Assembly: GCF_008039615.1 (NCBI RefSeq) | Contig: NZ_VDUZ01000041.1 | Location: forward strand, 1-64,000 | Source of the DNA: Vineibacter terrae | GTDB lineage: Bacteria > Pseudomonadota > Alphaproteobacteria > Reyranellales > Reyranellaceae | DNA: 64,000 bases | Reading direction: 5' to 3' | Shown: positions 1 through 64,000 of the stretch, one piece after another | How the letters are laid out: each line of letters begins with the position of its first letter | Numbering within the stretch: the first letter of the stretch is position 1 | The notes under the pieces: generated by a model | Told to the model about the DNA's origin: nothing | Database searches by the model: none | Seen by the model: the letters and a program-made list of their open reading frames with translations, nothing else | Program-made: the position numbers and the translations under genes

Positions 1-39
1 CCTACGCTCCTTCATCGCATCGGTCTCCAGCCACGGCAT
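1..39 (-). CDS. Transposase N-terminus, IS481-like (partial, runs off the window)
   Basis: Only the first 13 codons are inside the window. The start ATG at 37-39 is preceded by a good ribosome site (GGAGGT, 4 nt away). The residues fit the pattern M-P-W-x-E-x3-M-x2-R, which I recall as the usual beginning of IS481-family transposases (an N-terminal helix-turn-helix followed by a DDE integrase core). The catalytic part lies to the left and cannot be checked. The short untranslated leader and the element-like end just upstream support an insertion sequence. Confidence 0.45.
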   Translation of the reverse strand, partial: MPWLETDAMKERR

Positions 40-110
40 GCTCACCTCCATGCCAAAACTGTTACCGATGTATCCGGTCTATTCCGTCACCGATCTAATC
101 GGTCTGTACA
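1..110 (-). mobile_element. Left part of an IS-like element, with its terminus near 110
   Basis: Read on the minus strand, the element begins TGTACAGACCGATTAG at 110. It contains an imperfect direct repeat (ACCGATTAGATCGGTGACGG, then ACCGGATACATCGGTAACAG) and a small palindrome at 89-103, then the transposase start at 39. A TGT terminus close to the transposase start is usual for IS481-type elements. The last codons of the LysR gene are read through this end, so the insertion probably altered the 3' end of that gene. The other terminus is outside the window. Confidence 0.4.
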
Positions 111-1037
111 CCCTCCCTCTCCCCGCTCCCGCGGGGCGAGGGGTAAACGGAGCCCCTCCAGCGCCGCGCGCTCTTCCTGGAACAGCTCGATCACGGCGTC
201 CATGACGCGGCGCACGCGCGAGAGCGTGCGCAGGTCGCGATGCACCAGCAGCCATTGGTCGACCGCGACATCCTCCAGCACGGCGCCCAGCCGCCGCAGG
301 TCCGGATCGCTGTCGCCCAGGCAGCAAGGCAGCACGGCGAGGCCGGCCCCGGCGCGCGCCGCATCGTGCAGGATCATCCAGTTGTTGACGCGCACGGCTG
401 GCCGCGGCCCGTCGAGCAGGTCCAGCAGCCATCTCTGGCCGGGCATGTAGTTGTGCGATTCATCGAAGCCGGCCCACGGCATGCGGCGCATCGCCTCGCG
501 CGTGACGCCGGCATGCGGCACGAGCTGCGGATGGCCGTAGACCGCGTACGCGACGCGGCCGAGCCGGCGCGTCATGATGCCGGCAAGATCGGGCACCTGC
601 TCGCGGATCATCAGGTCGGCTTCGCGGCGCGACAGGTTGGCCGGCGTGTGGCTTTGCGACAGCTCGAACTCGACGCATTGCAGGTCGCGGCGCAGCCGCG
701 GCATGTGCAGCGCCAGGAACGATATCATCACCTCGCCGGCCGAGATGCGCACCGTACCCTTGGTCGTGTCGGCGGCGAGACCGGTGCTGCGGCGATGGAT
801 CGACTCGGCAGCCTGCTCCATGGCCTGCGCATCGGCCATCAGCTCCTCGCCGGCGGCGGTCAGCACGAAACGGTCCGGCAGGCGGTCGAACAGACGCGCC
901 CCGATGGCCTCCTCCAGCGCCTTGGCGCGCCGCGCCACCGTGGGGTGGCTGACGCCGAGCTTGCGCGCAGCCGCGGTCAGGTTGCCTTCGCGCGCCAGGG
1001 TCAGGAAAATCCGCAGGTCGTCCCAGGCCGCGATCAT
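87..1037 (-). CDS. LysR-family transcriptional regulator
   Basis: A 316-residue LysR-type regulator: N-terminal winged helix-turn-helix (residues about 5-65, containing LTAAARKLGVSHPTVARRAK) and a C-terminal periplasmic-binding-like effector domain. I start it at the ATG at 1035-1037, because the GGAGG site sits 9 nt before it. The ATG at 1046 would overlap that site. The C-terminus is odd: its last 20 or so residues are encoded by a G/C-rich palindromic repeat (about 111-150) and by the end of an IS-like element, so the native end was probably lost or extended. It is divergent from the ABC exporter, a common arrangement for a LysR target, but a palindromic repeat lies between them and the effector is unknown. 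Confidence 0.88.
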   Translation of the reverse strand: MIAAWDDLRIFLTLAREGNLTAAARKLGVSHPTVARRAKALEEAIGARLFDRLPDRFVLTAAGEELMADAQAMEQAAESIHRRSTGLAADTTKGTVRISAGEVMISFLALHMPRLRRDLQCVEFELSQSHTPANLSRREADLMIREQVPDLAGIMTRRLGRVAYAVYGHPQLVPHAGVTREAMRRMPWAGFDESHNYMPGQRWLLDLLDGPRPAVRVNNWMILHDAARAGAGLAVLPCCLGDSDPDLRRLGAVLEDVAVDQWLLVHRDLRTLSRVRRVMDAVIELFQEERAALEGLRLPLAPRERGEGGCTDRLDR

Positions 1038-1145
1038 GACCGCCATCCTCCGACATCAGCCGTTCAGGAATGTACAAGGTAGGTTCGTTTTTGTCGATTG
1101 GCGGAACACCGATGTTCAGCCTAGCGTCTGCCTGTCGAGCTTGGC

Positions 1146-1227
1146 CCGTCATCCCGAACGCAGCGAGGATCTCCTCAGGATCGAGACTCCGTTCTCAGGA
1201 GATCCTCGCTGCGCTTGGGATGACGGG
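1146..1227. repeat. Dispersed palindromic intergenic element, copy 1
   Basis: Two inverted arms, GTCATCCCGAACGCAGCGAG at the left and its near complement ending GGGATGAC at the right, separated by a short centre. The same element recurs at 6119-6323, 16906-16989, 33242-33329 and 43532-43618. It lies just upstream of the ABC exporter and artificially extends that reading frame to 1070. Confidence 0.85.
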
Positions 1228-1246
1228 ACGCACGAGGAGCAGGTTC

Positions 1247-4825
<3,579 letters not shown>

Positions 4826-5342
4826 GATGACCGCGTCAGGGCCCTGACGAGCCGACATTGCCACCGCTGCCGCCGGCACCATCGGCGCTCCCTGCTCCTT
4901 GGGCGGCGCCGGTATCAGCAGCACCGAAGCGTCGGGCTCAGCCGACAACTTGATCCGACGTATCATCGGCCATCATGACCACGTTGAAATCAATCACGCG
5001 GTGTGGCCGGCGACCTGCATGTGATTTCTCAAGTAGAGCCCAGGCGGCGTCGCGACCACATCCTGGTCACAGACAAGGCCACCGGGATTTACCGGGGCCG
5101 GGCCCACTTGCCCAGGCGAGATTGCAGTCATCTCCGTGTCAGCTTCGACCCGCGATGCCAGGCGATCACATGCGCCGAAACATCCTTGGCTTGTGACGCT
5201 TCGCACCCGTAATTTTTTGACAAACCACCGTGATATCTGTTAGAAAATGAGTGTTATCAGTGAGCACACGCCAAATAATATCCTCCGACTGACACTCAGA
5301 GATTCTATGTGAACGAACGCCTATGCTTGGGGGAGGACCGCG
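4826..5342. other. Intergenic stretch without a recognised gene
   Basis: It contains a perfect 16-bp palindrome at 4834-4849 just after the ABC stop codon. It has no loop and no T-run, so it is not a convincing terminator. From about 5205 to 5310 the DNA is markedly AT-richer than its surroundings, which fits a promoter region or acquired DNA ahead of the transposase fragment. Short ORFs here have no recognisable family. Confidence 0.5.
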
Positions 5343-5780
5343 ATGTCAAGCACAGGCATCGGCACCGTCGGCGACATCAATCTGTCTCCTTTCCAGAACG
5401 AAGAGGCGGCATATCGGTTCGTGGAGCAGTGCGTCTGGCCCGAGGGTCCGGTGTGTCCGCGGTGCGGTGGATCCAAGCGTGTCAGGCCTCTGCGTGGCCG
5501 CAGCGTGCGAATGGGCGCCTACAAATGCTACGCCTGCCGCAAGCCGTTCACCGTGAAGGTTGGCACGATCCTCGAATCGAGCAATCTGCCGATGCGCAAA
5601 TGGCTGCAGGCGATCTTCCTGACCTCTCGCGAGGGCGAGCGGCTGGACGCCAATACGCTGCACCACGCGCTCGATGTCGCGCCGCGCACCGCATCGTACG
5701 TACTGCAGCGTGTGCAGAGCGCCCTGTCCGCCGCAGAGCAACCGGTCCAGCGGCCGCGAGACGACAGCGGGCAGAGCTGA
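5343..5780 (+). CDS. IS1595-type transposase fragment (zinc-ribbon N-terminus only)
   Basis: A 145-residue protein with the N-terminal zinc ribbon of IS1595-family transposases: C38-x2-C41 and C62-x2-C65, followed by the typical VGTILESSNLPMRKWL segment and a helix-turn-helix-like region. Full transposases of this family are about 300 residues with a DDE core; here the reading frame stops where that core should begin, and I see no DDE part in the next frames. It is either a dead remnant or a stand-alone DNA-binding derivative. The AT-rich upstream DNA supports acquired sequence. Confidence 0.65.
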   Translation: MSSTGIGTVGDINLSPFQNEEAAYRFVEQCVWPEGPVCPRCGGSKRVRPLRGRSVRMGAYKCYACRKPFTVKVGTILESSNLPMRKWLQAIFLTSREGERLDANTLHHALDVAPRTASYVLQRVQSALSAAEQPVQRPRDDSGQS

Positions 5781-5806
5781 CGACGCAACCATCGCAAATC
5801 CAGGCG

Positions 5807-6061
5807 ATGGACATGGTGAAGAAGAGGCGGAAGGTGCCTTCCCGACCAGCAGACAACGAACCGCCGGCGGCGGCGGGCGGACCGCGTTTCACGCATTTCC
5901 CGCACGAAGGCGGCCGGATCGACGAGCAGGCCGAGCAGGAGCTCGCGACAGCGATCAGGCGGCTGATTCCGCCCCGGGCTCCCGATAACGCCACGCGTCC
6001 GGAAACCGACGCGCCCAGGCGACGCAAATCCCGGCGCCGTTTCGATCCGCCGCAGGATTGA
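5807..6061 (+). CDS. Small hypothetical protein (84 residues)
   Basis: Unrecognised. A short, very basic and proline-rich protein: basic clusters at both ends (KKRRK near the N-terminus, RRRKSRRR near the C-terminus) around a central acidic stretch (DEQAEQELATAIRRL) that may form a helix. It begins 26 nt after the transposase fragment and may be co-transcribed with it. ATGs at 5807 and 5813 are both possible. Its reality rests only on frame length and position, so confidence is low. Confidence 0.35.
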   Translation: MDMVKKRRKVPSRPADNEPPAAAGGPRFTHFPHEGGRIDEQAEQELATAIRRLIPPRAPDNATRPETDAPRRRKSRRRFDPPQD

Positions 6062-6118
6062 TGCAGAACCTCGTTTCATCCGAGCCCCCGCGGGCAGGGC
6101 ATTCGCATATGACCTCGC

Positions 6119-6323
6119 TGTCATCCCGAGCGCCCCCTTCGACAGGCTCAGGAGAGGCGATCTCCTGCGGCAAGGCGCACGGTGCGCAATTCGCGGGAGA
6201 TCCCTCGCTACGCTCGGGATGACGGTAGGGGCATATGCGATTGCCCTGCCCCCGCGGGGGACCTCCCGCATTGGCGCATCGTGCGTCCCTGGCAGGAGAT
6301 CCCTCACTGCGCTCGGGATGACA
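6119..6323. repeat. Dispersed palindromic element, complete copy plus a half copy
   Basis: The first unit (6119-6225) has a left arm TCATCCCGAGCG and a right arm GATCCCTCGCTACGCTCGGG, with an insertion in its left arm. A second, right-arm-only copy follows at about 6290-6323. It occupies almost the whole gap between two convergent transcripts, so it may act as a transcript-end structure. Same family as 1146-1227. Confidence 0.8.
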
Positions 6324-6352
6324 GATGTGTCAGCGACCGGCGATTCCGGATA

Positions 6353-7261
6353 CTACGGTCCGGCGCGCTCCGCTGCCAGACGCCTGACGCGTGCGATCTC
6401 GGACATGGTGTCGGCCATCCCGCCTTGGCGCGCCAGGCCCTCGGCACGCCTGAGCTGGGCGAGGCCGCCGGCCGTGTCGCCCTGCAGGACGAGGCTGCGC
6501 CCGGCGCGCAGGAGGAAGATCGCGGCGTCGGCCGGGCGGCCCAGGCGCTGCGCCGCATCGCCGGCCAGCACCAGCGCGCGGGCCATGCCGCGGTAGTCCT
6601 GCTCCTCCTGGCGGCGCTGGGTCGCCAGCTCCAGCGCTGCCAGCGCCTCGGCCGTCCGGCCCTCCATCAGGGCGAGCCGGCCCAGCAGCTCCTGGCGATC
6701 CGCCTCCAGGCCGGGTTGGGTCGACGGCGGCAGCGCGCCGGCCGCTTCGCGCACGCCGTTGACGTCGCGGCGCTCGGCCAGGATCACGCCGCGGATGTAC
6801 CAGGCCCGCGCCGCCGTCTGCGGCTCGCGGGCCGCGGACGCCAGCACCTCGCCTGTCGCGGCGAAGGCGGCGCTGGCATCGCCGGCGCGATAGGCAGCCG
6901 CACCTTGGACCAGCACCAGGTCCGCGGGCGGTGGCAGCTTGCGCCGCTCGAGCTCGGCGCGGGTCTGGCGCGCCACGCGCAGCGCCTCCTTGCCGTCGCC
7001 GGACCGCAGCAGCGCCACCGCGAGGTTGTAGCCGATATCGCCGATCGCGCCGGCGTCGTCGCGCTCATAGGCCCGCGCCAGCGCCGTCCGGTATTGCCGG
7101 ATCGCCTCCGCCGGCAGGTTCATGGCCAGCGCCTGCGTGCCGGCCCGGTTGGCCTGGTCGAGACGCAGGTCCGGCGGCGGCCCCGGATCGGCATCATCGC
7201 CGCCGCATCCGGCCAGCGCCGACAGGATGGCGGCCGCCAGCGCCGCGCGCAGCCGCCTCAT
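6353..7261 (-). CDS. TPR-containing lipoprotein of the MCE operon
   Basis: A 302-residue predicted outer-membrane or periplasmic lipoprotein. The N-terminus is a signal peptide ending in a lipobox (LSALAGC, lipidated Cys at about residue 19). The rest is alpha-helical with TPR-like repeats (for example NRAGTQALAMNLPAEAIRQY and AWYIRGVILAERRDVNGVRE). It is the last gene of a five-gene operon; its ATG overlaps the stop of the MCE gene by 4 nt. By position it could be the outer-membrane partner of the lipid-transport system, a role played by MlaA or lipoproteins such as PqiC elsewhere. This is inferred from context only. Confidence 0.75.
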   Translation of the reverse strand: MRRLRAALAAAILSALAGCGGDDADPGPPPDLRLDQANRAGTQALAMNLPAEAIRQYRTALARAYERDDAGAIGDIGYNLAVALLRSGDGKEALRVARQTRAELERRKLPPPADLVLVQGAAAYRAGDASAAFAATGEVLASAAREPQTAARAWYIRGVILAERRDVNGVREAAGALPPSTQPGLEADRQELLGRLALMEGRTAEALAALELATQRRQEEQDYRGMARALVLAGDAAQRLGRPADAAIFLLRAGRSLVLQGDTAGGLAQLRRAEGLARQGGMADTMSEIARVRRLAAERAGP

Positions 7262-8280
7262 GGACGCACTTCGACGGCCGGCGCACGCCGGCTGGCGGGC
7301 GGCGGCGGCGCGCTGCCGCCCAGCAGCCAGTGATGGCGCAGCTGGCCCAGGAGAAGCTCGAGCTCGCGCGCCGTCATCTGCGCTTGCAGCAGCGTCGAGG
7401 GCACTGCCTCGGTCGATGACGCGACGTTCTGCGTGATCTGCGGAATCTGCGGGCTGGCACGCGCCAGGTTGCGCGTCGTCGTCTGCAGCGCGCTCAGCAC
7501 CGCCTCGGTGCGCTGAAGCAAGGCCGGGATGCGCGCGTCCTTGGTCGACCGCTCCAGCTCGGTGAGCAGGCTGCGCGCCCGCACCAGCGTCTCCTCCGTG
7601 GCGGCCAGCGACGCCTCGACGTGCTTCGCCATCTGGTCGTCGAACAGCAGCTTGCCGACGGCGCCGTCGCCGCGCTCAAGGCGCTGGGTGACGCCGGCCA
7701 CCGATGCCAGCGTCTGCTGCATCGGCCCGGCCGGGTCGGCCAGCCGGTTGGCGACGGCGGTGAAGGCGACCACGCCTTTCTGCACCTCGTCCAGCAGCGG
7801 GATCAGCCGTGCCCGCAGCTCGTCGACCACCTGGCCGATGGTGTCGGTCGGGGCGCGGTCGGTGCCGGCCGACAGCACGGCAAAGCCCCAGTCCATGGCC
7901 TCGCCCGTGCCGCGCGAGACATCGAGGTAGGCGGCGCCGGCGACGCCGAACTGGCGCCGGATCACGACCTGCGAATCGCGCCGGATGAAGGCGGTCATCT
8001 GGTCGTCGATGCGCGCCTCGGCATGCATGCGCTGGCTGGGATCGATCACGATGCGCCGCACCTCGCCGGCGCGGATGCCCAGCACCTGCACCTCGGCGCC
8101 GACCGCCAGCCCCGCCACCCCCTGCTCGGGCAGCAGGATCCGCAGCGTCGCCGACGGCTGGAACCAGCCCTTGAGGAGCCCGGCGTTCACCAGCGCGGCC
8201 ACGAACAGAACGATACAGATCAGGACGATCGCGCCGGTGACCTCGCTGAGCTGCGACACGCCGAAGGTCGAGCGTTTCAT
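7258..8280 (-). CDS. MCE-family (MlaD-like) substrate-binding protein
   Basis: A 340-residue MlaD/MCE protein. It has one N-terminal membrane anchor (about 15-37), then the MCE beta-barrel domain (about 43-120, with VGAEVQVLGIRAGEVRRI). A long helical C-terminal region (about 170-320) can form the tunnel or needle seen in longer MCE proteins, and the tail is proline-rich. It would bind and pass phospholipids between membranes as partner of the MlaE permease encoded two genes upstream. The ATG overlaps the preceding stop by 4 nt, which fixes the start. Confidence 0.88.
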   Translation of the reverse strand: MKRSTFGVSQLSEVTGAIVLICIVLFVAALVNAGLLKGWFQPSATLRILLPEQGVAGLAVGAEVQVLGIRAGEVRRIVIDPSQRMHAEARIDDQMTAFIRRDSQVVIRRQFGVAGAAYLDVSRGTGEAMDWGFAVLSAGTDRAPTDTIGQVVDELRARLIPLLDEVQKGVVAFTAVANRLADPAGPMQQTLASVAGVTQRLERGDGAVGKLLFDDQMAKHVEASLAATEETLVRARSLLTELERSTKDARIPALLQRTEAVLSALQTTTRNLARASPQIPQITQNVASSTEAVPSTLLQAQMTARELELLLGQLRHHWLLGGSAPPPPASRRAPAVEVRP

Positions 8281-8984
8281 GGGCTCCTCCGCATCGGGGC
8301 GAGACCCCGATCTCCAAGGCGCAGCGCCTGACCGGGCTGGACGAACCGCGCCGCCGGGGCGCCCTCCGGCCCGATGATCCAGAGAACCGCGCCGCCACGA
8401 TCCTGCACCGCCGCGACTGCCTGCGCCATCGCCACGCCCAGCGCGGCCATGGCATCGAGCGCCGGGTCCTGGACCACGACCAGCGCCGGCGCGCCGAGGA
8501 AGGCGCGCACACAGGCAGCGCGGACGAGCTCGCCGGCAGCCGTCGCGTCGCGCTGCCCGGCCGGCACGCCCGGCAGGCCGAACGTCCGCGCCAGCGCCGT
8601 CGCCTCGGCGGCGGCCTGATCCGGCGTGCGGTCGCGATGGTAGAGCCGTGGCGCCAGGATCGATTCGGCGATCGACAGATGCGTCGGCCAGACCTGGCTC
8701 TGGACCACGCTGCCGATGCGGCTGCGGGCGGCGAAGCGCTCGCCCGGCGACAGGCCGCGCCAGTCGTGGTCGAGGAACCGGGCTGCACCTGCCGGCGGAT
8801 CGACGAGCCCGAGGCAGAGATCGACCAGCGATGCCGCCGTGTCGGCGGCATCGACCTCGACGACGGCGGCATCGCCACGCCCCAGCTCCAGATCGATGCG
8901 GCACGACGGTGCCGCCCGCCGGTCGGCGAAGGCGACGCCCTGCAGCGACAGGATGGCGGGTGCGCCGGATGCCGCCATCGTCAC
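8277..8984 (-). CDS. Degenerate ABC ATPase (MlaF-position) of the MCE operon
   Basis: A 235-residue protein in the place of the MlaF ATPase, between the permease and the MCE gene. The ABC fold is still traceable: Q-loop VVQSQ at about 93-97 and an ARAFL-like helix. The catalytic motifs are gone: the P-loop position reads EVDAADTAAS (about 43-52) instead of GxxGxGK(S/T), the signature reads TAAGE (148-152) instead of LSGGQ, and Walker B ends VVVQDP instead of hhhhDEP. The frame is intact and conserved in length, so it is a maintained protein rather than a frameshifted pseudogene. It probably has a structural role or works with an ATPase encoded elsewhere. Start is GTG at 8984 (4-nt overlap) or ATG at 8978. 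Confidence 0.75.
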   Translation of the reverse strand: MTMAASGAPAILSLQGVAFADRRAAPSCRIDLELGRGDAAVVEVDAADTAASLVDLCLGLVDPPAGAARFLDHDWRGLSPGERFAARSRIGSVVQSQVWPTHLSIAESILAPRLYHRDRTPDQAAAEATALARTFGLPGVPAGQRDATAAGELVRAACVRAFLGAPALVVVQDPALDAMAALGVAMAQAVAAVQDRGGAVLWIIGPEGAPAARFVQPGQALRLGDRGLAPMRRSP

Positions 8985-9808
8985 AGGGCCAGGTCGAACA
9001 GGCCGTTGACCAGCAGGATGGCGATGGCTGAGCGCACGAAGCCACGCGGCACCACGCGTTGCAGGTCGTCACCCTCCTCGCGCCGCGCCAGGCCGATCGC
9101 GCAGCAGACCAGGCCGACGAAGAAGCCGATCGCCAGGCATTTCAGCGGCGGCAGCACGAAATCGCGCGGCCCCATCGCCTGCAGCACGACGCCGGCGAAA
9201 TCCCACAGGGAGTACGCCACCAGCCCGATCGCATGCGCCACGAGATAGCCTGCCAGCAGCGTGGATGTGATCAGGATCGTGGCCAGGCAGAAGGCGCCGA
9301 CCGCAAAGCCCAGGGCGCGTGGCATGATCAGGCAGGCGACGGGATCGAGCCCCTGCATCTCCATCAGCCGCAGCCACCCTTTGGGCCTGGCCTCGCCCAG
9401 CTCGATCAGCGTCGCCGTGCCGCTGCGCCCCAGCACGATCAGCCCGACCAGGATGGGCGCGATCTCGCGCACCAGCACCAGCACGATGATGGTGCCGATC
9501 AGGCCGGTCTGCCCGGTTGCCGCCAGCCAGTAGGCCGCCTGGGTGACCAGCGCGAAGCCCAGCAGCACGCTGGCGACGATGGTGGTGCCCAGCGCCCGCA
9601 CCGTCACGCCGTGCAGCACACGCCGCAGCTCCAGCCGGACCAGCGGGCGCCATGTGCTGCGGCGCAGGCCAGCCAGCACGACCGTGGCGGCCAGCGCCGC
9701 GAAGGTGGCGGCGCCGCGCAGGCCGCCCAGCGTCGTGTCGCCAACCGCCGCGAACAGGCGCCGCAGCGGCCGGCGCGGCGGCAAGGCGTGGACGCCGCGC
9801 ACCGTCAT
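8981..9808 (-). CDS. MlaE-family ABC permease
   Basis: A 275-residue integral membrane protein of the MlaE family: about five to six hydrophobic segments, the LVREIAPILVGLIVLGRSG core motif typical of these permeases, and the EMQGLDPV segment that contacts the ATPase. It would be the inner-membrane core of a retrograde or anterograde phospholipid transporter. The start overlaps the stop of the upstream cyclase-like gene by 4 nt. An N-terminal extension of about 60 residues before the first MlaE helix is longer than in E. coli MlaE. Confidence 0.88.
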   Translation of the reverse strand: MTVRGVHALPPRRPLRRLFAAVGDTTLGGLRGAATFAALAATVVLAGLRRSTWRPLVRLELRRVLHGVTVRALGTTIVASVLLGFALVTQAAYWLAATGQTGLIGTIIVLVLVREIAPILVGLIVLGRSGTATLIELGEARPKGWLRLMEMQGLDPVACLIMPRALGFAVGAFCLATILITSTLLAGYLVAHAIGLVAYSLWDFAGVVLQAMGPRDFVLPPLKCLAIGFFVGLVCCAIGLARREEGDDLQRVVPRGFVRSAIAILLVNGLFDLAL

Positions 9809-12195
9809 ATCGGGCCGACCAGGACGAAGGTGCGCATCGTGCCGGTCTCGGGCAGGAAGTAGCGGCCGACCGGGCGGAACAGGAAGTCGTCCGACAACAG
9901 CTCGTAGGTGGTCTCCGACGCGCTGATCGTGCGCGGCCCTGCTGCCGCCGCCAGCGCCTTGGCGACACCGACCGCGCCACCCCAGATATTGCAGGTGGCC
10001 GCGTCGCCATCGACGCCGGAGACCATCACCGGACCGATGTCGATGGCGAGGCGGAATCCCAGGCCGACCGCCAGCGCCTCCTCCGCTTTCAGCAGCCGGT
10101 CCCGCAGATCCAGCACCGTCAGCGCCATGCGCCGCGCTGACGCTTCGGCTTCGGTGCCGGGAGCCGACAGAGCCACCAGCACGACCTGGTCGTCCATCAG
10201 CGCGGCGTAGCCGATACCGCCCTGCTCGACCGCGTGGCGGATCTCCTGCACCAGGGTGTCCATGACCGTGCCGTTGGCGCTGCCGGCCGGCCGCTCTGCC
10301 GCCGACAGCCAGTCCGGCAGCTTCACGACGGCGACCGCCGTGCGATCCATCTGTCCCGGGCCAAGGCCCTCGGCGGCAGCGCCGCGCTGCATGAGCGCGC
10401 TCCTGAGGCTGGTCGCGCGCGCCGCGGCAGCGCCGCCTGCCGCCTTGTCGACGGCGGGCCGTGACGCCGACCTGTCCGGTGCTGCCGGCGCCGGTGCGCC
10501 GGCATCGGCGCCCGCGAAGCGAAGGGCGAACAGCGAGGCCAGCGCGGCGCAGAACTCAGCCAGCCCGGTGCCCCGATCGCCGCGCCGCGGCTCCTCCACC
10601 AGCAGCATGCCCAGCGGCCGGCCCGCCGCGCCGATGGGCGCGACATAGACGCTGGCGACCCCGAGCGGCGCCAGATAGGCCGCCGACAGCTCGGCCGTGC
10701 GGCGGTCGTCGCCGGCCTGCAGCGCGTCGATCGGCTCGCCCTGCGCGAGTGCCGCGAACAGGTTGGGCAGCTCGTCGCGGTGCAGCTCGAGGCCCGCGGT
10801 ATGGGCGGCGGCATCGCGGTCAAAGCTGTCCTCGCAGCGCAGCGTGCGGCCGGCTGCGTCCAGGCGCCATGCGCCGGCGCGCCGGGCGCCAAGCGTCGTG
10901 GCCGCGCTTTCGAGCGCCTGGCGCAAGCCGTCGGCCACGGTGCGGTCCATGACAGCCGGCGTGCGCGCCAGCTCGGCGAAGGCACGCGCGTGCGACTCGA
11001 GCACGCCCTGGCGTACCGTCGCCGCGGCCGCGCGCCGCTCGGCGCCGATGCCGCGCCAGGCCATCGTCGTGGCCAGCGCCGCGACGATCAGCACCACCAG
11101 GGCTGACAAGGCCAGCGCGATCCAGCCGCTTGCCGTCACGAAGCCGATGAAGTCGGTCTCCGGAACGATGATCACGATGGCCCAGTCGCGTCCGATCAGC
11201 GTCTTGAGCGGCTCCGACGATACGATGATGCGGCGGTCGCCGAGATCGAGCAGCTTGCGACCGTAGCCTTCCACGCGCAGGCGGTTGAAGACGCGGGTCA
11301 GGACGGGATCGCCGAGCTCATCCAGGCGCGGCGCGGCGGCTCCGGCGCGATCGGCAGGCAGCCAATCGTCGCTCGGATAGGCCACCACCCGGCCGTCATG
11401 GTCGACCACGATCGCCTTGCCGCTGACGCCGATCTCGAGCTGCTTCAGGAAGGTGCACAGCGACGCCAGCTCGAGGTCGACGGCCAGCACCGCCCCCAGC
11501 TTGCCGTTCGGGTCATAGCGCGGCGTCGCCAGGGTGATGCCGGGCTTGCGCAAGGTGAAGAACAGGTAGGTGTCGGTCCAGTAGCGGCCGCGCGCCGCCA
11601 CGGCGCCGGTGTACCAGGGGCGCTCGCGTGGATCAAAGGTGTCGTCAGGATCCTCGCTGCGGCCGGTCACGGCGCCGGCGGCGTCCCGGCGCGTCCAGGT
11701 CACGCGGCGACCCGAATCACGGCGATCGACGAGCTTGGTGTCGTAGCCGCCCTGCGGGTTGCGCACGACGAACATGAAGTTGCCGTCGGGATCGGCATAG
11801 CTGAAGCCGGTGATCGTCGTGGTGCGCGGCAGCGCCTGCAAGGTGAACGGCTCGATTGCGGTGCCGCCGCTGAAAACCCCGCGTGCCGCCGCCATCTCGC
11901 CCGCCAGCTCCAGGAACTGCTCGGCCGGCGAGAGATAGGTGTGCAGCTGCACGGCGATGCGACGGTCGATCGCATCGATCAGGTCGTTGGAAAGCGAGAC
12001 CGCGCCGCGGCGATTGCTTTCGTAGATGTAGGCGCCGATGGCCGTGATCAGCATCGTCACGACAATCACCCCGGCGATCGGCAGGCCATGCCGCGCCAGG
12101 CGGCGCCAGCGCGACCCGCTATCGCCGGCACCGACCGCAGGTGCGATGGTGGTCGTGGTGGTGGATGACGGCGATGCCGTCATGCCCTTGAACAA
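9805..12195 (-). CDS. Membrane sensor with dCache, GAF-like and cyclase-like domains
   Basis: A 796-residue protein. It has a first membrane helix (about 37-58), a large extracytoplasmic dCache sensor (about 65-350, containing FDPRERPWY and YDPNGKLGAVLAVDL), a second membrane helix (about 360-385), a GAF-like region (about 405-560) and a C-terminal class III nucleotide-cyclase-like domain (about 620-796). The cyclase domain looks inactive: the first metal Asp position is KLPDW-like and shifted, and the usual GDTVNxAxR motif reads GGAVGVAKA, losing Asp, Asn and Arg. One Asp pair (MDDQ) remains. It is the first gene of the MCE operon, so it may sense a ligand and control transport. The role is inferred. 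Confidence 0.72.
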   Translation of the reverse strand: MFKGMTASPSSTTTTTIAPAVGAGDSGSRWRRLARHGLPIAGVIVVTMLITAIGAYIYESNRRGAVSLSNDLIDAIDRRIAVQLHTYLSPAEQFLELAGEMAAARGVFSGGTAIEPFTLQALPRTTTITGFSYADPDGNFMFVVRNPQGGYDTKLVDRRDSGRRVTWTRRDAAGAVTGRSEDPDDTFDPRERPWYTGAVAARGRYWTDTYLFFTLRKPGITLATPRYDPNGKLGAVLAVDLELASLCTFLKQLEIGVSGKAIVVDHDGRVVAYPSDDWLPADRAGAAAPRLDELGDPVLTRVFNRLRVEGYGRKLLDLGDRRIIVSSEPLKTLIGRDWAIVIIVPETDFIGFVTASGWIALALSALVVLIVAALATTMAWRGIGAERRAAAATVRQGVLESHARAFAELARTPAVMDRTVADGLRQALESAATTLGARRAGAWRLDAAGRTLRCEDSFDRDAAAHTAGLELHRDELPNLFAALAQGEPIDALQAGDDRRTAELSAAYLAPLGVASVYVAPIGAAGRPLGMLLVEEPRRGDRGTGLAEFCAALASLFALRFAGADAGAPAPAAPDRSASRPAVDKAAGGAAAARATSLRSALMQRGAAAEGLGPGQMDRTAVAVVKLPDWLSAAERPAGSANGTVMDTLVQEIRHAVEQGGIGYAALMDDQVVLVALSAPGTEAEASARRMALTVLDLRDRLLKAEEALAVGLGFRLAIDIGPVMVSGVDGDAATCNIWGGAVGVAKALAAAAGPRTISASETTYELLSDDFLFRPVGRYFLPETGTMRTFVLVGPI

Positions 12196-12357
12196 CCGGC
12201 GGCCTGGCGGAACGCGGCCGCTTGCCGGGCGCTACTCCTCGATCTCCTCCTCACGCGGCGATCCATGCATCCCAGCCGTGTCGAAAGCAACCACGGCGCA
12301 AGTGTATCGGATCGGACTCGCCACGAGAATAGCCTGGTGCGACCGGGCGTTGCAGGG

Positions 12358-12930
12358 TCAGGCGGACGGCGCCCCGCCCCACGGCCGCACGAAATCGCGC
12401 CAGCTGGGCTGGGGCACTGGCGACGGGCCGGTGCTGTCCGTGCCGACATAGAGGAAGCCGACAATGGCATCGCCCGCGGCCAGGCCCAGCGCCGTCTTGA
12501 CGTCGTCGTCATAGGCGGCATCGCCGGTTTTCCACATCGCGCCGAAGCCTTCGGCGAACACCGCCAGCATGATGTTCTGGGCCGCGGCGCCGGCAGCCAG
12601 GATCTGCTCGATGACCGGGATCTTGGCGGTGGGATTGCAGGCGGCGGCCACGACGATGATCAGCGGCGCGCGCAACGCCTTCCCGCGCTCGCGGTTCAAG
12701 GCGTCCTCGGGCGCGTCGGGGCGCCGTCGCCGCAGGCTGTCGGCCAGCAGGTCGCCGAACTGCAGGCGCCGATCGCCGTCGATCAGGATGAACCGCCACG
12801 GCCGCAGGCGCCCATGGTCCGGCGCCCGCACGGCGCTCGACAGGATCCGCTCGAGCGCCTCGGCGGCGGGCGCCGGGTCCGACAGCTTCATGGCCGAGTA
12901 GCGGTTCAACAGAAGATCAGATGCATGCAT
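12358..12930 (-). CDS. Nitroreductase family protein, YdjA-like
   Basis: A 190-residue FMN-dependent nitroreductase-fold oxidoreductase of the short YdjA type. The N-terminus (LLLNRYSAMKLSDPAP, then RAPDHGRLRPWRF) matches the FMN phosphate- and ring-binding segments of that subfamily, and GFGAMWKTGDAAYD matches the C-terminal FMN-contact loop. I start at the ATG at 12930, which gives the subfamily's normal length; the frame is open to 13002 but those residues are atypical. Substrate unknown. It stands alone, divergent from the CMD-family gene. Confidence 0.85.
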   Translation of the reverse strand: MHASDLLLNRYSAMKLSDPAPAAEALERILSSAVRAPDHGRLRPWRFILIDGDRRLQFGDLLADSLRRRRPDAPEDALNRERGKALRAPLIIVVAAACNPTAKIPVIEQILAAGAAAQNIMLAVFAEGFGAMWKTGDAAYDDDVKTALGLAAGDAIVGFLYVGTDSTGPSPVPQPSWRDFVRPWGGAPSA

Positions 12931-13098
12931 CCCTATCACCTTCATCGCAAATGCCGCGGCATCCGCCGCCGCAGCGTGCCCGCTGCCGACGGCGTTGTAC
13001 ACGCCCAGTTGGTGATGTGGTTCATGCGCAAGCGTGATTCCACCCCGATGCGATCCGCCCTAGCATCCGCCCCCACCCGCACTGAACGGAGGATCGAA

Positions 13099-13650
13099 GT
13101 GATCAAGCGGACCCAGCGCATTCCGATGCGCGATCTGGCAACCCTGGCGGCCGAAGACCGCGAGACCGTCGAGAAGAACGCGATGAACGGCCAGGTCTTC
13201 AACATCTTCAAGGTGCTGGCCCATCACCCCAAGCTCGTCAAACGGTGGACGCCCTTCGCCGGACATATCCTGTCCAAGCAGAGCCTGCCGTTCCGCGACC
13301 GCGAGCTCTTGATCCTGCGCATCGGCTGGCTGAACCAGGCCGAGTACGAGTTCGCGCAGCACGAGCTGATCGCCCGGCGCGGCGGGGTCAGCGAGCAGGA
13401 CATCGAGAAGATCAAGCAGGGTCCCAAGGGGAGCTGGAACGAGCACGAGGCGGCGCTGATGCAGGCGGCCGATGACCTCTACGAGAATTCCGTCGTGTCC
13501 GATGCCACCTGGGCGACCTTGTCCAAGGCCTACTCGACCGAGCAGATGATGGACGTGGTCTTCACCATCGGCCAGTACAACCTCGTGTCCTGGGCGCTGA
13601 ACAGCTTCGGCGTGCCGCTCGACGACTTCCTGCCCAAGGCCAAGGCCTGA
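13099..13650 (+). CDS. Carboxymuconolactone decarboxylase (CMD/AhpD-fold) family protein
   Basis: A 183-residue all-helical CMD-domain protein. The start is GTG at 13099, six bases after a strong GGAGG; the open frame upstream is a shadow. The core motif ILRIGWLNQAEYEFAQHELI (about 67-86) is the family's helix with a conserved Glu and His, but the CxxC pair of AhpD-type peroxidases is absent, so it is unlikely to be a thiol peroxidase. Proteins of this group are often of unknown function in catabolic gene sets. Confidence 0.85.
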   Translation: MIKRTQRIPMRDLATLAAEDRETVEKNAMNGQVFNIFKVLAHHPKLVKRWTPFAGHILSKQSLPFRDRELLILRIGWLNQAEYEFAQHELIARRGGVSEQDIEKIKQGPKGSWNEHEAALMQAADDLYENSVVSDATWATLSKAYSTEQMMDVVFTIGQYNLVSWALNSFGVPLDDFLPKAKA

Positions 13651-13658
13651 GCAGCCGC

Positions 13659-13688
13659 GGGCGCAGCGCCGGCTATCGCGCTGCGCCC
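13659..13688. terminator. Hairpin between convergent genes
   Basis: A perfect 10-bp stem (GGGCGCAGCG at 13659-13668 and CGCTGCGCCC at 13679-13688) with a 10-nt loop, 8 nt after the CMD stop codon and ahead of the convergent gene's end. There is no long T-run, so it may end transcription only weakly, or in both directions. Confidence 0.5.
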
Positions 13689-13705
13689 GTTCCGAAGAAC
13701 GGCAA

Positions 13706-14065
13706 TCAGAAGGCGATGCGCCAGTCGTCCTTCGCCACCTCGCACAACGGCGCGTGGTAGGGGTAGCCTGGCCCCTTGGTGAAGCTGTGCAGCACCATGG
13801 CGCAGCGCCGGCCATTCTCGGTGTAGATGCGCGTGATCGTTGCGGTGCCAGCCCGCTTGCCGTCCGCCGATTGCCAGTCCTGGCGCGCGCTCAGGACATA
13901 TTGCTGCAGCACGCTGCGGATCGCTGCTTTCACCCGGGCGGCATCGTCGGTCGAGATCCCGACCGTGTCGTTGCCGAACGGGTTGATGAGCTGCGCCCGC
14001 GCGGCGCCGGCGACAACCACCGCACCGATCGCGGCGGCCACCAGGGCACGGAACTCTTTGCGCAT
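13706..14065 (-). CDS. Small secreted protein, surface-antigen-like
   Basis: A 119-residue protein with a clear signal peptide (MRKEFRALVAAAIGAVVVAG, cleavage after ARA at about 24). The mature part has a helical segment, then a small domain with two cysteines (RRCAMVLHSFTKG and PLCEVAKDDW). The layout, with a W-x-S...G...CR-like first half and a C-terminal Cys before D-W, recalls the C-terminal domain of 17-kDa-type (RT0821/Lpp0805) surface antigens, but the resemblance is weak. Convergent with the CMD gene. Confidence 0.6.
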   Translation of the reverse strand: MRKEFRALVAAAIGAVVVAGAARAQLINPFGNDTVGISTDDAARVKAAIRSVLQQYVLSARQDWQSADGKRAGTATITRIYTENGRRCAMVLHSFTKGPGYPYHAPLCEVAKDDWRIAF

Positions 14066-14360
14066 GGCGAGGCCCTTTCATGGGTCCGGACGCGCCGGCC
14101 GAGCCGGCGCACCATGCGTTATCAGCGGCTTGCGGGCAGGTGGTCTATCCGAAAACCGAACCCGGCACTTCCGTCATCCCGGGCTCAGGAAGGTGAGCGA
14201 AGCCGGCAGCGCATGCGTCGAAAACCGTCGTGCGGCTTCCCGGCAACCCTGCCGCCTGCTATCGTTCGTGCAGTCTCGAAGTTCTTGTCGGCAGGCCGGA
14301 TCGGCCGACGCCGACACAAGCGTTGCCGTTGCTCATCGCGTCTTCGAGGAGCCCGTATCG

Positions 14361-15455
14361 ATGTCAGGGGACAACCGGCAATCGGTTTGGACGTGCATGG
14401 CGGCCGGCGGGATGGCGGCGCTGGCGGCCCTTCTGCCCGCCGGCCCGGCGACGGCCCAGCCGTCCCGCGTCGCGCTGGTGATCGGCAACGGCGCCTATAC
14501 CGGGTTTCCGCCGGCGCCGGCGTGCCCGGCGGCGGCGCGGGCGGTGGCCGAGAAGCTGCGCGCCGCCAAGTACGAGGTGGTCGAGCGCAACGACCTGACG
14601 ACCGGCGGCTTCGACGGGGCGGTCGGCGACTTCATCACCGCGCTGGCGCGAGCGCCGGGGGCGACGGCGTTCGTGTATGTCTGCACCCGCGGCGCCAGCC
14701 TCAACGAGCGGCCGTTCCTGCTGCCGGTATCGGCCAACCTGACGCGGCCGACCGACCTGTTCACGCAGGGTGTGCTGGCCAAGGTCATGTACGACGCGCT
14801 GGCGCGCGGCAGCGCCGGCCCGGCCGTGGTCGCGCTCGACGTCGTGCAGACGCAGACCGGCGCGCTCCTGACCGGCTTCGACGGCCTTGCCGAAGGCGCC
14901 GGCATCGACGGGCTCGCGGCGATCACCGTGGTCGAGGCCAGCGCCAGCGGCGCGGCCACGCCGCTGGCGGATGCGCTGGCTGCCGTCCTCGACCGCCCGG
15001 CTGTCCAGAACGGCCAGCTCGTGTCGGCGGCGCAGGAGCAGATCGCCGCTGCCGCCGGCACGTCGATCGCCGTCGTCCACCAGCCGAAGGCAACCGGCCA
15101 CATGGTGGGCGAGCAGCCGCCGCCGCCGCCACCGCCGGCGCCGCCCCCACCGGCGCCCGCGCCGGTCGCGGCAGCGGAGCCCGCGGCGCAGCCGGCGTCC
15201 CCGCCGCCGGAGCCGTCGCCGCAGGCGGCGGCAGCGCCGCCGCCCACGATGCCGGAAGAGCATCTCATGACGTACGACGACCGCCGCCGGATCCAGGAAG
15301 CCCTGCGGACGCTGGGGTACTACACGATCCAGATCGACGGCATCTTCGGGCCCGAGACCCGGGCCGCGATCCGCAAATACCAGATGCAGCTCATGGCCGA
15401 GCCGACCGGGCGCCTGACGCCCGAGCAAGCCGGGCTGCTCGTGCAGGGCCGCTGA
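14361..15455 (+). CDS. Inactive caspase-like protein with peptidoglycan-binding domain
   Basis: A 364-residue secreted protein: signal peptide (cleavage near ATAQ, residue 33), a caspase-like (peptidase C14) domain at about 35-215, a proline-rich linker (about 245-300) and a C-terminal PG_binding_1 domain (about 302-360, LRTLGYYTIQIDGIFGPETR). The fold markers are present (RVALVIGNGAY and FLLPVSANL). The catalytic residues are replaced: the His motif GHG reads TRG (Arg110 in the His position) and the Cys motif DACR reads DVVQ (Val162 in the Cys position). So it is a pseudo-protease, perhaps a cell-wall-bound scaffold or sensor. Start ATG at 14361 with GAGGA 10 nt upstream. A kinase gene follows. 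Confidence 0.78.
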   Translation: MSGDNRQSVWTCMAAGGMAALAALLPAGPATAQPSRVALVIGNGAYTGFPPAPACPAAARAVAEKLRAAKYEVVERNDLTTGGFDGAVGDFITALARAPGATAFVYVCTRGASLNERPFLLPVSANLTRPTDLFTQGVLAKVMYDALARGSAGPAVVALDVVQTQTGALLTGFDGLAEGAGIDGLAAITVVEASASGAATPLADALAAVLDRPAVQNGQLVSAAQEQIAAAAGTSIAVVHQPKATGHMVGEQPPPPPPPAPPPPAPAPVAAAEPAAQPASPPPEPSPQAAAAPPPTMPEEHLMTYDDRRRIQEALRTLGYYTIQIDGIFGPETRAAIRKYQMQLMAEPTGRLTPEQAGLLVQGR

Positions 15456-15469
15456 CGGAAGGCCGCGCG

Positions 15470-15535
15470 ATGGCACTGATGATCACGCCCCACCCGATGC
15501 ACGATATCACCGTGCGGCAGCTGCCCGGCAGCTAG
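15470..15535 (+). CDS. Possible 21-residue micropeptide ahead of the kinase gene
   Basis: A 22-codon ORF with its own ATG and a GGAAGG site 8 nt upstream. It ends 6 nt before the kinase start, and the kinase ribosome site (AGGA) begins inside its stop region. That placement fits a leader peptide or translational coupler between the caspase-like and kinase genes. The sequence has no recognised family; it could equally be chance. Confidence 0.25.
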   Translation: MALMITPHPMHDITVRQLPGS

Positions 15536-15541
15536 GATCAA

Positions 15542-16873
15542 ATGGCGCAGCCCTCGATACCGGCGCGAATCGGCCGTTATGTGATCCAGTCGACCATCGG
15601 CCGCGGCGCGATGGGTGTGATCTACCGGGCGCACGATCCGCTGATCGACCGCACGGTGGCGCTGAAGCTGGTGCGCGCCGACCTGCTCGAGGGCGACGAG
15701 CGCCGCGGCTTCGTCGAGCGCTTCCAGCGCGAGGCGCAGGCCGCAGGCCGCTGCGCTCACGCCAACATCGTGGCCATCTACGACTACGCCCTGCACGAGG
15801 ACAACCCTTACATCGCGATGGAATTCATCGACGGCTCGAGCCTGGCGCAGGTGATCCAGGGAAGCCGGCGCACGCCGGTCGATCGCGCCGCCTGGATCGT
15901 GCATCAGGTGCTCGCCGCGCTGGGCTGCGCGCACGGACACGGCGTGGTGCATCGCGACATCAAGCCGGCCAATGTCCTGCTTGCCATCGACGGCCACGTC
16001 AAGGTGACGGATTTCGGCATCTCGCGCCTGGGCGGCTCGTCATTGACGCAGACCGGCGCCCTGATCGGCACACCCAACTACATGTCGCCCGAGCAGCGGC
16101 GCGGCGAGGCGGTCGATGCGCGCAGCGACCTGTTCTCGACCGGCGCCGTGCTCTACGAGCTGCTGACCGGCGTGCTGCCGTTCGCCGGCCGCAGCTTCTA
16201 CGAGGTCGCCGATCCGATGCTGTTCGCCGCCCCGGCGCCGCTGTCGCAGCACCTGCCCGAGGCGCCGCCGGCGCTGTCGTCGTTCATGAGCATCGCGCTG
16301 GCGCGCGATCCGTCGCAGCGCTTCGAGTCGGCGCTGCGGATGTCGGCGGCCCTGGCCGACGCGGTGCGCGGCATCGAGCCGCCCCGCCCCGTGGCGGCGC
16401 CAGCCGGCGGCCCGGCGGCAATGCCTCCAGCGCCGGCGCCGGCCGTATCGCCCGTGGCCGAGATCGAGCGCAAGCTGGCGTACTATGTCGGGCCCATCGC
16501 CCGCTTTCTCGTGCGCAACGCCGGCAACAAGACATCGTCGCTCGACGAGTTGTGCCAGTCCGTCGCCGCCAGCATCGAGCGGGCCGACCTGCGCGACGCT
16601 TTCCTGCGCGACGTACGTGGGCTGCTGGGCGCCGGCCTCGCGACCCAGGTCGCCAACGCCCCCACGACGGCGGCGAAGCTGCCGATCATCCAGGCCGATC
16701 TCGACCGGGCCCAGGCCGACCTCACGCGCTATATCGGACCGATCGCGCGCGTGCTCGTGCGCCGCGAGCTCGATGCCTCGGCAAACCTCGACGATTTGTG
16801 GCAGCGGCTCGCCACGCATATCGAGCGTCCCGCCGACCGCGCCGCCTTCCTGCGCGGACGCCCGCCGCGGTAG
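15542..16873 (+). CDS. Hanks-type Ser/Thr protein kinase
   Basis: A 443-residue cytosolic eukaryotic-like kinase. The catalytic domain spans about 12-275 with all key residues: Gly loop GRGAMG (20-25), Lys42, HRDIKPAN (137-144), DFG (157-159) and SPE (182-184). No membrane helix is present, so it is not a PknB-like cell-wall receptor. After a Pro/Ala linker it carries two copies of a helical module (about 308-355 and 389-437), each beginning with a YxGPIARxLVR core and ending RxAFLR or RDAFLR. I recall this module from other bacterial kinases, but its function is not known to me. It is 86 nt downstream of the caspase-like gene and probably co-transcribed. Confidence 0.9.
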   Translation: MAQPSIPARIGRYVIQSTIGRGAMGVIYRAHDPLIDRTVALKLVRADLLEGDERRGFVERFQREAQAAGRCAHANIVAIYDYALHEDNPYIAMEFIDGSSLAQVIQGSRRTPVDRAAWIVHQVLAALGCAHGHGVVHRDIKPANVLLAIDGHVKVTDFGISRLGGSSLTQTGALIGTPNYMSPEQRRGEAVDARSDLFSTGAVLYELLTGVLPFAGRSFYEVADPMLFAAPAPLSQHLPEAPPALSSFMSIALARDPSQRFESALRMSAALADAVRGIEPPRPVAAPAGGPAAMPPAPAPAVSPVAEIERKLAYYVGPIARFLVRNAGNKTSSLDELCQSVAASIERADLRDAFLRDVRGLLGAGLATQVANAPTTAAKLPIIQADLDRAQADLTRYIGPIARVLVRRELDASANLDDLWQRLATHIERPADRAAFLRGRPPR

Positions 16874-16905
16874 CACTCGCGATCGGTGGAAGGTGGGTCG
16901 CCACT

Positions 16906-16989
16906 GTCATCCCGAGCGCAGCGAGGATCTCCCGCCAGGGATGCACGGTGCGCCATTCGCGGGAGATCCCTCGCTGCGCTCGGGATGAC
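16906..16989. repeat. Dispersed palindromic element, copy 3
   Basis: Left arm GTCATCCCGAGCGCAGCGAG and right arm ending GCTCGGGATGACA, with the centre CATGCACGGTGCGCCATTCG-like spacer found in other copies. It lies between convergent genes, 33 nt after the kinase stop codon. Confidence 0.85.
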
Positions 16990-17062
16990 AGGTGTGTCAC
17001 CGACCCGTGATGCCACGTCGTAGGCAACACCCAGGATGACAACGCCGGCGCTCGACGTGCCG

Positions 17063-17095
17063 GCGGGAAAGGCGCGTCTGGGCCGCCTTTCCCGC
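17063..17095. terminator. Strong bidirectional hairpin
   Basis: A perfect 12-bp stem (GCGGGAAAGGCG at 17063-17074 and its complement at 17084-17095) around a 9-nt loop, placed between the convergent kinase and OmpA-type genes. The stem has A and T triplets but no following T-run. Its position makes a transcript-end function likely on both strands. Confidence 0.6.
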
Positions 17096-17129
17096 AGATC
17101 ATCCACAACGCCCGCGCCTGGCGGCGCTG

Positions 17130-17759
17130 CTACATGCGTGGCGGCAGCGCGATCCTGGCGTCGGTCAGCAGCTTCTCCAGCACCGGGATCGCCGGGCCCG
17201 GGTTGCCGCCGTCGCACTGCGACAGCGCCAACCCGGCATCGCCGTCGGCCTGCGTGTTGCCAAGGTAGCGGCGGTATCTGGCGGCCATCTCCTTGCAGTA
17301 GGCCAAGTCATTGGGCGCCGCTGCCACCTGGCCGCCGGTGAGCTCGACGCGGCGGTTCTGCGGCTCGCGCACGCCGTCGGCGGTCGGCACCAGCGGCTGG
17401 GTCTCGCCGCGGCCGACGGTGGTGATCGACGCCGCCGGCACGCCCTCGTGCACGAGGGCGGCCTTGACCGTGTTGGCGCGCCGCAACGACAACGCCATGT
17501 TGTAGGCGTCCGCGCCCGACTTGTCGGTGTGGCCAGTGTCGGTGATGCCGGGACTGCCACTGGCCTTGAAGGCAGCCGCCGCCTGCTTGACCGTGCTCAA
17601 CGCCTGTGGCGACAGCGCCGTGCTGTCCCAGTCGAAGAACACCATGTATGACGCGGGTGGCGGCGCCGGCGGCGGCGGCGGCGCCGCAGCCTGCTCGGGC
17701 TGGCCGCATGCGCTCAGAAGGGCTGCGGTCGCGCCCAGAACCATCACTTTTCTGAACAT
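17130..17759 (-). CDS. OmpA-family lipoprotein
   Basis: A 209-residue lipoprotein: signal peptide with lipobox LLSAC (Cys about 18), a poly-proline linker, then an OmpA C-terminal peptidoglycan-binding domain (about 38-145). That domain has the family motif TGHTDKSGADAYNMALSLRR and later VGRGETQP with NRRVEL. An extra C-terminal helical tail (about 150-209) with two cysteines follows the OmpA domain. It would anchor the outer membrane to the cell wall. Alone in its transcript. Confidence 0.87.
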   Translation of the reverse strand: MFRKVMVLGATAALLSACGQPEQAAAPPPPPAPPPASYMVFFDWDSTALSPQALSTVKQAAAAFKASGSPGITDTGHTDKSGADAYNMALSLRRANTVKAALVHEGVPAASITTVGRGETQPLVPTADGVREPQNRRVELTGGQVAAAPNDLAYCKEMAARYRRYLGNTQADGDAGLALSQCDGGNPGPAIPVLEKLLTDARIALPPRM

Positions 17760-18016
17760 AATCCCTCTCTCCCCTAGCCAACGCCGACCGGCACGGCGGC
17801 CGGTGCCTGGATCGCCTTGCCGTCGGCGCAGGAATTTTCAGGGCGGCGGCAAACGAGGGCTATCCGAAAGACGAACCGACGCGGTTTTATGGCTGCTCGC
17901 TCAAATGGTCCGCCGATGTTGTGGAAAGCTTACATCAGCCTGACTTTCCAGCGGCAGATACCCGCAAGCTCTTGATTCCCGGGGACCGACACTGTAGACG
18001 AACGGCCGCTCTAGCT

Positions 18017-18092
18017 GTCCCCATCGTCTAGAGGCCTAGGACACCAGCCTTTCACGTTGGTAACACGGGTTCGAATCCCGTTGGGGACGCCA
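18017..18092 (+). tRNA. tRNA-Glu (anticodon TTC)
   Basis: A complete cloverleaf: acceptor stem GTCCCCA at 18017-18023 pairing with TGGGGAC at 18082-18088, anticodon stem CCAGC/GTTGG around loop CTTTCAC with anticodon TTC at 18051-18053, T-arm GGGTTCGAATCCC, discriminator G at 18089, and a genome-encoded CCA at 18090-18092. No integrated element is seen at its 3' end. Confidence 0.97.
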
Positions 18093-18203
18093 GAACAAAA
18101 CTCCAAAGAAAATCAATAAGTTATAGAGAAATAAGGCGAACCTTGCCGTAGCTCGTGACGGCCTTTGCCGTCGCCGTGGAACACCTCTCACGTGTCGTGC
18201 GCG

Positions 18204-18935
18204 TCACGCTCTGCCTGCCGCGCCCTCATCCTGGCCGAAGCGCCCGGATCGCAGGAGTTCGAGCGTCGTTGTGTCGCCGTCAGCCGCATCGAGCGCGGGC
18301 CCGAGGCCGATCGGCGCAGGTGCGAGGTTGACGATCCGCGTGAACAACGCCCGGAAATCGCCGCCGTTCGTGCCGGCGCCGTGCAGCGGATCCTGATGGC
18401 TCGAGAATGCTGCATCCATCTCCGCCCAGTCGGCTGCGCTGAAAGTTTTCTCGGCGAGAGGCAAGACCACGTCTTCTTCGATCCGCATGTGCTTCCAGTG
18501 AAACGTCGCATAGCTTTCGACCGAATCAAGGAACGCGGCTGCAGCCGTCAGACACCTGATTCTGCCCCAGCCGGAATTGGACAAGGCGTCAGCATCGACC
18601 GGCACCGGTATCTCGACGCACTCCCGGTATTCAGCCAGTGCCCGCCCGAGATGAGCGAGACGGTTCTTTCCGTCACGATGCTGCGCTGCAAGCTCGTCCA
18701 ACGTCGGCGCCGCGTCGGGCGCATGCAGCCGCAGCAGCCGGAAGAGATAGGCGTCTTCCTTGGGATGATGGCATGCTTCGGGGAAGCCCTCGATGTAGGC
18801 GACCATCGCCTCGAGCAGGCGGAAATCGAGCGTGGCCCCTCGCTTCACCGCGTTCCTGGCAAGGTAGCGCAGACCGTGCAACACGGCCGCAAGCGAGCGA
18901 TGCTCGTCAAGGATGGTGAGTGTCGCCTTGTGCAT
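18204..18935 (-). CDS. Hemerythrin-domain protein
   Basis: A 243-residue four-helix hemerythrin-like protein. Iron-ligand candidates are visible: DEHRSL near the N-terminus, HHPKED (about 57-62), AAQHRDGKNRL, and FHWKHMRIEED (the HxxxE pair). It would hold a di-iron centre that binds O2 or NO or senses redox state. I choose the ATG at 18935, since GGAGGAGG lies just before it; the frame extends to 18953, where it would overlap the hemN stop. Third gene of the usp-hemN-hemerythrin run, consistent with a low-oxygen role. Confidence 0.83.
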   Translation of the reverse strand: MHKATLTILDEHRSLAAVLHGLRYLARNAVKRGATLDFRLLEAMVAYIEGFPEACHHPKEDAYLFRLLRLHAPDAAPTLDELAAQHRDGKNRLAHLGRALAEYRECVEIPVPVDADALSNSGWGRIRCLTAAAAFLDSVESYATFHWKHMRIEEDVVLPLAEKTFSAADWAEMDAAFSSHQDPLHGAGTNGGDFRALFTRIVNLAPAPIGLGPALDAADGDTTTLELLRSGRFGQDEGAAGRA

Positions 18936-18952
18936 GGCCTCCTCCGGCGCCA

Positions 18953-20305
18953 TCAGATGGCGCGCGAATGCCGGGCATCCGATGTTGGCAGGTGGTGATC
19001 GAATGCAGCGCAGATCAGCCGCACGGCCAAACGGCCAGCCTCGGTGACGCGCAACCGGCCATCCTGCAACGCGATCAGCCCTTCATCTGCAAACGACTGC
19101 AGCCGCCTGACATCGTCGTCGAAGATGTCTTCCGGCATCCCGTGCCGACGCGCGATATGCGGCAGATCGGCCTCGAATTCGCACATCAGGCGTTCGATGA
19201 CATCGGCGACCAGCAGATCGTTCGAAGTCATATGCACGCCCCGCGCCGTTGCATACCGCCGGTCGCGGATCGCGGCCTCATACGCGTCCAGAGCCCCCGT
19301 GTTCTGCGCCAACCCGCCGGGCAGGCTGGAGATCGCTGTGGCACCGATGCCGATGAACGTGTCCGCCTGGATGTCCGTATAGCCCTGGAAGTTGCGCCGC
19401 AGACGGCCCGTATCGGCTGCGATCGCCAACGGATCGCCAGGCAGGGCATAGTGATCGAGGCCGATCTGGCGATAGCCGGCCTTCGTCAATATCTCGGCCA
19501 CGAGGCAGGCCATGGCATGGCGCTGGCCCGTATCAGGCAGTGCCGCCTCATCGATGGCACGTTGCCGCTTGGCCATCCAAGGCACGTGCGCATAGCCGAA
19601 GACTGCAACGCGTGACGGCCTCAGGCGCACGGTCGTCGCCAGCGTCGCGGCCAGCGTTCCAAGCGTCTGGTGCGGCAGGCCATAGACCAGGTCGACGTTG
19701 ATGCGCTCGATGCCTGCGGTGCGCAGCATCCGCATGCAGTCCGCCGTCATGGCCTCGGGTTGGATTCGATTGATGCCGCGCTGCACCGCCGGATCGAAAT
19801 CCTGCACACCGATGCTGACGCGCGTCACGCCAGCCGCCGCGAGAATATCCACCAGGTCCGGTGTCACGTAGCGCGGATCAGTCTCGATGGAGATCTCGAC
19901 ATCGGACACTGGCGTGAAGCGGCTCATGACGTGGTTCACGATTCGGAGCAGCGCCTTGCCGCCGAGCTCCGTCGGCGTGCCGCCGCCAAGCTGCATCGCC
20001 ATCAGCTTTCTGCCCTCGCCCAGGTCGGCGGCCAGCAGGTCGAGCTCGCGCTCAAGCAACCCGGCGTATGCCTCGATCTGTGACAGCTGGCGGGCGACCC
20101 GCGTGTGGCAGGCGCAATACCAGCAGATCGACCGGCAGAACGGCACATGTGCGTATAGCGCGATCGGCTGGCCGCCCGGCAAGGTGCGCAGCCATTCACC
20201 GTAGATCGATCCGTCTACGCCGGCATGAAACTGTGCCGCCGTGGGATAGCTGGTATAGCGCGGCACGGCGCGCTCATACCGCTGCGGACTCGCCTGGTGC
20301 TGCAT
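18953..20305 (-). CDS. hemN: Oxygen-independent coproporphyrinogen III dehydrogenase
   Basis: A 450-residue radical-SAM enzyme that oxidatively decarboxylates coproporphyrinogen III to protoporphyrinogen IX without oxygen, in heme synthesis. The Fe-S cluster motif CxxxCxxCxC is present (C57, C61, C64, C66) in the context HVPFCRSICWYCAC. The SAM-binding LGGGTPTEL and the IETDPR and NVDLVYGLPHQT segments match true HemN rather than HemW. The length is normal. It lies 14 nt after usp in the same direction, and an FNR/FixK-type box upstream of usp suggests microaerobic induction. Confidence 0.93.
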   Translation of the reverse strand: MQHQASPQRYERAVPRYTSYPTAAQFHAGVDGSIYGEWLRTLPGGQPIALYAHVPFCRSICWYCACHTRVARQLSQIEAYAGLLERELDLLAADLGEGRKLMAMQLGGGTPTELGGKALLRIVNHVMSRFTPVSDVEISIETDPRYVTPDLVDILAAAGVTRVSIGVQDFDPAVQRGINRIQPEAMTADCMRMLRTAGIERINVDLVYGLPHQTLGTLAATLATTVRLRPSRVAVFGYAHVPWMAKRQRAIDEAALPDTGQRHAMACLVAEILTKAGYRQIGLDHYALPGDPLAIAADTGRLRRNFQGYTDIQADTFIGIGATAISSLPGGLAQNTGALDAYEAAIRDRRYATARGVHMTSNDLLVADVIERLMCEFEADLPHIARRHGMPEDIFDDDVRRLQSFADEGLIALQDGRLRVTEAGRLAVRLICAAFDHHLPTSDARHSRAI

Positions 20306-20319
20306 CCTTCACCCGCCGA

Positions 20320-20757
20320 TCAGCGATAGACGAGCACCGGAATCTTCGAATGGGTGAGCACCTTGATCGTCTCGCTGCCGACCAGCAGCGCCGCCAGGCC
20401 ATGCCGGCCGTGCGACGACATGGCGATCAGGTCACACCCCTCCTTGGCGGCGGTGTCGATGATAGCCTGATAGGTGTGCTCGTCCTTCACATGCAAAGTT
20501 GCGCATCGAACGCCTGCGGCTGCGACCTCCGCCTCGGCCGCCGAGAGATACCGCCCGGCGTGCTCGGCCGTAAGCCGCTCATACTCGGCCGGCGTAGCGG
20601 TCACGATCACGGGATCGACGGCCAAGACGTGAAAGGGCTCGGTGACCGTCATCACCGTCATCCGGGCCCCCAGCGCCTTGGCCAGCGCCGCGGCCTTGCC
20701 CACAGCGCTTGCCGAAAGCGGGGAACCGTCGATAGGAACGAGAATGTGCCGATACAT
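20320..20757 (-). CDS. Universal stress protein (UspA family)
   Basis: A 145-residue single-domain Usp with N-terminal HILVPIDGSPLS and C-terminal nucleotide-binding segment SSHGRHGLAALLVGS. It matches the G-2x-G-9x-G-S pattern except that the first Gly is Ser, which is common in the family. It is the first gene of a probable operon with hemN and the hemerythrin gene. Usp next to hemN under FNR-type control is typical of low-oxygen regulons in proteobacteria. Confidence 0.9.
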   Translation of the reverse strand: MYRHILVPIDGSPLSASAVGKAAALAKALGARMTVMTVTEPFHVLAVDPVIVTATPAEYERLTAEHAGRYLSAAEAEVAAAGVRCATLHVKDEHTYQAIIDTAAKEGCDLIAMSSHGRHGLAALLVGSETIKVLTHSKIPVLVYR

Positions 20758-20815
20758 GCGCCTCCCTCCCGCACGGATTTCGGTGCAAATCTAGCCCACA
20801 CGCGGATGGTGGACC

Positions 20816-20829
20816 TTGAGCTGCATCAA
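20816..20829 (-). promoter_or_regulatory. FNR/FixK-type box
   Basis: TTGAG-CTGC-ATCAA, one mismatch from the FNR/FixK consensus TTGAT-N4-ATCAA. Its centre is about 65 bp upstream of the usp start codon, suitable for activation of usp-hemN-hemerythrin on the minus strand. The functions of the genes downstream make it credible. Confidence 0.65.
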
Positions 20830-21013
20830 ATGCCCGCCATCTCTTGGCTGGGCTTGCCGCGCAGAAGGTCGAAGGCCGCGACCTCGCCGATGACCGACGT
20901 CTCGGTTCGGACCCGCCTCGGCCGACAGGTCGCCCTGGTTCATACGCAACAACAGCCGCCGGGGTCGGCCGCGGGCGCGAGCCCGGCTGCTGATTGTCAG
21001 ACGGCGCCCGGCG

Positions 21014-21436
21014 TCAGCCGATGAACCGCGACAGGATGGGATGCCGGGCGACGAAGCGCAGTCGAAACGCCAGCTCCTTCGGGGTCATCCTGCCGCCGTA
21101 GTGGCAATCGCACAGCAGGCGGTGCGCTTCGCCCGAAGTCAGCTCGAAGAAACGGGAGCCGTGGCCGAACGCGTCATTGCGCAGCCCCTCAGCCCTCAGG
21201 ACCGGGTCGCTCGCCGCCAGCGCCAGCGGTGAATCCGCGCTGCGCAAGCTCGCGCGCTGGTCGGGCGACAGGAATTCGATGCCCCGCAGCGGCCGCACGC
21301 ATCCACTGTGCGCATCGAGCAGCGCCGCCCATCGTTCCAGCTTCGCTCGCCGCGTCATGGCCGGTCTTGCGGCGTGCGTGTCCGCCGGGGACGTGGCCGC
21401 CATTGCGTCGATCTGGTCACGGGTTTTGAGTTCCAT
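21014..21436 (-). CDS. Hypothetical protein (140 residues)
   Basis: Not assigned to a family. The start is the ATG at 21436, with AGGAGG 7 nt upstream. The protein is helical, with a pair of cysteines in LLCDCHYGGRMTPKELAFRL and a conserved-looking RPLRGIEFLS segment. It has no signal peptide or membrane helix. It is transcribed in the same direction as usp, about 260 nt upstream of it; this placement may mean it belongs to the same low-oxygen gene set. Confidence 0.6.
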   Translation of the reverse strand: MELKTRDQIDAMAATSPADTHAARPAMTRRAKLERWAALLDAHSGCVRPLRGIEFLSPDQRASLRSADSPLALAASDPVLRAEGLRNDAFGHGSRFFELTSGEAHRLLCDCHYGGRMTPKELAFRLRFVARHPILSRFIG

Positions 21437-21888
21437 CGCAACCTCCTGCGCTTTTCCACGAGGCTGACGTGATGCTCCCCAAGGCACGGCCTCGCGTCCA
21501 ACGTGCTGGCGCTTCAGGCGCCGGTCGCCGTTCAGGGCCGCCTTGGATTGCTCTCGCTACCGATACCCGACGGCGACAGGTGCGGGATGCCGCTGCAACG
21601 CCAAGGACGCGCTGAAGTTCCCGACTCCTGCGAACTGAAGAACAAATCCGCCGGGCCGAGACGGGAACTTGCCCTGCTGGCTGAGCGCCACGACACCGTC
21701 GTCGGCAGCTCCAGGAAGGACGACCCGCGCGACGTGGCCCACGGCAGCTTCGACACGATGATGAGCGGAGGCGCAGGCGTCGTCAACAGTTGGAAGAACA
21801 AGCTCGAGACCGTCCTGGCGACCATCGCGCCGGCCGCGCGATTGGCGGAGAAGCATCGCAGGATCGCCAAGCCCGGATCCGCGCGCCA
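21437..21888. other. Intergenic stretch without a recognised gene
   Basis: ORFs of about 110-160 codons overlap on both strands, but none shows a family motif, a good start site or protein-like periodic structure. I see no repeat or RNA structure worth naming. Confidence 0.4.
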
Positions 21889-23133
21889 TCAGGCGCTTTC
21901 AGGCCACGGTCGGAGCCGGCGGGACGGGATGGCATGGACCACGCCCTCGGCGGCAAGCCGCTCGATGTCGGCGCCGCCGTAGCCCGCCCAGCGCGCCAGG
22001 ATCTCGGCGTTGTGCTCGCCAAGGTCCGGAGCGACGAGGCCGGTCGCCTGCGGAAACGCCGAGAAGTTCAGCGGGCTGCCCGGCACCTGGAAGCGCCCCA
22101 GCACCGGGTCGTTGACATCGCGGATCGTGCCGCGCGCCAGCAGGTGCGGATTGCGCATCGCCTGCGCGACGCTCAACACCGGCGCGCAGGGCACCCGGCT
22201 GCGGCGCAGCACGTCCAGCGCCGCCTCGTCGCTGGGCTGCGCCGTGAGCCAGGCCTCGATGATCGCCACCAGCGCGTCGCGGTTCGCCATGCGCGCCGCG
22301 TTCTCGGCAAATCGCGGATCGGTCTGCAGATCCTCCCGCCCCATGGCGACGGTCAGCCGCCGCCACATGTCATCGCTGACCGGCACCACCATCATGTAGC
22401 CGTCGCGCGACCGGAACACGCCCAGCGGCGCCAGCTGCGTGTGGTAGCGGCCGGTGCGGTGCGGATGGACCGTGCCGCCGCTGGCGCTGTGCAGCTCGAC
22501 CGACAGGCCGTGCGTGTGGAAGTAGAAGTCGATCAGGGAGATATCGAGATACTGGCCGGTCCCGCCCGGGCCGCGCCGCCAGTAGAGCGCCGCGTTGATG
22601 GCCGCCAGGGCGCTGATGCCGGCGCCGACATCGCCGACGGCGATGCCGGTCAACGGCGGCGCCTCGTCCGGCTCGCCGATCATCGAGGTGACGCCGGTAT
22701 AGGCCTGCGCGATGAAGTCGAAGCCCGGCTGCTCGGCCAACGGGCCGCTTTGCCCGAAGGCCGAGATCGAGCACATGATGATCTGGGGATTGATGGCGTG
22801 CACCACCTCCCAGCCCAGCCCCATCCTGCCGATCACGCCCGGCGAGAAGTTCTCCACCACCACGTCGATCTTCGGCAGCATCGCCTTCAGGGCCTCGATC
22901 GCCGCCGGCTTGCGCAGATCAAGGCAGAGGCTCTTCTTCCCAAGATTGTGCTGCACGAAATAGGCGCTGCGCCCGTCCCTGATCAGCGGCAGGGCACGCG
23001 CCTGGTCGCCCTTCGGCGCAAGCTCGACCTTGATGACCTCGGCGCCCAGCTCGGCCATCTGCCGGGTCGCGACCGGCCCGGCGATGTATTGCGTGAAGTC
23101 GAGGACCGTGACCCCTTCGAGCGGTCCCTTCAC
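21889..23133 (-). CDS. CaiB/BaiF-type CoA-transferase (class III)
   Basis: A 414-residue family III CoA-transferase. The N-terminal LEGVTVLDFTQYIAGP and GAEVIKVELAPKGD segments and the catalytic-Asp region GQYLDISLID are characteristic; the Asp forms the acyl anhydride/CoA thioester intermediate. It moves CoA between carboxylic acids, with an unknown substrate. Its ATG overlaps the stop of the upstream amidohydrolase by 4 nt, so the two are translated together and likely act on the same acid. Confidence 0.9.
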   Translation of the reverse strand: MKGPLEGVTVLDFTQYIAGPVATRQMAELGAEVIKVELAPKGDQARALPLIRDGRSAYFVQHNLGKKSLCLDLRKPAAIEALKAMLPKIDVVVENFSPGVIGRMGLGWEVVHAINPQIIMCSISAFGQSGPLAEQPGFDFIAQAYTGVTSMIGEPDEAPPLTGIAVGDVGAGISALAAINAALYWRRGPGGTGQYLDISLIDFYFHTHGLSVELHSASGGTVHPHRTGRYHTQLAPLGVFRSRDGYMMVVPVSDDMWRRLTVAMGREDLQTDPRFAENAARMANRDALVAIIEAWLTAQPSDEAALDVLRRSRVPCAPVLSVAQAMRNPHLLARGTIRDVNDPVLGRFQVPGSPLNFSAFPQATGLVAPDLGEHNAEILARWAGYGGADIERLAAEGVVHAIPSRRLRPWPESA

Positions 23134-24833
23134 GTCCCGCCCCGCACCAGCTTGCCCGGCAGCGCCTCCGTCGCCTCGCCGTCCTGCCGCGTCACCGCAC
23201 CTGACACGATGGTGACGTCATAGCCGTCGGCCCGCTGCACCAGCCGGCGGCCACCGGCCGGCAGGTCTCGCACCATCTCCGGCGCGCGCAGGGTCAGCCC
23301 ATCGAAGTCGATGACATTGAGGTCGCCCTTGCGCCCTGGCGCCAGCACGCCGCGATCGGCAAGGCCATAGAGCGCCGCGGTGCCGCTGGTCTGCTGGCGC
23401 ACCACCTCCTCCAGCGCCAGCTTCGGGCCCCGCCGGCGGTCGCGCGCCCAGTGGGTCAGCATGTAGGTCGGCGTGCTGCCGTCGCAGATCAGCCCGCAAT
23501 GGGCACCACCGTCGGAGAGCCCGAGCAAGGTGTTGGGATGCGCCATCATGGCGGCGATATCGGCGTGGTCACCGGCGGCGTAGTTGAAGGCCGGCATGAA
23601 CAGGAGCTCCTGCCCATCGCGCTCGAGGAGCATGTCGTAGGCGACCTCGGCCGGGTCACGGCCCTCGCGCCGGCCGATCGCCTCGGCGCTCAGCTCGGGC
23701 GGCGGCTCGTAGTCAGGCGGGTCGCCCAGCCGGAACATGCGGTCGAAGCGCTGCGTCACCGTCCGCATGATGTCGCTTCTGTGGCTCACCCGCTCCCCGA
23801 CGATCGCGTCGCGCACGGCCGGATCGCGCATCCGCGCGACCCGGTCCGCCAGCGGCAGCTCGGCAATCGCCCGGTACGCCTGCCTGGACACGAACGGGTG
23901 CAGGCTGCTCTCCAGGCCCAGCATGAAGCCGATCGGCCGGCCGGCCACCTGCGCCAGCAGCGGCTCGTTCTCCTCGCTGGCGCGCTTCGTCGCCGCCAGG
24001 ATGCGCTTCCACTTGTCGGGATCGTCATTGAACTGCACCAGCAGGAACCACACCGGCCGTCCACTGATGCGCTGCAGGCGCCGCATCCAGGCGATCTCAT
24101 CGTCGACGTCGCGGAAGTCGACGTTGACACCGATCGCCCCCTTGCCGGCGCGGCGCAGACCCGCCGAAATGCCGATCAACTCATCGACCGCGACCTCATA
24201 GCCGGGGATGTGGTTGCCGTGCTTGTCGCGGTGCACGTTCGTGCGCGAGCTGGTGAAGCCCAGCGCCCCTGCCGACATGGCCTCGGCCGCCAGATCCGCC
24301 ATGCGCGCGATCTCGTCGGGCATCGCCGGAGCGTTGGTCGCGCCGCGCTCGCCCATGACATAGGCGCGCAACGCGCCGTGCGGCAGCTGGGCGCCGATAT
24401 CGATCGCGCGCGGCATGCGGTCGAGTACATCGAGATATTCCGGAAAGCTTTCCCAGCCCCAGGGAATGCCCTCCGAGAGGGCCGTGCCGGGGATGTCCTC
24501 GACACCCTCCATCACGCCGATCAGCCATTCGTGCCGGTCGCGCTGCACCGGGGCGAAACCGACGCCGCAATTGCCCATCACGATCGTGGTGACCCCATGC
24601 CATGACGACGGCGCCAGCCACGGGTCCCAGGTCGCCTGGCCGTCGTAGTGGGTGTGAATGTCGACGAAGCCCGGCGTCACGAGACGGCCGGCGGCCGCGA
24701 TCTCGCGGCGTCCGGGGCCGGCCTTGCCGCCGACCTGCACGATGCGGTCGCCATTGAGCGCCACGTCGCCATGGAAGGCTGCCGCTCCTGTTCCGTCGAC
24801 GATCAGGCCGTCGCGAATCACCATGTCGTGCAC
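23130..24833 (-). CDS. Amidohydrolase, N-acyl-D-amino-acid deacylase family
   Basis: A 567-residue metal-dependent amidohydrolase of the D-aminoacylase type. The metal motif [14 protein letters not shown] lies near residue 60, and the later SDGGAHCG region and FMLGLESS segment fit the family. The start is GTG at 24833 (giving [16 protein letters not shown], the usual beginning), with GGGAGGAG three bases upstream. It would hydrolyse an N-acyl or cyclic amide bond in the cytoplasm. It is first in the operon with the CoA-transferase and divergent from the hydantoinase genes, so the three enzymes may share a substrate class. Confidence 0.85.
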
Positions 24834-25040
24834 GGGCTCCTCCCATTCGGTTCGTCTATCGCTGTCAACAGTACCGCATCCACCGGTCCGCGCTGTGCGC
24901 AAGGGCGCAGGTCAGACGTGCCCAATCAGCATTGGCGCATGCGGTGCAGTCCGACAGGATCGATGGCGCGTCGGCCTGAAACCGGGGCAAGCAGCCGGGA
25001 CGCGCCGCGCCACGCATAAGATGCACGTCGGAGGGAGTTT

Positions 25041-27134
25041 GTGAGCTATCGCCTGGGTGTCGATATCGGGGGAACCTTCACCGATCTTGCGCTGTTCGAC
25101 GAGCGCAATTCCGCAATGACCATCCACAAATTGCTGACCACGCCGGACGATCCCGCCAGGGCCGTGCTGCAGGGCGTGCACGAGCTGCTGGAGATGGCCG
25201 GCGCGCCGATCGAGCACGTCACGGCGCTGATCCACGGCACCACGCTCATCACCAACGCCGTGATCGAGCGCAAGGGCAGCCGGTGCGCGATGCTGACGAC
25301 GGCCGGCTTTCGCGACGTGCTGGATATCGGCATCGAGAACCGGTACGACCAGTTCGACATGCGGCTGAAGTACCCTCGGCCGCTGGTCGAGCGCACGCTG
25401 CAGCTCGAGGTCAACGAGCGTGTCGGCCCGGACGGCGAGATCCGCCGCCCGCTCGACGAGGACGAGGTGCGCAGCGTGGTCGCCCGTGCGGTCGAGCGCG
25501 GCGCCGAAAGCCTCGCGGTCTGCCTGCTGCACGCCTACGTCCAGCCAGCCCACGAGAACCGCATTCGCGCCATTGTCAAAGGCGCATTCCCCGACCTGCC
25601 GGTCTCGACCTCGGCCGAGGTGCTGCCGTTCATGCGCGAGTTCGAGCGCTGGACGACGACGACGATCAACGCCTACACTCAGCGGATGGCCGATACCTAC
25701 CTGCGGCGCCTGGAAGACGGGCTCGCCGGCATGCGCTTCGCCGGCCAGTTCTACATCATGGCTTCCAATGGCGGCACGGTGACACCTGCGACGGCAAGGC
25801 GCTTTCCCGTCCGCCTGCTGGAGTCCGGCCCGGCCGCCGGCGTGCTGATGTCGAGCCACCTCGGCCGGCTGCTGGAAGCACCCAACCTGCTCTCCTTCGA
25901 CATGGGCGGCACGACGGCCAAAGGCGCGCTGGTCATCGGCGGCGAGCCGCAGAAGAAATACGAGCTGGAAGTCGCGCATGTGCATGAGCACAAGGCCGGC
26001 AGCGGCTTCACCGTCAAGATCCCTGTTATCGACATGGTGGAGATCGGGGCCGGCGGCGGCAGCATCGCCGACATCGACGAGCGCGGCGTCATCCGGGTGG
26101 GGCCACGCAGCGCCGGCGCCGTGCCGGGCCCGGCATGCTACGGCCGCGGCGGGACCGAGCCGACGATCACCGACGCCAACGTGCTGCTCGGCTTCCTCGA
26201 TCCGGCATTCTTCCTGGGCGGGCGCATGCGGCTCGACCTGGAGGCCGCGGGCATCGCGATGCGGCAGCGCCTGGCCGAACCGCTGGGTGTCTCGCTGATG
26301 CGCGCCGCCTGGGGCGTGCACCAGACGGTCAACGAGAACATGGCGCAGGCGTTCCGCCTGCACGCCTCCGAACGCGGCTACGACTACCGCAATTTCACCA
26401 TGACCGCCTTCGGCGGGTGCGGCCCGATCCACGCCGCGCGCATCGCCCGCATCCTGCACATACCGCGTGTGATCTTCCCCGTCGGCGCCGGTGTCATGTC
26501 GGCCTTCGGGCTGCTGGTGAGCCCGCTGTCGTTCGAAACCGTCCGTTCGCATCCGCTGGCCGTGGATCGCCTGACCGACCATGACCTCGCCGCTGCGTTT
26601 GCCGCCCCGATCGCCGAGGCCACGTCCTTCCTCGACCGTGCCGGCGTCCCGGCGCGCGACATCAGGGTGAAACGCCGCCTCGACATGCGCTATCGCGGCC
26701 AGGGCTACGAGATCGAGGTGGTCCTGCCGGATCCGGACGGGCGCCTGACCGGCGTTGCCGACCTGCCGGACCTGTTCAGCCACGAGTACGCGCGCATCTT
26801 CTCTGCCGCCCAGCTGAACGAGCCGCTGGAGATCGTGAACCTCAAGGTCGAGGCGCTCGGTCCGCGACCGGCGATGGCCAAGGGCTGCCATCTCGCGGGC
26901 ATCGAGGGCGGGGCTCGGCTGAAGGGCAGCAGGCGGGTCTACCGGCCGGAGGCCGACGACCTCGTCGACTGTCCGGTCTACGACCGCTATGCGTTGCAGC
27001 CCGGTGACGTGGTCGCCGGGTCGGCGCTGATCGAGGAGCGGGAATCCACCTGCGTCATCAATTCGGGCGACGCGGTACGCGTCGATGCCGATCTGAACCT
27101 GATCGCCGACATTGCCCTCTCCGGAAGGAACTGA
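25041..27134 (+). CDS. Hydantoinase/oxoprolinase subunit A (HyuA-like)
   Basis: A 697-residue HyuA/OxoA-family subunit with the actin-like ATP-binding signature YRLGVDIGGTFTDLALF at the N-terminus, ALIHGTTLITNAVIERKG and the second phosphate loop SFDMGGTTAKG. The family includes N-methylhydantoinase, 5-oxoprolinase and the acetone/acetophenone carboxylases; the exact reaction cannot be told from sequence. The start is GTG at 25041 after GGAGGGAG. The B subunit gene follows after 2 nt. Confidence 0.9.
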   Translation: MSYRLGVDIGGTFTDLALFDERNSAMTIHKLLTTPDDPARAVLQGVHELLEMAGAPIEHVTALIHGTTLITNAVIERKGSRCAMLTTAGFRDVLDIGIENRYDQFDMRLKYPRPLVERTLQLEVNERVGPDGEIRRPLDEDEVRSVVARAVERGAESLAVCLLHAYVQPAHENRIRAIVKGAFPDLPVSTSAEVLPFMREFERWTTTTINAYTQRMADTYLRRLEDGLAGMRFAGQFYIMASNGGTVTPATARRFPVRLLESGPAAGVLMSSHLGRLLEAPNLLSFDMGGTTAKGALVIGGEPQKKYELEVAHVHEHKAGSGFTVKIPVIDMVEIGAGGGSIADIDERGVIRVGPRSAGAVPGPACYGRGGTEPTITDANVLLGFLDPAFFLGGRMRLDLEAAGIAMRQRLAEPLGVSLMRAAWGVHQTVNENMAQAFRLHASERGYDYRNFTMTAFGGCGPIHAARIARILHIPRVIFPVGAGVMSAFGLLVSPLSFETVRSHPLAVDRLTDHDLAAAFAAPIAEATSFLDRAGVPARDIRVKRRLDMRYRGQGYEIEVVLPDPDGRLTGVADLPDLFSHEYARIFSAAQLNEPLEIVNLKVEALGPRPAMAKGCHLAGIEGGARLKGSRRVYRPEADDLVDCPVYDRYALQPGDVVAGSALIEERESTCVINSGDAVRVDADLNLIADIALSGRN

Positions 27135-27136
27135 GC

Positions 27137-28798
27137 ATGCGCCAGCTCGATCCCGTCAGCCTTGGCATCATGTGGGATCGCCTCAATGCGGTCACCAACG
27201 AGATCACGACCGCGCTGGTGCGTACCTCCTTCTCGACCATCGTGCGCGAGAGCTACGACCTGTCCGTGGTGCTGTTCGACGCGAAGGGACGTCCGATCTC
27301 GCAAGGACGCCTCAGCGCGCCCGGGCACAGCGGCACCGCCGCCAACACCGTGCGCTACATCGCCGAGAGCTTCCCCATCGCGGAGATGCGCCCCGGCGAT
27401 CTTTTCATCACCAACGATCCCTGGCACGGCACCGGACACATCTACGACATGAACTTCGTCCGTCCGGCGTTCCGGCGCGGCGAGCTCGTCGGCTTCACCT
27501 TCAGCGACACCCACATGGCGGATATGGGCGGCGTCGGCTTCTCCGCCAACACGGCCGACAAGTTCGCCGAAGGCCTGCACCTGCCGGCCTGCCGCCTGAT
27601 GCGGGACGGGGTTCTCGACCGCACGATCATCTCCATCATCCGCAGCAACGTGCGCGTCGCCGACCAGGTCATCGGCGACATGATGGCGAACGTCACCTGC
27701 AACGAGCTCGGCGAGCGGCTGCTGGTCGAGTTCATGGACGAGTACGAGATCGACGACCTGAGCGTGCTGGCCGATGCCCTGCTCGGCCAGTCGGAGCGGG
27801 CCATGCGCGCAGCGATCCGGTGTATCCCCGACGGGGTCTACGCCAACCGCGTGCAGATCGAAGGGCTGGGCACGCCGCTGACGCTCGCCGTCACCTGCGA
27901 TGTGCGGGACGACGAGATCCACGTCGATTTCGCCGGCACCGATGGCCTGGTGCAGGGCGGCGTCAACGTGCCCTTCTGCTACACGCGCGCCATGTCGATC
28001 TTCGCGCTCCGTCTGCTCACCGTGCCGACATTGCCCGCCAACGACGGCTCGACCCGGCCGCTGCATTTCTCGGCGCCGGAGAACTGCGTCCTCAACGCCT
28101 TGCCGCCGGCGCCGACGGCGGGGCGGCATGTGGTCGGCCACTTCGTGACGCCACTGGTGATCGGCGCCCTCGCCGACGCCCTGCCGCATCGGGTGCAGGC
28201 CCAGTCCGGCATGATGGACCTGGTGAGCATCCAGGGCCGCCGTGGGGATGGCCGCGAGATCTCGACCATGTTCTTCGGCGCCGGCGGCTATGGCGCCATG
28301 GACGGCATGGACGGCATGGCGACGATCCCGACGCCTGCCAGCATGCGCGTCACGCCGACCGAGGTCTGGGAAAACCTCTACGGAACCACCATCGAGAGCA
28401 AGCGGCTGATCCCGGATTCCGGCGGCGCCGGGCGCTATCGTGGCGGGCTCGGCCAGGAGATCGTCATGTGCAATGACCGCGCCGGCCCGCTGGCCCTCGC
28501 CTTCTTCGGCCGCCAGACCGCTTTCCCACCGGCGGGCATCCGCGGCGGCGCCGCGGGAAGCCCGCACGGCTACGCGATCGAGGGCCGGCCCGTGCCGCCG
28601 ATCGGACGCTCCACGCTGCAGACCGGGGAACGGCTGGTCATCCGCCTGCCAGGGGGCGGCGGCTACGGCGATCCGCGCGCCCGCGATCCCGAACGCATCC
28701 TGCAGGACGTGCGCGACGGCTTCGTCAGCGTCGACGGCGCTCGCCGCGACTACGGTGTCGCGGTCGACGTGGAAAACGCGACGGTGCGGCCGCTCTGA
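27137..28798 (+). CDS. Hydantoinase/oxoprolinase subunit B (HyuB-like)
   Basis: A 553-residue HyuB-family subunit: DPVSLGIMWDRLNAVTNEI at the start, FITNDPWHGTGHIYDM (metal-binding Asp/His region) at about 93-108, and the C-terminal VIRLPGGGGYGDPRARDPE. It forms a heteromultimer with the A subunit for ATP-dependent hydrolysis or carboxylation of a cyclic amide or ketone. The intergenic distance of 2 nt indicates coupled translation. Confidence 0.9.
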   Translation: MRQLDPVSLGIMWDRLNAVTNEITTALVRTSFSTIVRESYDLSVVLFDAKGRPISQGRLSAPGHSGTAANTVRYIAESFPIAEMRPGDLFITNDPWHGTGHIYDMNFVRPAFRRGELVGFTFSDTHMADMGGVGFSANTADKFAEGLHLPACRLMRDGVLDRTIISIIRSNVRVADQVIGDMMANVTCNELGERLLVEFMDEYEIDDLSVLADALLGQSERAMRAAIRCIPDGVYANRVQIEGLGTPLTLAVTCDVRDDEIHVDFAGTDGLVQGGVNVPFCYTRAMSIFALRLLTVPTLPANDGSTRPLHFSAPENCVLNALPPAPTAGRHVVGHFVTPLVIGALADALPHRVQAQSGMMDLVSIQGRRGDGREISTMFFGAGGYGAMDGMDGMATIPTPASMRVTPTEVWENLYGTTIESKRLIPDSGGAGRYRGGLGQEIVMCNDRAGPLALAFFGRQTAFPPAGIRGGAAGSPHGYAIEGRPVPPIGRSTLQTGERLVIRLPGGGGYGDPRARDPERILQDVRDGFVSVDGARRDYGVAVDVENATVRPL

Positions 28799-28842
28799 GC
28801 GTAGGGCTATCGCACATGGTCGGAAGTGTCTGTTTTCGACTA

Positions 28843-28986
28843 CCTTCCCCCGCTTGCGGGGGAAGGTGGCGCGAAGCGCCGGATGGGGGGCGCTTCAACG
28901 CATATGGTGCATCCCATCAGCATCTGCGCTGTTGCGACACCCCCATCCGCCCTTTCGGGCACCTTCCCCCGCAAGCGGGGGAAGGT
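28843..28986. repeat. Palindromic GC-rich element, second family
   Basis: Outer arms CCTTCCCCCGCTTGCGGGGG and its complement at the right end. Each arm is itself a small hairpin, with GGATGGGGG/CCCCCATCC inner arms. A related, diverged copy is at 62766-62910, and a shorter G/C hairpin of the same style at about 111-150 runs into the lysR end. It fills the gap between convergent hyuB and the selenoprotein operon. Confidence 0.75.
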
Positions 28987-29058
28987 AGAAGCCGTCGCTG
29001 AGATTCGGCAACCCGACGCCATATGCGATCGCCGTGACTCTGAGGCAGCGGGGCCGAT

Positions 29059-29142
29059 CAGCGCCGCAGCCTCGACATCGAGGTCGTACAGCGTGAGCAG
29101 CGGCCCGACCGCGCCGTAGAAGACCGTCCTGCGCGCGTTCAT
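29059..29142 (-). pseudogene. N-terminal stub of a lactonase-like (beta-propeller) gene
   Basis: The ATG at 29142 follows the flavoprotein stop by 4 nt, so this was once the next gene of the operon. The first 28 or so residues (with TVFYGAVGPLLTLYDLDVE) resemble the start of lactonase-family beta-propeller proteins (6-phosphogluconolactonase type) as I remember them. After that, similarity ends and the frame runs into the palindromic repeat. It looks like a gene truncated by deletion or repeat insertion. The identity is tentative. Confidence 0.35.
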
Positions 29143-29146
29143 ATCG

Positions 29147-30064
29147 TCATGTCTCGCAGCGTTGCGCCGCCAGCTCGGCGGCAGTGGTCGCTTCGGCCAC
29201 GGCCTGGGTCAGCCGGCCGCCGTAGCCCGCGCGCACCGCGCCGACCGCGAACACCCCCGGCAGGGTGGTTTCGAAACGCCCGTCGGTGACCACGAAGCCG
29301 GCGGCGTCACGCGTCACCTCCGGCCCCAGCAACGCTGCGTGGGGTGCCAGCCCGACGAACACGAAGAGCCCGCTGCAGGCAATCTGCTCCTCGCTGCCGG
29401 TTTCCCTGTCGCGCACGCGGACGCCCTCGACACAAGAGGAACCCAGCACTTCGGTGATCTCGCTCGCGAAGCGCAGCCCGAAGCGTTCGTCCGTGGCGAT
29501 GCGCGACACGTAGCTCCGGCGGGCCCGGAACTGCTCGCCGCGCGTGACGATCGTGATCCTGCTGGCGAACTGGCCGAGATGCAGCGCTTCCGACAGCGCC
29601 GCGTCTCCGCCGCCCGCAACCACGACTTCGGCACCGCGATAGAGGCCGCCGTCGCACCATGCGCACTGCGACACACCCTGCCCCGCGAGCCGCGCCGCGC
29701 CGGGGACGTCCAATGTTTTCAGGGCGGCGCCGGTGGCCACGATCACCTGGTTCGCGCGCCAGGCGCCCTCCGGGCCACGCAGCGTGCGCGTCGCGCCGCC
29801 CTTGATCGCGTCGATGCGCGACGGGATCAGCGTGACGCCCAGCGTCTCGTTCTGCCCGACGAGGCCGCCGGCTAGCTCGGCGCCCGCGACGCTGCCGGTG
29901 GCGGGCCATCCGTCCAGCGCGCCCACGTTCATCACCAGCCCGCCCGGCAGGCCGTCCTCGACGAAATGCACCACCGAGCATCCGGCCAGCGCCGCATGAT
30001 GGGCGGCCGTGAGACCAGCGATGCCGCCGCCGATCACCGCAATGTCGAACCTGCTTCCTGCCAT
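29147..30064 (-). CDS. Thioredoxin-reductase-like FAD/NAD(P) flavoprotein
   Basis: A 305-residue low-molecular-weight thioredoxin-reductase-type protein. It has an FAD-binding GxGxxG (IGGGIAGLTAA, 11-21), a redox-active CAWC at 134-137 in the context VSQCAWCDGG (standard CATC position), a second dinucleotide fold (VVVAGGGDAAL) and a C-terminal FAD motif (GVFAVGAVRAGYGG, where GD is usual). The length is normal. It is the third gene in the selenoprotein operon, so it may reduce the Sec/Cys centre of that protein. This is inference from position and chemistry. The GD-to-GA change in the last motif is mildly unusual. Confidence 0.85.
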   Translation of the reverse strand: MAGSRFDIAVIGGGIAGLTAAHHAALAGCSVVHFVEDGLPGGLVMNVGALDGWPATGSVAGAELAGGLVGQNETLGVTLIPSRIDAIKGGATRTLRGPEGAWRANQVIVATGAALKTLDVPGAARLAGQGVSQCAWCDGGLYRGAEVVVAGGGDAALSEALHLGQFASRITIVTRGEQFRARRSYVSRIATDERFGLRFASEITEVLGSSCVEGVRVRDRETGSEEQIACSGLFVFVGLAPHAALLGPEVTRDAAGFVVTDGRFETTLPGVFAVGAVRAGYGGRLTQAVAEATTAAELAAQRCET

Positions 30065-30097
30065 ATGATCTTCTCCGGCCTCCGGCGGTCGGCGACC

Positions 30098-31339
30098 TTA
30101 TCGCGCGACGAGCGCTTCCGCATCCTCCGACGCATCCGCGAGAAGCTGCGTCCAGTCGGCCGGCAGGCGTATTTCGCGCGTGATCCGGGCCGGCGGGAAT
30201 CCCCATGACGGGCAATAGGCATTCTGCGGAATCGGGATGTCGCCGCCCGCGACCACGAGCACGATGTCATCAGGCGTGCGGGTCGCCGGAATGTCGCCGC
30301 GGCTCGCTTCCGCCTCCACCCAGTCCGGCCAGCGCCGATTGGCCAGGATGCGCTCGGTGAGCCAGGATTTCTCCCAGTCCGCCCGCCGCCAACGCCCCTG
30401 TTCCCAGAGGAAGCGGCGCACCTCGTCCTTGCCCAGGCCGCGCCGGGCGCAGTCCGCTGCGACCGCAGGCGCGATCAGCACCGTCGGCCGGCCGCTCCAT
30501 AGGATGCCGAAGCCCGACGCCGCCGAGCCCATGACGCTGGCAATCTCGCGCAGCCCGCCCGTCACGTTGATCACGCTCTCCGCCCGCGTCAGCGTGACGG
30601 CGCTCTGGTCCGCCGCCATTCCGGCCTCGACATGCAGCGGCGCCCAGGGGCTTTGCGCTTCGTTCTCGGCCAGGCACAGCGTGTAGCGTCCCGGCTGTCC
30701 CAGGCCGGCGAAGGATACCGCCCCCGGCCAGCCGCCGCCGATATTGTTCATCACCAGCCGGATGGCGCGGCCGATCGTGGCGTTCGCCTGCCAACCCGGC
30801 CCCAGCGCGCCGAACCCGCCATTGATCGCCAGCAAGCGCGCCACGGGTCCGTTCACGACCAGCAGCGGCGTCACGTTCTCATCGGTCGTCTGCACGCCGC
30901 GAAGGTTGAACGCGGGATCCAGCAGGCACTCGACCGCGGCCAGCACCACTGGAAGATACTCCGGCCGACACCCCGCCATCACGGCGTTGGCGGCGGCCCG
31001 CTCCGTAGTGGCCAGCCCTTTGAGCGGCTCGACCTCGCCCAGCACCTCGGCGGGCCCCCGCGACGTGAAACGCAGCGCCGCCTTCACGCGAGCGATGGTC
31101 GGCGCCACCACCGGCAGGCCGTCAGTCCAGCCCCGGCGGAGAAACAGCTCCTGGACGCGTTCCGCCGCGTTCGGTCCGCGCACCACTTCGACGCGCTGGC
31201 GCGGGAAGTCGGCGGCGAGCGGCACCCTGCCGCTCATGCCCTGCTCGGCCGCGCGCTGCTTCAGCGTGTCGTCGACCCACGCGCCGGAAGCCTGCTGGCC
31301 GGCCGGCACGACGAGCCACAGGCTGTCGCTGTCGGTCAT
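30098..31339 (-). CDS. Paralogue of the UGSC selenoprotein C-terminal domain
   Basis: A 413-residue protein that aligns with the C-terminal two-thirds of the neighbouring selenoprotein. Shared motifs are GWTDGLPVVAPT (about 71-82; GWSDGLPIVPPT there), the strongly conserved VMAGCRPEYLP (Cys124; Cys274 there), LVVNGP, ATIGR/TSVGR and LAENE. It lacks the N-terminal UGSC domain. The pair probably arose by duplication and may form a hetero-oligomer. No catalytic function is known to me. It starts 19 nt after the selenoprotein stop. Confidence 0.75.
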   Translation of the reverse strand: MTDSDSLWLVVPAGQQASGAWVDDTLKQRAAEQGMSGRVPLAADFPRQRVEVVRGPNAAERVQELFLRRGWTDGLPVVAPTIARVKAALRFTSRGPAEVLGEVEPLKGLATTERAAANAVMAGCRPEYLPVVLAAVECLLDPAFNLRGVQTTDENVTPLLVVNGPVARLLAINGGFGALGPGWQANATIGRAIRLVMNNIGGGWPGAVSFAGLGQPGRYTLCLAENEAQSPWAPLHVEAGMAADQSAVTLTRAESVINVTGGLREIASVMGSAASGFGILWSGRPTVLIAPAVAADCARRGLGKDEVRRFLWEQGRWRRADWEKSWLTERILANRRWPDWVEAEASRGDIPATRTPDDIVLVVAGGDIPIPQNAYCPSWGFPPARITREIRLPADWTQLLADASEDAEALVAR

Positions 31340-31358
31340 GCGGCGGCCGGTCCGGCCA

Positions 31359-33095
31359 TCAGGCCTGCGCGTCGCGCAGGCGCGCCCGCCAGCTCTGCGG
31401 CAGCTTGACGGTCTTCGTGGTCGGGAAGCCGAGCATTCCGTTGTGCACGAACAGATAGCAGTTGGACCGCAGCGGATCGCCCGACACCGCGATCATGATG
31501 TGCTCGGGCCTCGTCACCACCGGCACCAGGCGATTGGGATCGTTGCCCGCGAAGGCCCTGGGCAGCTTGCCCAGCCGCACCCAGTCGTTCAGCGTGCGCT
31601 TGCCGGGCACGAGGTTGGTCCAACCCCAGAGATACTTCTCGAACAGGTGCGCAGGCATGCGCGCGTTCTCGTACAGCCAGCTCTGCATGTCCTGCTTGGT
31701 CATCGTCCTGGCGATGGTTTCCGCGATCAGCGGGCTCAGCACCAGCAGTGGCCGATAGGTGCCGGTCGCCAGGCCGACGGTGAAAACCAGCTCCCACCCC
31801 GTGTGCATGACCAGCGCGTTGCCGAGATAGGGCAGCACCTTCTCCGCGCTGTCACCGAACACGGAGACGATCACGTTGCCGCCGGTGAAGCGCGAGATCG
31901 TCACTGCGCTGTCGCCGGCCGGCGCGCCCATGTCGACCGACACCGTCGGCCAGTTGAGCCTGGCGAGGCAGTCCTCGTTCTCGGCCAGCACCACGCGCCA
32001 GGTGTTGCCGAAGGTCCCCTTGTCGTTCTGATGCAGCAGGAAGCCGGCGACATTGCGCAGGTAAAGCCGCCAGAACCGGCCAACCGAGGTGTTGGGCTGG
32101 AAGCCGTCGCGCAGCGCGCCCTGCTCGTAGTTGAAGCCCAATTGCTTGATCAGCGGACCGTTGAGCACGATCAGCGTCTCGGCGCCCGGCGTATTGCCGG
32201 AATGCTCGACCCCGTACTCCGGATCGGCCATGGCCTCCGCCAGCGCCACCAGGATCGGCATGTACTCCGGGCGGCAGCCGGCCATGACGCCATTCGCGGC
32301 GACGTTCCATACCGTGGCCAGACGGTTGTCGGGCGGCAGCTTGCCGATCAGATGATCCGGCGCAAGGTCCGTGAAGGCCAGGAACGCCGCAATCTTCTCC
32401 TTGGTCGGCGGCACGATCGGCAGCCCGTCGCTCCAGCCATTCTCCAGGAACAGCCGGTTGACCTCCTCGAAGCTGCCGTCGAGCACGATCTCCTGCGGGT
32501 CGGGGTCCTTGACCGCGGTCACGGCCGCGATCTCGCCGGTCAGGTTCCGGATCACATGCTCGACCGTGGTGCCGAGCACATTGCGGCGCAGGTCGGCATC
32601 GGTCTGAACGTCGACATGCCCTGGAACGGTGGCCAGGGCGAGGTTGGGATAACCCAGGCCGACGGACGTCGTCTTGGCCTGCCCGAGGAAGCCCTCGCAG
32701 CACAGCGACGACGTCGGCACGCCGGCTTCTTCTGCAATCGCGCTGACCCGCAACACGGCGGGCGTGCAGCTCCCTCAACACCCCATGCCGGAAACGACGG
32801 CATCAATCTTCAGCGACTTGATCTTGCCCGGCAGCTCCGCCAGCACCCGATGCTCCTCGTCGCCATGCGTCGAGCCGAACGCATCATGGTCGATGAACGT
32901 CATGTTCGAGTAGCGGCGCGACAGCTCCTCCTTGAGCATCGGCCAGATTTCGTCGCCGCGGAACAGATTGTCCCACAGGAACGCGATCGTCTTGCCCTCG
33001 AGCGTATCGAGCCGCCTGGCCAGCGGCTTGATGTCGACCGTCTTGGCGCCGCGCGGCCAGACCACCGGATAGCTGCCGTTGTCCCGCTGTGCCAT
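31359..33095 (-). CDS. UGSC-family selenoprotein with in-frame TGA (Sec107)
   Basis: A 578-residue protein when the TGA at 32775-32777 is read as selenocysteine. The frame before it (from 33095) ends VVSGMGC. The frame after it continues without a break as GSCTPAVLRVSAIAEEAG and is open to 31359. This gives Cys106-Sec107-Gly-Ser-Cys110, the U-G-S-C motif of a known but functionally uncharacterised selenoprotein family. A bacterial-SECIS-like hairpin follows the TGA. Domain 1 (1 to about 190) carries the redox motif and Cys132-Cys133. Domain 2 (about 210-578) carries DGLPIVPPT and GCRPEY and is shared with the next gene. Start: ATG at 33095 with GGAG 6 nt upstream; ATG 33107 is the alternative. 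Ordinary ORF calling would split it into two wrong genes. Confidence 0.88.
32746..32763 (-). promoter_or_regulatory. Candidate bacterial SECIS hairpin
   Basis: Directly downstream of the selenoprotein TGA on the minus strand. A 6-bp stem (GCCCGC pairing with GCGGGT, the outermost pair G-U) closes a 6-nt loop CGTGTT with a G in its second position. The loop begins 18 nt after the TGA. Bacterial SECIS elements sit in this interval and bind SelB through a short G-containing apical loop. The stem is short, so structure prediction should confirm it. Confidence 0.6.
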
Positions 33096-33612
33096 GCGCT
33101 TCTCCATCCCGTCGTGTTGCTTGCTTGTGGATCTGTACTAACCGCGCCTGCGCCCGAGAGACAGTGTTCCGATGGCGTGGCAGCTCTGCCGTGAAAGCTT
33201 ACCTCGAGCAGCGGGCCTTCTGGCGATTCCCGAGACACACACGTCATCCCGAGCGCAGCGAGGGATCTCCTGCGAATGGCGCACCATGCGTCTTTCGCAG
33301 GAGATCCCTCGCTACGCTCGGGATGACGGCGGCTATGCGGTTGTAGACGCCGCCTACTTCTTGCGTATTCCAGTATAGCGCCCGTTGCGGAACGCACGCC
33401 GCCGACTTGTTGACATCGCCTGTCAGGCAATGGAACGTTACGTCCAAGCCGTCGACCGAGCGGCTATCGGGGAAACATCAAGCGGCGTTTCCGGCAGCAG
33501 CCATCGCATATCCGCGAATCGCCATGACCTTGCGGCGCAGCCGCCGGCTCGGAGCCGGCCCGTTGCGTCTTGTCACGCAGCCCGCCCACGCGGGCGATTT
33601 GGGAGGGATCGC
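33096..33612. other. Divergent control region between selenoprotein operon and TRAP genes
   Basis: It holds one copy of the dispersed palindromic element (33242-33329). On the TRAP side the frame is open from 33385, but without protein-like sequence or a ribosome site until 33601. I do not see an unambiguous operator. The divergent layout suggests shared regulation of transport and the selenoprotein operon. Confidence 0.4.
33242..33329. repeat. Dispersed palindromic element, copy 4
   Basis: Left arm CGTCATCCCGAGCGCAGCGA and right arm ending GCTCGGGATGACG, with a GCGAATGGCGCACCATGCGT centre almost identical to copies 16906-16989 and 43532-43618. Confidence 0.88.
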
Positions 33613-34623
33613 ATGCTGACCATCCACAGACGTTCCGTCGTGCTGGGCGTGCTTGGTGCCGCTGCCGCGAGCAGCCGCGCCACCGCACAGTCTCCGGTCA
33701 AATGGGACATGTACTCCATGGTCGGCGTCACGCATCCCATCACGCTGCGCTACAAGGCCTTCGCTGACGAGGTGAAGACGGCCACCGGCGGCAAGCTCGA
33801 CATCATCGTGCGTCCTGCCGGCGAGCTGCCGTTCCGCGCCACCGAGGTCGTCAAGGTCACCGGCGACAACCAGGTGCAGCTCTCCGAGGGCTACCAGGGT
33901 TTCATTTCAGGCGCCGTGCCGCTGGCCTCGATCGCCAGCCTGCCGTTTCTGGTGCGCAACGGCGAGGAGCTCGAGAAAGTCTGGCCGATCATCGACAAGT
34001 ACACAGCCGTCGAGTTCAAGAAGTCGGGCGTGCAGACATTGTTCCACCACACCTGGCCGGTGCAGAACATCTTCGGCCGCGGCAAGCCGATCAAGACTGT
34101 CGATGATTTCAAGGGGCGCAAGATACGCTCCACCGACGGCAAGCAGGCCGAGATGCTGAAGCAGCTCGGCGCCTCCTCCGTCAGCCTGACCACGGCCGAG
34201 GTGCCGGTCGCCATGGAGCGCGGCGTCGCCGAGGGGTTCATCACCGCAGGCTTCAATATCATCGGCGCGAAATGGTACGAATTCGTGCAATGGGGCTGGC
34301 TCGGGGATGTTCATATCGGCGGGCCTGACTACACGCTGGTCAACGTCGCCGCATACGACAAGCTCGACGCCGATACGCGAGCGAAGCTTGATGCCGTGGC
34401 CAAGGACTATGCGCCGCGCTTCCGCGCTGCCAACCTCGGCGACGAGGCAAAGGACCTCGATACGTTGAAGACCAAATACAAGGTCGATCTGTTCGTGCCG
34501 CCGAAGGAGCAGGTCGACGCCCTGATCGAGAAGATGAAGCCGTATTGGGAGCAATGGGCGTCCGGCCACGGCGCCAACGGCGTCGCCATGCTCAAGGAGA
34601 TCCGGGCCGCCCTCGGCAAGTGA
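33613..34623 (+). CDS. TRAP transporter substrate-binding protein (DctP type)
   Basis: A 336-residue periplasmic receptor: signal peptide (about 1-25, cleavage after ATAQ), then the DctP fold with GVTHPITLRYKAFADEV and the GRKIRSTDGKQAEMLKQLGA region that carries the ligand-binding Arg in this family. It delivers a carboxylate-type solute to the membrane subunits encoded next. The ATG at 33613 follows GGGAGGGA. Together with the selenoprotein operon opposite, it may import that operon's substrate. Confidence 0.9.
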   Translation: MLTIHRRSVVLGVLGAAAASSRATAQSPVKWDMYSMVGVTHPITLRYKAFADEVKTATGGKLDIIVRPAGELPFRATEVVKVTGDNQVQLSEGYQGFISGAVPLASIASLPFLVRNGEELEKVWPIIDKYTAVEFKKSGVQTLFHHTWPVQNIFGRGKPIKTVDDFKGRKIRSTDGKQAEMLKQLGASSVSLTTAEVPVAMERGVAEGFITAGFNIIGAKWYEFVQWGWLGDVHIGGPDYTLVNVAAYDKLDADTRAKLDAVAKDYAPRFRAANLGDEAKDLDTLKTKYKVDLFVPPKEQVDALIEKMKPYWEQWASGHGANGVAMLKEIRAALGK

Positions 34624-34691
34624 AGCGAATCCAGGTTGTCGATATTCGTCGGGATGGCCGCGTCGAACGCCGGTACCTGAAGGAGTGAGCC

Positions 34692-35216
34692 GTGCAATCA
34701 CCGCCGCCGACCGCCAGCGCCAATCCACCCGACCGCGGCGCGGTCGATCGTGTCGTGGGGCGCATAGCGCATGCCGGCGCTCTGCTTGCCGCTGCCGCCA
34801 TCGTCGCCATCCTCGTGATGGTGTGCGCCGAGACGGCGCTGCGCCAGTTCCGGGTCTCACTGCTGGTGACCGACGAGATCGCCGGCTACCTCAACGCCGC
34901 AGCGGTCTTTCTCGGGCTGGCCTGGACCTTGCGCGAGGGCGGCTTCATCCGCGTCGAGATTCTGTACGATCGCGCCCGGGGCATTGTCGGATCAGCGCTG
35001 CGCTGGCTGATCGGGCTTACGTCGATCGCGTTCGCGGCGATCATGCTTTGGGTCTGCGCGCGGCATGTCCTCTACGCGCTGCAGCACGACACGCGCGCCG
35101 TATCGATCATCGAGACGCCCGAATGGATACCCCAGTCGGTCATGGTGATCGGCCTGGCGATCCTGTTGCTGCAGCTGCTCGCCTGGCTCGTTGCCCGCTT
35201 CCGCAACATTCCCTGA
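34692..35216 (+). CDS. TRAP transporter small permease (DctQ type)
   Basis: A 174-residue four-helix membrane protein with the DctQ pattern: helix 1 near 30-50, ALRQFRVSLLVTDEIAGYL in the loop, and ILLLQLLAWLVARF at the C-terminus. The start is GTG at 34692 after AGGAGTGAG. Its partner large permease starts 53 nt downstream. Confidence 0.88.
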   Translation: MQSPPPTASANPPDRGAVDRVVGRIAHAGALLAAAAIVAILVMVCAETALRQFRVSLLVTDEIAGYLNAAAVFLGLAWTLREGGFIRVEILYDRARGIVGSALRWLIGLTSIAFAAIMLWVCARHVLYALQHDTRAVSIIETPEWIPQSVMVIGLAILLLQLLAWLVARFRNIP

Positions 35217-35269
35217 CCGGCCGTGCGATCACGCCCGCGTTGTTCATCGCTCCCTGGTGACCGGATCCC

Positions 35270-36571
35270 ATGAATCTCGAGTTGCTGACACTGATCCTGA
35301 TCGCGAGCCTTGCCGTCATGCTGACGGCCGGCCAATGGACCGCCTTCGCGCTCGGCATCTGTGGCGTGCTGGTGCTCTACCTCAGCAAGGGCTTGCTCGG
35401 CCTCACCGCGCTTTCCTCGGTGGTCTGGAACAACGCCAACAGCTACATCCTGATCGCCGTGCCGATGTTCCTGCTGATGGGAGAGGTCATCCTGCGCAGC
35501 GGCGTCAGCGGCTATTTCTACCGCGGCGTCGTCGTCCTGCTCGGCAGCCTGCCCGGCGGCCTGCTGCACGCCAACATCACGAGCTGCGCGGTGTTCTCCG
35601 CGGTCTCGGGATCCAGCGTCGCCACCGCCGCCACGGTGGGAACCGTGGCCATTCCCGAGATGCTCAAGCGCGGCTACGAACCGCGGACGGTGTTCGGCTC
35701 GCTGGCCGCCGGCGGCACGCTCGGCATCCTGATCCCGCCGAGCATCATCATGGTGCTGTATGGCGCCCTGGTGGAGGAATCGATCGCCAGGCTGTTCATG
35801 GCCGGCGTCCTGCCCGGCCTGCTCATGGCTGCCGTCTTCATGACCTTCATCGCGCTGCTGCTGCTGTACAAGCCGCACTATGCGCCGCCGCGCGGCGCGA
35901 AAGGGGCAAGACCGCCGGCCGGCGACGTCGTCCACGTCTTTCCCGTCCTGGGCCTGCTGGTCGTGGTCCTCGGCAGCATCTATTCCGGCATCGCAACGCC
36001 GACCGAAGCCTCGGCGCTCGGCGCCTTCGGCGCCATCCTGCTCGCGGTGGGCTATCGTGCCTTCTCCCGCCGTGTCTTCGCCGAAGCGCTGATGTCCACG
36101 GTGAAGACCACCTGCATGGTGACGCTGATCATCATCGGTGCCCAGATCCTGTCCACCGCCCTCACCTATTCCGGCGTGAGCCGGACCGTCAGCGAGTGGA
36201 TCATGGGCCTCGGCCTGGGCAAGTGGGAGTTCTTCGTCGCCCTGGTCATGCTCTACATCGTGCTCGGATGCTTCGTCGACGGCATCTCGATGATCTACAT
36301 GACCCTGCCGGTCTTGCTGCCGGTGGTGAAGGCCTTCGGCTTCGACCTCGTGTGGTTCGGCGTCGTCCTCACCGTGCTGATCGAGCTCGGCCAGATCACG
36401 CCGCCCGTGGGCCTCAACCTGTTCACCATCCATGCCATCTCCGGCGGCCACAAATTCGCCGAGGTCGCGATCGGCTCGACCCCGTACGTGGCCCTGATGC
36501 TCCTGGTCATCGCGATGCTCGCGTTCTGGCCCGAGATCGCGCTCTGGCTGCCCAACACCATGCGCGGCTGA
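35270..36571 (+). CDS. TRAP transporter large permease (DctM type)
   Basis: A 433-residue, roughly 12-helix DctM subunit. The family segments are clear: SSVATAATVGTVAIPEM, GGTLGILIPPSIIMVLYG and GQITPPVGLNLFTIHAI. It forms the Na+-coupled transport channel with the small permease. Standard length, no defect seen. Confidence 0.93.
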   Translation: MNLELLTLILIASLAVMLTAGQWTAFALGICGVLVLYLSKGLLGLTALSSVVWNNANSYILIAVPMFLLMGEVILRSGVSGYFYRGVVVLLGSLPGGLLHANITSCAVFSAVSGSSVATAATVGTVAIPEMLKRGYEPRTVFGSLAAGGTLGILIPPSIIMVLYGALVEESIARLFMAGVLPGLLMAAVFMTFIALLLLYKPHYAPPRGAKGARPPAGDVVHVFPVLGLLVVVLGSIYSGIATPTEASALGAFGAILLAVGYRAFSRRVFAEALMSTVKTTCMVTLIIIGAQILSTALTYSGVSRTVSEWIMGLGLGKWEFFVALVMLYIVLGCFVDGISMIYMTLPVLLPVVKAFGFDLVWFGVVLTVLIELGQITPPVGLNLFTIHAISGGHKFAEVAIGSTPYVALMLLVIAMLAFWPEIALWLPNTMRG

Positions 36572-36592
36572 GCGGCGGCGTTGCGGCTCCCA

Positions 36593-37849
36593 TCACGACC
36601 GCCCGTAGACCACGACCGCAGCCAGAGCTTCTTCGAGGCCGATCACGCCGCCGCCGTTCTCCTGCACCGCGATGCTGGCACCCTCGACCTGGCGTGGCCC
36701 GGCCTCGCCGCGCAGCTGGGTGACCAGTTCAGCGCACATGGACAGCCCGGTAGCGCCTATGGGGTGGCCCTTGGACACCAAGCCCCCGGACGTGTTGACC
36801 GGCACCTTGCCACCCAGGGCCGTAGCCCCGCTCGCGACGAACGGCCCCCCTTCACCCTCGCCACATAGGCGCAGCATCTCGCACTGATAGAGCTCGCAGT
36901 ACGAGGTGGCGTCATGCACTTCCGCCACATCGATATCCGCAGGGCCGATCCCCGCCATCCGGTAGGCGCGGTCGGCGGCAGCGCGGCTCAGGCCGGGCTC
37001 GTCCAGAGCCCGATACTTGCCGCCCGCGAGTCCGATGCCGCGAATGGCGATGGCACGCGCGCGCACCTCGGGTGGCTGGCGGCGCAGCCAGTCGCCCGAG
37101 CACACCAGTGCTGCGGCTGCCCCATCGCCGATAGGCGCGCACATGGAGCGGGTCAGCGGCTCGCTCACCAGCCGGTCCGCCAGCACCGCTTCGGGCGTGG
37201 TCGTGAAGCGGTACTGGGCATTGGGATTGAGCGCGCCGGCGTTGTGGTTCTTGGCGCAGGCATAGGCGATCTGCTCCACGGTGGTACCGTAGTGCTGCAT
37301 GTGCAGCAGAGCCTGCATGGCATAGGTGTCCATGGGCGCGGAGCGGTCCGGCCCGGTGCTGAAGCTGCGGCCGAGGCCGCGCGCGACCGCGCCGTAGTGG
37401 CCGATCCAGTCCTGTGGGTCGATCTGGTCCATGCCCTGCGCGAACGCGGCGAGCACGCGCGCCGGATCCACGGGGTCGTAGAGCTTCTCCACGCCGATGG
37501 CCAGCGTGAGCTGGGCGTCGCCGGCCTTGATCTCCTTATAGGCGCCGGCCAGCGCCAGGCTGCCGGTTGCGCAACCACCCTCGACGTTGATGATGGGCGC
37601 CCGGTCCGGGAACAGACCTTCCCGCACCAGCGGGATGAAGCACACGTTACCGCGGATGGCGGACTGGCCCCAGACATGCATGAGGCAGCTGCCGAACCAG
37701 GCCGCCTCGATCTCGTCGCCGCGGGCCAGGCCCGCGTCGGCCAGGGCGCCCAGGTAGGCCTGTCGTGTCAGCTCCTTCAGCGACTTGTTCGGCCACCGGC
37801 CGAACGGCATGCAGTGGCTGCCGACGACGTAGACATCCGTGTCGTTCAT
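36593..37849 (-). CDS. Thiolase-family acyl-CoA acyltransferase (SCP2-type)
   Basis: A 418-residue thiolase-fold enzyme: active-site Cys93 in NVEGGCATGS, EVHDAT in the middle and SKGHPIGATG near the C-terminus. The sequence is of the SCP2-like thiolase group, often used in side-chain or branched acyl-CoA cleavage. The start is the ATG at 37849 with GGAGGGA 6 nt upstream; the longer frame has no such site. Third in a transcript with an AMP ligase and a Bug receptor. Confidence 0.87.
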   Translation of the reverse strand: MNDTDVYVVGSHCMPFGRWPNKSLKELTRQAYLGALADAGLARGDEIEAAWFGSCLMHVWGQSAIRGNVCFIPLVREGLFPDRAPIINVEGGCATGSLALAGAYKEIKAGDAQLTLAIGVEKLYDPVDPARVLAAFAQGMDQIDPQDWIGHYGAVARGLGRSFSTGPDRSAPMDTYAMQALLHMQHYGTTVEQIAYACAKNHNAGALNPNAQYRFTTTPEAVLADRLVSEPLTRSMCAPIGDGAAAALVCSGDWLRRQPPEVRARAIAIRGIGLAGGKYRALDEPGLSRAAADRAYRMAGIGPADIDVAEVHDATSYCELYQCEMLRLCGEGEGGPFVASGATALGGKVPVNTSGGLVSKGHPIGATGLSMCAELVTQLRGEAGPRQVEGASIAVQENGGGVIGLEEALAAVVVYGRS

Positions 37850-37868
37850 TTGAGATCCCTCCGTGACA

Positions 37869-39422
37869 TCAGACCAGACGCTCGCGGCCTTCCCAGAACC
37901 GCTTGCGGATCTCGGTCTTCTGCACCTTGTTGTTGTTGCTGCGCGGCAGCTGTTCCCAGAACTCAACCGATTTGGGCACCTGCACGCCGCCGAGCCGGAC
38001 GCGTACCAGTTCCTGGATTTCCGCGGCGTCCGCCTGCGCATGGGGCTTGAGTTCGACCACGGCCTTGATGGCTTCGCCCCACTTGGTATCGGGTACGCCG
38101 ATCACCGCGCAGTCCTGCACCGCGGCATGGCCCAGGATGACCTGCTCGACCTCGACGCTGAAAACGTTGAAGCCGCCCGTGACGATCATGTCCTTCTTGC
38201 GGTCGACGATGTAGACGAAGCCTTGCTCGTCCTTGAAGCCCACGTCCCCCGTGTGGTGCCAGCCGAAGCGCCTTGCCTCCTCATTCGCGCGCGGATTGAG
38301 CAGGTAGCCCTGGAACACCATGCCGCTGCGCGCGACGATCTCGCCCTTGCGGCCGGGCGGCAGGAGGTTGCCCTCGTCGTCCATGATCTCCACGCGCGTG
38401 CCCAGGGTCGCGCGTCCACAGCTCGCGAAGCGGGCCGGAGCGCCCGGCGCCGTCGCCTCCAGCAGGTCGGCCGTGGACAGGAAGGTCAGCAGCATCGGAG
38501 CCTCGGCCTGGCCGAAGGATTGGCAGATGCAGGGACCGAACACCTCCATCGCCTCCCTGAACTTGTCCGGCGCGATCGGTGCAGCCGCGACGATCAGGTA
38601 TTGGAGGGAGCTGTAGTCGTATTGGCGGACGTCCGGATGCGCGAGAATCATGTAGATCAGCGTCGGCGGCAGATACATGTGCGTGACGCGGTGCCGCTGG
38701 ATCGCCTCCATGATCGCGACTGGCTCCGCTTTGCGCAGCACCACCGAGGTGGCGCCGCCGGGGATCATCCACATGGCAACGGCGCCGGCGCCGTGCGTCA
38801 TCGGCGCGGCCACCAGATGCACCGGCGCTCCCCTGGCGGGGCAGCTCGTCCACAGCGCCGCAGTCACCGCGTCCCAGGTCCGGTGCGTCCATACGGCCGC
38901 CTTGGACAGCCCGGTGGTCCCGCCCGTGGGCACGATGGCGATCACGCGGTCCGGATCGTCGGGAACTTCGGGCACCGGGCCAGGCTCCAGCGCCATCAGG
39001 ATATCAAGCGAATGAGTGGCGGCCGGGTCCTGACTGTCGATGCAGACGATGGTCTTCACGCTCGGCGTGCGTGCCGCGATCTCGCGCATGTCGGCGGCCA
39101 GCGAACTGTGGAAGAACAGCACCGAGCAGCCGGCCTGGCGGAGAAAGGCCGCGTTGACCTCGACCGGATTGCGCACGTTCACCGGAACCCAGGGACAACC
39201 AAGCCGCATCGCCGCGACGATGCAGACGAAAGCGAGCGCATCGTTGGGCGAGTACACCGCCACTCGGGCTCCGTCCGGCGTGCCGGCAGCGAACAGTCCG
39301 CCCGCGATGCGTGCCGACATCTCGTCAGCCTGAGCGAAGGTATACGACTTGTCGGGATCGACGAAGGCCAGGCGCTGCGGATCGCGCTGAAGGCCATGGT
39401 GGAAGTAATCGATGATGCGCAT
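37869..39422 (-). CDS. AMP-forming acyl-CoA synthetase/ligase
   Basis: A 517-residue ANL-superfamily ligase activating a carboxylic acid to its CoA thioester. Motif A3 is PTGGTTGLSKAAV; A7 is TGDVGFKDEQGFVYIVDRKKDM. The C-terminal A10 Lys lies in RSNNNKVQKTEI. Motif A5 is FGQAE where YGxTE is usual. Substrate not predictable; the genes around it point to an exogenous acid. 19 nt separate it from the thiolase. Confidence 0.9.
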   Translation of the reverse strand: MRIIDYFHHGLQRDPQRLAFVDPDKSYTFAQADEMSARIAGGLFAAGTPDGARVAVYSPNDALAFVCIVAAMRLGCPWVPVNVRNPVEVNAAFLRQAGCSVLFFHSSLAADMREIAARTPSVKTIVCIDSQDPAATHSLDILMALEPGPVPEVPDDPDRVIAIVPTGGTTGLSKAAVWTHRTWDAVTAALWTSCPARGAPVHLVAAPMTHGAGAVAMWMIPGGATSVVLRKAEPVAIMEAIQRHRVTHMYLPPTLIYMILAHPDVRQYDYSSLQYLIVAAAPIAPDKFREAMEVFGPCICQSFGQAEAPMLLTFLSTADLLEATAPGAPARFASCGRATLGTRVEIMDDEGNLLPPGRKGEIVARSGMVFQGYLLNPRANEEARRFGWHHTGDVGFKDEQGFVYIVDRKKDMIVTGGFNVFSVEVEQVILGHAAVQDCAVIGVPDTKWGEAIKAVVELKPHAQADAAEIQELVRVRLGGVQVPKSVEFWEQLPRSNNNKVQKTEIRKRFWEGRERLV

Positions 39423-39444
39423 GGAGATCGCCCTCGGTAGCGGC

Positions 39445-40413
39445 TCAGTCCAGGGACAGGTTCAGCGAACGGGCGATCGGGCCCCAGCTGTTGCGGTCCT
39501 GGGCCGCCCGCTCGCCGAATGCGGTGGGTGTGGAAGGCGCCGCGAAAAAACCCTGCGTCTCCAGCACCTTGCGGACGGCCGCATCCTCCAGCGCCTGGTT
39601 GACCAGCTTGTTCATGCGCTCGACGGCGAGTGGCGGCGTGCCTGCGGGGGCGAAGACGCCGTACCACAGCACGGGCGCGAAGTTCAGGCCCTGCTCGACG
39701 AATGTCGGCACGTCGGGCAGCATGGGAGCACGGCGGGTACCCATGACCCCAAGGACCTTCATCTGACCTTTGTCGAGGTATTGCGCCACTTGGCCGTAGA
39801 TAAGCAGCGAAACATCAATCTCCTTGTTCAGCAACGCGGAGATAAGCTGCGGCACGCCCTGATAGGGTACGTGCGTCACGCTGCCGTCCAGTGATTCGTT
39901 CAACCGTGTCAGCATCAGGTGCGATGAGCTCGCCACACCGAAGCTGCCCCAGTTCACCTTGTCCTTGTTGGCCCTGGAATAGGCAGCCAGTTCCTTCATG
40001 TCCTTCACAGGAACAGTGCTGTTGGCGGCGAGAACCACGGCAAAGTCGGCGACGCTTGCGACCGGTACGAGATCCTTCTCGGCGTCGTAGGTGATCTTCT
40101 TGAAGACGTGCGGATGAATCGTGACCACGTCCGACAGCACGAGGCAGTAGGTATAGCCATCCGGAGCGGCGTTCTTGCATGCCGTGGTGCCAATCATGCC
40201 GCTGGCCCCTGCCCGGTTCTCCACGATCAGACGCTGGCCCGACTGCCGTGTGATGGAGTCGCCCAGCGTGCGCGCCAGCAGGTCGGCGCCGCCGCCCGCA
40301 GGATAGACCACGATCATGCGCGTCACCTTGGACGGAGAGGCGTCCTGGGCGGACGCTGCGGCGCAGCAGGCCAGCGCGACAAAGGCGAGCACAGTGCAGA
40401 ACAGTCGCTTCAT
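39445..40413 (-). CDS. Bug-family (TctC-type) solute receptor
   Basis: A 322-residue periplasmic binding protein with signal peptide (cleavage near ASAQ at about 23) and the Bug hallmarks RMIVVYPAGGGADLLARTLG, IVENRAGASGMIGT and FGVASSSHLM. Such receptors bind carboxylates for tripartite tricarboxylate transporters; no membrane components are encoded nearby, which is normal for this family. First gene of the ligase-thiolase operon. Confidence 0.92.
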   Translation of the reverse strand: MKRLFCTVLAFVALACCAAASAQDASPSKVTRMIVVYPAGGGADLLARTLGDSITRQSGQRLIVENRAGASGMIGTTACKNAAPDGYTYCLVLSDVVTIHPHVFKKITYDAEKDLVPVASVADFAVVLAANSTVPVKDMKELAAYSRANKDKVNWGSFGVASSSHLMLTRLNESLDGSVTHVPYQGVPQLISALLNKEIDVSLLIYGQVAQYLDKGQMKVLGVMGTRRAPMLPDVPTFVEQGLNFAPVLWYGVFAPAGTPPLAVERMNKLVNQALEDAAVRKVLETQGFFAAPSTPTAFGERAAQDRNSWGPIARSLNLSLD

Positions 40414-40480
40414 GGCCGTCTCCGGATCTTGTCTTCGGGCTCCTCACAGCCCGGGACAAAGCTTAGGCACATTTCGGATA

Positions 40481-40501
40481 TAATACAATCTTATTGTATT
40501 A
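40481..40501. promoter_or_regulatory. MarR-type operator (perfect inverted repeat)
   Basis: TAATACAAT-CTT-ATTGTATTA: a perfect 9-bp inverted repeat with a 3-nt spacer in a very AT-rich patch of otherwise GC-rich DNA. It is 68 nt upstream of the Bug-receptor start and 140 nt downstream of the marR stop. The size and symmetry suit a MarR dimer, and the AT patch probably holds the promoter of the receptor-ligase-thiolase operon. Confidence 0.65.
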
Positions 40502-40582
40502 ATAATATTCCTAGATAGCCGCGATGAGATGGGGTTTCGGGCTTTACTTATTGCAATTCCCTTGCAGTTGTTCGCGGCACGG

Positions 40583-40611
40583 CAAAAGCCCACCGACAGA
40601 ACCGTCGGCGG
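40583..40611 (-). terminator. Rho-independent terminator of the marR gene
   Basis: On the minus strand an 8-bp stem (CCGCCGAC pairing with GTCGGTGG, one G-U) with loop GGTTCT is followed by GCTTTTGCC. It lies 30 nt after the marR stop codon, separating marR from the downstream operon promoter. Confidence 0.6.
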
Positions 40612-40640
40612 TCTCGCAGAAGAAAAATGGAAAGGAGAGG

Positions 40641-41126
40641 CTATTCGCCGATCAGCCGGCGCGCCCAAACCGCATCGGCGGGGTCGATCAGCGACTGCTG
40701 CACACGAAGGAAGATCTGAAAGTCGGCATCACCGACTTCAGCGTAGGTGCGCTCCAGTCTCACCCATTGGCGGCTCAGCAGCCGTTCCACCAGCTTACGG
40801 CCTTTGGCGGAGGTGGACAGCGTCCTTTGCCGGCGGTCCGTCTCGCCAGGCTTGACGAGCAGATAGCCACCGTCCACCAGCTTCTTCATCGGTAGGCGAA
40901 TGTTCTGGTGCGTGACGTGGAGGACCTCCAACACCTCGTTCACTGTGATGCCTGGCGCCTGCAAGGCCACCATCAGAATCCGATGGTGCGGCCGTCCCAT
41001 GCCCAGGGCCGCCAGCGTGTCGTCCGCATCCGCCGCCAGCGACATGTTGACAAAGAAGTGCAGCAGCAACCCCTTCATCAATTTCGAGCGCCTGTCATTG
41101 GTGTTGAGATCAGCGGAGGAAGACAT
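40641..41126 (-). CDS. MarR-family transcriptional regulator
   Basis: A 161-residue winged-helix regulator: ILMVALQAPGITVNEVLEVL (helix-turn-helix) and the wing KPGETDRRQRTLSTSAKGR, typical of MarR. The start is uncertain: ATG at 41126 is my choice, while TTG at 41162 gives a slightly longer protein. By position and the operator at 40481-40501 it most likely controls the Bug-ligase-thiolase operon in response to an aromatic or acyl ligand. Confidence 0.85.
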   Translation of the reverse strand: MSSSADLNTNDRRSKLMKGLLLHFFVNMSLAADADDTLAALGMGRPHHRILMVALQAPGITVNEVLEVLHVTHQNIRLPMKKLVDGGYLLVKPGETDRRQRTLSTSAKGRKLVERLLSRQWVRLERTYAEVGDADFQIFLRVQQSLIDPADAVWARRLIGE

Positions 41127-41525
41127 GTCGTTGCTCGCGGCTTGGCCTAGAGTTCCCGTCAAAACCTCAGGATCCTAGCGACTTCCTCCTTGGCGGTCCC
41201 GCGCCACGTGACGGATATGCAAAGGAGCTTCGATCGACGAAACTGGCAGGAGCTTGCGTCGCATTGCTCACGCCTCTCTGCTCAGGGCCCGCCCCCATAA
41301 CTGGGCTGATGCGATTCCCATGCGCAAGGCTTGGACAGCGACCAAGATCGCGCGTCCTCAGTATCGTGGTCAAACCGAAGCCTCAGATGATTGTGGGTCG
41401 GTGAGATGGACCTGGTCGATCAGCGAGAAACGATGTTCGTTCGCCTCGCCAAGCACAGGGTACGAGGCGCGCGGGTAGTCGCCATGGCGCGTCTCAGCCA
41501 TCCTCATCAGCCTGATCTCTAGCGG
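41127..41525. other. Intergenic stretch; one possible 45-residue ORF
   Basis: A 46-codon minus-strand ORF (41370-41507) contains the segment YPVLGEANEHRFSLIDQ, but it has no recognised family and overlaps nothing convincing. Other ORFs here are shadows. I see no RNA gene or repeat. Confidence 0.3.
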
Positions 41526-43373
41526 TCAGCTTTTGAGCGTCACAGACCGATCCGCGATACGTCCGTCGCCACGTATCAGCGCCGCGTCCTCGATGCGCAG
41601 GCTCACGGTCTCGGTGCCGTTCCAGCGGTCGATGCGCAATGTTCCGGCGACATGCAGGGTGGGCGAGGTGGTATCGGCCAGCGCCGTCCCCAGCGGCTCG
41701 CCGGCGGCGCGGAACGCGATCGCCGACACCCGCGCCCCGTCGCTGCCGACCAGGGTGCAGCGGATATGGGCGTCGCCGACCGGGCGCGACCATGTCGCGC
41801 GCACCTGCGGCAGCACGAAGCGCGGCTCGGGATTGCCGGCGCCGAACGGGCCGACCTGGGCGATGCTCTGCACCAGCGCGACGCAGGCCGCCTGCGGGCT
41901 GAGCGCGCCGTCGACGGTCAGGCTGCGCGGCGGCGGCGATGCGCCGGTCGCTCCGGCCACGTGATCGGTGAAGAAACGGGTCCAGTCGGCCAGGCGGCCG
42001 CGCTCGATCGTCAGCCCGGCCGCCGCGGCATGGCCGCCGCCGTTGACCAGCAGCCCGGCCTGGCGCGCGGCGATCACGATGCTGCCCAGGTCGACACCGC
42101 GCACCGACCGGCCGGAGCCCTTGCCGAGCGCGCCGTCCATGCCGATCACGAAGGTCGGCCGATGGAAGCGCTCGACCAGGCGGCTGGCGACGATGCCGAT
42201 CACGCCGGGATGCCAGCCCTCGCCCACCGCCACCACGGCCGGCGGCACCGCGCCGGCGCCGTCGATCTGCGCCACGGCGGCGTCGAGCACCGCCGCCTCG
42301 ATGGCGCGGCGCTCGGCGTTGTAGGCGTCCAGCCGCATGGCCAGGCCCTTGGCCTCCTGCGGATCGTCGGTCGACAACAGCCGTGTGCCCAGGCCGGCGG
42401 CGCCGACGCGGCCGCCGGCGTTGACGCGCGGCCCCAGCAGGAAGCCGAGATGGAAGGCGCCGGCGGGCTCGCTGATGCGCGCCACGTCAGCCAGCGCCGC
42501 AAGGCCGGGATTGCCGTAGTTGTTGAGGATCTTCAGGCCCTGGCGCACCAGCATGCGGTTGACGCCGGTGAGCGGCACGACATCGCACACCGTGCCCAAG
42601 GCCACCAGATCGAGCCAATCGCGCAGGTCGGGCTCGGGCCGCTGCGCGCCATACCAGCCGGCGGCGCGCAGCGCGCGGTTGACGCCCACCACCAGCAGGA
42701 ACGCCACGCCCACCGCCGCCATCTGCTTGTGCGGGCTGGGCTCGTCCTGGCGGTTGGGGTTCACCACCGCCACGGCGCGCGGCAGGCGCGGCTCGGCCTT
42801 GTGATGGTCGACCACGACCATCTCCAGCCCGGCTTCGGCAGCCGCCTCCAGCGCCTCGAACGCGGTGATGCCGCAGTCGACGGTGACGGCGATGGCGACG
42901 CCTTCCGCGCGCAGGCGCAGCAGCGCCGGCGCGTTGGGCCCGTAGCCTTCCTTCAGGCGATCGGGGATGTAGGCCCGGATGTCGCCGCCCACGGCACGAA
43001 AGAAGCGCAGCAGCAGCGCCGAGGACGTGGCGCCGTCGACGTCGTAGTCGCCGAACACGGCGATCTTCTCGCCGGCGCGCACCGCGCGCACGAGGCGGTC
43101 GACGGCGGCGTCGAGGTCCTTGAGGTGCGACGGATCGGGCAGGAAGCGCCGCAGCGTCGGCTCCAGGAAGTCGCCGACGGCGTCCGCCGCGACGCCGCGC
43201 GCCGCCAGCAGCCGGGCCACCGCATCGGGCAGGCCGTGACGCTGGGCGATGGCCATGGAGCAGGCCTCGTCCCCCTCACGCAGCATCCAGCGCCGGCCCG
43301 ACAGCGATCGTTCGACTCCCAGGAACGCGGACTCGATGGCGACGGCGGGTACGGGGGCGAGGGCCAGCGTCAT
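41526..43373 (-). CDS. recJ: Single-stranded-DNA-specific exonuclease RecJ
   Basis: A 615-residue DHH-family 5'-3' exonuclease used in recombinational and mismatch repair. The metal motifs are intact: FGDYDVDGA (107-115), VTVDCG, VDHH (188-191) and the DHHA1 region GIVASRLVERF followed by GRSVRG. The C-terminal OB-like domain is present. Standard length. It stands as a single gene. Confidence 0.95.
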   Translation of the reverse strand: MTLALAPVPAVAIESAFLGVERSLSGRRWMLREGDEACSMAIAQRHGLPDAVARLLAARGVAADAVGDFLEPTLRRFLPDPSHLKDLDAAVDRLVRAVRAGEKIAVFGDYDVDGATSSALLLRFFRAVGGDIRAYIPDRLKEGYGPNAPALLRLRAEGVAIAVTVDCGITAFEALEAAAEAGLEMVVVDHHKAEPRLPRAVAVVNPNRQDEPSPHKQMAAVGVAFLLVVGVNRALRAAGWYGAQRPEPDLRDWLDLVALGTVCDVVPLTGVNRMLVRQGLKILNNYGNPGLAALADVARISEPAGAFHLGFLLGPRVNAGGRVGAAGLGTRLLSTDDPQEAKGLAMRLDAYNAERRAIEAAVLDAAVAQIDGAGAVPPAVVAVGEGWHPGVIGIVASRLVERFHRPTFVIGMDGALGKGSGRSVRGVDLGSIVIAARQAGLLVNGGGHAAAAGLTIERGRLADWTRFFTDHVAGATGASPPPRSLTVDGALSPQAACVALVQSIAQVGPFGAGNPEPRFVLPQVRATWSRPVGDAHIRCTLVGSDGARVSAIAFRAAGEPLGTALADTTSPTLHVAGTLRIDRWNGTETVSLRIEDAALIRGDGRIADRSVTLKS

Positions 43374-43531
43374 GCGGCCGTCACGGAAGCACCGCGACGA
43401 TCCGCCGGCAAGGGCCGCGTCCTGTGTTAATCACGGATAACTTGCGCCCAGGCGGCCGCCCCGGCAGGCGAAAGGACGCAGGGCGTGCAGGTCATCGAGT
43501 ACCGGCTATCGGTGGGCGGTGAGGCGCGATT

Positions 43532-43618
43532 GTCATCCCGAGCGCAGCGAGGGATCTCCCGCGAATGGCGCACCCTGCGTCGCTTGCAGGAGATCCCTCG
43601 CTGCGCTCGGGATGACGG
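43532..43618. repeat. Dispersed palindromic element, copy 5
   Basis: Left arm GTCATCCCGAGCGCAGCGAG and right arm ending TGCGCTCGGGATGACGG, with centre GCGAATGGCGCACCCTGCGT. It sits just past the end of the flavin monooxygenase gene and before the recJ start. Confidence 0.88.
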
Positions 43619-43647
43619 GTGTGTCAGCAGCGATTCCAGGTATTGGC

Positions 43648-45474
<1,827 letters not shown>

Positions 45475-45516
45475 ACAACGCCTCCTTGGCGGAACACGCG
45501 CGTCAGCGGTCCCCTG

Positions 45517-46662
45517 CTAGACCTTCTCGAGCACATGGATGGCGCAGGCCGAGCCCATGCCCGGGCCGCCGCCCACGACATGCGTCAGGCCCAGGCGGGC
45601 GCCTTCGACCTGGCGCTCGCCGGCGGCGCCGCGCAGATGCGTCGACACCTCGTAGATGTTGGCGATGCCGGTGGCGCCCAGCGGATGCCCCTTCGACAGC
45701 AGGCCGCCCGAGACGTTCACCGGGACGCGGCCGCCGAGCTGGGTGTCGCCCGAATCGATGAGCTTTCCGGCGTCGCCGTCGGCGCACAGGCCCAGGTTCT
45801 CGTAGTGGACGATCTCGGCGGTCGCGAAGCAATCATGCAGCTCGACCAGGTTGATGTCCTGCGGCCCGATGCCGGCCTGCTCGTAGGCGTTCTTCGCCGC
45901 CAGCCGGGTCGCGGCGCTGAAGTCCGGCATCGCCAGCTGGCGCTCGGCGAACGGGTTGCTGCTCAGCTCCGAGGCGCGCACGCGCACCGCCCGGTCCATC
46001 AGGCCGAGCTGCTTCACCTTCTTCTCCGAGGCCAGCACCGCAGCCGCCGAGCCGTCGACATTCACTGAGCACATCAGCTTGGTGTTGGGATAGGCGATCA
46101 TCTCCGCCGCCATCACCTCCTGCAGCGGCGTCTCCTTGCGGTACATGGACTTGGGATTCATCGTCGAGTGCCAGTGGTTCTTCACCGACACGCGCGCGAA
46201 CTGGGCGAAGGTCGTGCCGTACATACGGGTGTGCTCCATCCCGATATGCGAGAACATCGCCGGCATGGTGCCCGAGCCGATCACGCCTTCCGTGGACACG
46301 CCCTCGCCGCCCCCGAGCAGCCCCTTGCCCATCTGCTCGACGCCGACCGCGAGCACCAGGTCGTAGACGCCTGCCTTGATCGACATCCAGCCATCGCGGA
46401 AGGCGGTCGCGCCGGTGGCGCAGGCATTCGCGACGTTGGTCACGGGAATGCCCGTCTGGCCGATCTCCGCCAGCATGCGCTGGCCGATCATGCCGCGGGC
46501 CTGGCCGAGATTGCCACAGAACAGCGCCTGCATGTCCTTGATGGTCAGGCCGGCGTCATCCAGGGCCAGCAGCGCCGCTTCCGCCGCCAGGTTCGGGACG
46601 GTCCGGTCCGGGAAGCGGCCGAACCTGATCATGTCGACACCGACAATGTAGACGTCGCTCAT
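45517..46662 (-). CDS. Thiolase-family enzyme (SCP2-type)
   Basis: A 381-residue thiolase: Cys81 in NVANACATGATAF, ELHDCF in the middle and SKGHPLGATG near the end. I start at ATG 46662, 8 nt after GGAAAGGG. The partner DUF35 gene directly upstream matters: SCP2-thiolase/DUF35 pairs form heteromers, acting as thiolases or retro-aldolases on CoA esters. Confidence 0.88.
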   Translation of the reverse strand: MSDVYIVGVDMIRFGRFPDRTVPNLAAEAALLALDDAGLTIKDMQALFCGNLGQARGMIGQRMLAEIGQTGIPVTNVANACATGATAFRDGWMSIKAGVYDLVLAVGVEQMGKGLLGGGEGVSTEGVIGSGTMPAMFSHIGMEHTRMYGTTFAQFARVSVKNHWHSTMNPKSMYRKETPLQEVMAAEMIAYPNTKLMCSVNVDGSAAAVLASEKKVKQLGLMDRAVRVRASELSSNPFAERQLAMPDFSAATRLAAKNAYEQAGIGPQDINLVELHDCFATAEIVHYENLGLCADGDAGKLIDSGDTQLGGRVPVNVSGGLLSKGHPLGATGIANIYEVSTHLRGAAGERQVEGARLGLTHVVGGGPGMGSACAIHVLEKV

Positions 46663-46688
46663 GGCACGCACCCTTTCCGAGGCAGAGG

Positions 46689-47105
46689 TCAGGCGGGAAC
46701 GAAATAGTAGGTGAGGTAAGGCTTGCCGCCGGAATTCACCGGCTGCGCCTCACGGTAGGCCACCTTGACGCGCATGTTGAACTTGATGTGGTCCGGGTCG
46801 GGCTCGACGCCTTCCAGCGTTCCCTTCAAATGCGAGCCGTCGTCCAGGTCGACGATCGCGTCGACGAACGGCACGGCCACGCCCGGGAAGCTGCGCTTGA
46901 CCACGGTGTAGACATAGAGCTTGCCGGTCTCGGCCAGGCGCACCGCCTTCATCTTGTCGCGGGCGGCGCATTTGGCGCAGACGCTGCGCTCACCCACGAA
47001 GACATGGCCGCAGGCCTCGCAGCGCGAGCCCCCCAGGTACGGCTTGGCGCCGTCGCGATGCAGAAAAGGAACGATCGGCGGAACGCCGCCTGACACATCG
47101 CCCAT
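46689..47105 (-). CDS. DUF35 OB-fold acyl-CoA-associated protein with zinc ribbon
   Basis: A 138-residue DUF35 protein: N-terminal rubredoxin-like zinc ribbon (C29-x2-C32 and C43-x2-C46) and a C-terminal OB-fold (about 55-138). Such proteins are small partners of thiolases or hydratases and bind the CoA moiety. It is first in the operon with the thiolase and monooxygenase. Confidence 0.9.
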   Translation of the reverse strand: MGDVSGGVPPIVPFLHRDGAKPYLGGSRCEACGHVFVGERSVCAKCAARDKMKAVRLAETGKLYVYTVVKRSFPGVAVPFVDAIVDLDDGSHLKGTLEGVEPDPDHIKFNMRVKVAYREAQPVNSGGKPYLTYYFVPA

Positions 47106-47152
47106 CGCAAAGCCTTCCTGCCCGGCCGTTCGGCCCGGCTTATCCGCAAATG

Positions 47153-47181
47153 ATAATGGCGCGCTCGAGGCGCGCCATTAT
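47153..47181 (-). terminator. Terminator after glpX
   Basis: A perfect 12-bp stem (ATAATGGCGCGC and its complement) with a 5-nt loop, about 45 nt past the glpX stop on the minus strand. The A/T-rich base of the stem gives a short T-containing tail. It also separates glpX from the DUF35 operon. Confidence 0.7.
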
Positions 47182-47226
47182 TCTAGGTCTGATTAGAAAA
47201 TCGGCGCAAGAGAGCCGTTTCGCATC

Positions 47227-48216
47227 TCAAGCCCAGGATGGCAGGCCGCTCTTGACGTTGAAGTTGTGCCGCGCCTCGACGTAGCGCACGGTGCCGGTCT
47301 TGGACCGCATGACCAGCGAGTGGGTCTCGGCGCCGCCGGCGAAGCGGCGCACGCCCTTGAGCATCGAGCCGTTGGTGACGCCGGTGGCGGCAAACATCAC
47401 GTCGCCCTTGGCCATGTCGAGCATGCCGTATTTGCGGTTGAGGTCCTTGATCCCCCAGCGTGCCGCGCGCGTCTTCTCATCCTCGTTGCGGAACAGCAGC
47501 CGGCCCTGCATCTGGCCGCCGATGCAGCGCAGCGCCGCTGCCGCCAGCACGCCCTCCGGCGCGCCGCCCGAGCCCATGTAGATGTCGACTCCCGACTCCG
47601 CCTGTGACGTGGCGATGACGCCCGACACGTCGCCGTCTCCGATCAGCATGATGCGGGCGCCGGCCTCGCGCACCTTGGCGATCAGGTCGGCGTGGCGCGG
47701 ACGGTCGAGGATGCAGACCACGAGATCCGACAGCTCGGCCTTCTTGGCCTTGGCGAGGTTCTTCAAGTTGTCCGCCACCGTCGCGTCGAGGTCGACGACG
47801 CCATCGGGCAGGCCGCCGCCGACCGCGATCTTGTCCATGTAGACGTCGGGCGCGTTCAGGAAGTTGCCGTGCTCCGCCATGGCGATCACGGCCAGCGCGT
47901 TGGGGCCGCCCTTGGCGGTGATGGTGGTGCCCTCCAGCGGATCGAGCGCGATGTCGATCTTGGGGCCGTTGCCGTTCCCGACCTTCTCGCCGATATACAG
48001 CATCGGCGCCTCGTCGCGCTCGCCTTCGCCGATCACGACGGTGCCTTCGATGTTGAGCGCGTTCAGCGCCTGGCGCATCGAATCGACCGCGGCCTGGTCG
48101 GCGGCCTTCTCGTTGCCGCGACCCATCAGCTTGGATGCGGCCAGCGCCGCCGCCTCGGTCACGCGCACGGCCTCGAGCGCCAGGTTGCGGTCCATCGTGG
48201 ATTGGGTGGTGGCCAT
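47227..48216 (-). CDS. glpX: Class II fructose-1,6-bisphosphatase
   Basis: A 329-residue GlpX-type phosphatase of gluconeogenesis, hydrolysing fructose-1,6-bisphosphate. Metal and substrate motifs GEGERDEAPMLYIGE and ALDPLEGTT are intact, as are GGAPEGVLAAAAL and RHNF. The start is ATG 48216, with GGAGG 8 nt upstream. Downstream of homoserine dehydrogenase and an aminotransferase in one direction, an order common in alphaproteobacteria. Confidence 0.95.
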   Translation of the reverse strand: MATTQSTMDRNLALEAVRVTEAAALAASKLMGRGNEKAADQAAVDSMRQALNALNIEGTVVIGEGERDEAPMLYIGEKVGNGNGPKIDIALDPLEGTTITAKGGPNALAVIAMAEHGNFLNAPDVYMDKIAVGGGLPDGVVDLDATVADNLKNLAKAKKAELSDLVVCILDRPRHADLIAKVREAGARIMLIGDGDVSGVIATSQAESGVDIYMGSGGAPEGVLAAAALRCIGGQMQGRLLFRNEDEKTRAARWGIKDLNRKYGMLDMAKGDVMFAATGVTNGSMLKGVRRFAGGAETHSLVMRSKTGTVRYVEARHNFNVKSGLPSWA

Positions 48217-48275
48217 CGTCGTTTCCTCCATGGGTCGCGCCCGCGGGCGGCCGGGCGCCGCCACGCCAGAAGCGC

Positions 48276-49574
48276 TCAGAGATCCTCGATACGGATCAGG
48301 ATGGGCTTTTCACGCAGCATTGCCAAGCCGGCGATGCGCTGCAGGGCACGGCGCATCGCCGCTTCTTCGGTCACGTGCGTGGTCAGCACGACCGGCACGG
48401 TGTCGTCGGGACCGCGCGCACGGCCATGCTGCAGCATCGACTCCAGCGACACCTGCTCGTCGCGCAGCGCCGCCGTGACGTCGGCGATGACGCCGGGCCG
48501 GTCCAGCACCATCAGGCGCAGGTAGTAGGCGCCGCGATGCCGCTCGATCGGCGAGCCGGGGCTGGACGCCAGGCGCGCCGCCGGCACCACGAAGGCCGGC
48601 AGCCCATGCCCGCGCGCCACGGCCACGAGGTCGGCGACCACGGCGCTGGCCGTGGGGCCGGCGCCGGCGCCGCGGCCCTCGAACATGGTCTGGCCGACGA
48701 AGTCGCCTTCCACGGCAACGGCGTTGAACACGCCGTCGACCGACGCGATCGGCGCCGTCTTCGGCACCAGGCAGGGATGCACGCGCTGCTCGATGCCGTG
48801 CTCGGTCTCGCGCGCCAGGCCCAGGAGCTTGATGCGGCAGTCGAGCTCCTCGGCGAAGCGGATGTCGAGCGCGCCGACCTTGCGGATGCCCTCGACATAG
48901 ACGCCGGCGAAATCGACCGGCCGGCCGTAGGCCACTGCCGTCAGCAAGGCAAGCTTGTGGGCTGCGTCGATGCCGTCGACGTCGAAGCTGGGATCGGCCT
49001 CGGCGTAGCCCAGCTTCTGGGCATCGGCCAGCACGTCGGCGAAATCACGACCGCTCTCGCGCATGGTCGTGAGGATGTAATTGCAGGTGCCGTTGAGGAT
49101 GCCGTAGAGGCGCTTCACCCGGTTCCCGACCAGGCCCTCGCGCAGCGCCTTGATGATCGGGATGCCGCCGGCGACCGCGGCCTCGAACCCGAGGATGACG
49201 CCCTTGGCCTCGGCCTGGGCGGCGATGGTGCTGCCGTGCAGGGCCAGCAGCGCCTTGTTGGCCGTCACGACATGCTTGCCGCCGGCGATCGCGGTCTCGA
49301 TGACCTGGCGCGCGACGCCGTCGCTGCCGCCGATCACCTCGACGACGACGTCGATGTCGGGCGCGGTGGCCAGGGCCAGCGGGTCGCTCTCCAGGCGGAT
49401 GCCCGCGAGGTCGACGCCGCGGTCCTTCTTGCGATCGCGGGCGCTGGCGGCCACGACCTGCAACGGGCGGCCGCAGCGCAGCGCCAGCAGCTCGGCATGC
49501 TCGCGCAGCAGCTTGACGGTGCCGGCGCCGACCGTGCCGAGGCCGGCGATGCCGATGCGAATCGGTTGGGACAT
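48276..49574 (-). CDS. hom: Homoserine dehydrogenase
   Basis: A 432-residue enzyme reducing aspartate semialdehyde to homoserine for threonine and methionine synthesis. NAD(P)-binding GIAGLGTVGAGTV at the N-terminus, the catalytic-domain segments GILNGTCNYILT and EADPSFDVDGIDAAHKLALL, and a C-terminal ACT domain (about 350-430) for threonine feedback are present. Standard length. Confidence 0.96.
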   Translation of the reverse strand: MSQPIRIGIAGLGTVGAGTVKLLREHAELLALRCGRPLQVVAASARDRKKDRGVDLAGIRLESDPLALATAPDIDVVVEVIGGSDGVARQVIETAIAGGKHVVTANKALLALHGSTIAAQAEAKGVILGFEAAVAGGIPIIKALREGLVGNRVKRLYGILNGTCNYILTTMRESGRDFADVLADAQKLGYAEADPSFDVDGIDAAHKLALLTAVAYGRPVDFAGVYVEGIRKVGALDIRFAEELDCRIKLLGLARETEHGIEQRVHPCLVPKTAPIASVDGVFNAVAVEGDFVGQTMFEGRGAGAGPTASAVVADLVAVARGHGLPAFVVPAARLASSPGSPIERHRGAYYLRLMVLDRPGVIADVTAALRDEQVSLESMLQHGRARGPDDTVPVVLTTHVTEEAAMRRALQRIAGLAMLREKPILIRIEDL

Positions 49575-49592
49575 GATGACTGGATCCGCGGC

Positions 49593-50849
49593 TCAGGCGC
49601 GCGCCTTCAGGCGGGTGATGTTGTCGCCCAGGCCGCTCTGATAGAGGTCGATCGCCTTGTCGGGGTCGGCCAGCACGGCACGGATGTTGCGGATCGCCTG
49701 GCGGATGCGGTGCTTGTTCTCGACCATGGCGATACGCACGTGATGATCGCCGTACTCGCCGAAGCCGATGCCGGGCGAGACCGCGACATTGGCCTGGGTC
49801 AGCAGCAGCTTGGAGAAGGCCAGCGAGCCCAGCTCGGCGAAAGCCGCGGGCAACGGCGCCCAGGCGAACATGCTGGCCGGCGGCGACGGGATGTCCCAGC
49901 CCGCGCCCTTCATGCCCTCGATCAGCACGTCACGCCGCGACCTGTAGGTCGCGCGTGCTTCTGCGACGCAATCCTGCGGCCCGTCGATGGCGGCCACGGC
50001 CGCGACCTGCACCGGCGTGAAGGCGCCGTAGTCGAGGTACGACTTGATCCGCGTCAGGGCCTGGATCAGGCGCCGGTTGCCGGCGGCGAAGCCGATGCGC
50101 CAGCCCGCCATCGAGTAGGTCTTGCTCATCGAGGTGAACTCGACGGCGATGTCACGCGCGCCGGGAATCTGCAGGATCGACGGCGGCGGCACGTCGTCGA
50201 AGTAGATCTCGGCATAGGCAAGGTCGGACAGGATCCAGATCCCCGCCTTGCGGCAGTAGTCGACCACCGGCCGGTAGAACTCGAGGTCGACCACCTGCGC
50301 CGTGGGGTTGGACGGATAGTTCAGCACCAGGGCCAGCGGCTTGGGCACGCTGTGGCGCACGGCGCGGTCGAGCGCCGGCATGAACTCGTCGATGGTGGTC
50401 TGGCCGGGGACCGGGATGTGGCGGATCGACCCGCCGGCGATGATGAAGCCGTAGGGATGGATGGGATAGCTGGGGTTCGGCACCAGGATGATGTCGCCCG
50501 GCGAGGTGATGGCCTGCGCCAGGTTGGCGAGCCCCTCCTTCGAGCCGATGGTGACGATGATCTCGCTTTCCGGATCGAGCTCGACCCCGAAGCGGCGGGC
50601 GTAGTAGCGCGCCTGGGCCTTGCGCAGGCCGGGGATTCCGCGCGAGTTGGAGTAGCCGTGGGTGTTGGGGTTGCCGGCCACCTCGGCCAGCTTGGCCACG
50701 ATGTGCGGCGGCGTCGGCAGGTCAGGGTTGCCCATGCCGAGGTCGATCACGTCCTGCCCGGCCGCGCGCGCCTTGGCCTTCATCGCGTTCACTTCGGCGA
50801 ACACATAGGGCGGCAGACGCTTGATGCGGTGGAATTCGGTGTCGTCCAT
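49593..50849 (-). CDS. Aminotransferase class I/II (AlaC-like)
   Basis: A 418-residue PLP enzyme of the alanine/glutamate-pyruvate aminotransferase group: DLGMGNPDLPTPPHI, NYPSNPTAQV and the PLP-lysine motif SMSKTYSMAGWRIGF. I start at ATG 50849 rather than the TTG two codons before. The short distance to hom (18 nt) suggests an amino-acid-synthesis operon. Confidence 0.92.
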   Translation of the reverse strand: MDDTEFHRIKRLPPYVFAEVNAMKAKARAAGQDVIDLGMGNPDLPTPPHIVAKLAEVAGNPNTHGYSNSRGIPGLRKAQARYYARRFGVELDPESEIIVTIGSKEGLANLAQAITSPGDIILVPNPSYPIHPYGFIIAGGSIRHIPVPGQTTIDEFMPALDRAVRHSVPKPLALVLNYPSNPTAQVVDLEFYRPVVDYCRKAGIWILSDLAYAEIYFDDVPPPSILQIPGARDIAVEFTSMSKTYSMAGWRIGFAAGNRRLIQALTRIKSYLDYGAFTPVQVAAVAAIDGPQDCVAEARATYRSRRDVLIEGMKGAGWDIPSPPASMFAWAPLPAAFAELGSLAFSKLLLTQANVAVSPGIGFGEYGDHHVRIAMVENKHRIRQAIRNIRAVLADPDKAIDLYQSGLGDNITRLKARA

Positions 50850-50905
50850 GGCCAATAGCCTTCTTGATGGCCGCGCCAGGGCGGCGGTCGAGGGTCTCCT
50901 GGCGG

Positions 50906-50929
50906 AGCCGGCCCGCGGACGGGCCGGCT
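50906..50929. terminator. GC-rich hairpin between lipoprotein and aminotransferase genes
   Basis: A perfect 10-bp stem (AGCCGGCCCG and complement) with a 4-nt loop, about 45 nt past the lipoprotein stop on the minus strand. No T-run follows, so the terminator assignment is moderate. Confidence 0.45.
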
Positions 50930-50972
50930 TGCGCGCGGTTGTGCCGATTCGCGCCGCGGAAGTCGAGCGCGA

Positions 50973-51365
50973 TCAGCGCGGGTTCGGCGGCGGCTCGCCG
51001 CCCGCCGGCGTCCGTGGCGGCGGTGCGTCCGGCGCCCCGCCGGCCGGCTCCTGCGCCTGCGGCGGCCGGCGCCGCGCCTGGGAACCGATCACCGAGCCGC
51101 GTGTTTCGTCTATCGGTTGGGCGTCGTCGCCATAGCGGGCCCGCGCCCGATCGGAGGACAGCTGGCCGGCCAGCGCCGCGCGGTCGGCGGCCGTGGTCGT
51201 CTGCGGCCGCTCCGGGACCGTCCCCAGGTTGGGATAGCTCTGGCCGTCGCCGGCCGGCGCCGGCTCGACGCGTTGCGGCGGGGGCGGCGGGCTATCGTTG
51301 CAGGCGGCCAGGCCGGCCACCGACAGGGCAAGCGGCAGCGCGATGACGAAGCGGCTGCGGATCAT
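50973..51365 (-). CDS. Small proline-rich lipoprotein
   Basis: A 130-residue lipoprotein: signal peptide with lipobox LAAC (Cys about 22), then low-complexity Pro/Gly/Ala-rich sequence, including a DUF-like middle (QSYPNLGTVPERPQTTTAAD) seen in small alphaproteobacterial lipoproteins. The start is ATG 51365, with AGGAG 8 nt upstream. The function is unknown; it lies between the aminotransferase and the divergent phaC. Confidence 0.75.
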   Translation of the reverse strand: MIRSRFVIALPLALSVAGLAACNDSPPPPPQRVEPAPAGDGQSYPNLGTVPERPQTTTAADRAALAGQLSSDRARARYGDDAQPIDETRGSVIGSQARRRPPQAQEPAGGAPDAPPPRTPAGGEPPPNPR

Positions 51366-51551
51366 GCGCAAGCTCCTGGAATGCATTCCCGTTGCATAGA
51401 TGCGACCACCCCTGCCATCCGTTTGACGCCTGCCGACAGGCTTCCTAATGTGCCTATACACGACCTTGAGAAGTCGTGCGTGATTATCGCCCTAATCGGC
51501 ACAAAGGCAATGATTTGACAAGCGCATCTGCGTTCCCGGGAGGAAGACGAC

Positions 51552-53360
51552 ATGCCGGATACAACATCAGGTCCGACGCCCCGCCTGCCTGATCCGACGG
51601 CCCTGCAGGAGGCCTGGAAGGACATCGCCGAGCGCAGCCAGCGCCTGCTGCAGGATTTCGCCGAGAAGCAGGCCAAGGAGGGCCCCACCAGCGCCCCGGC
51701 CGACGTCCTGAACCTGACCGGCACCTTCCTCGATTTCACTGCCAAGCTGATGGCCGATCCGCAGAAGGTGGTGGCCGCCCAGATGGAGCTGATGCAGCAG
51801 TACATGCGTCTGTGGCAGGCGACGGCCGATCGCATGATGGGCAAGCCGTCCGAGCCGGTGATCGACTCACCCAGGGACAAGCGGTTCGCCGACCCGGCCT
51901 GGCGCGACGAGGCGATCTTCGACTACGTCAAGCAGTCCTACCTGCTGACCTCGCGCTGGCTGATGGGGCTTAGCAAGGAGGTCGACGGCCTGGGCGAGCA
52001 CGAGCGCAAGAAGATCGATTTCCACATGCGGCAGTTCGTCGACGCCATGGCGCCGACGAATTTCGTGGCGACCAACCCGCAGGTGCTGCGCGCGACCGTG
52101 GAGAGCGGCGGCGAGAACCTGGTCAAGGGCCTGCGCAACGTGCTGGAGGACCTGGAGCGCGGCAAGGGCCGGCTGGCGATCCGCCAGACCGACATGAAGG
52201 CCTTCGAGGTCGGCCGCAACGTCGCGACGGCGCCGGGCAAGGTCGTGTTCCAGAACGCCATGATGCAGCTGCTGCAGTTCAGCCCGACGACCGACGAGGT
52301 CTACGAGCGGCCGCTGCTGATCGTGCCGCCGTGGATCAACAAGTTCTACATCCTGGACCTAAAGCCCGAGAACTCGTTCATCCGCTGGGCCACTGCCCAG
52401 GGCTACACGGTGTTCGTGATCTCCTGGGTGAATCCCGACGAGAAGCTCGCCGAAAAGACTTTCGAGGACTACATGATCGAGGGCCCGCTGGCGGCGCTCG
52501 ATGCCATCGAGAAGACGACCGGCGTGCGCAAGGTGTCGGCCATCGGCTACTGCATCGGCGGCACGCTGATGGCGGCGACCCTGGCCTGGATGGCGGCCCG
52601 CAACGACGATCGCATCGCCGCCTGCACCTTCTTCACTGCCCAGGTGGATTTCACCGAGGCCGGCGAGCTGACGGTGTTCATCGACGAGGAGCAGATCAGC
52701 AACATCGAGGCGATGGCCAAGCAGCGCGGCTACATGGACGGCACCGAGATGGCGACCACGTTCAACCTGCTGCGCGCGAACGACCTGATCTGGTCGTTCG
52801 TGGTCAACAACTACCTGATGGGCAAGGACCCCTTCCCGTTCGACCTGCTGTACTGGAACTCCGACGCCACGCGCCTGCCGGCGGCGATGCACAGCTACTA
52901 TCTGCGCAACATGTACCAGAAGAACCTGCTGGTGCAGCCCGGCGGCATCACGCTCTGCAACGTGCCGATCGACCTGCGCAAGGTGGCGGTGCCCTGCTAC
53001 ATCCAGGCCGGCAAGGAGGACCACATCGCGCCGCTGCGGTCGGTCTACAAGCTGACGCAGGTGTTCAGCGGGCCGGTGCGCTTCATGCTGGCGGGCTCCG
53101 GCCATATCGCCGGCGTGGTCAACCCGCCGGCGGCCAAGAAGTACCAGCATTGGCTCAACGACACGCCCAGGAACCCGCCCACCTTCGAGGCCTGGATGGC
53201 GGGTGCCACGGAGCACAAGGGCTCGTGGTGGAACGACTGGGACAAGTGGCTGGCGCCGCTGAGCGGCCCCAAGGTGCCGGCGCGCGATCCGGCCAAGGGC
53301 GGCCTGCCGGCGCTCGAGGACGCACCCGGCAGCTACGTCAAGGTGCGTATTGTCGACTGA
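51552..53360 (+). CDS. phaC: Class I poly(3-hydroxyalkanoate) synthase
   Basis: A 602-residue PHA synthase polymerising 3-hydroxyacyl-CoA into storage granules. The lipase-like box GYCIGG carries catalytic Cys334; Asp490 (GKEDH) and His518 (SGHIAGV) complete the triad. The N-terminal helical domain (about 1-200) and the PPWINKFYILDL segment are typical of class I enzymes. ATG at 51552 follows GGGAGGAAG. Standard length; no phaAB nearby. Confidence 0.96.
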   Translation: MPDTTSGPTPRLPDPTALQEAWKDIAERSQRLLQDFAEKQAKEGPTSAPADVLNLTGTFLDFTAKLMADPQKVVAAQMELMQQYMRLWQATADRMMGKPSEPVIDSPRDKRFADPAWRDEAIFDYVKQSYLLTSRWLMGLSKEVDGLGEHERKKIDFHMRQFVDAMAPTNFVATNPQVLRATVESGGENLVKGLRNVLEDLERGKGRLAIRQTDMKAFEVGRNVATAPGKVVFQNAMMQLLQFSPTTDEVYERPLLIVPPWINKFYILDLKPENSFIRWATAQGYTVFVISWVNPDEKLAEKTFEDYMIEGPLAALDAIEKTTGVRKVSAIGYCIGGTLMAATLAWMAARNDDRIAACTFFTAQVDFTEAGELTVFIDEEQISNIEAMAKQRGYMDGTEMATTFNLLRANDLIWSFVVNNYLMGKDPFPFDLLYWNSDATRLPAAMHSYYLRNMYQKNLLVQPGGITLCNVPIDLRKVAVPCYIQAGKEDHIAPLRSVYKLTQVFSGPVRFMLAGSGHIAGVVNPPAAKKYQHWLNDTPRNPPTFEAWMAGATEHKGSWWNDWDKWLAPLSGPKVPARDPAKGGLPALEDAPGSYVKVRIVD

Positions 53361-53385
53361 CGCCGGGATGCTATACCCGGCGCCC

Positions 53386-54504
53386 ATGTCCGAAGGCATA
53401 TCTGCAGGCTACCTCCGGTCGCTCGAGGCGATCCGCGGCATCGGCGCTTTGGCGATCGTGCTGTACCACCTCGACGACCGGCTTGGCCTGCCGTTCTATT
53501 TCGACAATTTCTACATCGGCGTCGATCTGTTCTTCGTCCTGTCCGGCTTCATCATCTTCCATGTCTATGGCGGGCGGATCGAAGACCGGGCTGGCTATGC
53601 CCGGTTCCTCTGGCTACGCGTCGCGCGCATCTACCCGCTGCATTTCGTGACGCTGGTGGCCTTCGTCGCCTTCCAGGCGCTGACGATCGAGATCGGCGGC
53701 AGCCTCGCCGCCTCGATCGAGCCGCTCTTCGCGCATAACGACATCTGGTCGTTCCTTGCCAACCTGGCGGTGATTCACGCGCTCAACCTGCTCGACGGTC
53801 CCTCCTTCAACGTCCCGAGCTGGAGCATCAGCACCGAGCTCTATACCTATGTGGTGTTCGGCGCGTTGTTCTGGGTCGGCCTGATACGGCCGGACAGGCC
53901 GTTCGCCGTCCCGATCCTGATCGCGATCGGCGGCTTCGCCCTGATGGCGGCGAGGACACCGAGCTTCAATGCCATGCATGACCTGGGCTTCATCCGCAAC
54001 ATGGTCGGGTTCGCCCTGGGCATTGCCGCACGCGGGCTGCACGGGCTGCTGCCGCGCCCAACGACGCGGACGCTGACCGTGCTGCAGATCGCGGCTATCG
54101 CCATGCTGCTGGTCGTGCTGGCCGTGCCGGGCCGCAGCGCGCCCTATCTCAACTACACCGTGCCCCTGGCCTGCGCCGTGCTGATCCTGGCCTGCAGCCA
54201 CGATCGCGGCGGCTTCTGCCCGATCCTGTTGCTGGCGCCGCTGCAATGGCTGGGGCGCATCTCCTACGCGCTCTACCTCACCCACTACATGCTCGTGCTC
54301 ATCGTGAGCGCCCTGTATGTCGCCGCTGTCCAGCACGGGGTGATCACCGGCAAAGCCTGGCAACCCTGGGTGCTGATACCGGTGATCATCGCGATCACGC
54401 TGCCGGTCGCGCACGCCACCCATGTCTGGGTCGAGCTGCCGGCCAGGACGTTCCTGCGGCAATGGGGGCGCCTGCTGCCGTCGGCCGCATCACCGCGGAC
54501 ATAG
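53386..54504 (+). CDS. Membrane acyltransferase, OafA/acyltransferase-3 family
   Basis: A 372-residue, roughly ten-helix membrane O-acyltransferase: LRSLEAIRGIGALAIVLYHL with the catalytic-type His, GVDLFFVLSGFIIF with the conserved Asp, and RVARIYPLHFV. Such enzymes transfer acetyl groups to surface polysaccharides or lipids. The start is ATG 53386 (or 53368); the gene begins 25 nt after the phaC stop, but a shared function is not evident. Confidence 0.88.
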   Translation: MSEGISAGYLRSLEAIRGIGALAIVLYHLDDRLGLPFYFDNFYIGVDLFFVLSGFIIFHVYGGRIEDRAGYARFLWLRVARIYPLHFVTLVAFVAFQALTIEIGGSLAASIEPLFAHNDIWSFLANLAVIHALNLLDGPSFNVPSWSISTELYTYVVFGALFWVGLIRPDRPFAVPILIAIGGFALMAARTPSFNAMHDLGFIRNMVGFALGIAARGLHGLLPRPTTRTLTVLQIAAIAMLLVVLAVPGRSAPYLNYTVPLACAVLILACSHDRGGFCPILLLAPLQWLGRISYALYLTHYMLVLIVSALYVAAVQHGVITGKAWQPWVLIPVIIAITLPVAHATHVWVELPARTFLRQWGRLLPSAASPRT

Positions 54505-54521
54505 CGCGCCACGCGCGGCCG

Positions 54522-54833
54522 TCACGTCCCGGTGCGCGACACGACCTCGAAATGCCGTGCGACCTCCTCGAACGCGGCCAGCACGGCGCGCGCTTCGGGC
54601 TCGACGACCGCGGCCTCGATGTCGTCGCCGGCGAAGGCCCGGATCGAGTCGCGCGACTCCCAGAGGGTCACGGCCAGGAATTCGACCTGGCCGCCGGCAT
54701 CACGCCGCAGCAGCCAGGCGCCGCGATGGCCGGCGAGAGCGGCGAGCGCCGGAGCGACATGCCGGGTGAAATGGTCCTCGTAGGCGTCGGCTGTCGCCGG
54801 TGCCGCCAGCCCGCGCCAAAGCCGCGCGATCAT
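54522..54833 (-). CDS. Small antibiotic-biosynthesis-monooxygenase-like (ABM) protein
   Basis: A 103-residue ferredoxin-like ABM-fold candidate: [30 protein letters not shown]-type N-terminus (helix after the first strand), [21 protein letters not shown] in the core and a C-terminal strand. The pattern fits small proteins of the DUF/ABM group found next to catabolic genes. Its start overlaps the stop of the acyl-CoA dehydrogenase pseudogene by 4 nt. Confidence 0.7.
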
Positions 54834-55542
54834 GACACCCCCTGGAAGCCGGTCTCGGCGGCGAGCTGCCGGCCGATGACGAGGCGCTGGATGTCGGACG
54901 TCCCCTCGTAGATCGAGCACACCCGCACGTCGCGATAGATGCGCTCGACCGGAAAGTCGTTGAGGTAGCCATAGCCGCCATGGATCTGGATGGCGCCGGA
55001 GCAGATCGTCTCGGCGGCTTCGGACGCGAACAGCTTGGCCATGGAGGCCCCCTTCAGGCATGGCTGCCCGGCATCGCGCAGCGCCGCGGCGCGCAGCACC
55101 ATCAGCTCCGCTGCCTGCAGCGCCGTCGCCATGTCCGCGAGGCGGAACGACACCGCCTGGTGCTCGATGATCGGCTTGCCGAAGGTGCGCCGGTCCTTGG
55201 CGTAAGCCAGCGCCGCCGCGTACGCCGCCCGCGCCATGCCGACCGACTGGGCGGCGACGCCGATGCGACCGCCCGCGGGTTGTGGACCTGGAACGCGGTC
55301 GAGGCGGCGCCGTCGGCGGCCGCGATCTCCATCAGCGTCAGGCAGTAGGCCATGCAGTCGGCGCCGGCGCCGCCGAACGCCTCGGGGACCATCATGCCCA
55401 GCAGGCCCAGCTCGCCCATGCGCGCGAACGCCTCGCCGGGGAACCGCGCCTCGCGATCGCGCGCGGCGGCGCCGGGCGCCAGCTCGCGTTGCGCGAATTG
55501 CCGCGCCGTGGCGCGGATCATCCTGTGTCGCTCGTCCAGCAC
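54830..55542 (-). pseudogene. Acyl-CoA dehydrogenase pseudogene with internal deletion
   Basis: The N-terminal part (start GTG at 55542 after AGGGAAGGAAACACC) encodes a normal dehydrogenase beginning through [10 protein letters not shown]. The sequence then changes frame near 55270-55283, and the C-terminal part continues as [20 protein letters not shown] and onward to [20 protein letters not shown] and the EGTSDIQRL end. The missing stretch of about 130 residues is the middle domain with the FAD and substrate contacts. Together the two halves are about 240 residues instead of about 380. So it is a deletion pseudogene, now out of frame. The 4-nt junction with the ABM gene is preserved. Confidence 0.8.
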
Positions 55543-55592
55543 GGTGTTTCCTTCCCTGGAGCGATGCCGATGGTGCGGCACGCCGGCTGCCC

Positions 55593-56529
55593 GGTATTGG
55601 CGAAAATTGGCGCCCTTGATTGACACCACCGGGAGCGCCGCTCATATCGGGAGCGGGCGGCCGGGCGCCGCCCGAGGAACGAACGCCGATGGCCCGCGTC
55701 GATCGCAGGAACATGACGCGCTACTGGTGGGACCGGCACACGCAGGGGCTGAGCCTGCTGCGCGCCGATTTCACCACGCACGAATACCCGCCGCACACGC
55801 ACGAGGCGTTCGTGATCGCCATCACCGAGACCGGCGGCTCGGTCATCAAGAGCCGTGGCCAGGTCGAGGAAGCGCATCCCGCGACGTTGTTCGTCTTCAA
55901 CCCGGCCGAGCCGCATGCCGGCTGGATGGGCTGGAGCCATCGCTGGCGCTATCGTTCGCTCTACCTGACGCAGTCGGCCATCGACACCGTGGCGCGCGGC
56001 CTGGGCATCGACGCGGTGCCCTACTTCACCCGCAACATGTTCGGCGACGCCGACCTGATCGACGCCTTCCTGGCGCTGCACCGCGCGCTGGAGGACGGGC
56101 GTGACGCCCTGCATGAGCAGGAGCTGCTGATCGGCACGTTCGGCCGCCTGTACCAGCGCCATGGCAGCGGCGGCGGCCGCATCGCGGCCGCGCCGCGCGA
56201 CGAGGGCGCGCTGCGCCGCGCCATCGACATGATGCAGGCGCGCCACGCCGAGGCCCTGCACCTGGAGGCGCTGGCCCAGGGCGTCGACCTGACGGAGTTC
56301 CAGCTCATCGGCCTGTTCAAGCGCACGGTCGGCCTGACGCCGCATGCCTACCTGACGCAGATCCGGCTCAACGCCGCCTGCCGCCACCTGCGGCAGGGCG
56401 TGCCGCCGGCCGACGCGGCGACATCCTGCGGCTTCTACGACCAGAGCGCGCTCAACAAGCACTTCAAGCGCTGCTACGGCATCACGCCCCTGCAGTTCGC
56501 CCGCGCCGCCCGCAATTTTCGCCAATACC
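55593..56529. repeat. 17-bp inverted repeat flanking the araC-type gene
   Basis: GGTATTGGCGAAAATTG at 55593-55609 recurs exactly, in inverted orientation, at 56513-56529. The right copy lies in the last codons of the AraC gene (RNFRQYPPG), and the left copy, read on the minus strand, encodes a similar NFRQY tail. It may be a relic of a duplicated AraC end, or regulator binding sites. Confidence 0.55.
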
Positions 56530-56549
56530 CGCCCGGCGCCGCCGCGTAA
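55689..56549 (+). CDS. AraC-family transcriptional regulator
   Basis: A 286-residue AraC regulator: an N-terminal cupin-like ligand domain (about 10-150, [19 protein letters not shown]) and a C-terminal double helix-turn-helix (about 185-280, [19 protein letters not shown] and [20 protein letters not shown]). Start ATG 55689 with GAGGA upstream. Divergent from the acyl-CoA dehydrogenase pseudogene, which was probably its target. Confidence 0.9.
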
Positions 56550-56586
56550 GCCTCGACGTCCCCGGACTGCGAGGATCCACGACGCG

Positions 56587-57303
56587 ATGGCCGCCCACCT
56601 GTACTGTCACGATCATCCGGAAACGCTGACGCTGCAGACCGAGGCGCTCGACGCGCGGCCGGGGCGCGTGCTGCTGGCGCAGTCGCCGTTCTACACCGGC
56701 GGCGGCGGCCAGCCGGCCGACCGCGGCGTGCTGCGCTGGAATGGCGGCGAGGCCGCCGTCACCGGCTTCGACCCGGTCGACGGCCAGCTCTGGCATGTGC
56801 TGGACGGCACCGCCGAGGTCGCCGGCCCCGTCGAGGCGGCGGTGGACCCGGCGTTCCGGCGCATGATGCGCCAGCTCCACACCGACACCCACATCCTCAA
56901 CGCCCTGGTCTACCAGGCCTTCGACGGCGCCCTGGTGACCGGCGTGCAGATGTACGACGACGGCACCGCGCGCATGGATTTCGACCTCCCCGGCGCCGAC
57001 AACGACCGCATCCGCGCGCTCGAGGCGCCGATCAACGCGGTGATCGCGCAGAACCTCGCGCTCAGCTTCAGCTATGTGCCGCTCGAGGAGGCCCAGGCGC
57101 AGCACGGCCTGATCCGCAGCCGCTCCGTGGCGCCGCCGCCCACGACCGACGGCAAGATCCGCATCGTCGAGATCACGGGACTCGACCGCCAGGCCTGCGG
57201 CGGCACCCACCTCGCGGCCACCGGCGACTCGCCGCCGATCCGCATCCTCAAGATCGACAACAAGGGCCGCCACAACCGCCGTGTGCGGATCGGGCTGGCG
57301 TAG
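56587..57303 (+). CDS. alaX: Alanyl-tRNA editing protein AlaX
   Basis: A 238-residue free-standing editing domain related to the C-terminal part of AlaRS, hydrolysing Ser- or Gly-tRNA(Ala). The zinc motif is complete: H98-x3-H102 (LHTDTH) and C204-x3-H208 (CGGTH). GGGGQPADRG near residue 40 is the conserved substrate loop. Confidence 0.93.
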   Translation: MAAHLYCHDHPETLTLQTEALDARPGRVLLAQSPFYTGGGGQPADRGVLRWNGGEAAVTGFDPVDGQLWHVLDGTAEVAGPVEAAVDPAFRRMMRQLHTDTHILNALVYQAFDGALVTGVQMYDDGTARMDFDLPGADNDRIRALEAPINAVIAQNLALSFSYVPLEEAQAQHGLIRSRSVAPPPTTDGKIRIVEITGLDRQACGGTHLAATGDSPPIRILKIDNKGRHNRRVRIGLA

Positions 57304-57325
57304 CCGCTCGTTGGCGGCCCGCCTC

Positions 57326-57775
57326 TCATGTCGGTGTCTGACCGCCGACGAGCGGGTTCACAACGTTGAAGCCAGCAAATCGGCCGAAATCTCGATCTGC
57401 CGACCAGAGTTCGCGTACACTATGCTGCCGACATAATGCCGCAACCCGGGCATCGTGGACCTGGGGTCCAACGACCTGCCCCCCGGCAACAAGCGCTCGC
57501 AGGGTTGGCCAATGTGTCACCGTCTCGGCCAGGAGCGCCAAGGTCGGCGATTCCAGCCAGGCATCAACCTGGTCAAGGGCTCGGGCCAAGGGTGTCGGTG
57601 GCGCATAGATACGTGGATGCGTCACGATGGCCAGGAACTCGTGGAGGCATGGCCAAGGAATGGCCCAGGTCGCGGGCCCCTCGGCTAGTTCCGCGATCCG
57701 CCGGGATGCAGTTTCGTGAAATGGCGAATCCACCCGGTGTGCGTAGACAAGAATGTTCGTGTCGACCGCGATCAC
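57326..57775 (-). CDS. VapC-type PIN-domain toxin
   Basis: A 149-residue PIN ribonuclease: acidic residues Asp5 (VDTNILV), Glu46 (LHEFL), Asp108 (VHDAR) and Asp127/129 (SADRDF) form the metal site. The start is GTG 57775, overlapping the antitoxin stop by 4 nt (GTGA), as usual for vapBC. It would cleave RNA when released from the antitoxin. Confidence 0.85.
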   Translation of the reverse strand: MIAVDTNILVYAHRVDSPFHETASRRIAELAEGPATWAIPWPCLHEFLAIVTHPRIYAPPTPLARALDQVDAWLESPTLALLAETVTHWPTLRALVAGGQVVGPQVHDARVAALCRQHSVRELWSADRDFGRFAGFNVVNPLVGGQTPT

Positions 57776-58017
57776 GCGCCGCGGCCCTCGTAGGCACGAT
57801 CGCGCAACCGGCCCCACGATGCCTGATCGAGATCGTCTTGCAGCCCCCTGCCCTTGAAGCTGGCCTGGCGCAGCTTGAAAGGCGCGACAGGCTTGGTCTC
57901 GGTCACGACGTGGCGCAGCCCGCGCTCCACCAGCATCCGCAACGTGACGCCTTCACGAGCTGCAAACTTGCGAGCCTCGCGTAGCAGCGAATCGGAAATT
58001 TCGATCGTCGTCTTCAT
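57772..58017 (-). CDS. VapB-type antitoxin
   Basis: An 81-residue protein with an N-terminal ribbon-helix-helix (MKTTIEISDSLLREARKFA, like type II VapB/ParD-like proteins) and a C-terminal toxin-binding tail rich in Arg and Gly. The start is ATG 58017. A perfect inverted repeat 25 nt upstream is its likely self-binding operator. Confidence 0.8.
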   Translation of the reverse strand: MKTTIEISDSLLREARKFAAREGVTLRMLVERGLRHVVTETKPVAPFKLRQASFKGRGLQDDLDQASWGRLRDRAYEGRGA

Positions 58018-58041
58018 GTGACCCATCCATACAGGTCCACT

Positions 58042-58059
58042 GATATGGGTAGCCATATC
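58042..58059. promoter_or_regulatory. Inverted-repeat operator of the vapBC pair
   Basis: GATATGG-GTAG-CCATATC, a perfect 7-bp inverted repeat in the promoter region 25 nt upstream of the antitoxin start. Ribbon-helix-helix antitoxins bind such palindromes to repress their own operon. Confidence 0.6.
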
Positions 58060-58179
58060 CTAATCGGCAACCTGGAACAAGCTGGAGGCGAACACGCAAA
58101 CCAGGGCGATCAAGGCACATGCTGTTGAGCCTCAGCATGTTCGATCTGAGCAGAGCGCCTGCGCAACGGCGCAGAACGC

Positions 58180-58758
58180 TCACCCCTTCTTCGCAAGATC
58201 CTCGACCTTGGGGGTGGGGCCGGAGCCGTCGATGACGTTGGGGCGGCCGGTATAGGCCTTGGCCAGCTCCATGTAGTGCAGCGCCGACCACTTGAAGACG
58301 TGCAGGTCCTTCTCGCCGATGTCGCGCATCTTCTGCGCCGGGTTGCCGGCCCACAGCTCGCCCGCCTTCACGACCTTGCCCGGCGGCACCAGCGCGCCGG
58401 CCGCCACCATGGCGCCGGTCTCGACCACGGCGCCGTCGAGCACCGTGGAGTGCATGCCGATGAAGGCGTCGTCCTGCACCGTGCAGGCATGCAGCAGCGC
58501 CAGGTGGCCGACGGTGACGTTGCGGCCCACGACCGTGCCCTGCCGGCCGGCGCTGACATGGATCACGGCGCCGTCCTGGATGTTGGAGTTGTCGCCGATC
58601 ACGATGCCGGGCCCGTCGCCGCGCAGCACGGCGTTGAACCAGATGCCGCACATGGCGCCGATCTCGACCTCGCCGATCAAGGTGGCGTTGGCGGCGATGA
58701 AGGCCGAGGGATCGACCCTGGGCACGAAGTTGTTGAACGGGACAATGAGTCCGGACAT
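58180..58758 (-). CDS. Gamma-carbonic-anhydrase-like (left-handed beta-helix) protein
   Basis: A 192-residue hexapeptide-repeat protein. The metal histidines of gamma-class carbonic anhydrases are visible: AVIHVSAG, VTVGHLALLHAC and IGMHSTVL. The start is ATG 58758 (58767 is possible). Members of this family may be carbonic anhydrases, CoA-linked PaaY-type thioesterases or inactive; the sequence cannot decide. A 24-nt hairpin (58117-58140) lies downstream. Confidence 0.88.
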   Translation of the reverse strand: MSGLIVPFNNFVPRVDPSAFIAANATLIGEVEIGAMCGIWFNAVLRGDGPGIVIGDNSNIQDGAVIHVSAGRQGTVVGRNVTVGHLALLHACTVQDDAFIGMHSTVLDGAVVETGAMVAAGALVPPGKVVKAGELWAGNPAQKMRDIGEKDLHVFKWSALHYMELAKAYTGRPNVIDGSGPTPKVEDLAKKG

Positions 58759-58919
58759 GGGCAGCATTCCTGGGTGGCGGCTTGCGATGGGACGGGTTTA
58801 CGCGGCGCTCCGCATGCCGTCGAGTCGCCCGGCGGCCGCCGTGACGCCCGTTCCGCCCACAGAAACACCCCGGCGCGCACGGGTGCGCGCCGGAGCGATG
58901 GCGGCAAGCGGCGCCCGGA

Positions 58920-60041
58920 TCAGCTATGGACCGTGACGACGGGGTTCAGCACCAGCCCGAAGCTGCGCAGCACGCCCAGCAGCTCGCGGTGCCCGAAGGC
59001 CTGGCATCCCGACGCGAAGCCTGCCCTGCGCGGCGCCTGCTGCAGCAGTGAATAGGCGGCATAGGCCTGCAGCAGGCCGGTCTGCTTGTAGTTGCAGTTG
59101 CCGTGGATCACGCAATGGGCGCGGCCCAGCGGGCCGGACGCGTGCACCGAATCGAGCGACGTGTTGATCCGCGGGTTCTCGCGCGGCGGCATGCCCGCCT
59201 GCACCGACGCCGCGATCTCGGCCAGCGCCGCCTCCTGCTGCTCGGGCGGCAGCGGCTTGATCTTCTCCTCCACCATCTTCTGCGTCGCCACGACGTTCAG
59301 CATCACCTCGCGCGCGAAGACGCCACCGACCACGCGGCAGTTGGCGACACGCGGATCGTCCTTGAACCAGATCGGATGGCTGGTGCCGCCCCATGGCAGC
59401 GCCAGGGCCGTCGCATGCTGGCCCGGCACGTTGACCTCGACGGTCTCGCTCTGGTTCCACTCCACCAGCTTGTTCTGCTGCAGGTGGTACCATTTGGCCT
59501 TGAGGATGGTGAAGATGGTCTGGGTCGAGGCGTAGGTCGGGAAGCCTTTCCACAGCACCAGGATGTCGAGCGTGTCCAGGCCCGGGGTCTCCAGGCAGAT
59601 GTTCGCGGCGATCTCGCCGGTCGTGTACATCTGGGCGATGCCCGGCGACAGCAGCAGCCCCTTGGCGGCGAAGGCCTTGTCCCACCGCGCCTGCGCGGCC
59701 AGCACCCAGTCCTGCTCGCCGGTCGTGTCGGTGTAGTGGCAGCCGGCGGCGAGGCAGGCCTCGACCACCTCGGGGCCGTGCTTGATGAACGGCCCCACCA
59801 TGCTGCTGACGACCCGCGCGCCGCTGAACAGCCGGGCCAGGGCATCGACATTGTGCTCGACGCCGACGACCTCGTAATCGGCCGTCTCGATGCCGGGGAT
59901 CTTCTCGACCACCGCCTGCACCCGCGCCTTGTCGCGCCCGGCGGCGATGAAGGGGACATTCAGCTCGCGCAGATACTCGCAGACCAGGCGGCCGGTGTAG
60001 CCGGACGCGCCGTAGACGACGACAGGCCTCTTGTCGCTCAT
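58920..60041 (-). CDS. Saccharopine-dehydrogenase-like oxidoreductase (DUF5938-like)
   Basis: A 373-residue protein with an N-terminal Rossmann domain (VVVYGASGYTGRLVCEYL) of the saccharopine-dehydrogenase/trans-enoyl-reductase type and a C-terminal domain with GGTSHPIWFKDD and HGNCNYKQTGLLQAYAAY, as in DUF5938-containing proteins. NAD(P)-linked, substrate unknown. Start ATG 60041, 37 nt after the SDR gene, so they share a transcript. Confidence 0.8.
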   Translation of the reverse strand: MSDKRPVVVYGASGYTGRLVCEYLRELNVPFIAAGRDKARVQAVVEKIPGIETADYEVVGVEHNVDALARLFSGARVVSSMVGPFIKHGPEVVEACLAAGCHYTDTTGEQDWVLAAQARWDKAFAAKGLLLSPGIAQMYTTGEIAANICLETPGLDTLDILVLWKGFPTYASTQTIFTILKAKWYHLQQNKLVEWNQSETVEVNVPGQHATALALPWGGTSHPIWFKDDPRVANCRVVGGVFAREVMLNVVATQKMVEEKIKPLPPEQQEAALAEIAASVQAGMPPRENPRINTSLDSVHASGPLGRAHCVIHGNCNYKQTGLLQAYAAYSLLQQAPRRAGFASGCQAFGHRELLGVLRSFGLVLNPVVTVHS

Positions 60042-60078
60042 GTTTCCCACCCTTGGCTCGTGTCTTGGTGCGGTTGCC

Positions 60079-60882
60079 TCACATGCCCATGCCGCCGTCG
60101 ACCGGCAGCCCGGCGCCGGTGATGAAGCGGGCCGCGTGCGAGCACAGGAACACGGCGGCATCCGCGACATCGCCGACCTCGCCCAGCCGGCCCAGCGGCG
60201 TCCGGCCGACCACGTCGCCGACGGCGGCATCGGTGGTGGGCCACAGCCCGACGGCCACCACGTCGCCCGCCAGCTTCATGCCCATGTCGGTGGGGATCAG
60301 CCCGGGGTAGATGCAGTTGACGCGCACGCCGTAGCCCAGCTTCCCGGCCTCCATCGCGCCGACCCGGGTCAGGCGGTCGACCGCCGACTTGGTGGCCGAA
60401 TAGCCGGCGATCGACGGGAACGCGATCGTGGCCGCGACCGACGAGATGTTGACGACCGCGCCGCCCTTGCCGGCCGCGCCGCCGGGCCGCATGGCGCGGA
60501 AGGCGTGCTTCATGCCCAGGCCGACGCCCACGATGTTGACGTCGAGCATGCGGCGCAGCGCCTCGGCATCGATGTCGACCACCAGCGACGTGATCTCGAT
60601 GCCGGCGTTGTTCACCAGGATGTCGAAGCCGCCGAGCGTCTCGACCGTGGCCGCGACCGCCGCCTGCCAGCTGGCATCGTCGCGCACATCGAGCGGCACG
60701 AAGCCGGCCTTGGCGCCGGTGCCGGCGATGGCGCCGGCGGTCTGCTCGCCGAGGTCGGCGAGGATGTCGCCGATCATCACGGCGGCGCCGGCCTTGGCCA
60801 GCGCCTGGGCGATGCTGGCGCCGATGCCGCGCGCACCGCCGGTGACCAGGGCCTTGCGCCCGGTCAGGTCGAAACTGCCCAT
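60079..60882 (-). CDS. Short-chain dehydrogenase/reductase
   Basis: A 267-residue classical SDR: cofactor motif TGGARGIG, NNAG, active site Ser and YSATK, and C-terminal GLPVDGG. Start ATG 60882 with GGAGG upstream. It oxidises or reduces a hydroxy/keto compound. Divergent from the TetR gene; a two-site operator lies between them. Confidence 0.93.
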   Translation of the reverse strand: MGSFDLTGRKALVTGGARGIGASIAQALAKAGAAVMIGDILADLGEQTAGAIAGTGAKAGFVPLDVRDDASWQAAVAATVETLGGFDILVNNAGIEITSLVVDIDAEALRRMLDVNIVGVGLGMKHAFRAMRPGGAAGKGGAVVNISSVAATIAFPSIAGYSATKSAVDRLTRVGAMEAGKLGYGVRVNCIYPGLIPTDMGMKLAGDVVAVGLWPTTDAAVGDVVGRTPLGRLGEVGDVADAAVFLCSHAARFITGAGLPVDGGMGM

Positions 60883-60986
60883 ATGGGAATCCTCCAGCAT
60901 TGTTTTGAACCGAGCCTTGGCGGCGCGAGGGCCGCTACGCGGCAAGGCGCTTCGCCGGCCGCAGACAGTTCTGATGCAAATTTCCA

Positions 60987-61020
60987 TGACAAGTGTCAAG
61001 ATTTTATTTTGACAAGTGTA
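60987..61020. promoter_or_regulatory. Two-site TetR-type operator in the divergent promoter
   Basis: TGACAAGTGTCA (60987-60998, a near-perfect palindrome TGACA-AG-TGTCA) and TGACAAGTGTA (61010-61020) are direct copies 23 bp apart, about two helical turns. The second overlaps TTGACA, a -35-like box on the plus strand. A TetR dimer pair could control both the SDR operon and its own gene. Confidence 0.6.
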
Positions 61021-61146
61021 TAAATACCCATTCAAATAAAGTTAAATGAGGGGCGCAATAAGGCCGGCACCGGATCAATCATCGCTTGATCGCGGTGGCG
61101 TCCGTCCGTATGCCCACGAGACAGGCCCTTTCACGACGGGATCGAG

Positions 61147-61785
61147 ATGGCGTCCGCAGCAATCGAGCAACTGGAGCGGAGCCAGCGTCGGCGCCTCGAC
61201 AAGTTCAACGAGCGGCGGACCGAGCTGGCCCAGGCGGCGCTGCAGACGCTGTCGGAGCTGGGCTACGCCCGCACCAGCCTGCGCGAGATCGCCCAGAACT
61301 CCGCCTTCTCGCACGGCGTGCTGCACTACTATTTCGCCGACAAGGTCGACCTGATCATGTGCTGCGTGCGCCACTACAAGGCGCAATGCGTCACCCGCTA
61401 CGACCACATCATCGCCAGCGCTTCCAGCTACGACGAGATGACGGACGGCTTCGTGGCGGCCATGGCCCAGACCCTGACCGACGAGGCGACGCTGCACCGC
61501 CTCTGGTACGACCTGCGGGCGCAATCCTTGTTCGAGCCGGCATTCCGCGCCGACGTGGCGGAGATCGACAAGAGCCTTCAGGACATGATCTGGCGCATCA
61601 TCGCCCGGCTGGCCGAGCTGGCGGGAGCGCCCCAGACGCTACCGCCCCCCCTGCTCTACGCGATGTTCGACGGCCTCTTTCAGCAGGCGCTGCTGAAGCA
61701 TTTGTCCGGCGATGCCGGCGCCGCCGCCGAGCTGCAGGCCGGCATCCGCCTGCTCCTGTCCCGCATCTTCCCCGCGGCGGCGTAG
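61147..61785 (+). CDS. TetR/AcrR-family transcriptional regulator
   Basis: A 212-residue TetR regulator: N-terminal helix-turn-helix (ELAQAALQTLSELGYARTSL and then SFSHGVLHYYFADKVDL-like recognition helix region) and a helical ligand domain. Divergent from the SDR and DUF5938-like genes, which it most likely controls through the 60987-61020 sites. Ligand unknown. Confidence 0.9.
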   Translation: MASAAIEQLERSQRRRLDKFNERRTELAQAALQTLSELGYARTSLREIAQNSAFSHGVLHYYFADKVDLIMCCVRHYKAQCVTRYDHIIASASSYDEMTDGFVAAMAQTLTDEATLHRLWYDLRAQSLFEPAFRADVAEIDKSLQDMIWRIIARLAELAGAPQTLPPPLLYAMFDGLFQQALLKHLSGDAGAAAELQAGIRLLLSRIFPAAA

Positions 61786-61818
61786 AGTACGCCGCCGGCA
61801 CTGCCCGGGCGGCCTATC

Positions 61819-62700
61819 TCACTTGCCGTCCAGCATGCGGATGATGCCGGAGAAGTCCTGCGCGCCGCGGCCTGAATTGACGAACAGGCTGAAGAGCTGC
61901 GCCGCTTCCGCGCCCAGGGGCGTGGTGGCGTTGGCGGCACGGGCGGCCTCCTGCGCCAGCAGGAGGTCCTTCAGCATCATCGCGGCAGTGAAGCCGGCCT
62001 GATAGTCGCGGTTGGCGGGCGAGGTCGGCACCGGGCCCGGCACCGGGCAGTAGGTCGTGAGCGACCAGCACTGGCCGGACGAGGTCGAGGCCACGTCGAA
62101 CAGCTTCTGCGCATCGAGCCCCAGCCGCTTGGCCAGCATGAAGGCTTCCGACACGGCGAGCATCGACACGCCCAGGATCATGTTGTTGCAGATCTTCGCC
62201 GCCTGGCCGTTGCCGCTGCCGCCGGCATGGACGATGTTCTTGCCCATCTTCTCGAGGAACGGCCTGGCGCGCGCGAACGCCGCATCGGCGCCGCCGACCA
62301 TGAAGGTGAGCGTGCCGGCCGCGGCGCCGCCGGTGCCGCCCGACACCGGCGCGTCCACCATCTCCATGCCGGCCTTGGCCGCCGCGGCCGCGACGACACG
62401 CGCGCTCTCGACGTCGATGGTCGAGCAGTCGATGAGCAGCGTGCCCTTGGCGGCGGCGCCGATCACCGTGCCCTCGTAGACCTCGCGCACATGCTTGCCG
62501 GCCGGCAGCATCGTGACCACCACCTCGGCGCCCTTCACGGCATCGGCGATGCTGGCGGCCTTGCTGGCGCCGTTGGCCACCGCGGCCGCGACAGCCTGGT
62601 CCGACAAGTCGTAGGCTGCCACCTGGTGCTGCGCCTTCGCGAGGTTGGCCGCCATCGGCCCGCCCATGTTGCCCAGCCCGATGAATGCGATCCGCGCCAT
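61819..62700 (-). CDS. mmsB: 3-hydroxyisobutyrate dehydrogenase
   Basis: A 293-residue beta-hydroxyacid dehydrogenase of valine degradation, oxidising 3-hydroxyisobutyrate to methylmalonate semialdehyde. N-terminal FIGLGNMGGPMAANL, substrate loop DAPVSGGTGGA and the catalytic-Lys region GNGQAAKICNN are all present. Full family length. Confidence 0.93.
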   Translation of the reverse strand: MARIAFIGLGNMGGPMAANLAKAQHQVAAYDLSDQAVAAAVANGASKAASIADAVKGAEVVVTMLPAGKHVREVYEGTVIGAAAKGTLLIDCSTIDVESARVVAAAAAKAGMEMVDAPVSGGTGGAAAGTLTFMVGGADAAFARARPFLEKMGKNIVHAGGSGNGQAAKICNNMILGVSMLAVSEAFMLAKRLGLDAQKLFDVASTSSGQCWSLTTYCPVPGPVPTSPANRDYQAGFTAAMMLKDLLLAQEAARAANATTPLGAEAAQLFSLFVNSGRGAQDFSGIIRMLDGK

Positions 62701-62765
62701 GATGTCTCCTCCACTGCGATGCGTCTATTTCGACCGGAACGGAGAAGCGGGCAAGAGGGTCTTCA

Positions 62766-62910
62766 CCTCTCCCGCAAGCGGGAGAGGTCGACGGGCGCGA
62801 AGCGCCCGGCGGGCGAGGGCTTTCACACGCGATATCGCGTCCCTGGCCCCTCACCTTCCCATCGTGCTGCGCACGATGGGCCCCTTCCTCTCCCGCTTGC
62901 GGGAGAGGAG
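62766..62910. repeat. Palindromic GC-rich element, second family, diverged copy
   Basis: Outer arms CCTCTCCCGCAAGCGGGAGA and its complement at the right end; inner GGGCGCGAAGCGCCC hairpin. Related in layout to 28843-28986. It lies between the two valine-degradation genes. Confidence 0.7.
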
Positions 62911-62920
62911 AATACGCCCC

Positions 62921-63994
62921 TCAATCGAACACGAGATCGTTGGCCACCGGCTCGAAATGCGCCTCGACCATCTGCGCCGTGACGCCCTCGATGGTCGGCG
63001 GATTCCACTTGGGGCTCTGGTCCTTGTCGATCAGGACCGCGCGCACGCCCTCGTAGAAATCCTCGCCCGGCCGCATGCAGGCCTGCGCCATGCGGTACTC
63101 GATCGTCATCGAGTCCTCGAACGAGTGGTTGGCGCAGCGGCGCAGCTGCTCGAGCGTGATCTTCATCGCCGTCGGCGACATCTTGGACAGCACGTCGATC
63201 TGCTTGTGCGCCCAGTCGCTGTTGTGCGCCCGCAGCTTGGTGATGACCTCCTGCAGCGTCGTGGCCGAGAAGCAGCGGTCGATATCGCCGATGATCGCCG
63301 GCAAGGTCGGCGTGCCGGGATCGGCCGCGAACGTCGCCACCACGGCATCGACCTTGCGCCGCGCGTTCTCGCCCGAGAGGTCGGCTGCGCCCAGCGCCGC
63401 CACGAGTTCGGCCAGCCTGGCGCTGGGCACATGGGCCTGCACGATGCCAGCCCACAGCGCATCGGCGACCTTGAGGCGGTGGCCCGTCAGCGCCAGGAAG
63501 GCGCCCAGCGCGCCGCGCAGCCGGCACAGGAAGTAGCCGCCGCCGACATCGGGGAACAGCCCGATCGCCGTCTCGGGCATCGCGAACAGGAACTTCTCGG
63601 TGGCGATCGAATGCGAGCCATGCACCGAGAGGCCGACCCCGCCGCCCATGTCGATGCCGTCGATCAGGCTGATCCAGGGCTTGCGGTAGCGGTAGATGCG
63701 GCGGTTGACGATGTACTCCTCACGGAAGAAGTCGCGGCGCAGCGTGCCGTCCGGCTCGTCGCGCATCTCGCGGTAGAGGCCGGCCACGTCGCCGCCGGCG
63801 CAGAACGCGCGCTCGCCGGCGCCGCGCAGCACCACGGCCTTGACCGCTGGGTCGTCCTCCCATGCCGGCAGCACCCGCTCCATCTCGCGAATCATGGGCA
63901 GGGTCAGCGCGTTGAGCGCCTTGGGCCGGTTGAGCGTGATCAGCCCGAGGCCGTGCTGGATGTCGAAAAGAATCTCAGGTTTGGTCGTCAACAC
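62921..63994 (-). CDS. 3-hydroxyisobutyryl-CoA hydrolase (possibly incomplete at its N-terminus)
   Basis: A 357-residue crotonase-fold hydrolase of valine degradation, releasing 3-hydroxyisobutyrate from its CoA ester. GLGLITLNRPKALNALTLPM, the oxyanion-hole CAGGDVAGLY, GGGVGLSVHGSH and MPETAIGLFPDVGG match the family, as does the C-terminal GVRAVLIDKDQSPKWNP, specific for hydroxyisobutyryl-CoA hydrolases. The GTG at 63994 is 6 nt from the window edge; the true start may be outside. It pairs with the next gene, 3-hydroxyisobutyrate dehydrogenase. Confidence 0.9.
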   Translation of the reverse strand: MLTTKPEILFDIQHGLGLITLNRPKALNALTLPMIREMERVLPAWEDDPAVKAVVLRGAGERAFCAGGDVAGLYREMRDEPDGTLRRDFFREEYIVNRRIYRYRKPWISLIDGIDMGGGVGLSVHGSHSIATEKFLFAMPETAIGLFPDVGGGYFLCRLRGALGAFLALTGHRLKVADALWAGIVQAHVPSARLAELVAALGAADLSGENARRKVDAVVATFAADPGTPTLPAIIGDIDRCFSATTLQEVITKLRAHNSDWAHKQIDVLSKMSPTAMKITLEQLRRCANHSFEDSMTIEYRMAQACMRPGEDFYEGVRAVLIDKDQSPKWNPPTIEGVTAQMVEAHFEPVANDLVFD

Positions 63995-64000
63995 GATGCT

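Follow-up and report, generated by a model that had tools for sequence, protein, structure and literature searches.

A three-gene set on the minus strand of the window, by which we mean the whole stretch of 64,000 nucleotides of Vineibacter terrae DNA analysed here, encodes a selenoprotein whose UGSC domain appears, at the level of sequence profiles, to share ancestry with GrdB and PrdB. Its companions are a second copy of the selenoprotein's other domain, U1, and a thioredoxin-reductase-like flavoprotein. New here are the adjacency of U1 and UGSC, the association of the fused pair with the flavoprotein and with TRAP genes, and the link to GrdB/PrdB.

Selenocysteine in a fused UGSC-U1 gene

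The fused UGSC-U1 gene (31359..33107, minus strand) encodes 582 residues, selenocysteine (Sec) included; an alternative ATG at 33095 on the same strand, the one taken at first pass, is the likelier start, because GGAG precedes it. Only one TGA interrupts the frame. This codon, UGA 111 (32775..32777, minus strand), sits in the context GMGC-U-GSC and yields Cys110-Sec111-Gly-Ser-Cys114, bearing out the Cys-Sec-x-x-Cys protein described in the first-pass annotation. The frame runs on for 471 codons beyond the TGA, and protein identity of 86-88% to two relatives extends straight through it. Among UGSC homologues from 80 fetched loci, a TGA occupies the Sec codon in 74/82 and TGC (Cys) in 7/82, a count that omits matches below 130 residues and the window's own copy. 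At +13 to +28 after the UGA lies a SECIS-like hairpin, CCCGC-CGUGUU-GCGGG (32747..32762, minus strand), with the same stem across 12 rows of the window's stem type. The stem covaries in 60 other UGSC sequences, and the Cys forms are without a covarying stem. SelA, SelB and tRNA-Sec were all found in the organism's own genome.

The long frame after the TGA, the identity across it, the Sec machinery, the TGA or TGC of homologues and the SECIS-like stem place the Sec reading beyond chance, and on this sequence evidence we take Sec at codon 111 to be genuine. The alternative reading, in which the UGA truly ends translation and the gene is broken or split, finds its sole support in the stop that table 11 reads there; the UGA or Cys of the homologues, the covarying stem missing from Cys forms, the genome's Sec machinery and the identity across the codon all speak against it, leaving the idea with almost no likelihood. 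An Rfam scan of the window returned a single tRNA only. Because a sigma-70 scan found no promoter, against 0.4 expected, we make no statement about promoters.

The UGSC domain (32538..33065, minus strand) matches PF24696 over residues 15-190 of UGSC-U1 at 90.3 bits (cut-off 25), and the same model matches all 65 of 65 UGSC homologues. NF041046, the UGSC_fam equivalog, gives 45.6 bits with the window protein, below its cut-off of 125; by these scores the domain reads as a member of the same superfamily and not of the equivalog. With the UGSC family it shares the Sec of the U-G-S-C motif and a whole-domain Pfam match over the cut-off, but it differs in the Cys before Sec (Cys in 9/65 UGSC sequences, Asp in 41/65), in the fusion to U1, and in the second U1 and flavoprotein that follow. 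The predicted model is a Rossmann-like alpha/beta fold with PurE as its best natural structural match (Z 10.0, rmsd 2.8, 122 residues); no thioredoxin stands among the 50 structural matches listed, a list that cannot exclude a fold. Searching the PDB by sequence gave chance matches only.

At first pass the module was called uncharacterised. The family itself is known: in the parts of the two papers available to us, UGSC and its fusion to "Unknown_1" were reported in 2008 without function, with 255 UGSC sequences (PMC2398784), and UGSC makes up 8.2% of 4324 selenoprotein genes (PMC9402790). As to function the label holds, and none was found for UGSC proteins in the accessible portions of the literature. 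One genome holds four UGSC and six U1 copies.

U1, the flavoprotein and gene order across genomes

The U1 domain of the fused protein (31365..32477, minus strand; about 370 residues, without a Pfam or NCBIfam model) probably corresponds to the "Unknown_1" named in 2008. Its stand-alone paralogue, U1b (30098..31339, minus strand; 413 residues), corresponds to the C-terminal part of UGSC-U1 at 32% identity over 380 residues, in keeping with the duplicated companion domain noted earlier. One Cys is near-invariant (91/93 members), Gly, Pro and Glu are invariant, and Asp, Arg and Asn near-invariant. No Pfam or NCBIfam family matched more than 2/93 members at E <= 1 (best values 0.044 and 0.0032), and a PDB sequence search gave 0 matches. 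The U1 structure model, that of U1b, is of high confidence, with a pLDDT of 94.7. Run against the PDB with Foldseek, it gave 0 matches at E <= 0.001, the best being fumarase at 1.6e-3, with barbiturase and other cyclic amide hydrolases at 3e-2 or weaker (TM no higher than about 0.2); the best VIA-align Z was 5.4 over 82 residues. Neither Foldseek nor VIA-align returned a convincing PDB relative, and from a predicted model we claim neither a Toblerone fold nor a new one. U1 was also considered as GrdE, to which it proved unrelated (hhalign 0.2%, no better than shuffled), and as a relative of GrdB or PrdB, with no relation found.

The flavoprotein (29147..30064, minus strand) scores 106.7 bits against Pyr_redox_2 and 216.3 bits against TIGR01292, under the equivalog cut-off of 343.45. 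It resembles TrxB in fold family and in the position of its CxxC, a redox CAWC in the NAD(P) domain, and all flavoproteins of related loci carry a CxxC. It departs from TrxB in an altered NADPH-site motif, TRGEQFRA, with TRG where the genome's other copy (L167) has HRR.

The three genes are separated by gaps of 19 and 33 bp, the close spacing recognised at first pass. U1 and UGSC genes adjoin in 67/80 U1 loci (same strand, no more than 2 kb apart), with four more within about 4 kb, and the two appear to belong together. In 16 loci U1b comes next after the fused gene; in this set the identical contigs L036 and L202 count once, L034 and L201 (94% DNA identity) are merged, and L035, L039 and L203 are left out because their contigs end inside the module. 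Also outside the set are seven fused loci without U1b (L206, L208-L213), which have no flavoprotein. A flavoprotein with CxxC adjoins the UGSC-U1/U1 pair in 12 of the 16 loci and is missing in 4, a recurring order that upholds the annotation of Sec protein, companion and CAWC flavoprotein as one redox module. Across 70 other loci of the wider family, just four have a flavoprotein within reach. Two Cys-type loci carry TrxR two genes downstream (U1-UGSC-CaiB-TrxR), and in two other loci U1 is fused to a thioredoxin-like domain that bears CxxC and VPT.

Divergent from the selenoprotein genes, and on the plus strand, runs a complete TRAP importer: the solute-binding protein DctP (33613..34623; Pfam DctP), DctQ (34692..35216; Pfam DctQ, 81.7 bits) and DctM (35270..36571; Pfam DctM, 306.6 bits). 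A divergent importer was also called at first pass, and TRAP genes recur in 5/16 loci with the fused pair. Of 82 nearest neighbours on the same strand, scanned family-wide, 13 are TctC. Hydantoinase A/B do lie beside the module in the window but are not supported as partners: HyuA/HyuB went unmatched in all 26 related loci searched, among them one from the same genus. For the "lactonase-like stub" (28840..29142), Pfam gave no match, and neither the related loci nor any other locus searched contained a counterpart; the stub extends into a palindromic repeat, and its place as the operon's last gene is not supported. Nor did locus comparison support the idea that the stub is left over from the dienelactone hydrolase that lies downstream of L031. 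Gene calls in some of these locus comparisons, including those for TRAP/HyuAB, the stub and the Cys-type loci, come from a GC-pattern heuristic.

Relation of the UGSC domain to GrdB and PrdB

Aligned by hhalign, 65 UGSC sequences against 6 GrdB gave 95.7% (score 58.6, 82 columns), with Sec on Sec, and against 15 PrdB-like sequences 87.2% (score 43.6); shuffled-column controls (n=180) scored <=22.2, and reversed controls were also far lower. With 11 columns around Sec masked, the values were 88.9% for GrdB and 87.9% for PrdB (scores 45.0 and 44.4, against <=20.1 in 80 controls). A first UGSC-PrdB comparison, on a narrow PrdB set, was weaker at 52.6%. All 65 UGSC sequences matched a joint GrdB and PrdB HMM at E <= 10 with filters off, the best at 2.5e-8; hhalign E-values here are single-pair values. 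Because the UGSC model is Rossmann-like, part of the GrdB score could reflect a common fold; a Rossmann control, TrxR, gave 1.5%. Pfam's GRDB (PF07355) did not match the window domain at E <= 1.

The likeness covers the strand-Sec-x-x-Cys-helix region and the next 60 residues, and includes the UxxC motif and a thioredoxin-type reductant nearby. Where the glycine/sarcosine/betaine and D-proline reductases have a GrdE/PrdA companion, the window module has U1; it further differs in its fused architecture and in hosts that look aerobic, whereas protein B enzymes are known from anaerobes. PF09338 (GrdE/PrdA-type) was found neither in the organism's own genome nor in 200 genomes of the phylum or 7 genomes with these loci, in a search of unproven sensitivity that matched no genome and no control. 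GrdE was identified by its place upstream of grdB and by its motif, not by HMM. Because U1 is unrelated to GrdE, the Schiff-base step of glycine/proline reductase is not transferable to U1. The farB/farE operon of Cloacibacillus porcorum, which reduces monofluoroacetate (PMC10838667), resembles the module in its GrdB-like selenoprotein, its small operon with a transporter and, as proposed here, its carboxylate substrate; it differs in its GrdE-like FarE and anaerobic host, and the part of that paper available to us mentions no U1.

Proposed function and its alternatives

We propose, with our confidence evenly divided, that the operon encodes a thioredoxin-system-driven, GrdB/PrdB-like selenium-dependent reductase that attacks an imported carboxylate. 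The TRAP importer would bring in a small carboxylate, and U1, present in two copies of which one is fused to UGSC, would bind it. Within the resulting complex the Sec111 selenolate, at a helix start of the Rossmann-like UGSC domain, would attack the substrate at a C-N, C-O, C-S or C-halogen bond, by analogy with the reductive deamination that protein B enzymes carry out. A neighbouring thiol (Cys110, Cys114 or the conserved U1 Cys) would then resolve the intermediate to leave an Se-S bond, which the CAWC flavoprotein may reduce with NAD(P)H, directly or via a thioredoxin. The relation to GrdB/PrdB favours reductive over hydrolytic chemistry; of the "reductive or hydrolytic breakdown" suggested at first pass, we prefer the former. 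Set against a protein-B-like reading are the aerobic look of the hosts and a flavoprotein that 4/16 loci and most of the wider family lack.

A general thiol-redox or peroxide-removing selenoprotein, with UGSC thioredoxin-like, U1 a client or regulator and the flavoprotein its reductant, would account for both the UxxC motif and the thioredoxin-reductase-like neighbour. We think it unlikely, since the UGSC model is Rossmann-like, with PurE as best match and no thioredoxin among the 50 matches listed, the homology goes to GrdB/PrdB, and a partner multiplied as in the genome with four UGSC and six U1 copies, together with transporter neighbours, better fits a catabolic enzyme. Sec might otherwise be a ligand and not a catalyst, in a module for binding or detoxifying a metal, a metalloid or a compound of selenium: together with one more Cys, the adjacent Cys and Sec could coordinate a soft metal, and a 2026 review, in its accessible part, proposes such roles for other selenoproteins. 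That Asp so often replaces the Cys before Sec, and that the 25 families listed, out of 84 beside the module, hold no metal-resistance family, with carboxylate importers there instead, make this improbable. A hydrolytic or lactam/hydantoin-degrading pathway would join the selenoprotein to the hydantoinase A/B, amidohydrolase and stub that adjoin it in the window; it is very unlikely, with HyuA/HyuB unmatched in the related loci, the stub unmatched in all other loci searched, and the amidohydrolase or alpha/beta-hydrolase genes near some other copies belonging to different families.

Extending the reductase proposal from this operon to the family is more tentative. It is possible, though we lean against it, that UGSC and U1 together form a large unrecognised branch of protein B reductases without a GrdE/PrdA subunit, multiplied and varied within the genomes of aerobic bacteria from soil and ocean. 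Such enzymes would reductively cleave imported carboxylates, with a dedicated flavoprotein as electron source and U1 as the substrate subunit; among solved structures, none with the fold of U1 was found. UGSC proteins are, in the parts of the literature available, among the most abundant selenoproteins of ocean surveys, and the link to GrdB/PrdB, the fixed partner U1, the electron donor and the importers would give this orphan family an enzyme hypothesis that can be tested.

The operon and its selenocysteine

The operon comprises three minus-strand genes (29147-33107) separated by gaps of 19 and 33 bases. The selenoprotein gene (31359-33107) carries a single in-frame TGA at codon 111, in the context GMGC-U-GSC. 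Residues 15-190 of its product form the UGSC domain (Pfam PF24696, 90.3 bits), while the remainder, a domain of about 370 residues termed U1, matched no Pfam or NCBIfam model. The second gene (30098-31339) encodes a stand-alone U1 protein, paralogous to the non-UGSC part of the fused protein (32% identity over 380 residues), and the third (29147-30064) a thioredoxin-reductase-like flavoprotein whose redox-cysteine site reads CAWC. Palindromic intergenic repeats flank the operon on both sides, at 28840-28988 (49-nt arms, 82% complementary) and 33242-33328 (42-nt arms, 93% complementary).

The selenocysteine is genuine. The genome encodes SelA (537.6 bits), SelB (431.2 bits against a cut-off of 242.25) and tRNA-Sec (75.3 bits against a gathering threshold of 47), all on a single contig. 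Among the loci fetched with a U1 profile, the best 80 of at least 577 confirmed relatives, we identified 82 UGSC stretches no shorter than 130 residues; the Sec codon is TGA in 74 of them, TGC in 7 and neither in 1. In locus L095 (6002-6523), a UGSC-domain relative that reads EGGNP here, lacking both Sec and Cys, adjoins two U1 genes.

A hairpin lies immediately 3' of the TGA in UGSC genes. When 60 distinct main-type sequences are compared, 376 of the 420 cells of the stem joining +12..+18 to +24..+30 are paired (89.5%); shuffled controls have a mean of 81.8% and a maximum of 84.8%, and pairing drops to 19-47% when the register is shifted by 1-2 bases; pair 18-24 is G-C in 39 sequences and C-G in 18. 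At the same positions, the seven Cys-type genes pair in 26 of 49 cells. The hairpin of the window type, defined by a fused UGSC-U1 and a second U1, is distinct (CCCGC-CGUGUU-GCGGG), and with five of its six pairs unvaried it adds no covariation evidence; the energy z-score of the window's copy, 0.09, is by itself unremarkable.

Partnership of UGSC with U1

The UGSC-U1 locus of the window is not an isolated accident. Four UGSC genes, each with one TGA, occur in the V. terrae genome, and six U1 domains are located with them; UGSC is present in 38 of 385 sampled genomes of the class, and 95 of the 100 UGSC matches listed from that sample contain one TGA. U1 is the partner of UGSC. The 80 loci were picked by U1 similarity to the window and therefore do not sample UGSC at random; 67 of them have a UGSC gene no more than 2 kb from a U1 gene and on its strand, and 4 others have one within about 4 kb. 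Nine loci lack UGSC near U1, although in five of these the contig soon ends. Within U1, one Cys is nearly invariant (91 of 93 sequences), and Gly74, Pro165, Glu225, Asp73, Arg191 and Asn186 are invariant or nearly so. Three loci (L070, L073 and L102) carry three or four consecutive U1 genes, and a single UGSC gene follows some kb further downstream.

Probable kinship with glycine and proline reductase selenoproteins

UGSC likely shares common descent with GrdB and PrdB, the selenoproteins of glycine and proline reductases, since profile scores exceed those of controls even when the Sec region is masked. Relatives, together with 345 genomes belonging to another phylum, supplied the GrdB and PrdB-like selenoproteins for comparison. 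When a profile built from 65 UGSC sequences was aligned to 6 GrdB, the probability was 95.7% and the score 58.6 over 82 columns, with Sec on Sec and a later HP motif included; for 15 PrdB-like sequences it was 87.2% (score 43.6), whereas reversed and 180 shuffled controls scored at most 22.2. With Sec-2 to Sec+8 masked on both sides, the scores were 45.0 (GrdB) and 44.4 (PrdB-like), whereas none of 80 controls exceeded 20.1. The 56 sequences outside the window type gave 96.1% with GrdB; the nine window-type sequences gave 50.6% with GrdB and 94.3% with PrdB-like proteins. Controls reached 1.5% (thioredoxin reductase) and 7.5% (GrdE, the reductases' substrate subunit), and the same comparison found U1 unrelated to GrdE (0.2%). 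Of 61 genomes searched, 29 have Pfam GRDB matches, and V. terrae encodes a separate PrdB-like selenoprotein (SPV-U-PFC, 39.4 bits to GRDB; L114, G000:C49, 58677-58889 and around).

In the structure predicted for the fused protein, which has a mean pLDDT of 91.3 and a pTM of 0.92, strands and helices alternate in the UGSC part, with Sec111 between strand 103-109 and helix 114-127. The top structural match by Z is a designed protein (11.2), with PurE next (Z 10.0, rmsd 2.8, 122 residues), followed at Z 8.4-9.6 by B12-binding photocobilin and dehydrogenase-type Rossmann domains; the arrangement is common, so no function follows from these matches. The 2008 paper that described the UGSC family and its fusion with Unknown_1 (PMC2398784) proposed a thioredoxin-like fold, restated in a 2026 review that calls UGSC function unknown. 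Going by the structural matches listed, the model seems unlike that fold. In literature available in part, subscription papers and supplements aside and including PMC9312934, PMC5330540, PMC7539508, PMC5029168 and PMC9402790, we found neither a link between UGSC and GrdB or PrdB nor U1 described as an operon partner.

Neighbours, electron supply and a proposed mechanism

A fused UGSC-U1 gene followed by a second U1 recurs in 16 distinguishable loci with enough flanking sequence (the window, L031, L032, L033, L034, L036, L037, L038, L040, L197, L198, L199, L200, L204, L205 and L207). The flavoprotein adjoins the pair in 12, counting L037, where one gene intervenes, and L197, where it is divergent; it is absent nearby in L032, L040, L198 and L199. 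Every flavoprotein found at related loci has CxxC. Window-like TRAP genes (DctP, DctQ, DctM) accompany five of the 16 (the window, L031, L197, L198 and L207), with DctP 56-82% identical to the window's copy. A type III CoA-transferase, at 21997-23127 in the window, is also close to the module in L032, L033, L037 and L203; HyuA and HyuB had no match in the visible flanks (about 3 to 8 kb) of 26 related loci searched. In a Rhodoferax MAG (L038, 11186-14667), selA and a selB-like gene, the latter recognized by eye, follow the operon, as if Sec genes travel with it.

In the wider family, most loci have no flavoprotein or thioredoxin-like gene nearby, and a gene like the window's flavoprotein is within reach in only 4 of 70 others. 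The order U1, UGSC, CoA-transferase, thioredoxin reductase occurs in Cupriavidus pauculus (L068) and Candidimonas nitroreducens (L071), both with Cys forms of UGSC. Elsewhere, U1 bears an N-terminal fused domain that contains CHTC or CPTC and, further on, VPT; this is seen in V. terrae itself (L028, 8200-9654) and in L199 (3000-4484). The L028 domain is thioredoxin-like by sequence, below threshold in Pfam (15.1 bits against 23.5), and thioredoxins make up nearly all of its top PDB matches (best E 0.0075); such a fusion appears to couple the substrate subunit to a reductant. The window flavoprotein is 34% identical to the genome's other thioredoxin reductase and has TRGEQFRA in place of HRRDILRA. 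The HRR motif marks NADPH specificity, and its replacement by TRG hints at a different electron donor; that this is NADH is only a guess.

Protein B enzymes attack polarised carbon bonds with Sec, according to PMC13188914 and, for fluoroacetate, PMC10838667. By homology, the Sec of UGSC would most likely act in the same way, as nucleophile on a polarised carbon bond. What the analysis documents is homology and gene order; the complex, its mechanism and its substrate are inferred. U1 would stand in for GrdE as the substrate subunit, apparently without GrdE's carbonyl chemistry. Many copies of the module adjoin importers of the TRAP and TctC kinds, families that carry carboxylates, which suggests carboxylate substrates, while the flavoprotein and the thioredoxin-like fusions suggest that a thiol electron path supplies the module.

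Follow-up and report, generated by a model that had tools for sequence, protein, structure and literature searches.

A selenoprotein of the UGSC family fused to a conserved partner domain in Vineibacter terrae, and its probable relation to GrdB

Introduction

In a stretch of 64,000 nucleotides from Vineibacter terrae (contig NZ_VDUZ01000041.1, positions 1 to 64,000; hereafter the window), a reading frame on the minus strand is interrupted by a TGA codon. This raises the question whether the TGA ends a protein, disrupts a gene or is read as selenocysteine (Sec) and, in the last case, what such a protein might do. A preliminary description of the locus had assigned the TGA to the U of the U-G-S-C motif of a known, functionally uncharacterised selenoprotein family, and this view of the family holds in the literature available. 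A UGSC/Unknown_1 fusion selenoprotein was reported in 2008 from the Global Ocean Sampling (GOS); according to the accessible text of that report it joins UGSC to a single conserved domain without a name, an architecture probably shared by the window gene, and UGSC-containing proteins, with 255 GOS sequences, were among the commonest selenoproteins in marine and freshwater metagenomes (PMC2398784). A 2026 review assigns UGSC-containing proteins no function (PMC13188914). Under the name 'UGSC family' no papers were found in the literature, nor was an enzyme assay or substrate found there for any family member. The window gene is a new member of the UGSC family (PF24696); both this family and the UGSC fusion are already published.

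Results

Reading frame and family assignment

When TGA was translated as Sec, positions 31359-33095 (minus strand) gave a continuous frame of 578 aa, which starts at ATG 33095, contains a single internal TGA at 32775-32777 (minus strand; U107) and ends at the TGA at 31361-31359. The Sec context is VVSGMGC-U-GSCTPAVLRVS, with Cys106 before the TGA and Gly-Ser-Cys-Thr after it, and the U-G-S-C motif of the UGSC family is thus present in the fusion protein. The translation confirmed that the frame stays open for 471 codons past the TGA, and that the TGA lies on the U of the motif with Cys106 and Cys110 on either side, both of which had been claimed before. It had also been predicted that ordinary gene calling would produce a 106-residue fragment and a truncated protein from GTG 32756. 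Indeed, table 11 yielded two separate ORFs, one that stops at 32775 and one of 465 aa from GTG 32756. The upstream table 11 ORF begins at ATG 33107 and comprises 110 aa; because a Shine-Dalgarno-like GGAG (33105-33102) precedes ATG 33095 with a spacing of 6 nt, an N-terminal fragment of 106 residues is the better reading.

The match to the Pfam family PF24696 spans the TGA and covers residues 11-186 (E=2e-25; 90.3 bits, cut-off 25 bits), which places the UGSC domain at 32538-33065 (minus strand). The domain, the motif, the place of Sec and the SECIS-type hairpin described below are all shared with the UGSC family (PF24696; NF041046; the 'UGSC-containing protein' of selenoproteome surveys). The NCBIfam equivalog NF041046 scored 45.6 bits, below its cut-off of 125. 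In this the fusion protein differs from the typical UGSC family, being a member of a divergent subfamily of fused proteins (CUGSC) which is missed by the NCBI equivalog rule.

Conservation of the TGA and the selenocysteine machinery

The genome of the host (8.76 Mb, 135 contigs, completeness estimated at 100%) was searched for the Sec machinery, as the preliminary description had proposed, and all four components were found: tRNA-Sec (C5:31179, 75 bits), SelB (C5:29184, 431 bits), SelA (C5:26827, 575 bits) and SelD (C5:15543, 269 bits), all on contig C5 within ∼16 kb. Four UGSC genes are present in the genome, and every one of them contains a single internal TGA.

In a class survey of 385 genomes, UGSC genes were identified in 38, with several paralogues per genome. 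About 95 of the ∼100 matches contained one TGA, a handful had no stop codon, and TAA or TAG was found in none. The stop-free full-length proteins carried Cys at the Sec site (CGSC, CGSS and, at locus L073, CGLC). In addition, 80 fused relatives were fetched from a separate genome collection, of which 70 were readable at the Sec position. Together with the window, TGA was present in 71/71 readable sequences, which come from several phyla; the closest fused relatives (86-88% identity) belong to Reyranella, Enhydrobacter and Rhodospirillales/Rhodospirillaceae, which makes an origin of the window in this part of the Alphaproteobacteria probable. Relatives thus have TGA at the site nearly everywhere and Cys in a few cases, and none of them has TAA or TAG there. 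Neither of the two outcomes that would have counted against the preliminary description, a missing Sec machinery or an unrelated residue or real stop in close relatives, was observed.

A recent nonsense mutation or pseudogene, for which the only point is that table 11 reads TGA as a stop, is refuted by the conservation of the TGA in the 385-genome survey and in the 71 fused sequences from several phyla. The conserved frame and hairpin and the full Sec machinery likewise speak against it, and its probability is considered practically nil. The earlier claim that the TGA is a Sec codon and not a chance mutation is upheld by the Pfam match across the TGA, the three further TGA-containing UGSC genes of the host and the TGA in 71/71 sequences.

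SelB above the cut-off was found in 33/35 genomes with TGA-containing UGSC genes and in 21/350 others (Fisher p=5e-31). The two that lacked a full selB were G011, a genome 77% complete, and G338, where a contig edge truncates the gene. Where Cys-type UGSC was the only type, selB was absent from two of three genomes, and in four genomes (G057, G341, G123, G091) UGSC is located less than 8 kb from selB. These data also bear on the possibility that the TGA is a real stop, with two proteins being made and the hairpin serving termination or re-initiation. GTG 32756 lies 18 nt past the TGA, as such a reading would need, but the Cys-coding homologues are one continuous protein across the site, TGA-containing UGSC genes track selB, and a stop would sever the domain at its active site. 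A real stop is therefore very improbable, although partial termination may occur at the UGA, as in other selenoproteins. Judged from the sequence comparisons, the UGA at 32777-32775 is almost certainly read as Sec; it would be decoded by the host's own SelA/B/C/D through the hairpin immediately downstream.

A SECIS-type hairpin downstream of the UGA

Folding of the 50 nt from the UGA gave a hairpin with the core CCCGC[CGUGUU]GCGGG at 32762-32747, within a SECIS-type element at 32742-32770 (minus strand), and its loop GU is found at +19/+20 after the UGA. The window hairpin alone was no better than shuffled sequences (z 0.14 and -0.51), and its support comes from tests at the level of the family.

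Among the fused sequences, the codons following the TGA were strongly restricted compared with the usage expected from the same genes. This was observed for Pro at +5 (CCC in 69/71, expected 0.29), Ala at +6 (GCC in 71/71, expected 0.45), Val at +7 (GTG in 71/71, expected 0.43), Leu at +8 (TTG in 57/68, expected 0.10) and Arg at +9 (CGG in 71/71, expected 0.29). From +10 onward, codons in the 71 sequences were mostly near background usage. When 50 Sec sites of the family were compared with synonymous-codon shuffles, the native sequences folded better, with a mean z of -1.54, against -0.55 for 270 control windows (p=1e-7).

The stand-alone UGSC genes have another stem, about GUCGUGC[AGUUU]GCAUGAC, at an equal distance from the UGA. 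Pairing in this stem was 88% in its true register but 7-46% when the register was shifted, and A-U, G-U and G-C all occur at one of its pairs. In both the fused and the stand-alone subfamily the loop GU is positioned 19-21 nt past the UGA. The SECIS of E. coli fdhF has its loop GU at a similar distance. It is concluded that the codons after the TGA are held at synonymous sites in a SECIS-type hairpin.

Predicted fold of the UGSC domain and its relation to GrdB

The AlphaFold2 model of the protein had a pLDDT of 90.3 and a pTM of 0.91. In the model, the UGSC domain consists of five strands (residues 36-41, 66-68, 99-105, 128-133 and 154-157) alternating with helices, and Sec107 is located in the loop between the third strand (99-105) and helix 110-123. 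In structure comparisons the domain matched PurE-type, B12-binding and other Rossmann-like domains with Z ∼9-10, and thioredoxin was absent among the matches listed. The domain is therefore predicted to be a Rossmann-like alpha/beta domain and not thioredoxin-like, and the thioredoxin-like fold suggested in the accessible text of the GOS report (PMC2398784) is not supported by the model. The Rossmann-like arrangement is common, and the structural matches show no function. Foldseek matches of the full model (fumarate hydratases, FtsZ) had TM values of 0.15-0.2 and were treated as meaningless. No convincing solved relative emerged when the PDB was searched by sequence, whether with the protein itself, with a GrdB-like protein or with the profiles of UGSC and its partner.

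To compare families, profiles of 113 UGSC sequences and 30 GrdB-like sequences (PF07355), many of the latter containing TGA, were aligned with hhalign. This resulted in E=6.6e-6 in one direction and 9.8e-7 in the other, with Sec aligned on Sec and UxxC on UxxC. As controls, eight unrelated families gave E of at least 0.03, and reversed profiles 0.3-0.5. The alignment covers ∼75-100 columns with an hhalign probability of 85-91% and is poor ahead of Sec. The similarity is to GrdB/PrdB, which carry Sec in the glycine/betaine/sarcosine and D-proline reductases, and to short proteobacterial GrdB-like proteins (PF07355). In UGSC and in these proteins alike, a DAVV-type strand precedes Sec and an E-x-x-GxPT segment comes after it. 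The PF07355 (GRDB) model itself had no match in the fusion protein at E<=0.01. On the strength of the profile alignment, the UGSC domain is probably a distant relative of GrdB, and UGSC may work like GrdB though it lies outside PF07355. The host genome additionally encodes one short GrdB-like (PF07355) protein (L091, G000:C49:58677-58889), whose frame ends at a TGA followed by PFCTRAV and which is a probable further selenoprotein of the UxxC type.

The partner domain

The C-terminal two thirds of the fusion protein form a separate domain with the signature GWxDGLPxVPPT...VMAGCxPEY, located at 31476-32468 (minus strand; GWSDGLPIVPPT...VMAGC...). No Pfam model and no NCBIfam model matched this partner domain. 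When it was used alone in Foldseek and VIA-align searches nothing was found (best E 0.5, Z 3.4), and neither a known nor a new fold is claimed. Its profile showed no relation to the GrdB and UGSC profiles. A second, stand-alone partner copy of 413 aa is encoded at 30098-31339 (minus strand) and follows the fusion gene after ∼20 bp; a second copy was also present, within the fetched stretch, in the loci of 44/80 fused relatives.

When the partner profile was run against the 385 genomes, it identified 38 of them, a set identical to that of UGSC. By chance, identical sets of 38 would have a probability of ∼1e-53 if genomes were independent, a value that ignores phylogeny. The partner was fused or adjacent at every fetched UGSC locus except one (L041, G065:C119), where no partner was found within 1.5 kb of the UGSC gene and the partner gene is on another contig of the genome. 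Stand-alone UGSC genes have the partner gene next to them. UGSC and its partner very likely constitute one system, an obligate two-component unit, and their co-occurrence is the strongest functional statement of this study.

At six stand-alone loci the partner carried an N-terminal CxxC domain of thioredoxin-like appearance, with weak Pfam support (E 0.03-0.1). The MAGC of the partner was changed to MAGA in the Cys-type loci L075 and L076 and to MAGG in the Sec-type locus L071, which indicates that the conserved Cys of the partner is not strictly required. At the three further UGSC selenoprotein loci of the host genome (L009/L055, L010/L056 and L011/L057), the partner is a separate gene in two and fused or in-frame in one; the partner at L056 has a thioredoxin-like N-terminal domain with CHTC.

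Neighbouring genes

Downstream of the second partner copy, positions 29147-30064 (minus strand) encode a thioredoxin-reductase-like FAD/NAD(P) flavoprotein, which has CAWC where TrxR has CxxC and scores below the equivalog cut-off. A TrxR-like gene was found in the loci of 38/80 fused relatives. Divergently from the selenoprotein gene, a TRAP importer is encoded on the plus strand by the solute-binding subunit DctP (33385-34623, the true start probably being downstream of 33385), a probable small permease DctQ (34692-35216), named by its position between DctP and DctM, and the large permease DctM (35270-36571). The TRAP importer is common to four close loci, an OpuAC glycine-betaine-type binding protein was found in three other loci and an oligopeptide-type (SBP_bac_5) ABC importer in two. 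As the type of transporter varies between loci, a single substrate is unlikely.

Further away in the window, a caprolactamase/hydantoinase-like pair and a D-aminoacylase-like amidohydrolase are encoded at 23130-28798, and thiolase-like and acyl-CoA-synthetase-like genes at 36593-39422; these genes flanking the locus possibly represent downstream steps. Genes for MlrC-type M81 metallopeptidases were observed near fused UGSC genes in several relatives (L061, L063, L066, L130, L136, L138, L139, L142 and L149).

Upstream of the selenoprotein gene, at 33242-33328, a palindromic repeat is present with 42-nt arms that are 93% complementary and separated by a 3-nt gap. It also occurs in the window at 6196-6323, 16962 and 43531-43617. 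Its core, GAGATCCCTCGCTNCGCTCGGGATGAC, has ∼580 copies in the genome (282 in forward and 298 in reverse orientation) and none in the backward control. The copies often form inverted pairs ∼58 bp apart, and the repeat is a REP-like element.

Discussion

In glycine and D-proline reductases, the Sec of GrdB/PrdB acts on a substrate that is activated by a pyruvoyl subunit, and the selenol is restored by thioredoxin/TrxR-type reductants. This supply of electrons to the Stickland reductases can be likened to the TrxR-like neighbour of UGSC. By analogy, we infer for UGSC and its partner the formation of a complex, the cleavage of a bond, the route of electrons and the class of substrate. The UGSC selenol would sit where a Rossmann strand ends, three residues before the resolving Cys (U-x-x-C). 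It would attack or reduce an activated bond in a small substrate lying against the partner domain, and a Se-substrate adduct or a selenenylsulfide would result. The TrxR-like neighbour, or elsewhere the thioredoxin-like domain fused to the partner, would then return the site to the selenol. The substrate would be a small molecule, imported here by TRAP and at other loci by ABC importers of the betaine or oligopeptide type; its product would probably enter central metabolism. Taken as a whole, this chain, in which a GrdB-like reductase linked to thioredoxin acts on a small molecule taken up from outside, is the preferred but tentative reading, and the reductive cleavage of a bond in such a metabolite is likewise rated somewhat short of an even chance.

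Compared with GrdB/PrdB, UGSC has a different partner domain and is found in proteobacteria and other phyla, not only in Stickland fermenters. Since the partner showed no relation to the GrdB and UGSC profiles, and no GrdE/PrdA homologue was seen at the locus, the pyruvoyl half of the Stickland reductases may have no counterpart.

Two other functions were considered. UGSC could be a generic thiol-disulfide oxidoreductase, whose U-x-x-C reduces disulfides or peroxides in the manner of thioredoxin or peroxiredoxin. The UxxC motif, the TrxR-like neighbour and the fusion to a thioredoxin-like CxxC domain would suit a redox relay, and a thioredoxin-like fold was rated likely in the accessible text of the GOS paper (PMC2398784). 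However, the confident AlphaFold2 model is Rossmann-like with no thioredoxin among the matches listed, the profile relation points to GrdB, and the obligate partner and the importers better suit a dedicated metabolite enzyme, so this function is rather unlikely. Alternatively, UGSC and its partner might bind or transform a toxic electrophile, metalloid or organohalide, in detoxification and not in metabolic feeding. Selenols are strong nucleophiles, the presence of several UGSC paralogues per genome would fit such a role, and a GrdB-like protein is mentioned in the accessible text of a paper on monofluoroacetate dehalorespiration (PMC10838667). The neighbours, however, are importers and catabolic-type genes and not efflux or resistance genes, and detoxification is considered unlikely.

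Returning to the GrdB-like reductase, we would suggest, with more reserve than for the reaction itself, that UGSC and its partner form a new two-component class of selenium-dependent reductive-cleavage enzymes in proteobacteria and other phyla. Such a class would be of the GrdB lineage with a different second subunit, a non-Stickland counterpart of the betaine and proline reductases that has diversified over many substrates. Obligate pairing is not reported in the accessible text of the GOS account (PMC2398784), and the openly accessible literature was found to contain neither this pairing nor the link to GrdB, the constraint on synonymous sites in the hairpin or the proposed correction of the fold.

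Selenoproteins of the fused subfamily are lost in annotation, as the frame is cut at the likely catalytic residue and the NCBI equivalog model falls short. With a partner that is absent from Pfam and NCBIfam, and with the link to GrdB, an orphan family gains a concrete and testable biochemical question.

Follow-up and report, generated by a model that had tools for sequence, protein, structure and literature searches.

A conserved bacterial SECIS-type hairpin in a UGSC-family selenoprotein gene of Vineibacter terrae

Introduction

The SECIS elements of the E. coli fdhF/fdnG type formate dehydrogenase genes place their apical loop at a distance from the UGA similar to that described below, and the loop carries a G with G or U after it. 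The published consensus for such elements (bSECIS) asks for an apical loop of 3-9 nt, a stem of 4-16 bp, an energy below -7.5 kcal/mol, a G within the first two loop positions and a UGA-to-loop distance of 16-37 nt (PMC13188914). Zhang and Gladyshev described UGSC proteins as selenoproteins and counted, in ocean data, 255 members with selenocysteine (Sec) and 21 with Cys; the same paper, of 2008, reports a 'UGSC/Unknown_1' fusion and suggests a Trx-like fold for UGSC (PMC2398784). A UGSC-containing selenoprotein family is also listed, as NF041046, in PMC13188914. The literature consulted still lists the function of the UGSC family as uncharacterised, and it is there that the remaining interest lies.

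Here we describe, from computational analysis, a hairpin in a 64,000-nt stretch of the V. terrae genome (the window) that very probably serves a UGSC-family selenoprotein gene as its bacterial SECIS element. The gene is a further example of an already described selenoprotein family and the hairpin itself is ordinary.

Results

The gene and its hairpin

Reading TGA as Sec, positions 33107-31359 of the minus strand form a single frame that encodes 582 residues and contains the motif GMGC-U-GSC. The gene and the elements around its UGA are as follows.

31359..33107, minus strand: selenoprotein gene with a UGSC domain (about aa 15-190) and an 'Unknown_1' domain (about aa 200-582), predicted start; from translation with TGA as Sec, PF24696 and one-TGA orthologues
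32775..32777, minus strand: in-frame UGA, selenocysteine codon 111 in GMGC-U-GSC; from frame translation and alignment with Cys in L205, L098 and L032
32746..32763, minus strand: predicted bacterial SECIS hairpin with a 6-bp stem, outer pair G-U; from folding, codon conservation and relatives
32752..32757, minus strand: apical loop CGTGTT with G in position 2; the loop starts at nucleotide 18 after the UGA

The Pfam model PF24696 scored 90.3 bits on the read-through protein (gathering score 25) compared to 30.0 and 28.3 bits on the two halves, with a match spanning the UGA; with the gathering score passed and the U-G-S-C motif present, the protein belongs to the UGSC family. The score with NF041046 was 45.6 bits against a curated cut-off of 125, and the protein is therefore a long-form relative rather than an equivalog of that entry. 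Its C-terminal domain, which no Pfam or NCBIfam model matched, is probably the 'Unknown_1' of the fusion described in the 2008 paper (PMC2398784). The motifs W-S/T-DGLP and MAGCRPEY occur both in this C-terminal part (about 31359-32510) and in a second Unknown_1 sequence at 30098-31339. With the whole fusion as query, we found seven places in the host genome and matches in 75 of the 76 genomes of the order, mostly via Unknown_1. A short UGSC gene adjoins a separate Unknown_1 gene in other genomes and on contig C68 of the host genome, and therefore both fused and split forms exist.

The interval 32746-32777 comprises the UGA and the hairpin, the latter running from 32763 to 32746 on the minus strand. 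Within the 36 nt directly 3' of the UGA (GGGAGCTGCACGCCCGCCGTGTTGCGGGTCAGCGCG, minus strand, 32774 downward), nucleotides 12-17 counted from the UGA (GCCCGC) pair with nucleotides 24-29 (GCGGGT) and enclose the loop at 18-23. An earlier note made from the sequence had given this interval, the CGTGTT loop, the 6-bp stem with its G-U outer pair and the spacing exactly as we find them. Folding of the region after the TGA, which that note had proposed as a check, returned the same hairpin in both the MFE and the centroid structure, at -15.9 kcal/mol for 36 nt and -16.4 kcal/mol for 54 nt. The element thus agrees with the bSECIS consensus in its 6-nt loop and 6-bp stem, in the G of its loop, in the 17 nt that separate the UGA from the loop and in an energy below the limit of -7.5 kcal/mol. 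The note had also rightly called the stem short, yet 5-6 bp fits the published model, which has an upper stem of 4-16 bp (PMC13188914). An Rfam scan of the window returned a tRNA-Glu only and no RNA family matching the hairpin.

Selenocysteine machinery

The host genome carries the complete Sec-decoding trait (selA, selB, selC and selD). SelB, without which the earlier reading of the hairpin would have fallen, was found by profile search at 431 bits against a cut-off of 242; similar searches gave 575 bits for selA and 269 bits for selD, and a tRNA-Sec with anticodon TCA scored 75.3 bits in Rfam. All four genes lie within 16 kb on contig C5 together with a TGA-containing formate dehydrogenase gene, in which AGTTT flanked by pairing bases stands 18 nt after the in-frame TGA. 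A PF24696 search of the host genome yielded four UGSC genes, each with exactly one TGA. As side observations in the same genome, selD (L018, C5:15543-16448) is part of a 747-aa frame whose N-terminal portion is NADH-dehydrogenase-like, an arrangement known from the Ndh-SelD fusion, and a PrdB/GrdB-like gene near C49:58677-58889 (L241) has a V-U-PFC-TRA motif at an in-frame TGA and is a probable further selenoprotein gene.

Orthologues with TGA occur in eleven genomes of the same family. Among 385 sampled genomes of the class, 35 carry a TGA-bearing UGSC gene, and 34 of these have selA above cut-off, compared to 22 of the 350 genomes without such a gene (Fisher P ~1e-32, relatedness not corrected). 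The one exception (G086) lacks selA, but its assembly is 77% complete.

A Cys orthologue provides a natural control. The single close Cys orthologue, from Roseibium aggregatum (L205), has TGC followed by CCG GCG GTG ATG CGC, and the stem is gone. selA was not found in its genome, while it is present in all six sampled genomes with Sec orthologues; hairpin and selA are thus lost jointly in this one case. Cys also takes the place of Sec in two distant homologues (L098 and L032).

These observations bear on the possibility that the UGA is translated by SECIS-independent read-through or under an altered code, the hairpin having another role or none. Such an arrangement is very unlikely in a genome with complete Sec machinery, in which the fusion gene still ends with TGA as its own stop, the more so as relatives keep a G at the loop position where SelB would make contact and the Cys orthologue is without both hairpin and selA.

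Conservation of the UGA and the hairpin

Raw stability is ordinary for GC-rich DNA: 129 of 200 dinucleotide-shuffled sequences are at least as stable (z = +0.46 for the sense strand, +0.40 for the other strand), and we rejected shuffle-based stability as proof of a SECIS element. Synonymously recoded versions, on the other hand, had a mean hairpin score of 6.5 compared to 16.8 for the natural sequence, and only about 3% of recodings reached the same SECIS-like score. To judge by the sequence comparisons, the signal beyond chance is evolutionary and is not one of stability.

The UGA was followed across 81 places in named genomes from several phyla, orthologous or of the same family; the codon is TGA in 80 of them, as it is in 24 of 24 close orthologues (proteins 50-88% identical). 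The hairpin is kept in all 24 close orthologues, in 79 of the 80 TGA places and in 78 of 78 short UGSC genes, by a score that requires G in loop position 1 or 2, so that all relatives counted as hairpin-bearing have one. Loss of the stem-loop in homologues, which the earlier note had named as grounds for abandoning the reading, is therefore not what we observe, and its view that the hairpin supports Sec insertion is borne out by this conservation together with the Sec machinery in the genome. One of the 79 (L226) has TGA and a weak hairpin only, by the scoring used. The remaining TGA orthologue (L202), judged by that score, lacks a SECIS-like hairpin at the expected site and is possibly a decaying gene or one with a different structure. 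In two contigs (L183 and L193) a long UGSC fusion occurs along with a short UGSC gene, and both genes have a TGA and a hairpin of their own.

We give next to no credence to the view that translation really stops at the TGA, or that the codon is a sequencing or assembly error, with the halves a pseudogene or two adjacent genes and the hairpin a chance product of GC-rich sequence. It would agree with a fold no more stable than that of shuffled sequence and with ordinary ORF calling, which gives two ORFs at 32775-33107 and 31359-32756; however, the shared TGA just described, in genes nearly all of which have no other stop, the intact state of both halves, the frozen hairpin codons described below and the co-occurrence with selA all stand against it. 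The split ORF pair is one selenoprotein gene that ordinary annotation would cut at the UGA.

Examination of synonymous sites, also proposed in the earlier note, singled out the hairpin codons. Codons +5 CCC, +6 GCC, +7 GTG and +9 CGG are invariant in the 24 close orthologues, while codons +1, +4 and +12 each occur as four different codons. When 53 stretches of five codons are compared, the one encoding PAVLR shows the least diversity. The residue is invariant and the codon choice at least fourfold in 101 columns; six of these show a single codon throughout, and four of the six are hairpin codons (naive P = 4e-6, to be taken as an indication rather than a probability because the sequences are related). 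Pairing is thus conserved and synonymous sites constrained in Sec homologues, and the hairpin is lost in the Cys homologue, of which there is one close example. The outermost pair, 12-29, is not kept in 16% of relatives, which leaves a dependable stem of 5 bp.

The short UGSC genes vary the stem while preserving it. Among 73 distinct short UGSC sequences, 58 close the loop with C-G and 15 with G-C, and none has this pair broken; position 20, in the loop, is G in all 73. The switch of the closing pair needs two coupled amino-acid changes, Cys with Leu/Met/Thr as opposed to Trp with Phe/Ile. Together, frozen codons and coupled changes (Cys/Leu versus Trp/Phe) across the family point to an RNA structure that steers protein sequence. 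Codon bias or an overlapping reading frame as the source of this conservation has hardly any chance of being right: CCC, GCC, GTG and CGG may well be preferred in GC-rich genomes and other open frames do cross the site, but nearby codons for identical or similar residues (Pro +20, Ala +12, Thr +4) are free to vary, Pro, Ala, Val and Arg columns outside the hairpin are not equally frozen, three relatives with GCA GTT GTG (L206, L211 and L214) change codons yet keep the stem with an extra A-U pair, and the short genes hold a stem of different sequence via compensatory changes.

Gene neighbourhood, fold and possible function

The selenoprotein gene has TRAP transporter genes upstream, in divergent orientation, and an Unknown_1 gene and a thioredoxin-reductase-like gene downstream.

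30098..31339, minus strand: stand-alone 'Unknown_1' protein sharing 35% identity with aa 211-581 of the fusion; beside the fusion gene in relatives too
29147..30064, minus strand: thioredoxin-reductase-like flavoprotein with a CAWC motif; Pyr_redox_2, TIGR01292 below cut-off, conserved neighbour
33613..34623, plus strand: TRAP transporter solute-binding protein (DctP family); PF03480, 118 bits
34692..35216, plus strand: probable TRAP small membrane subunit (DctQ-like); open frame, place between the DctP and DctM-like genes, conserved
35270..36571, plus strand: probable TRAP large membrane subunit (DctM-like); open frame, position, conserved

Some of these genes are also found next to orthologues: the Unknown_1 gene accompanies most of them, the reductase and TRAP genes several. 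Two repeats lie in the same region. In the space that separates the selenoprotein gene from the TRAP genes, 33242-33328 is a near-perfect (93%) inverted repeat of 42 nt with 3 nt between its arms, resembling a dispersed palindromic repeat; at 28840-28988, a palindromic element with 49-nt arms (82%) that contains CCCCCGCAAGCGGGGG is probably a dispersed repeat.

A profile of 106 UGSC sequences aligned with PF07355 (PrdB/GrdB-like) proteins so that the Sec positions coincide (score 42.7, hhalign probability 88%), while 150 column shuffles of this comparison scored at most 24.8. A profile of short UGSC members only gave 10% probability against PrdB/GrdB and nothing above shuffles; because these members alone give no signal, we treat homology between UGSC and PrdB/GrdB as a lead and not as a result. 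At the sequence level the protein had no Pfam match to PF07355 (GrdB/PrdB), the similarity being one of remote profiles. PF07355 relatives with an in-frame TGA were also found in these genomes. A PDB sequence search with the read-through protein gave no match up to E 5. In its AlphaFold model (pLDDT 87.5, pTM 0.83) the UGSC domain is largely parallel alpha/beta; Sec comes directly after a strand and ahead of a helix, and the fold as modelled does not obviously match the Trx-like fold suggested in the literature. Foldseek and VIA-align, run on the full model and on the UGSC domain, gave as best matches generic Rossmann/flavodoxin-like chains, tied at Z of about 8-10, from which we draw no conclusion about function; PrdB/GrdB and Trx folds were not among the structural matches listed, which excludes nothing.

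We infer that the fusion is a thiol-dependent oxidoreductase with a U-G-S-C redox motif. Its probable reductant is the neighbouring thioredoxin-reductase-like protein, and its probable substrate a compound imported by the TRAP transporter. The alignment with PrdB/GrdB suggests a thiol-driven reductase, and together with the gene cluster it offers a testable idea for the function of the UGSC family. Tentatively, and with the balance somewhat against it, the fusion could be the catalytic subunit of a new relative of the D-proline and glycine reductases, in which a PrdB/GrdB-related UGSC domain with an Unknown_1 partner would be recharged by the reductase and would cleave or reduce the TRAP-imported substrate.

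Discussion

The signal, its conservation and the decoding machinery are present at this locus and in its genome. By analogy with the known bacterial mechanism, SelB would bind the hairpin and Sec would be inserted at the UGA. When a ribosome reaches codon 111, the mRNA hairpin would hold SelB-GTP-Sec-tRNA beside the A site, with SelB probably touching the G and U of the apical loop; selenocysteine would then be inserted in place of release, and translation would run on for 471 codons.

With respect to the GrdB/PrdB proteins (PF07355; glycine, sarcosine, betaine and D-proline reductases), UGSC has in common a UxxC-T motif after a strand, whereas the UGSC fusion has other gene partners. Within the UGSC selenoprotein family, the protein shares the U-G-S-C motif and domain, the preponderance of Sec over Cys and a fusion to a downstream domain of the kind reported in 2008; it differs in being the long fusion form, in the Cys before Sec (C-U-G-S-C) and in scoring below the NCBIfam cut-off. 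The stem differs in sequence from those of the E. coli fdhF/fdnG type SECIS elements. As in the bSECIS consensus model, the hairpin lies inside the coding region just 3' of the UGA, and it shows no essential difference from that model, with a stem at the short end of which five pairs are kept in nearly all relatives.
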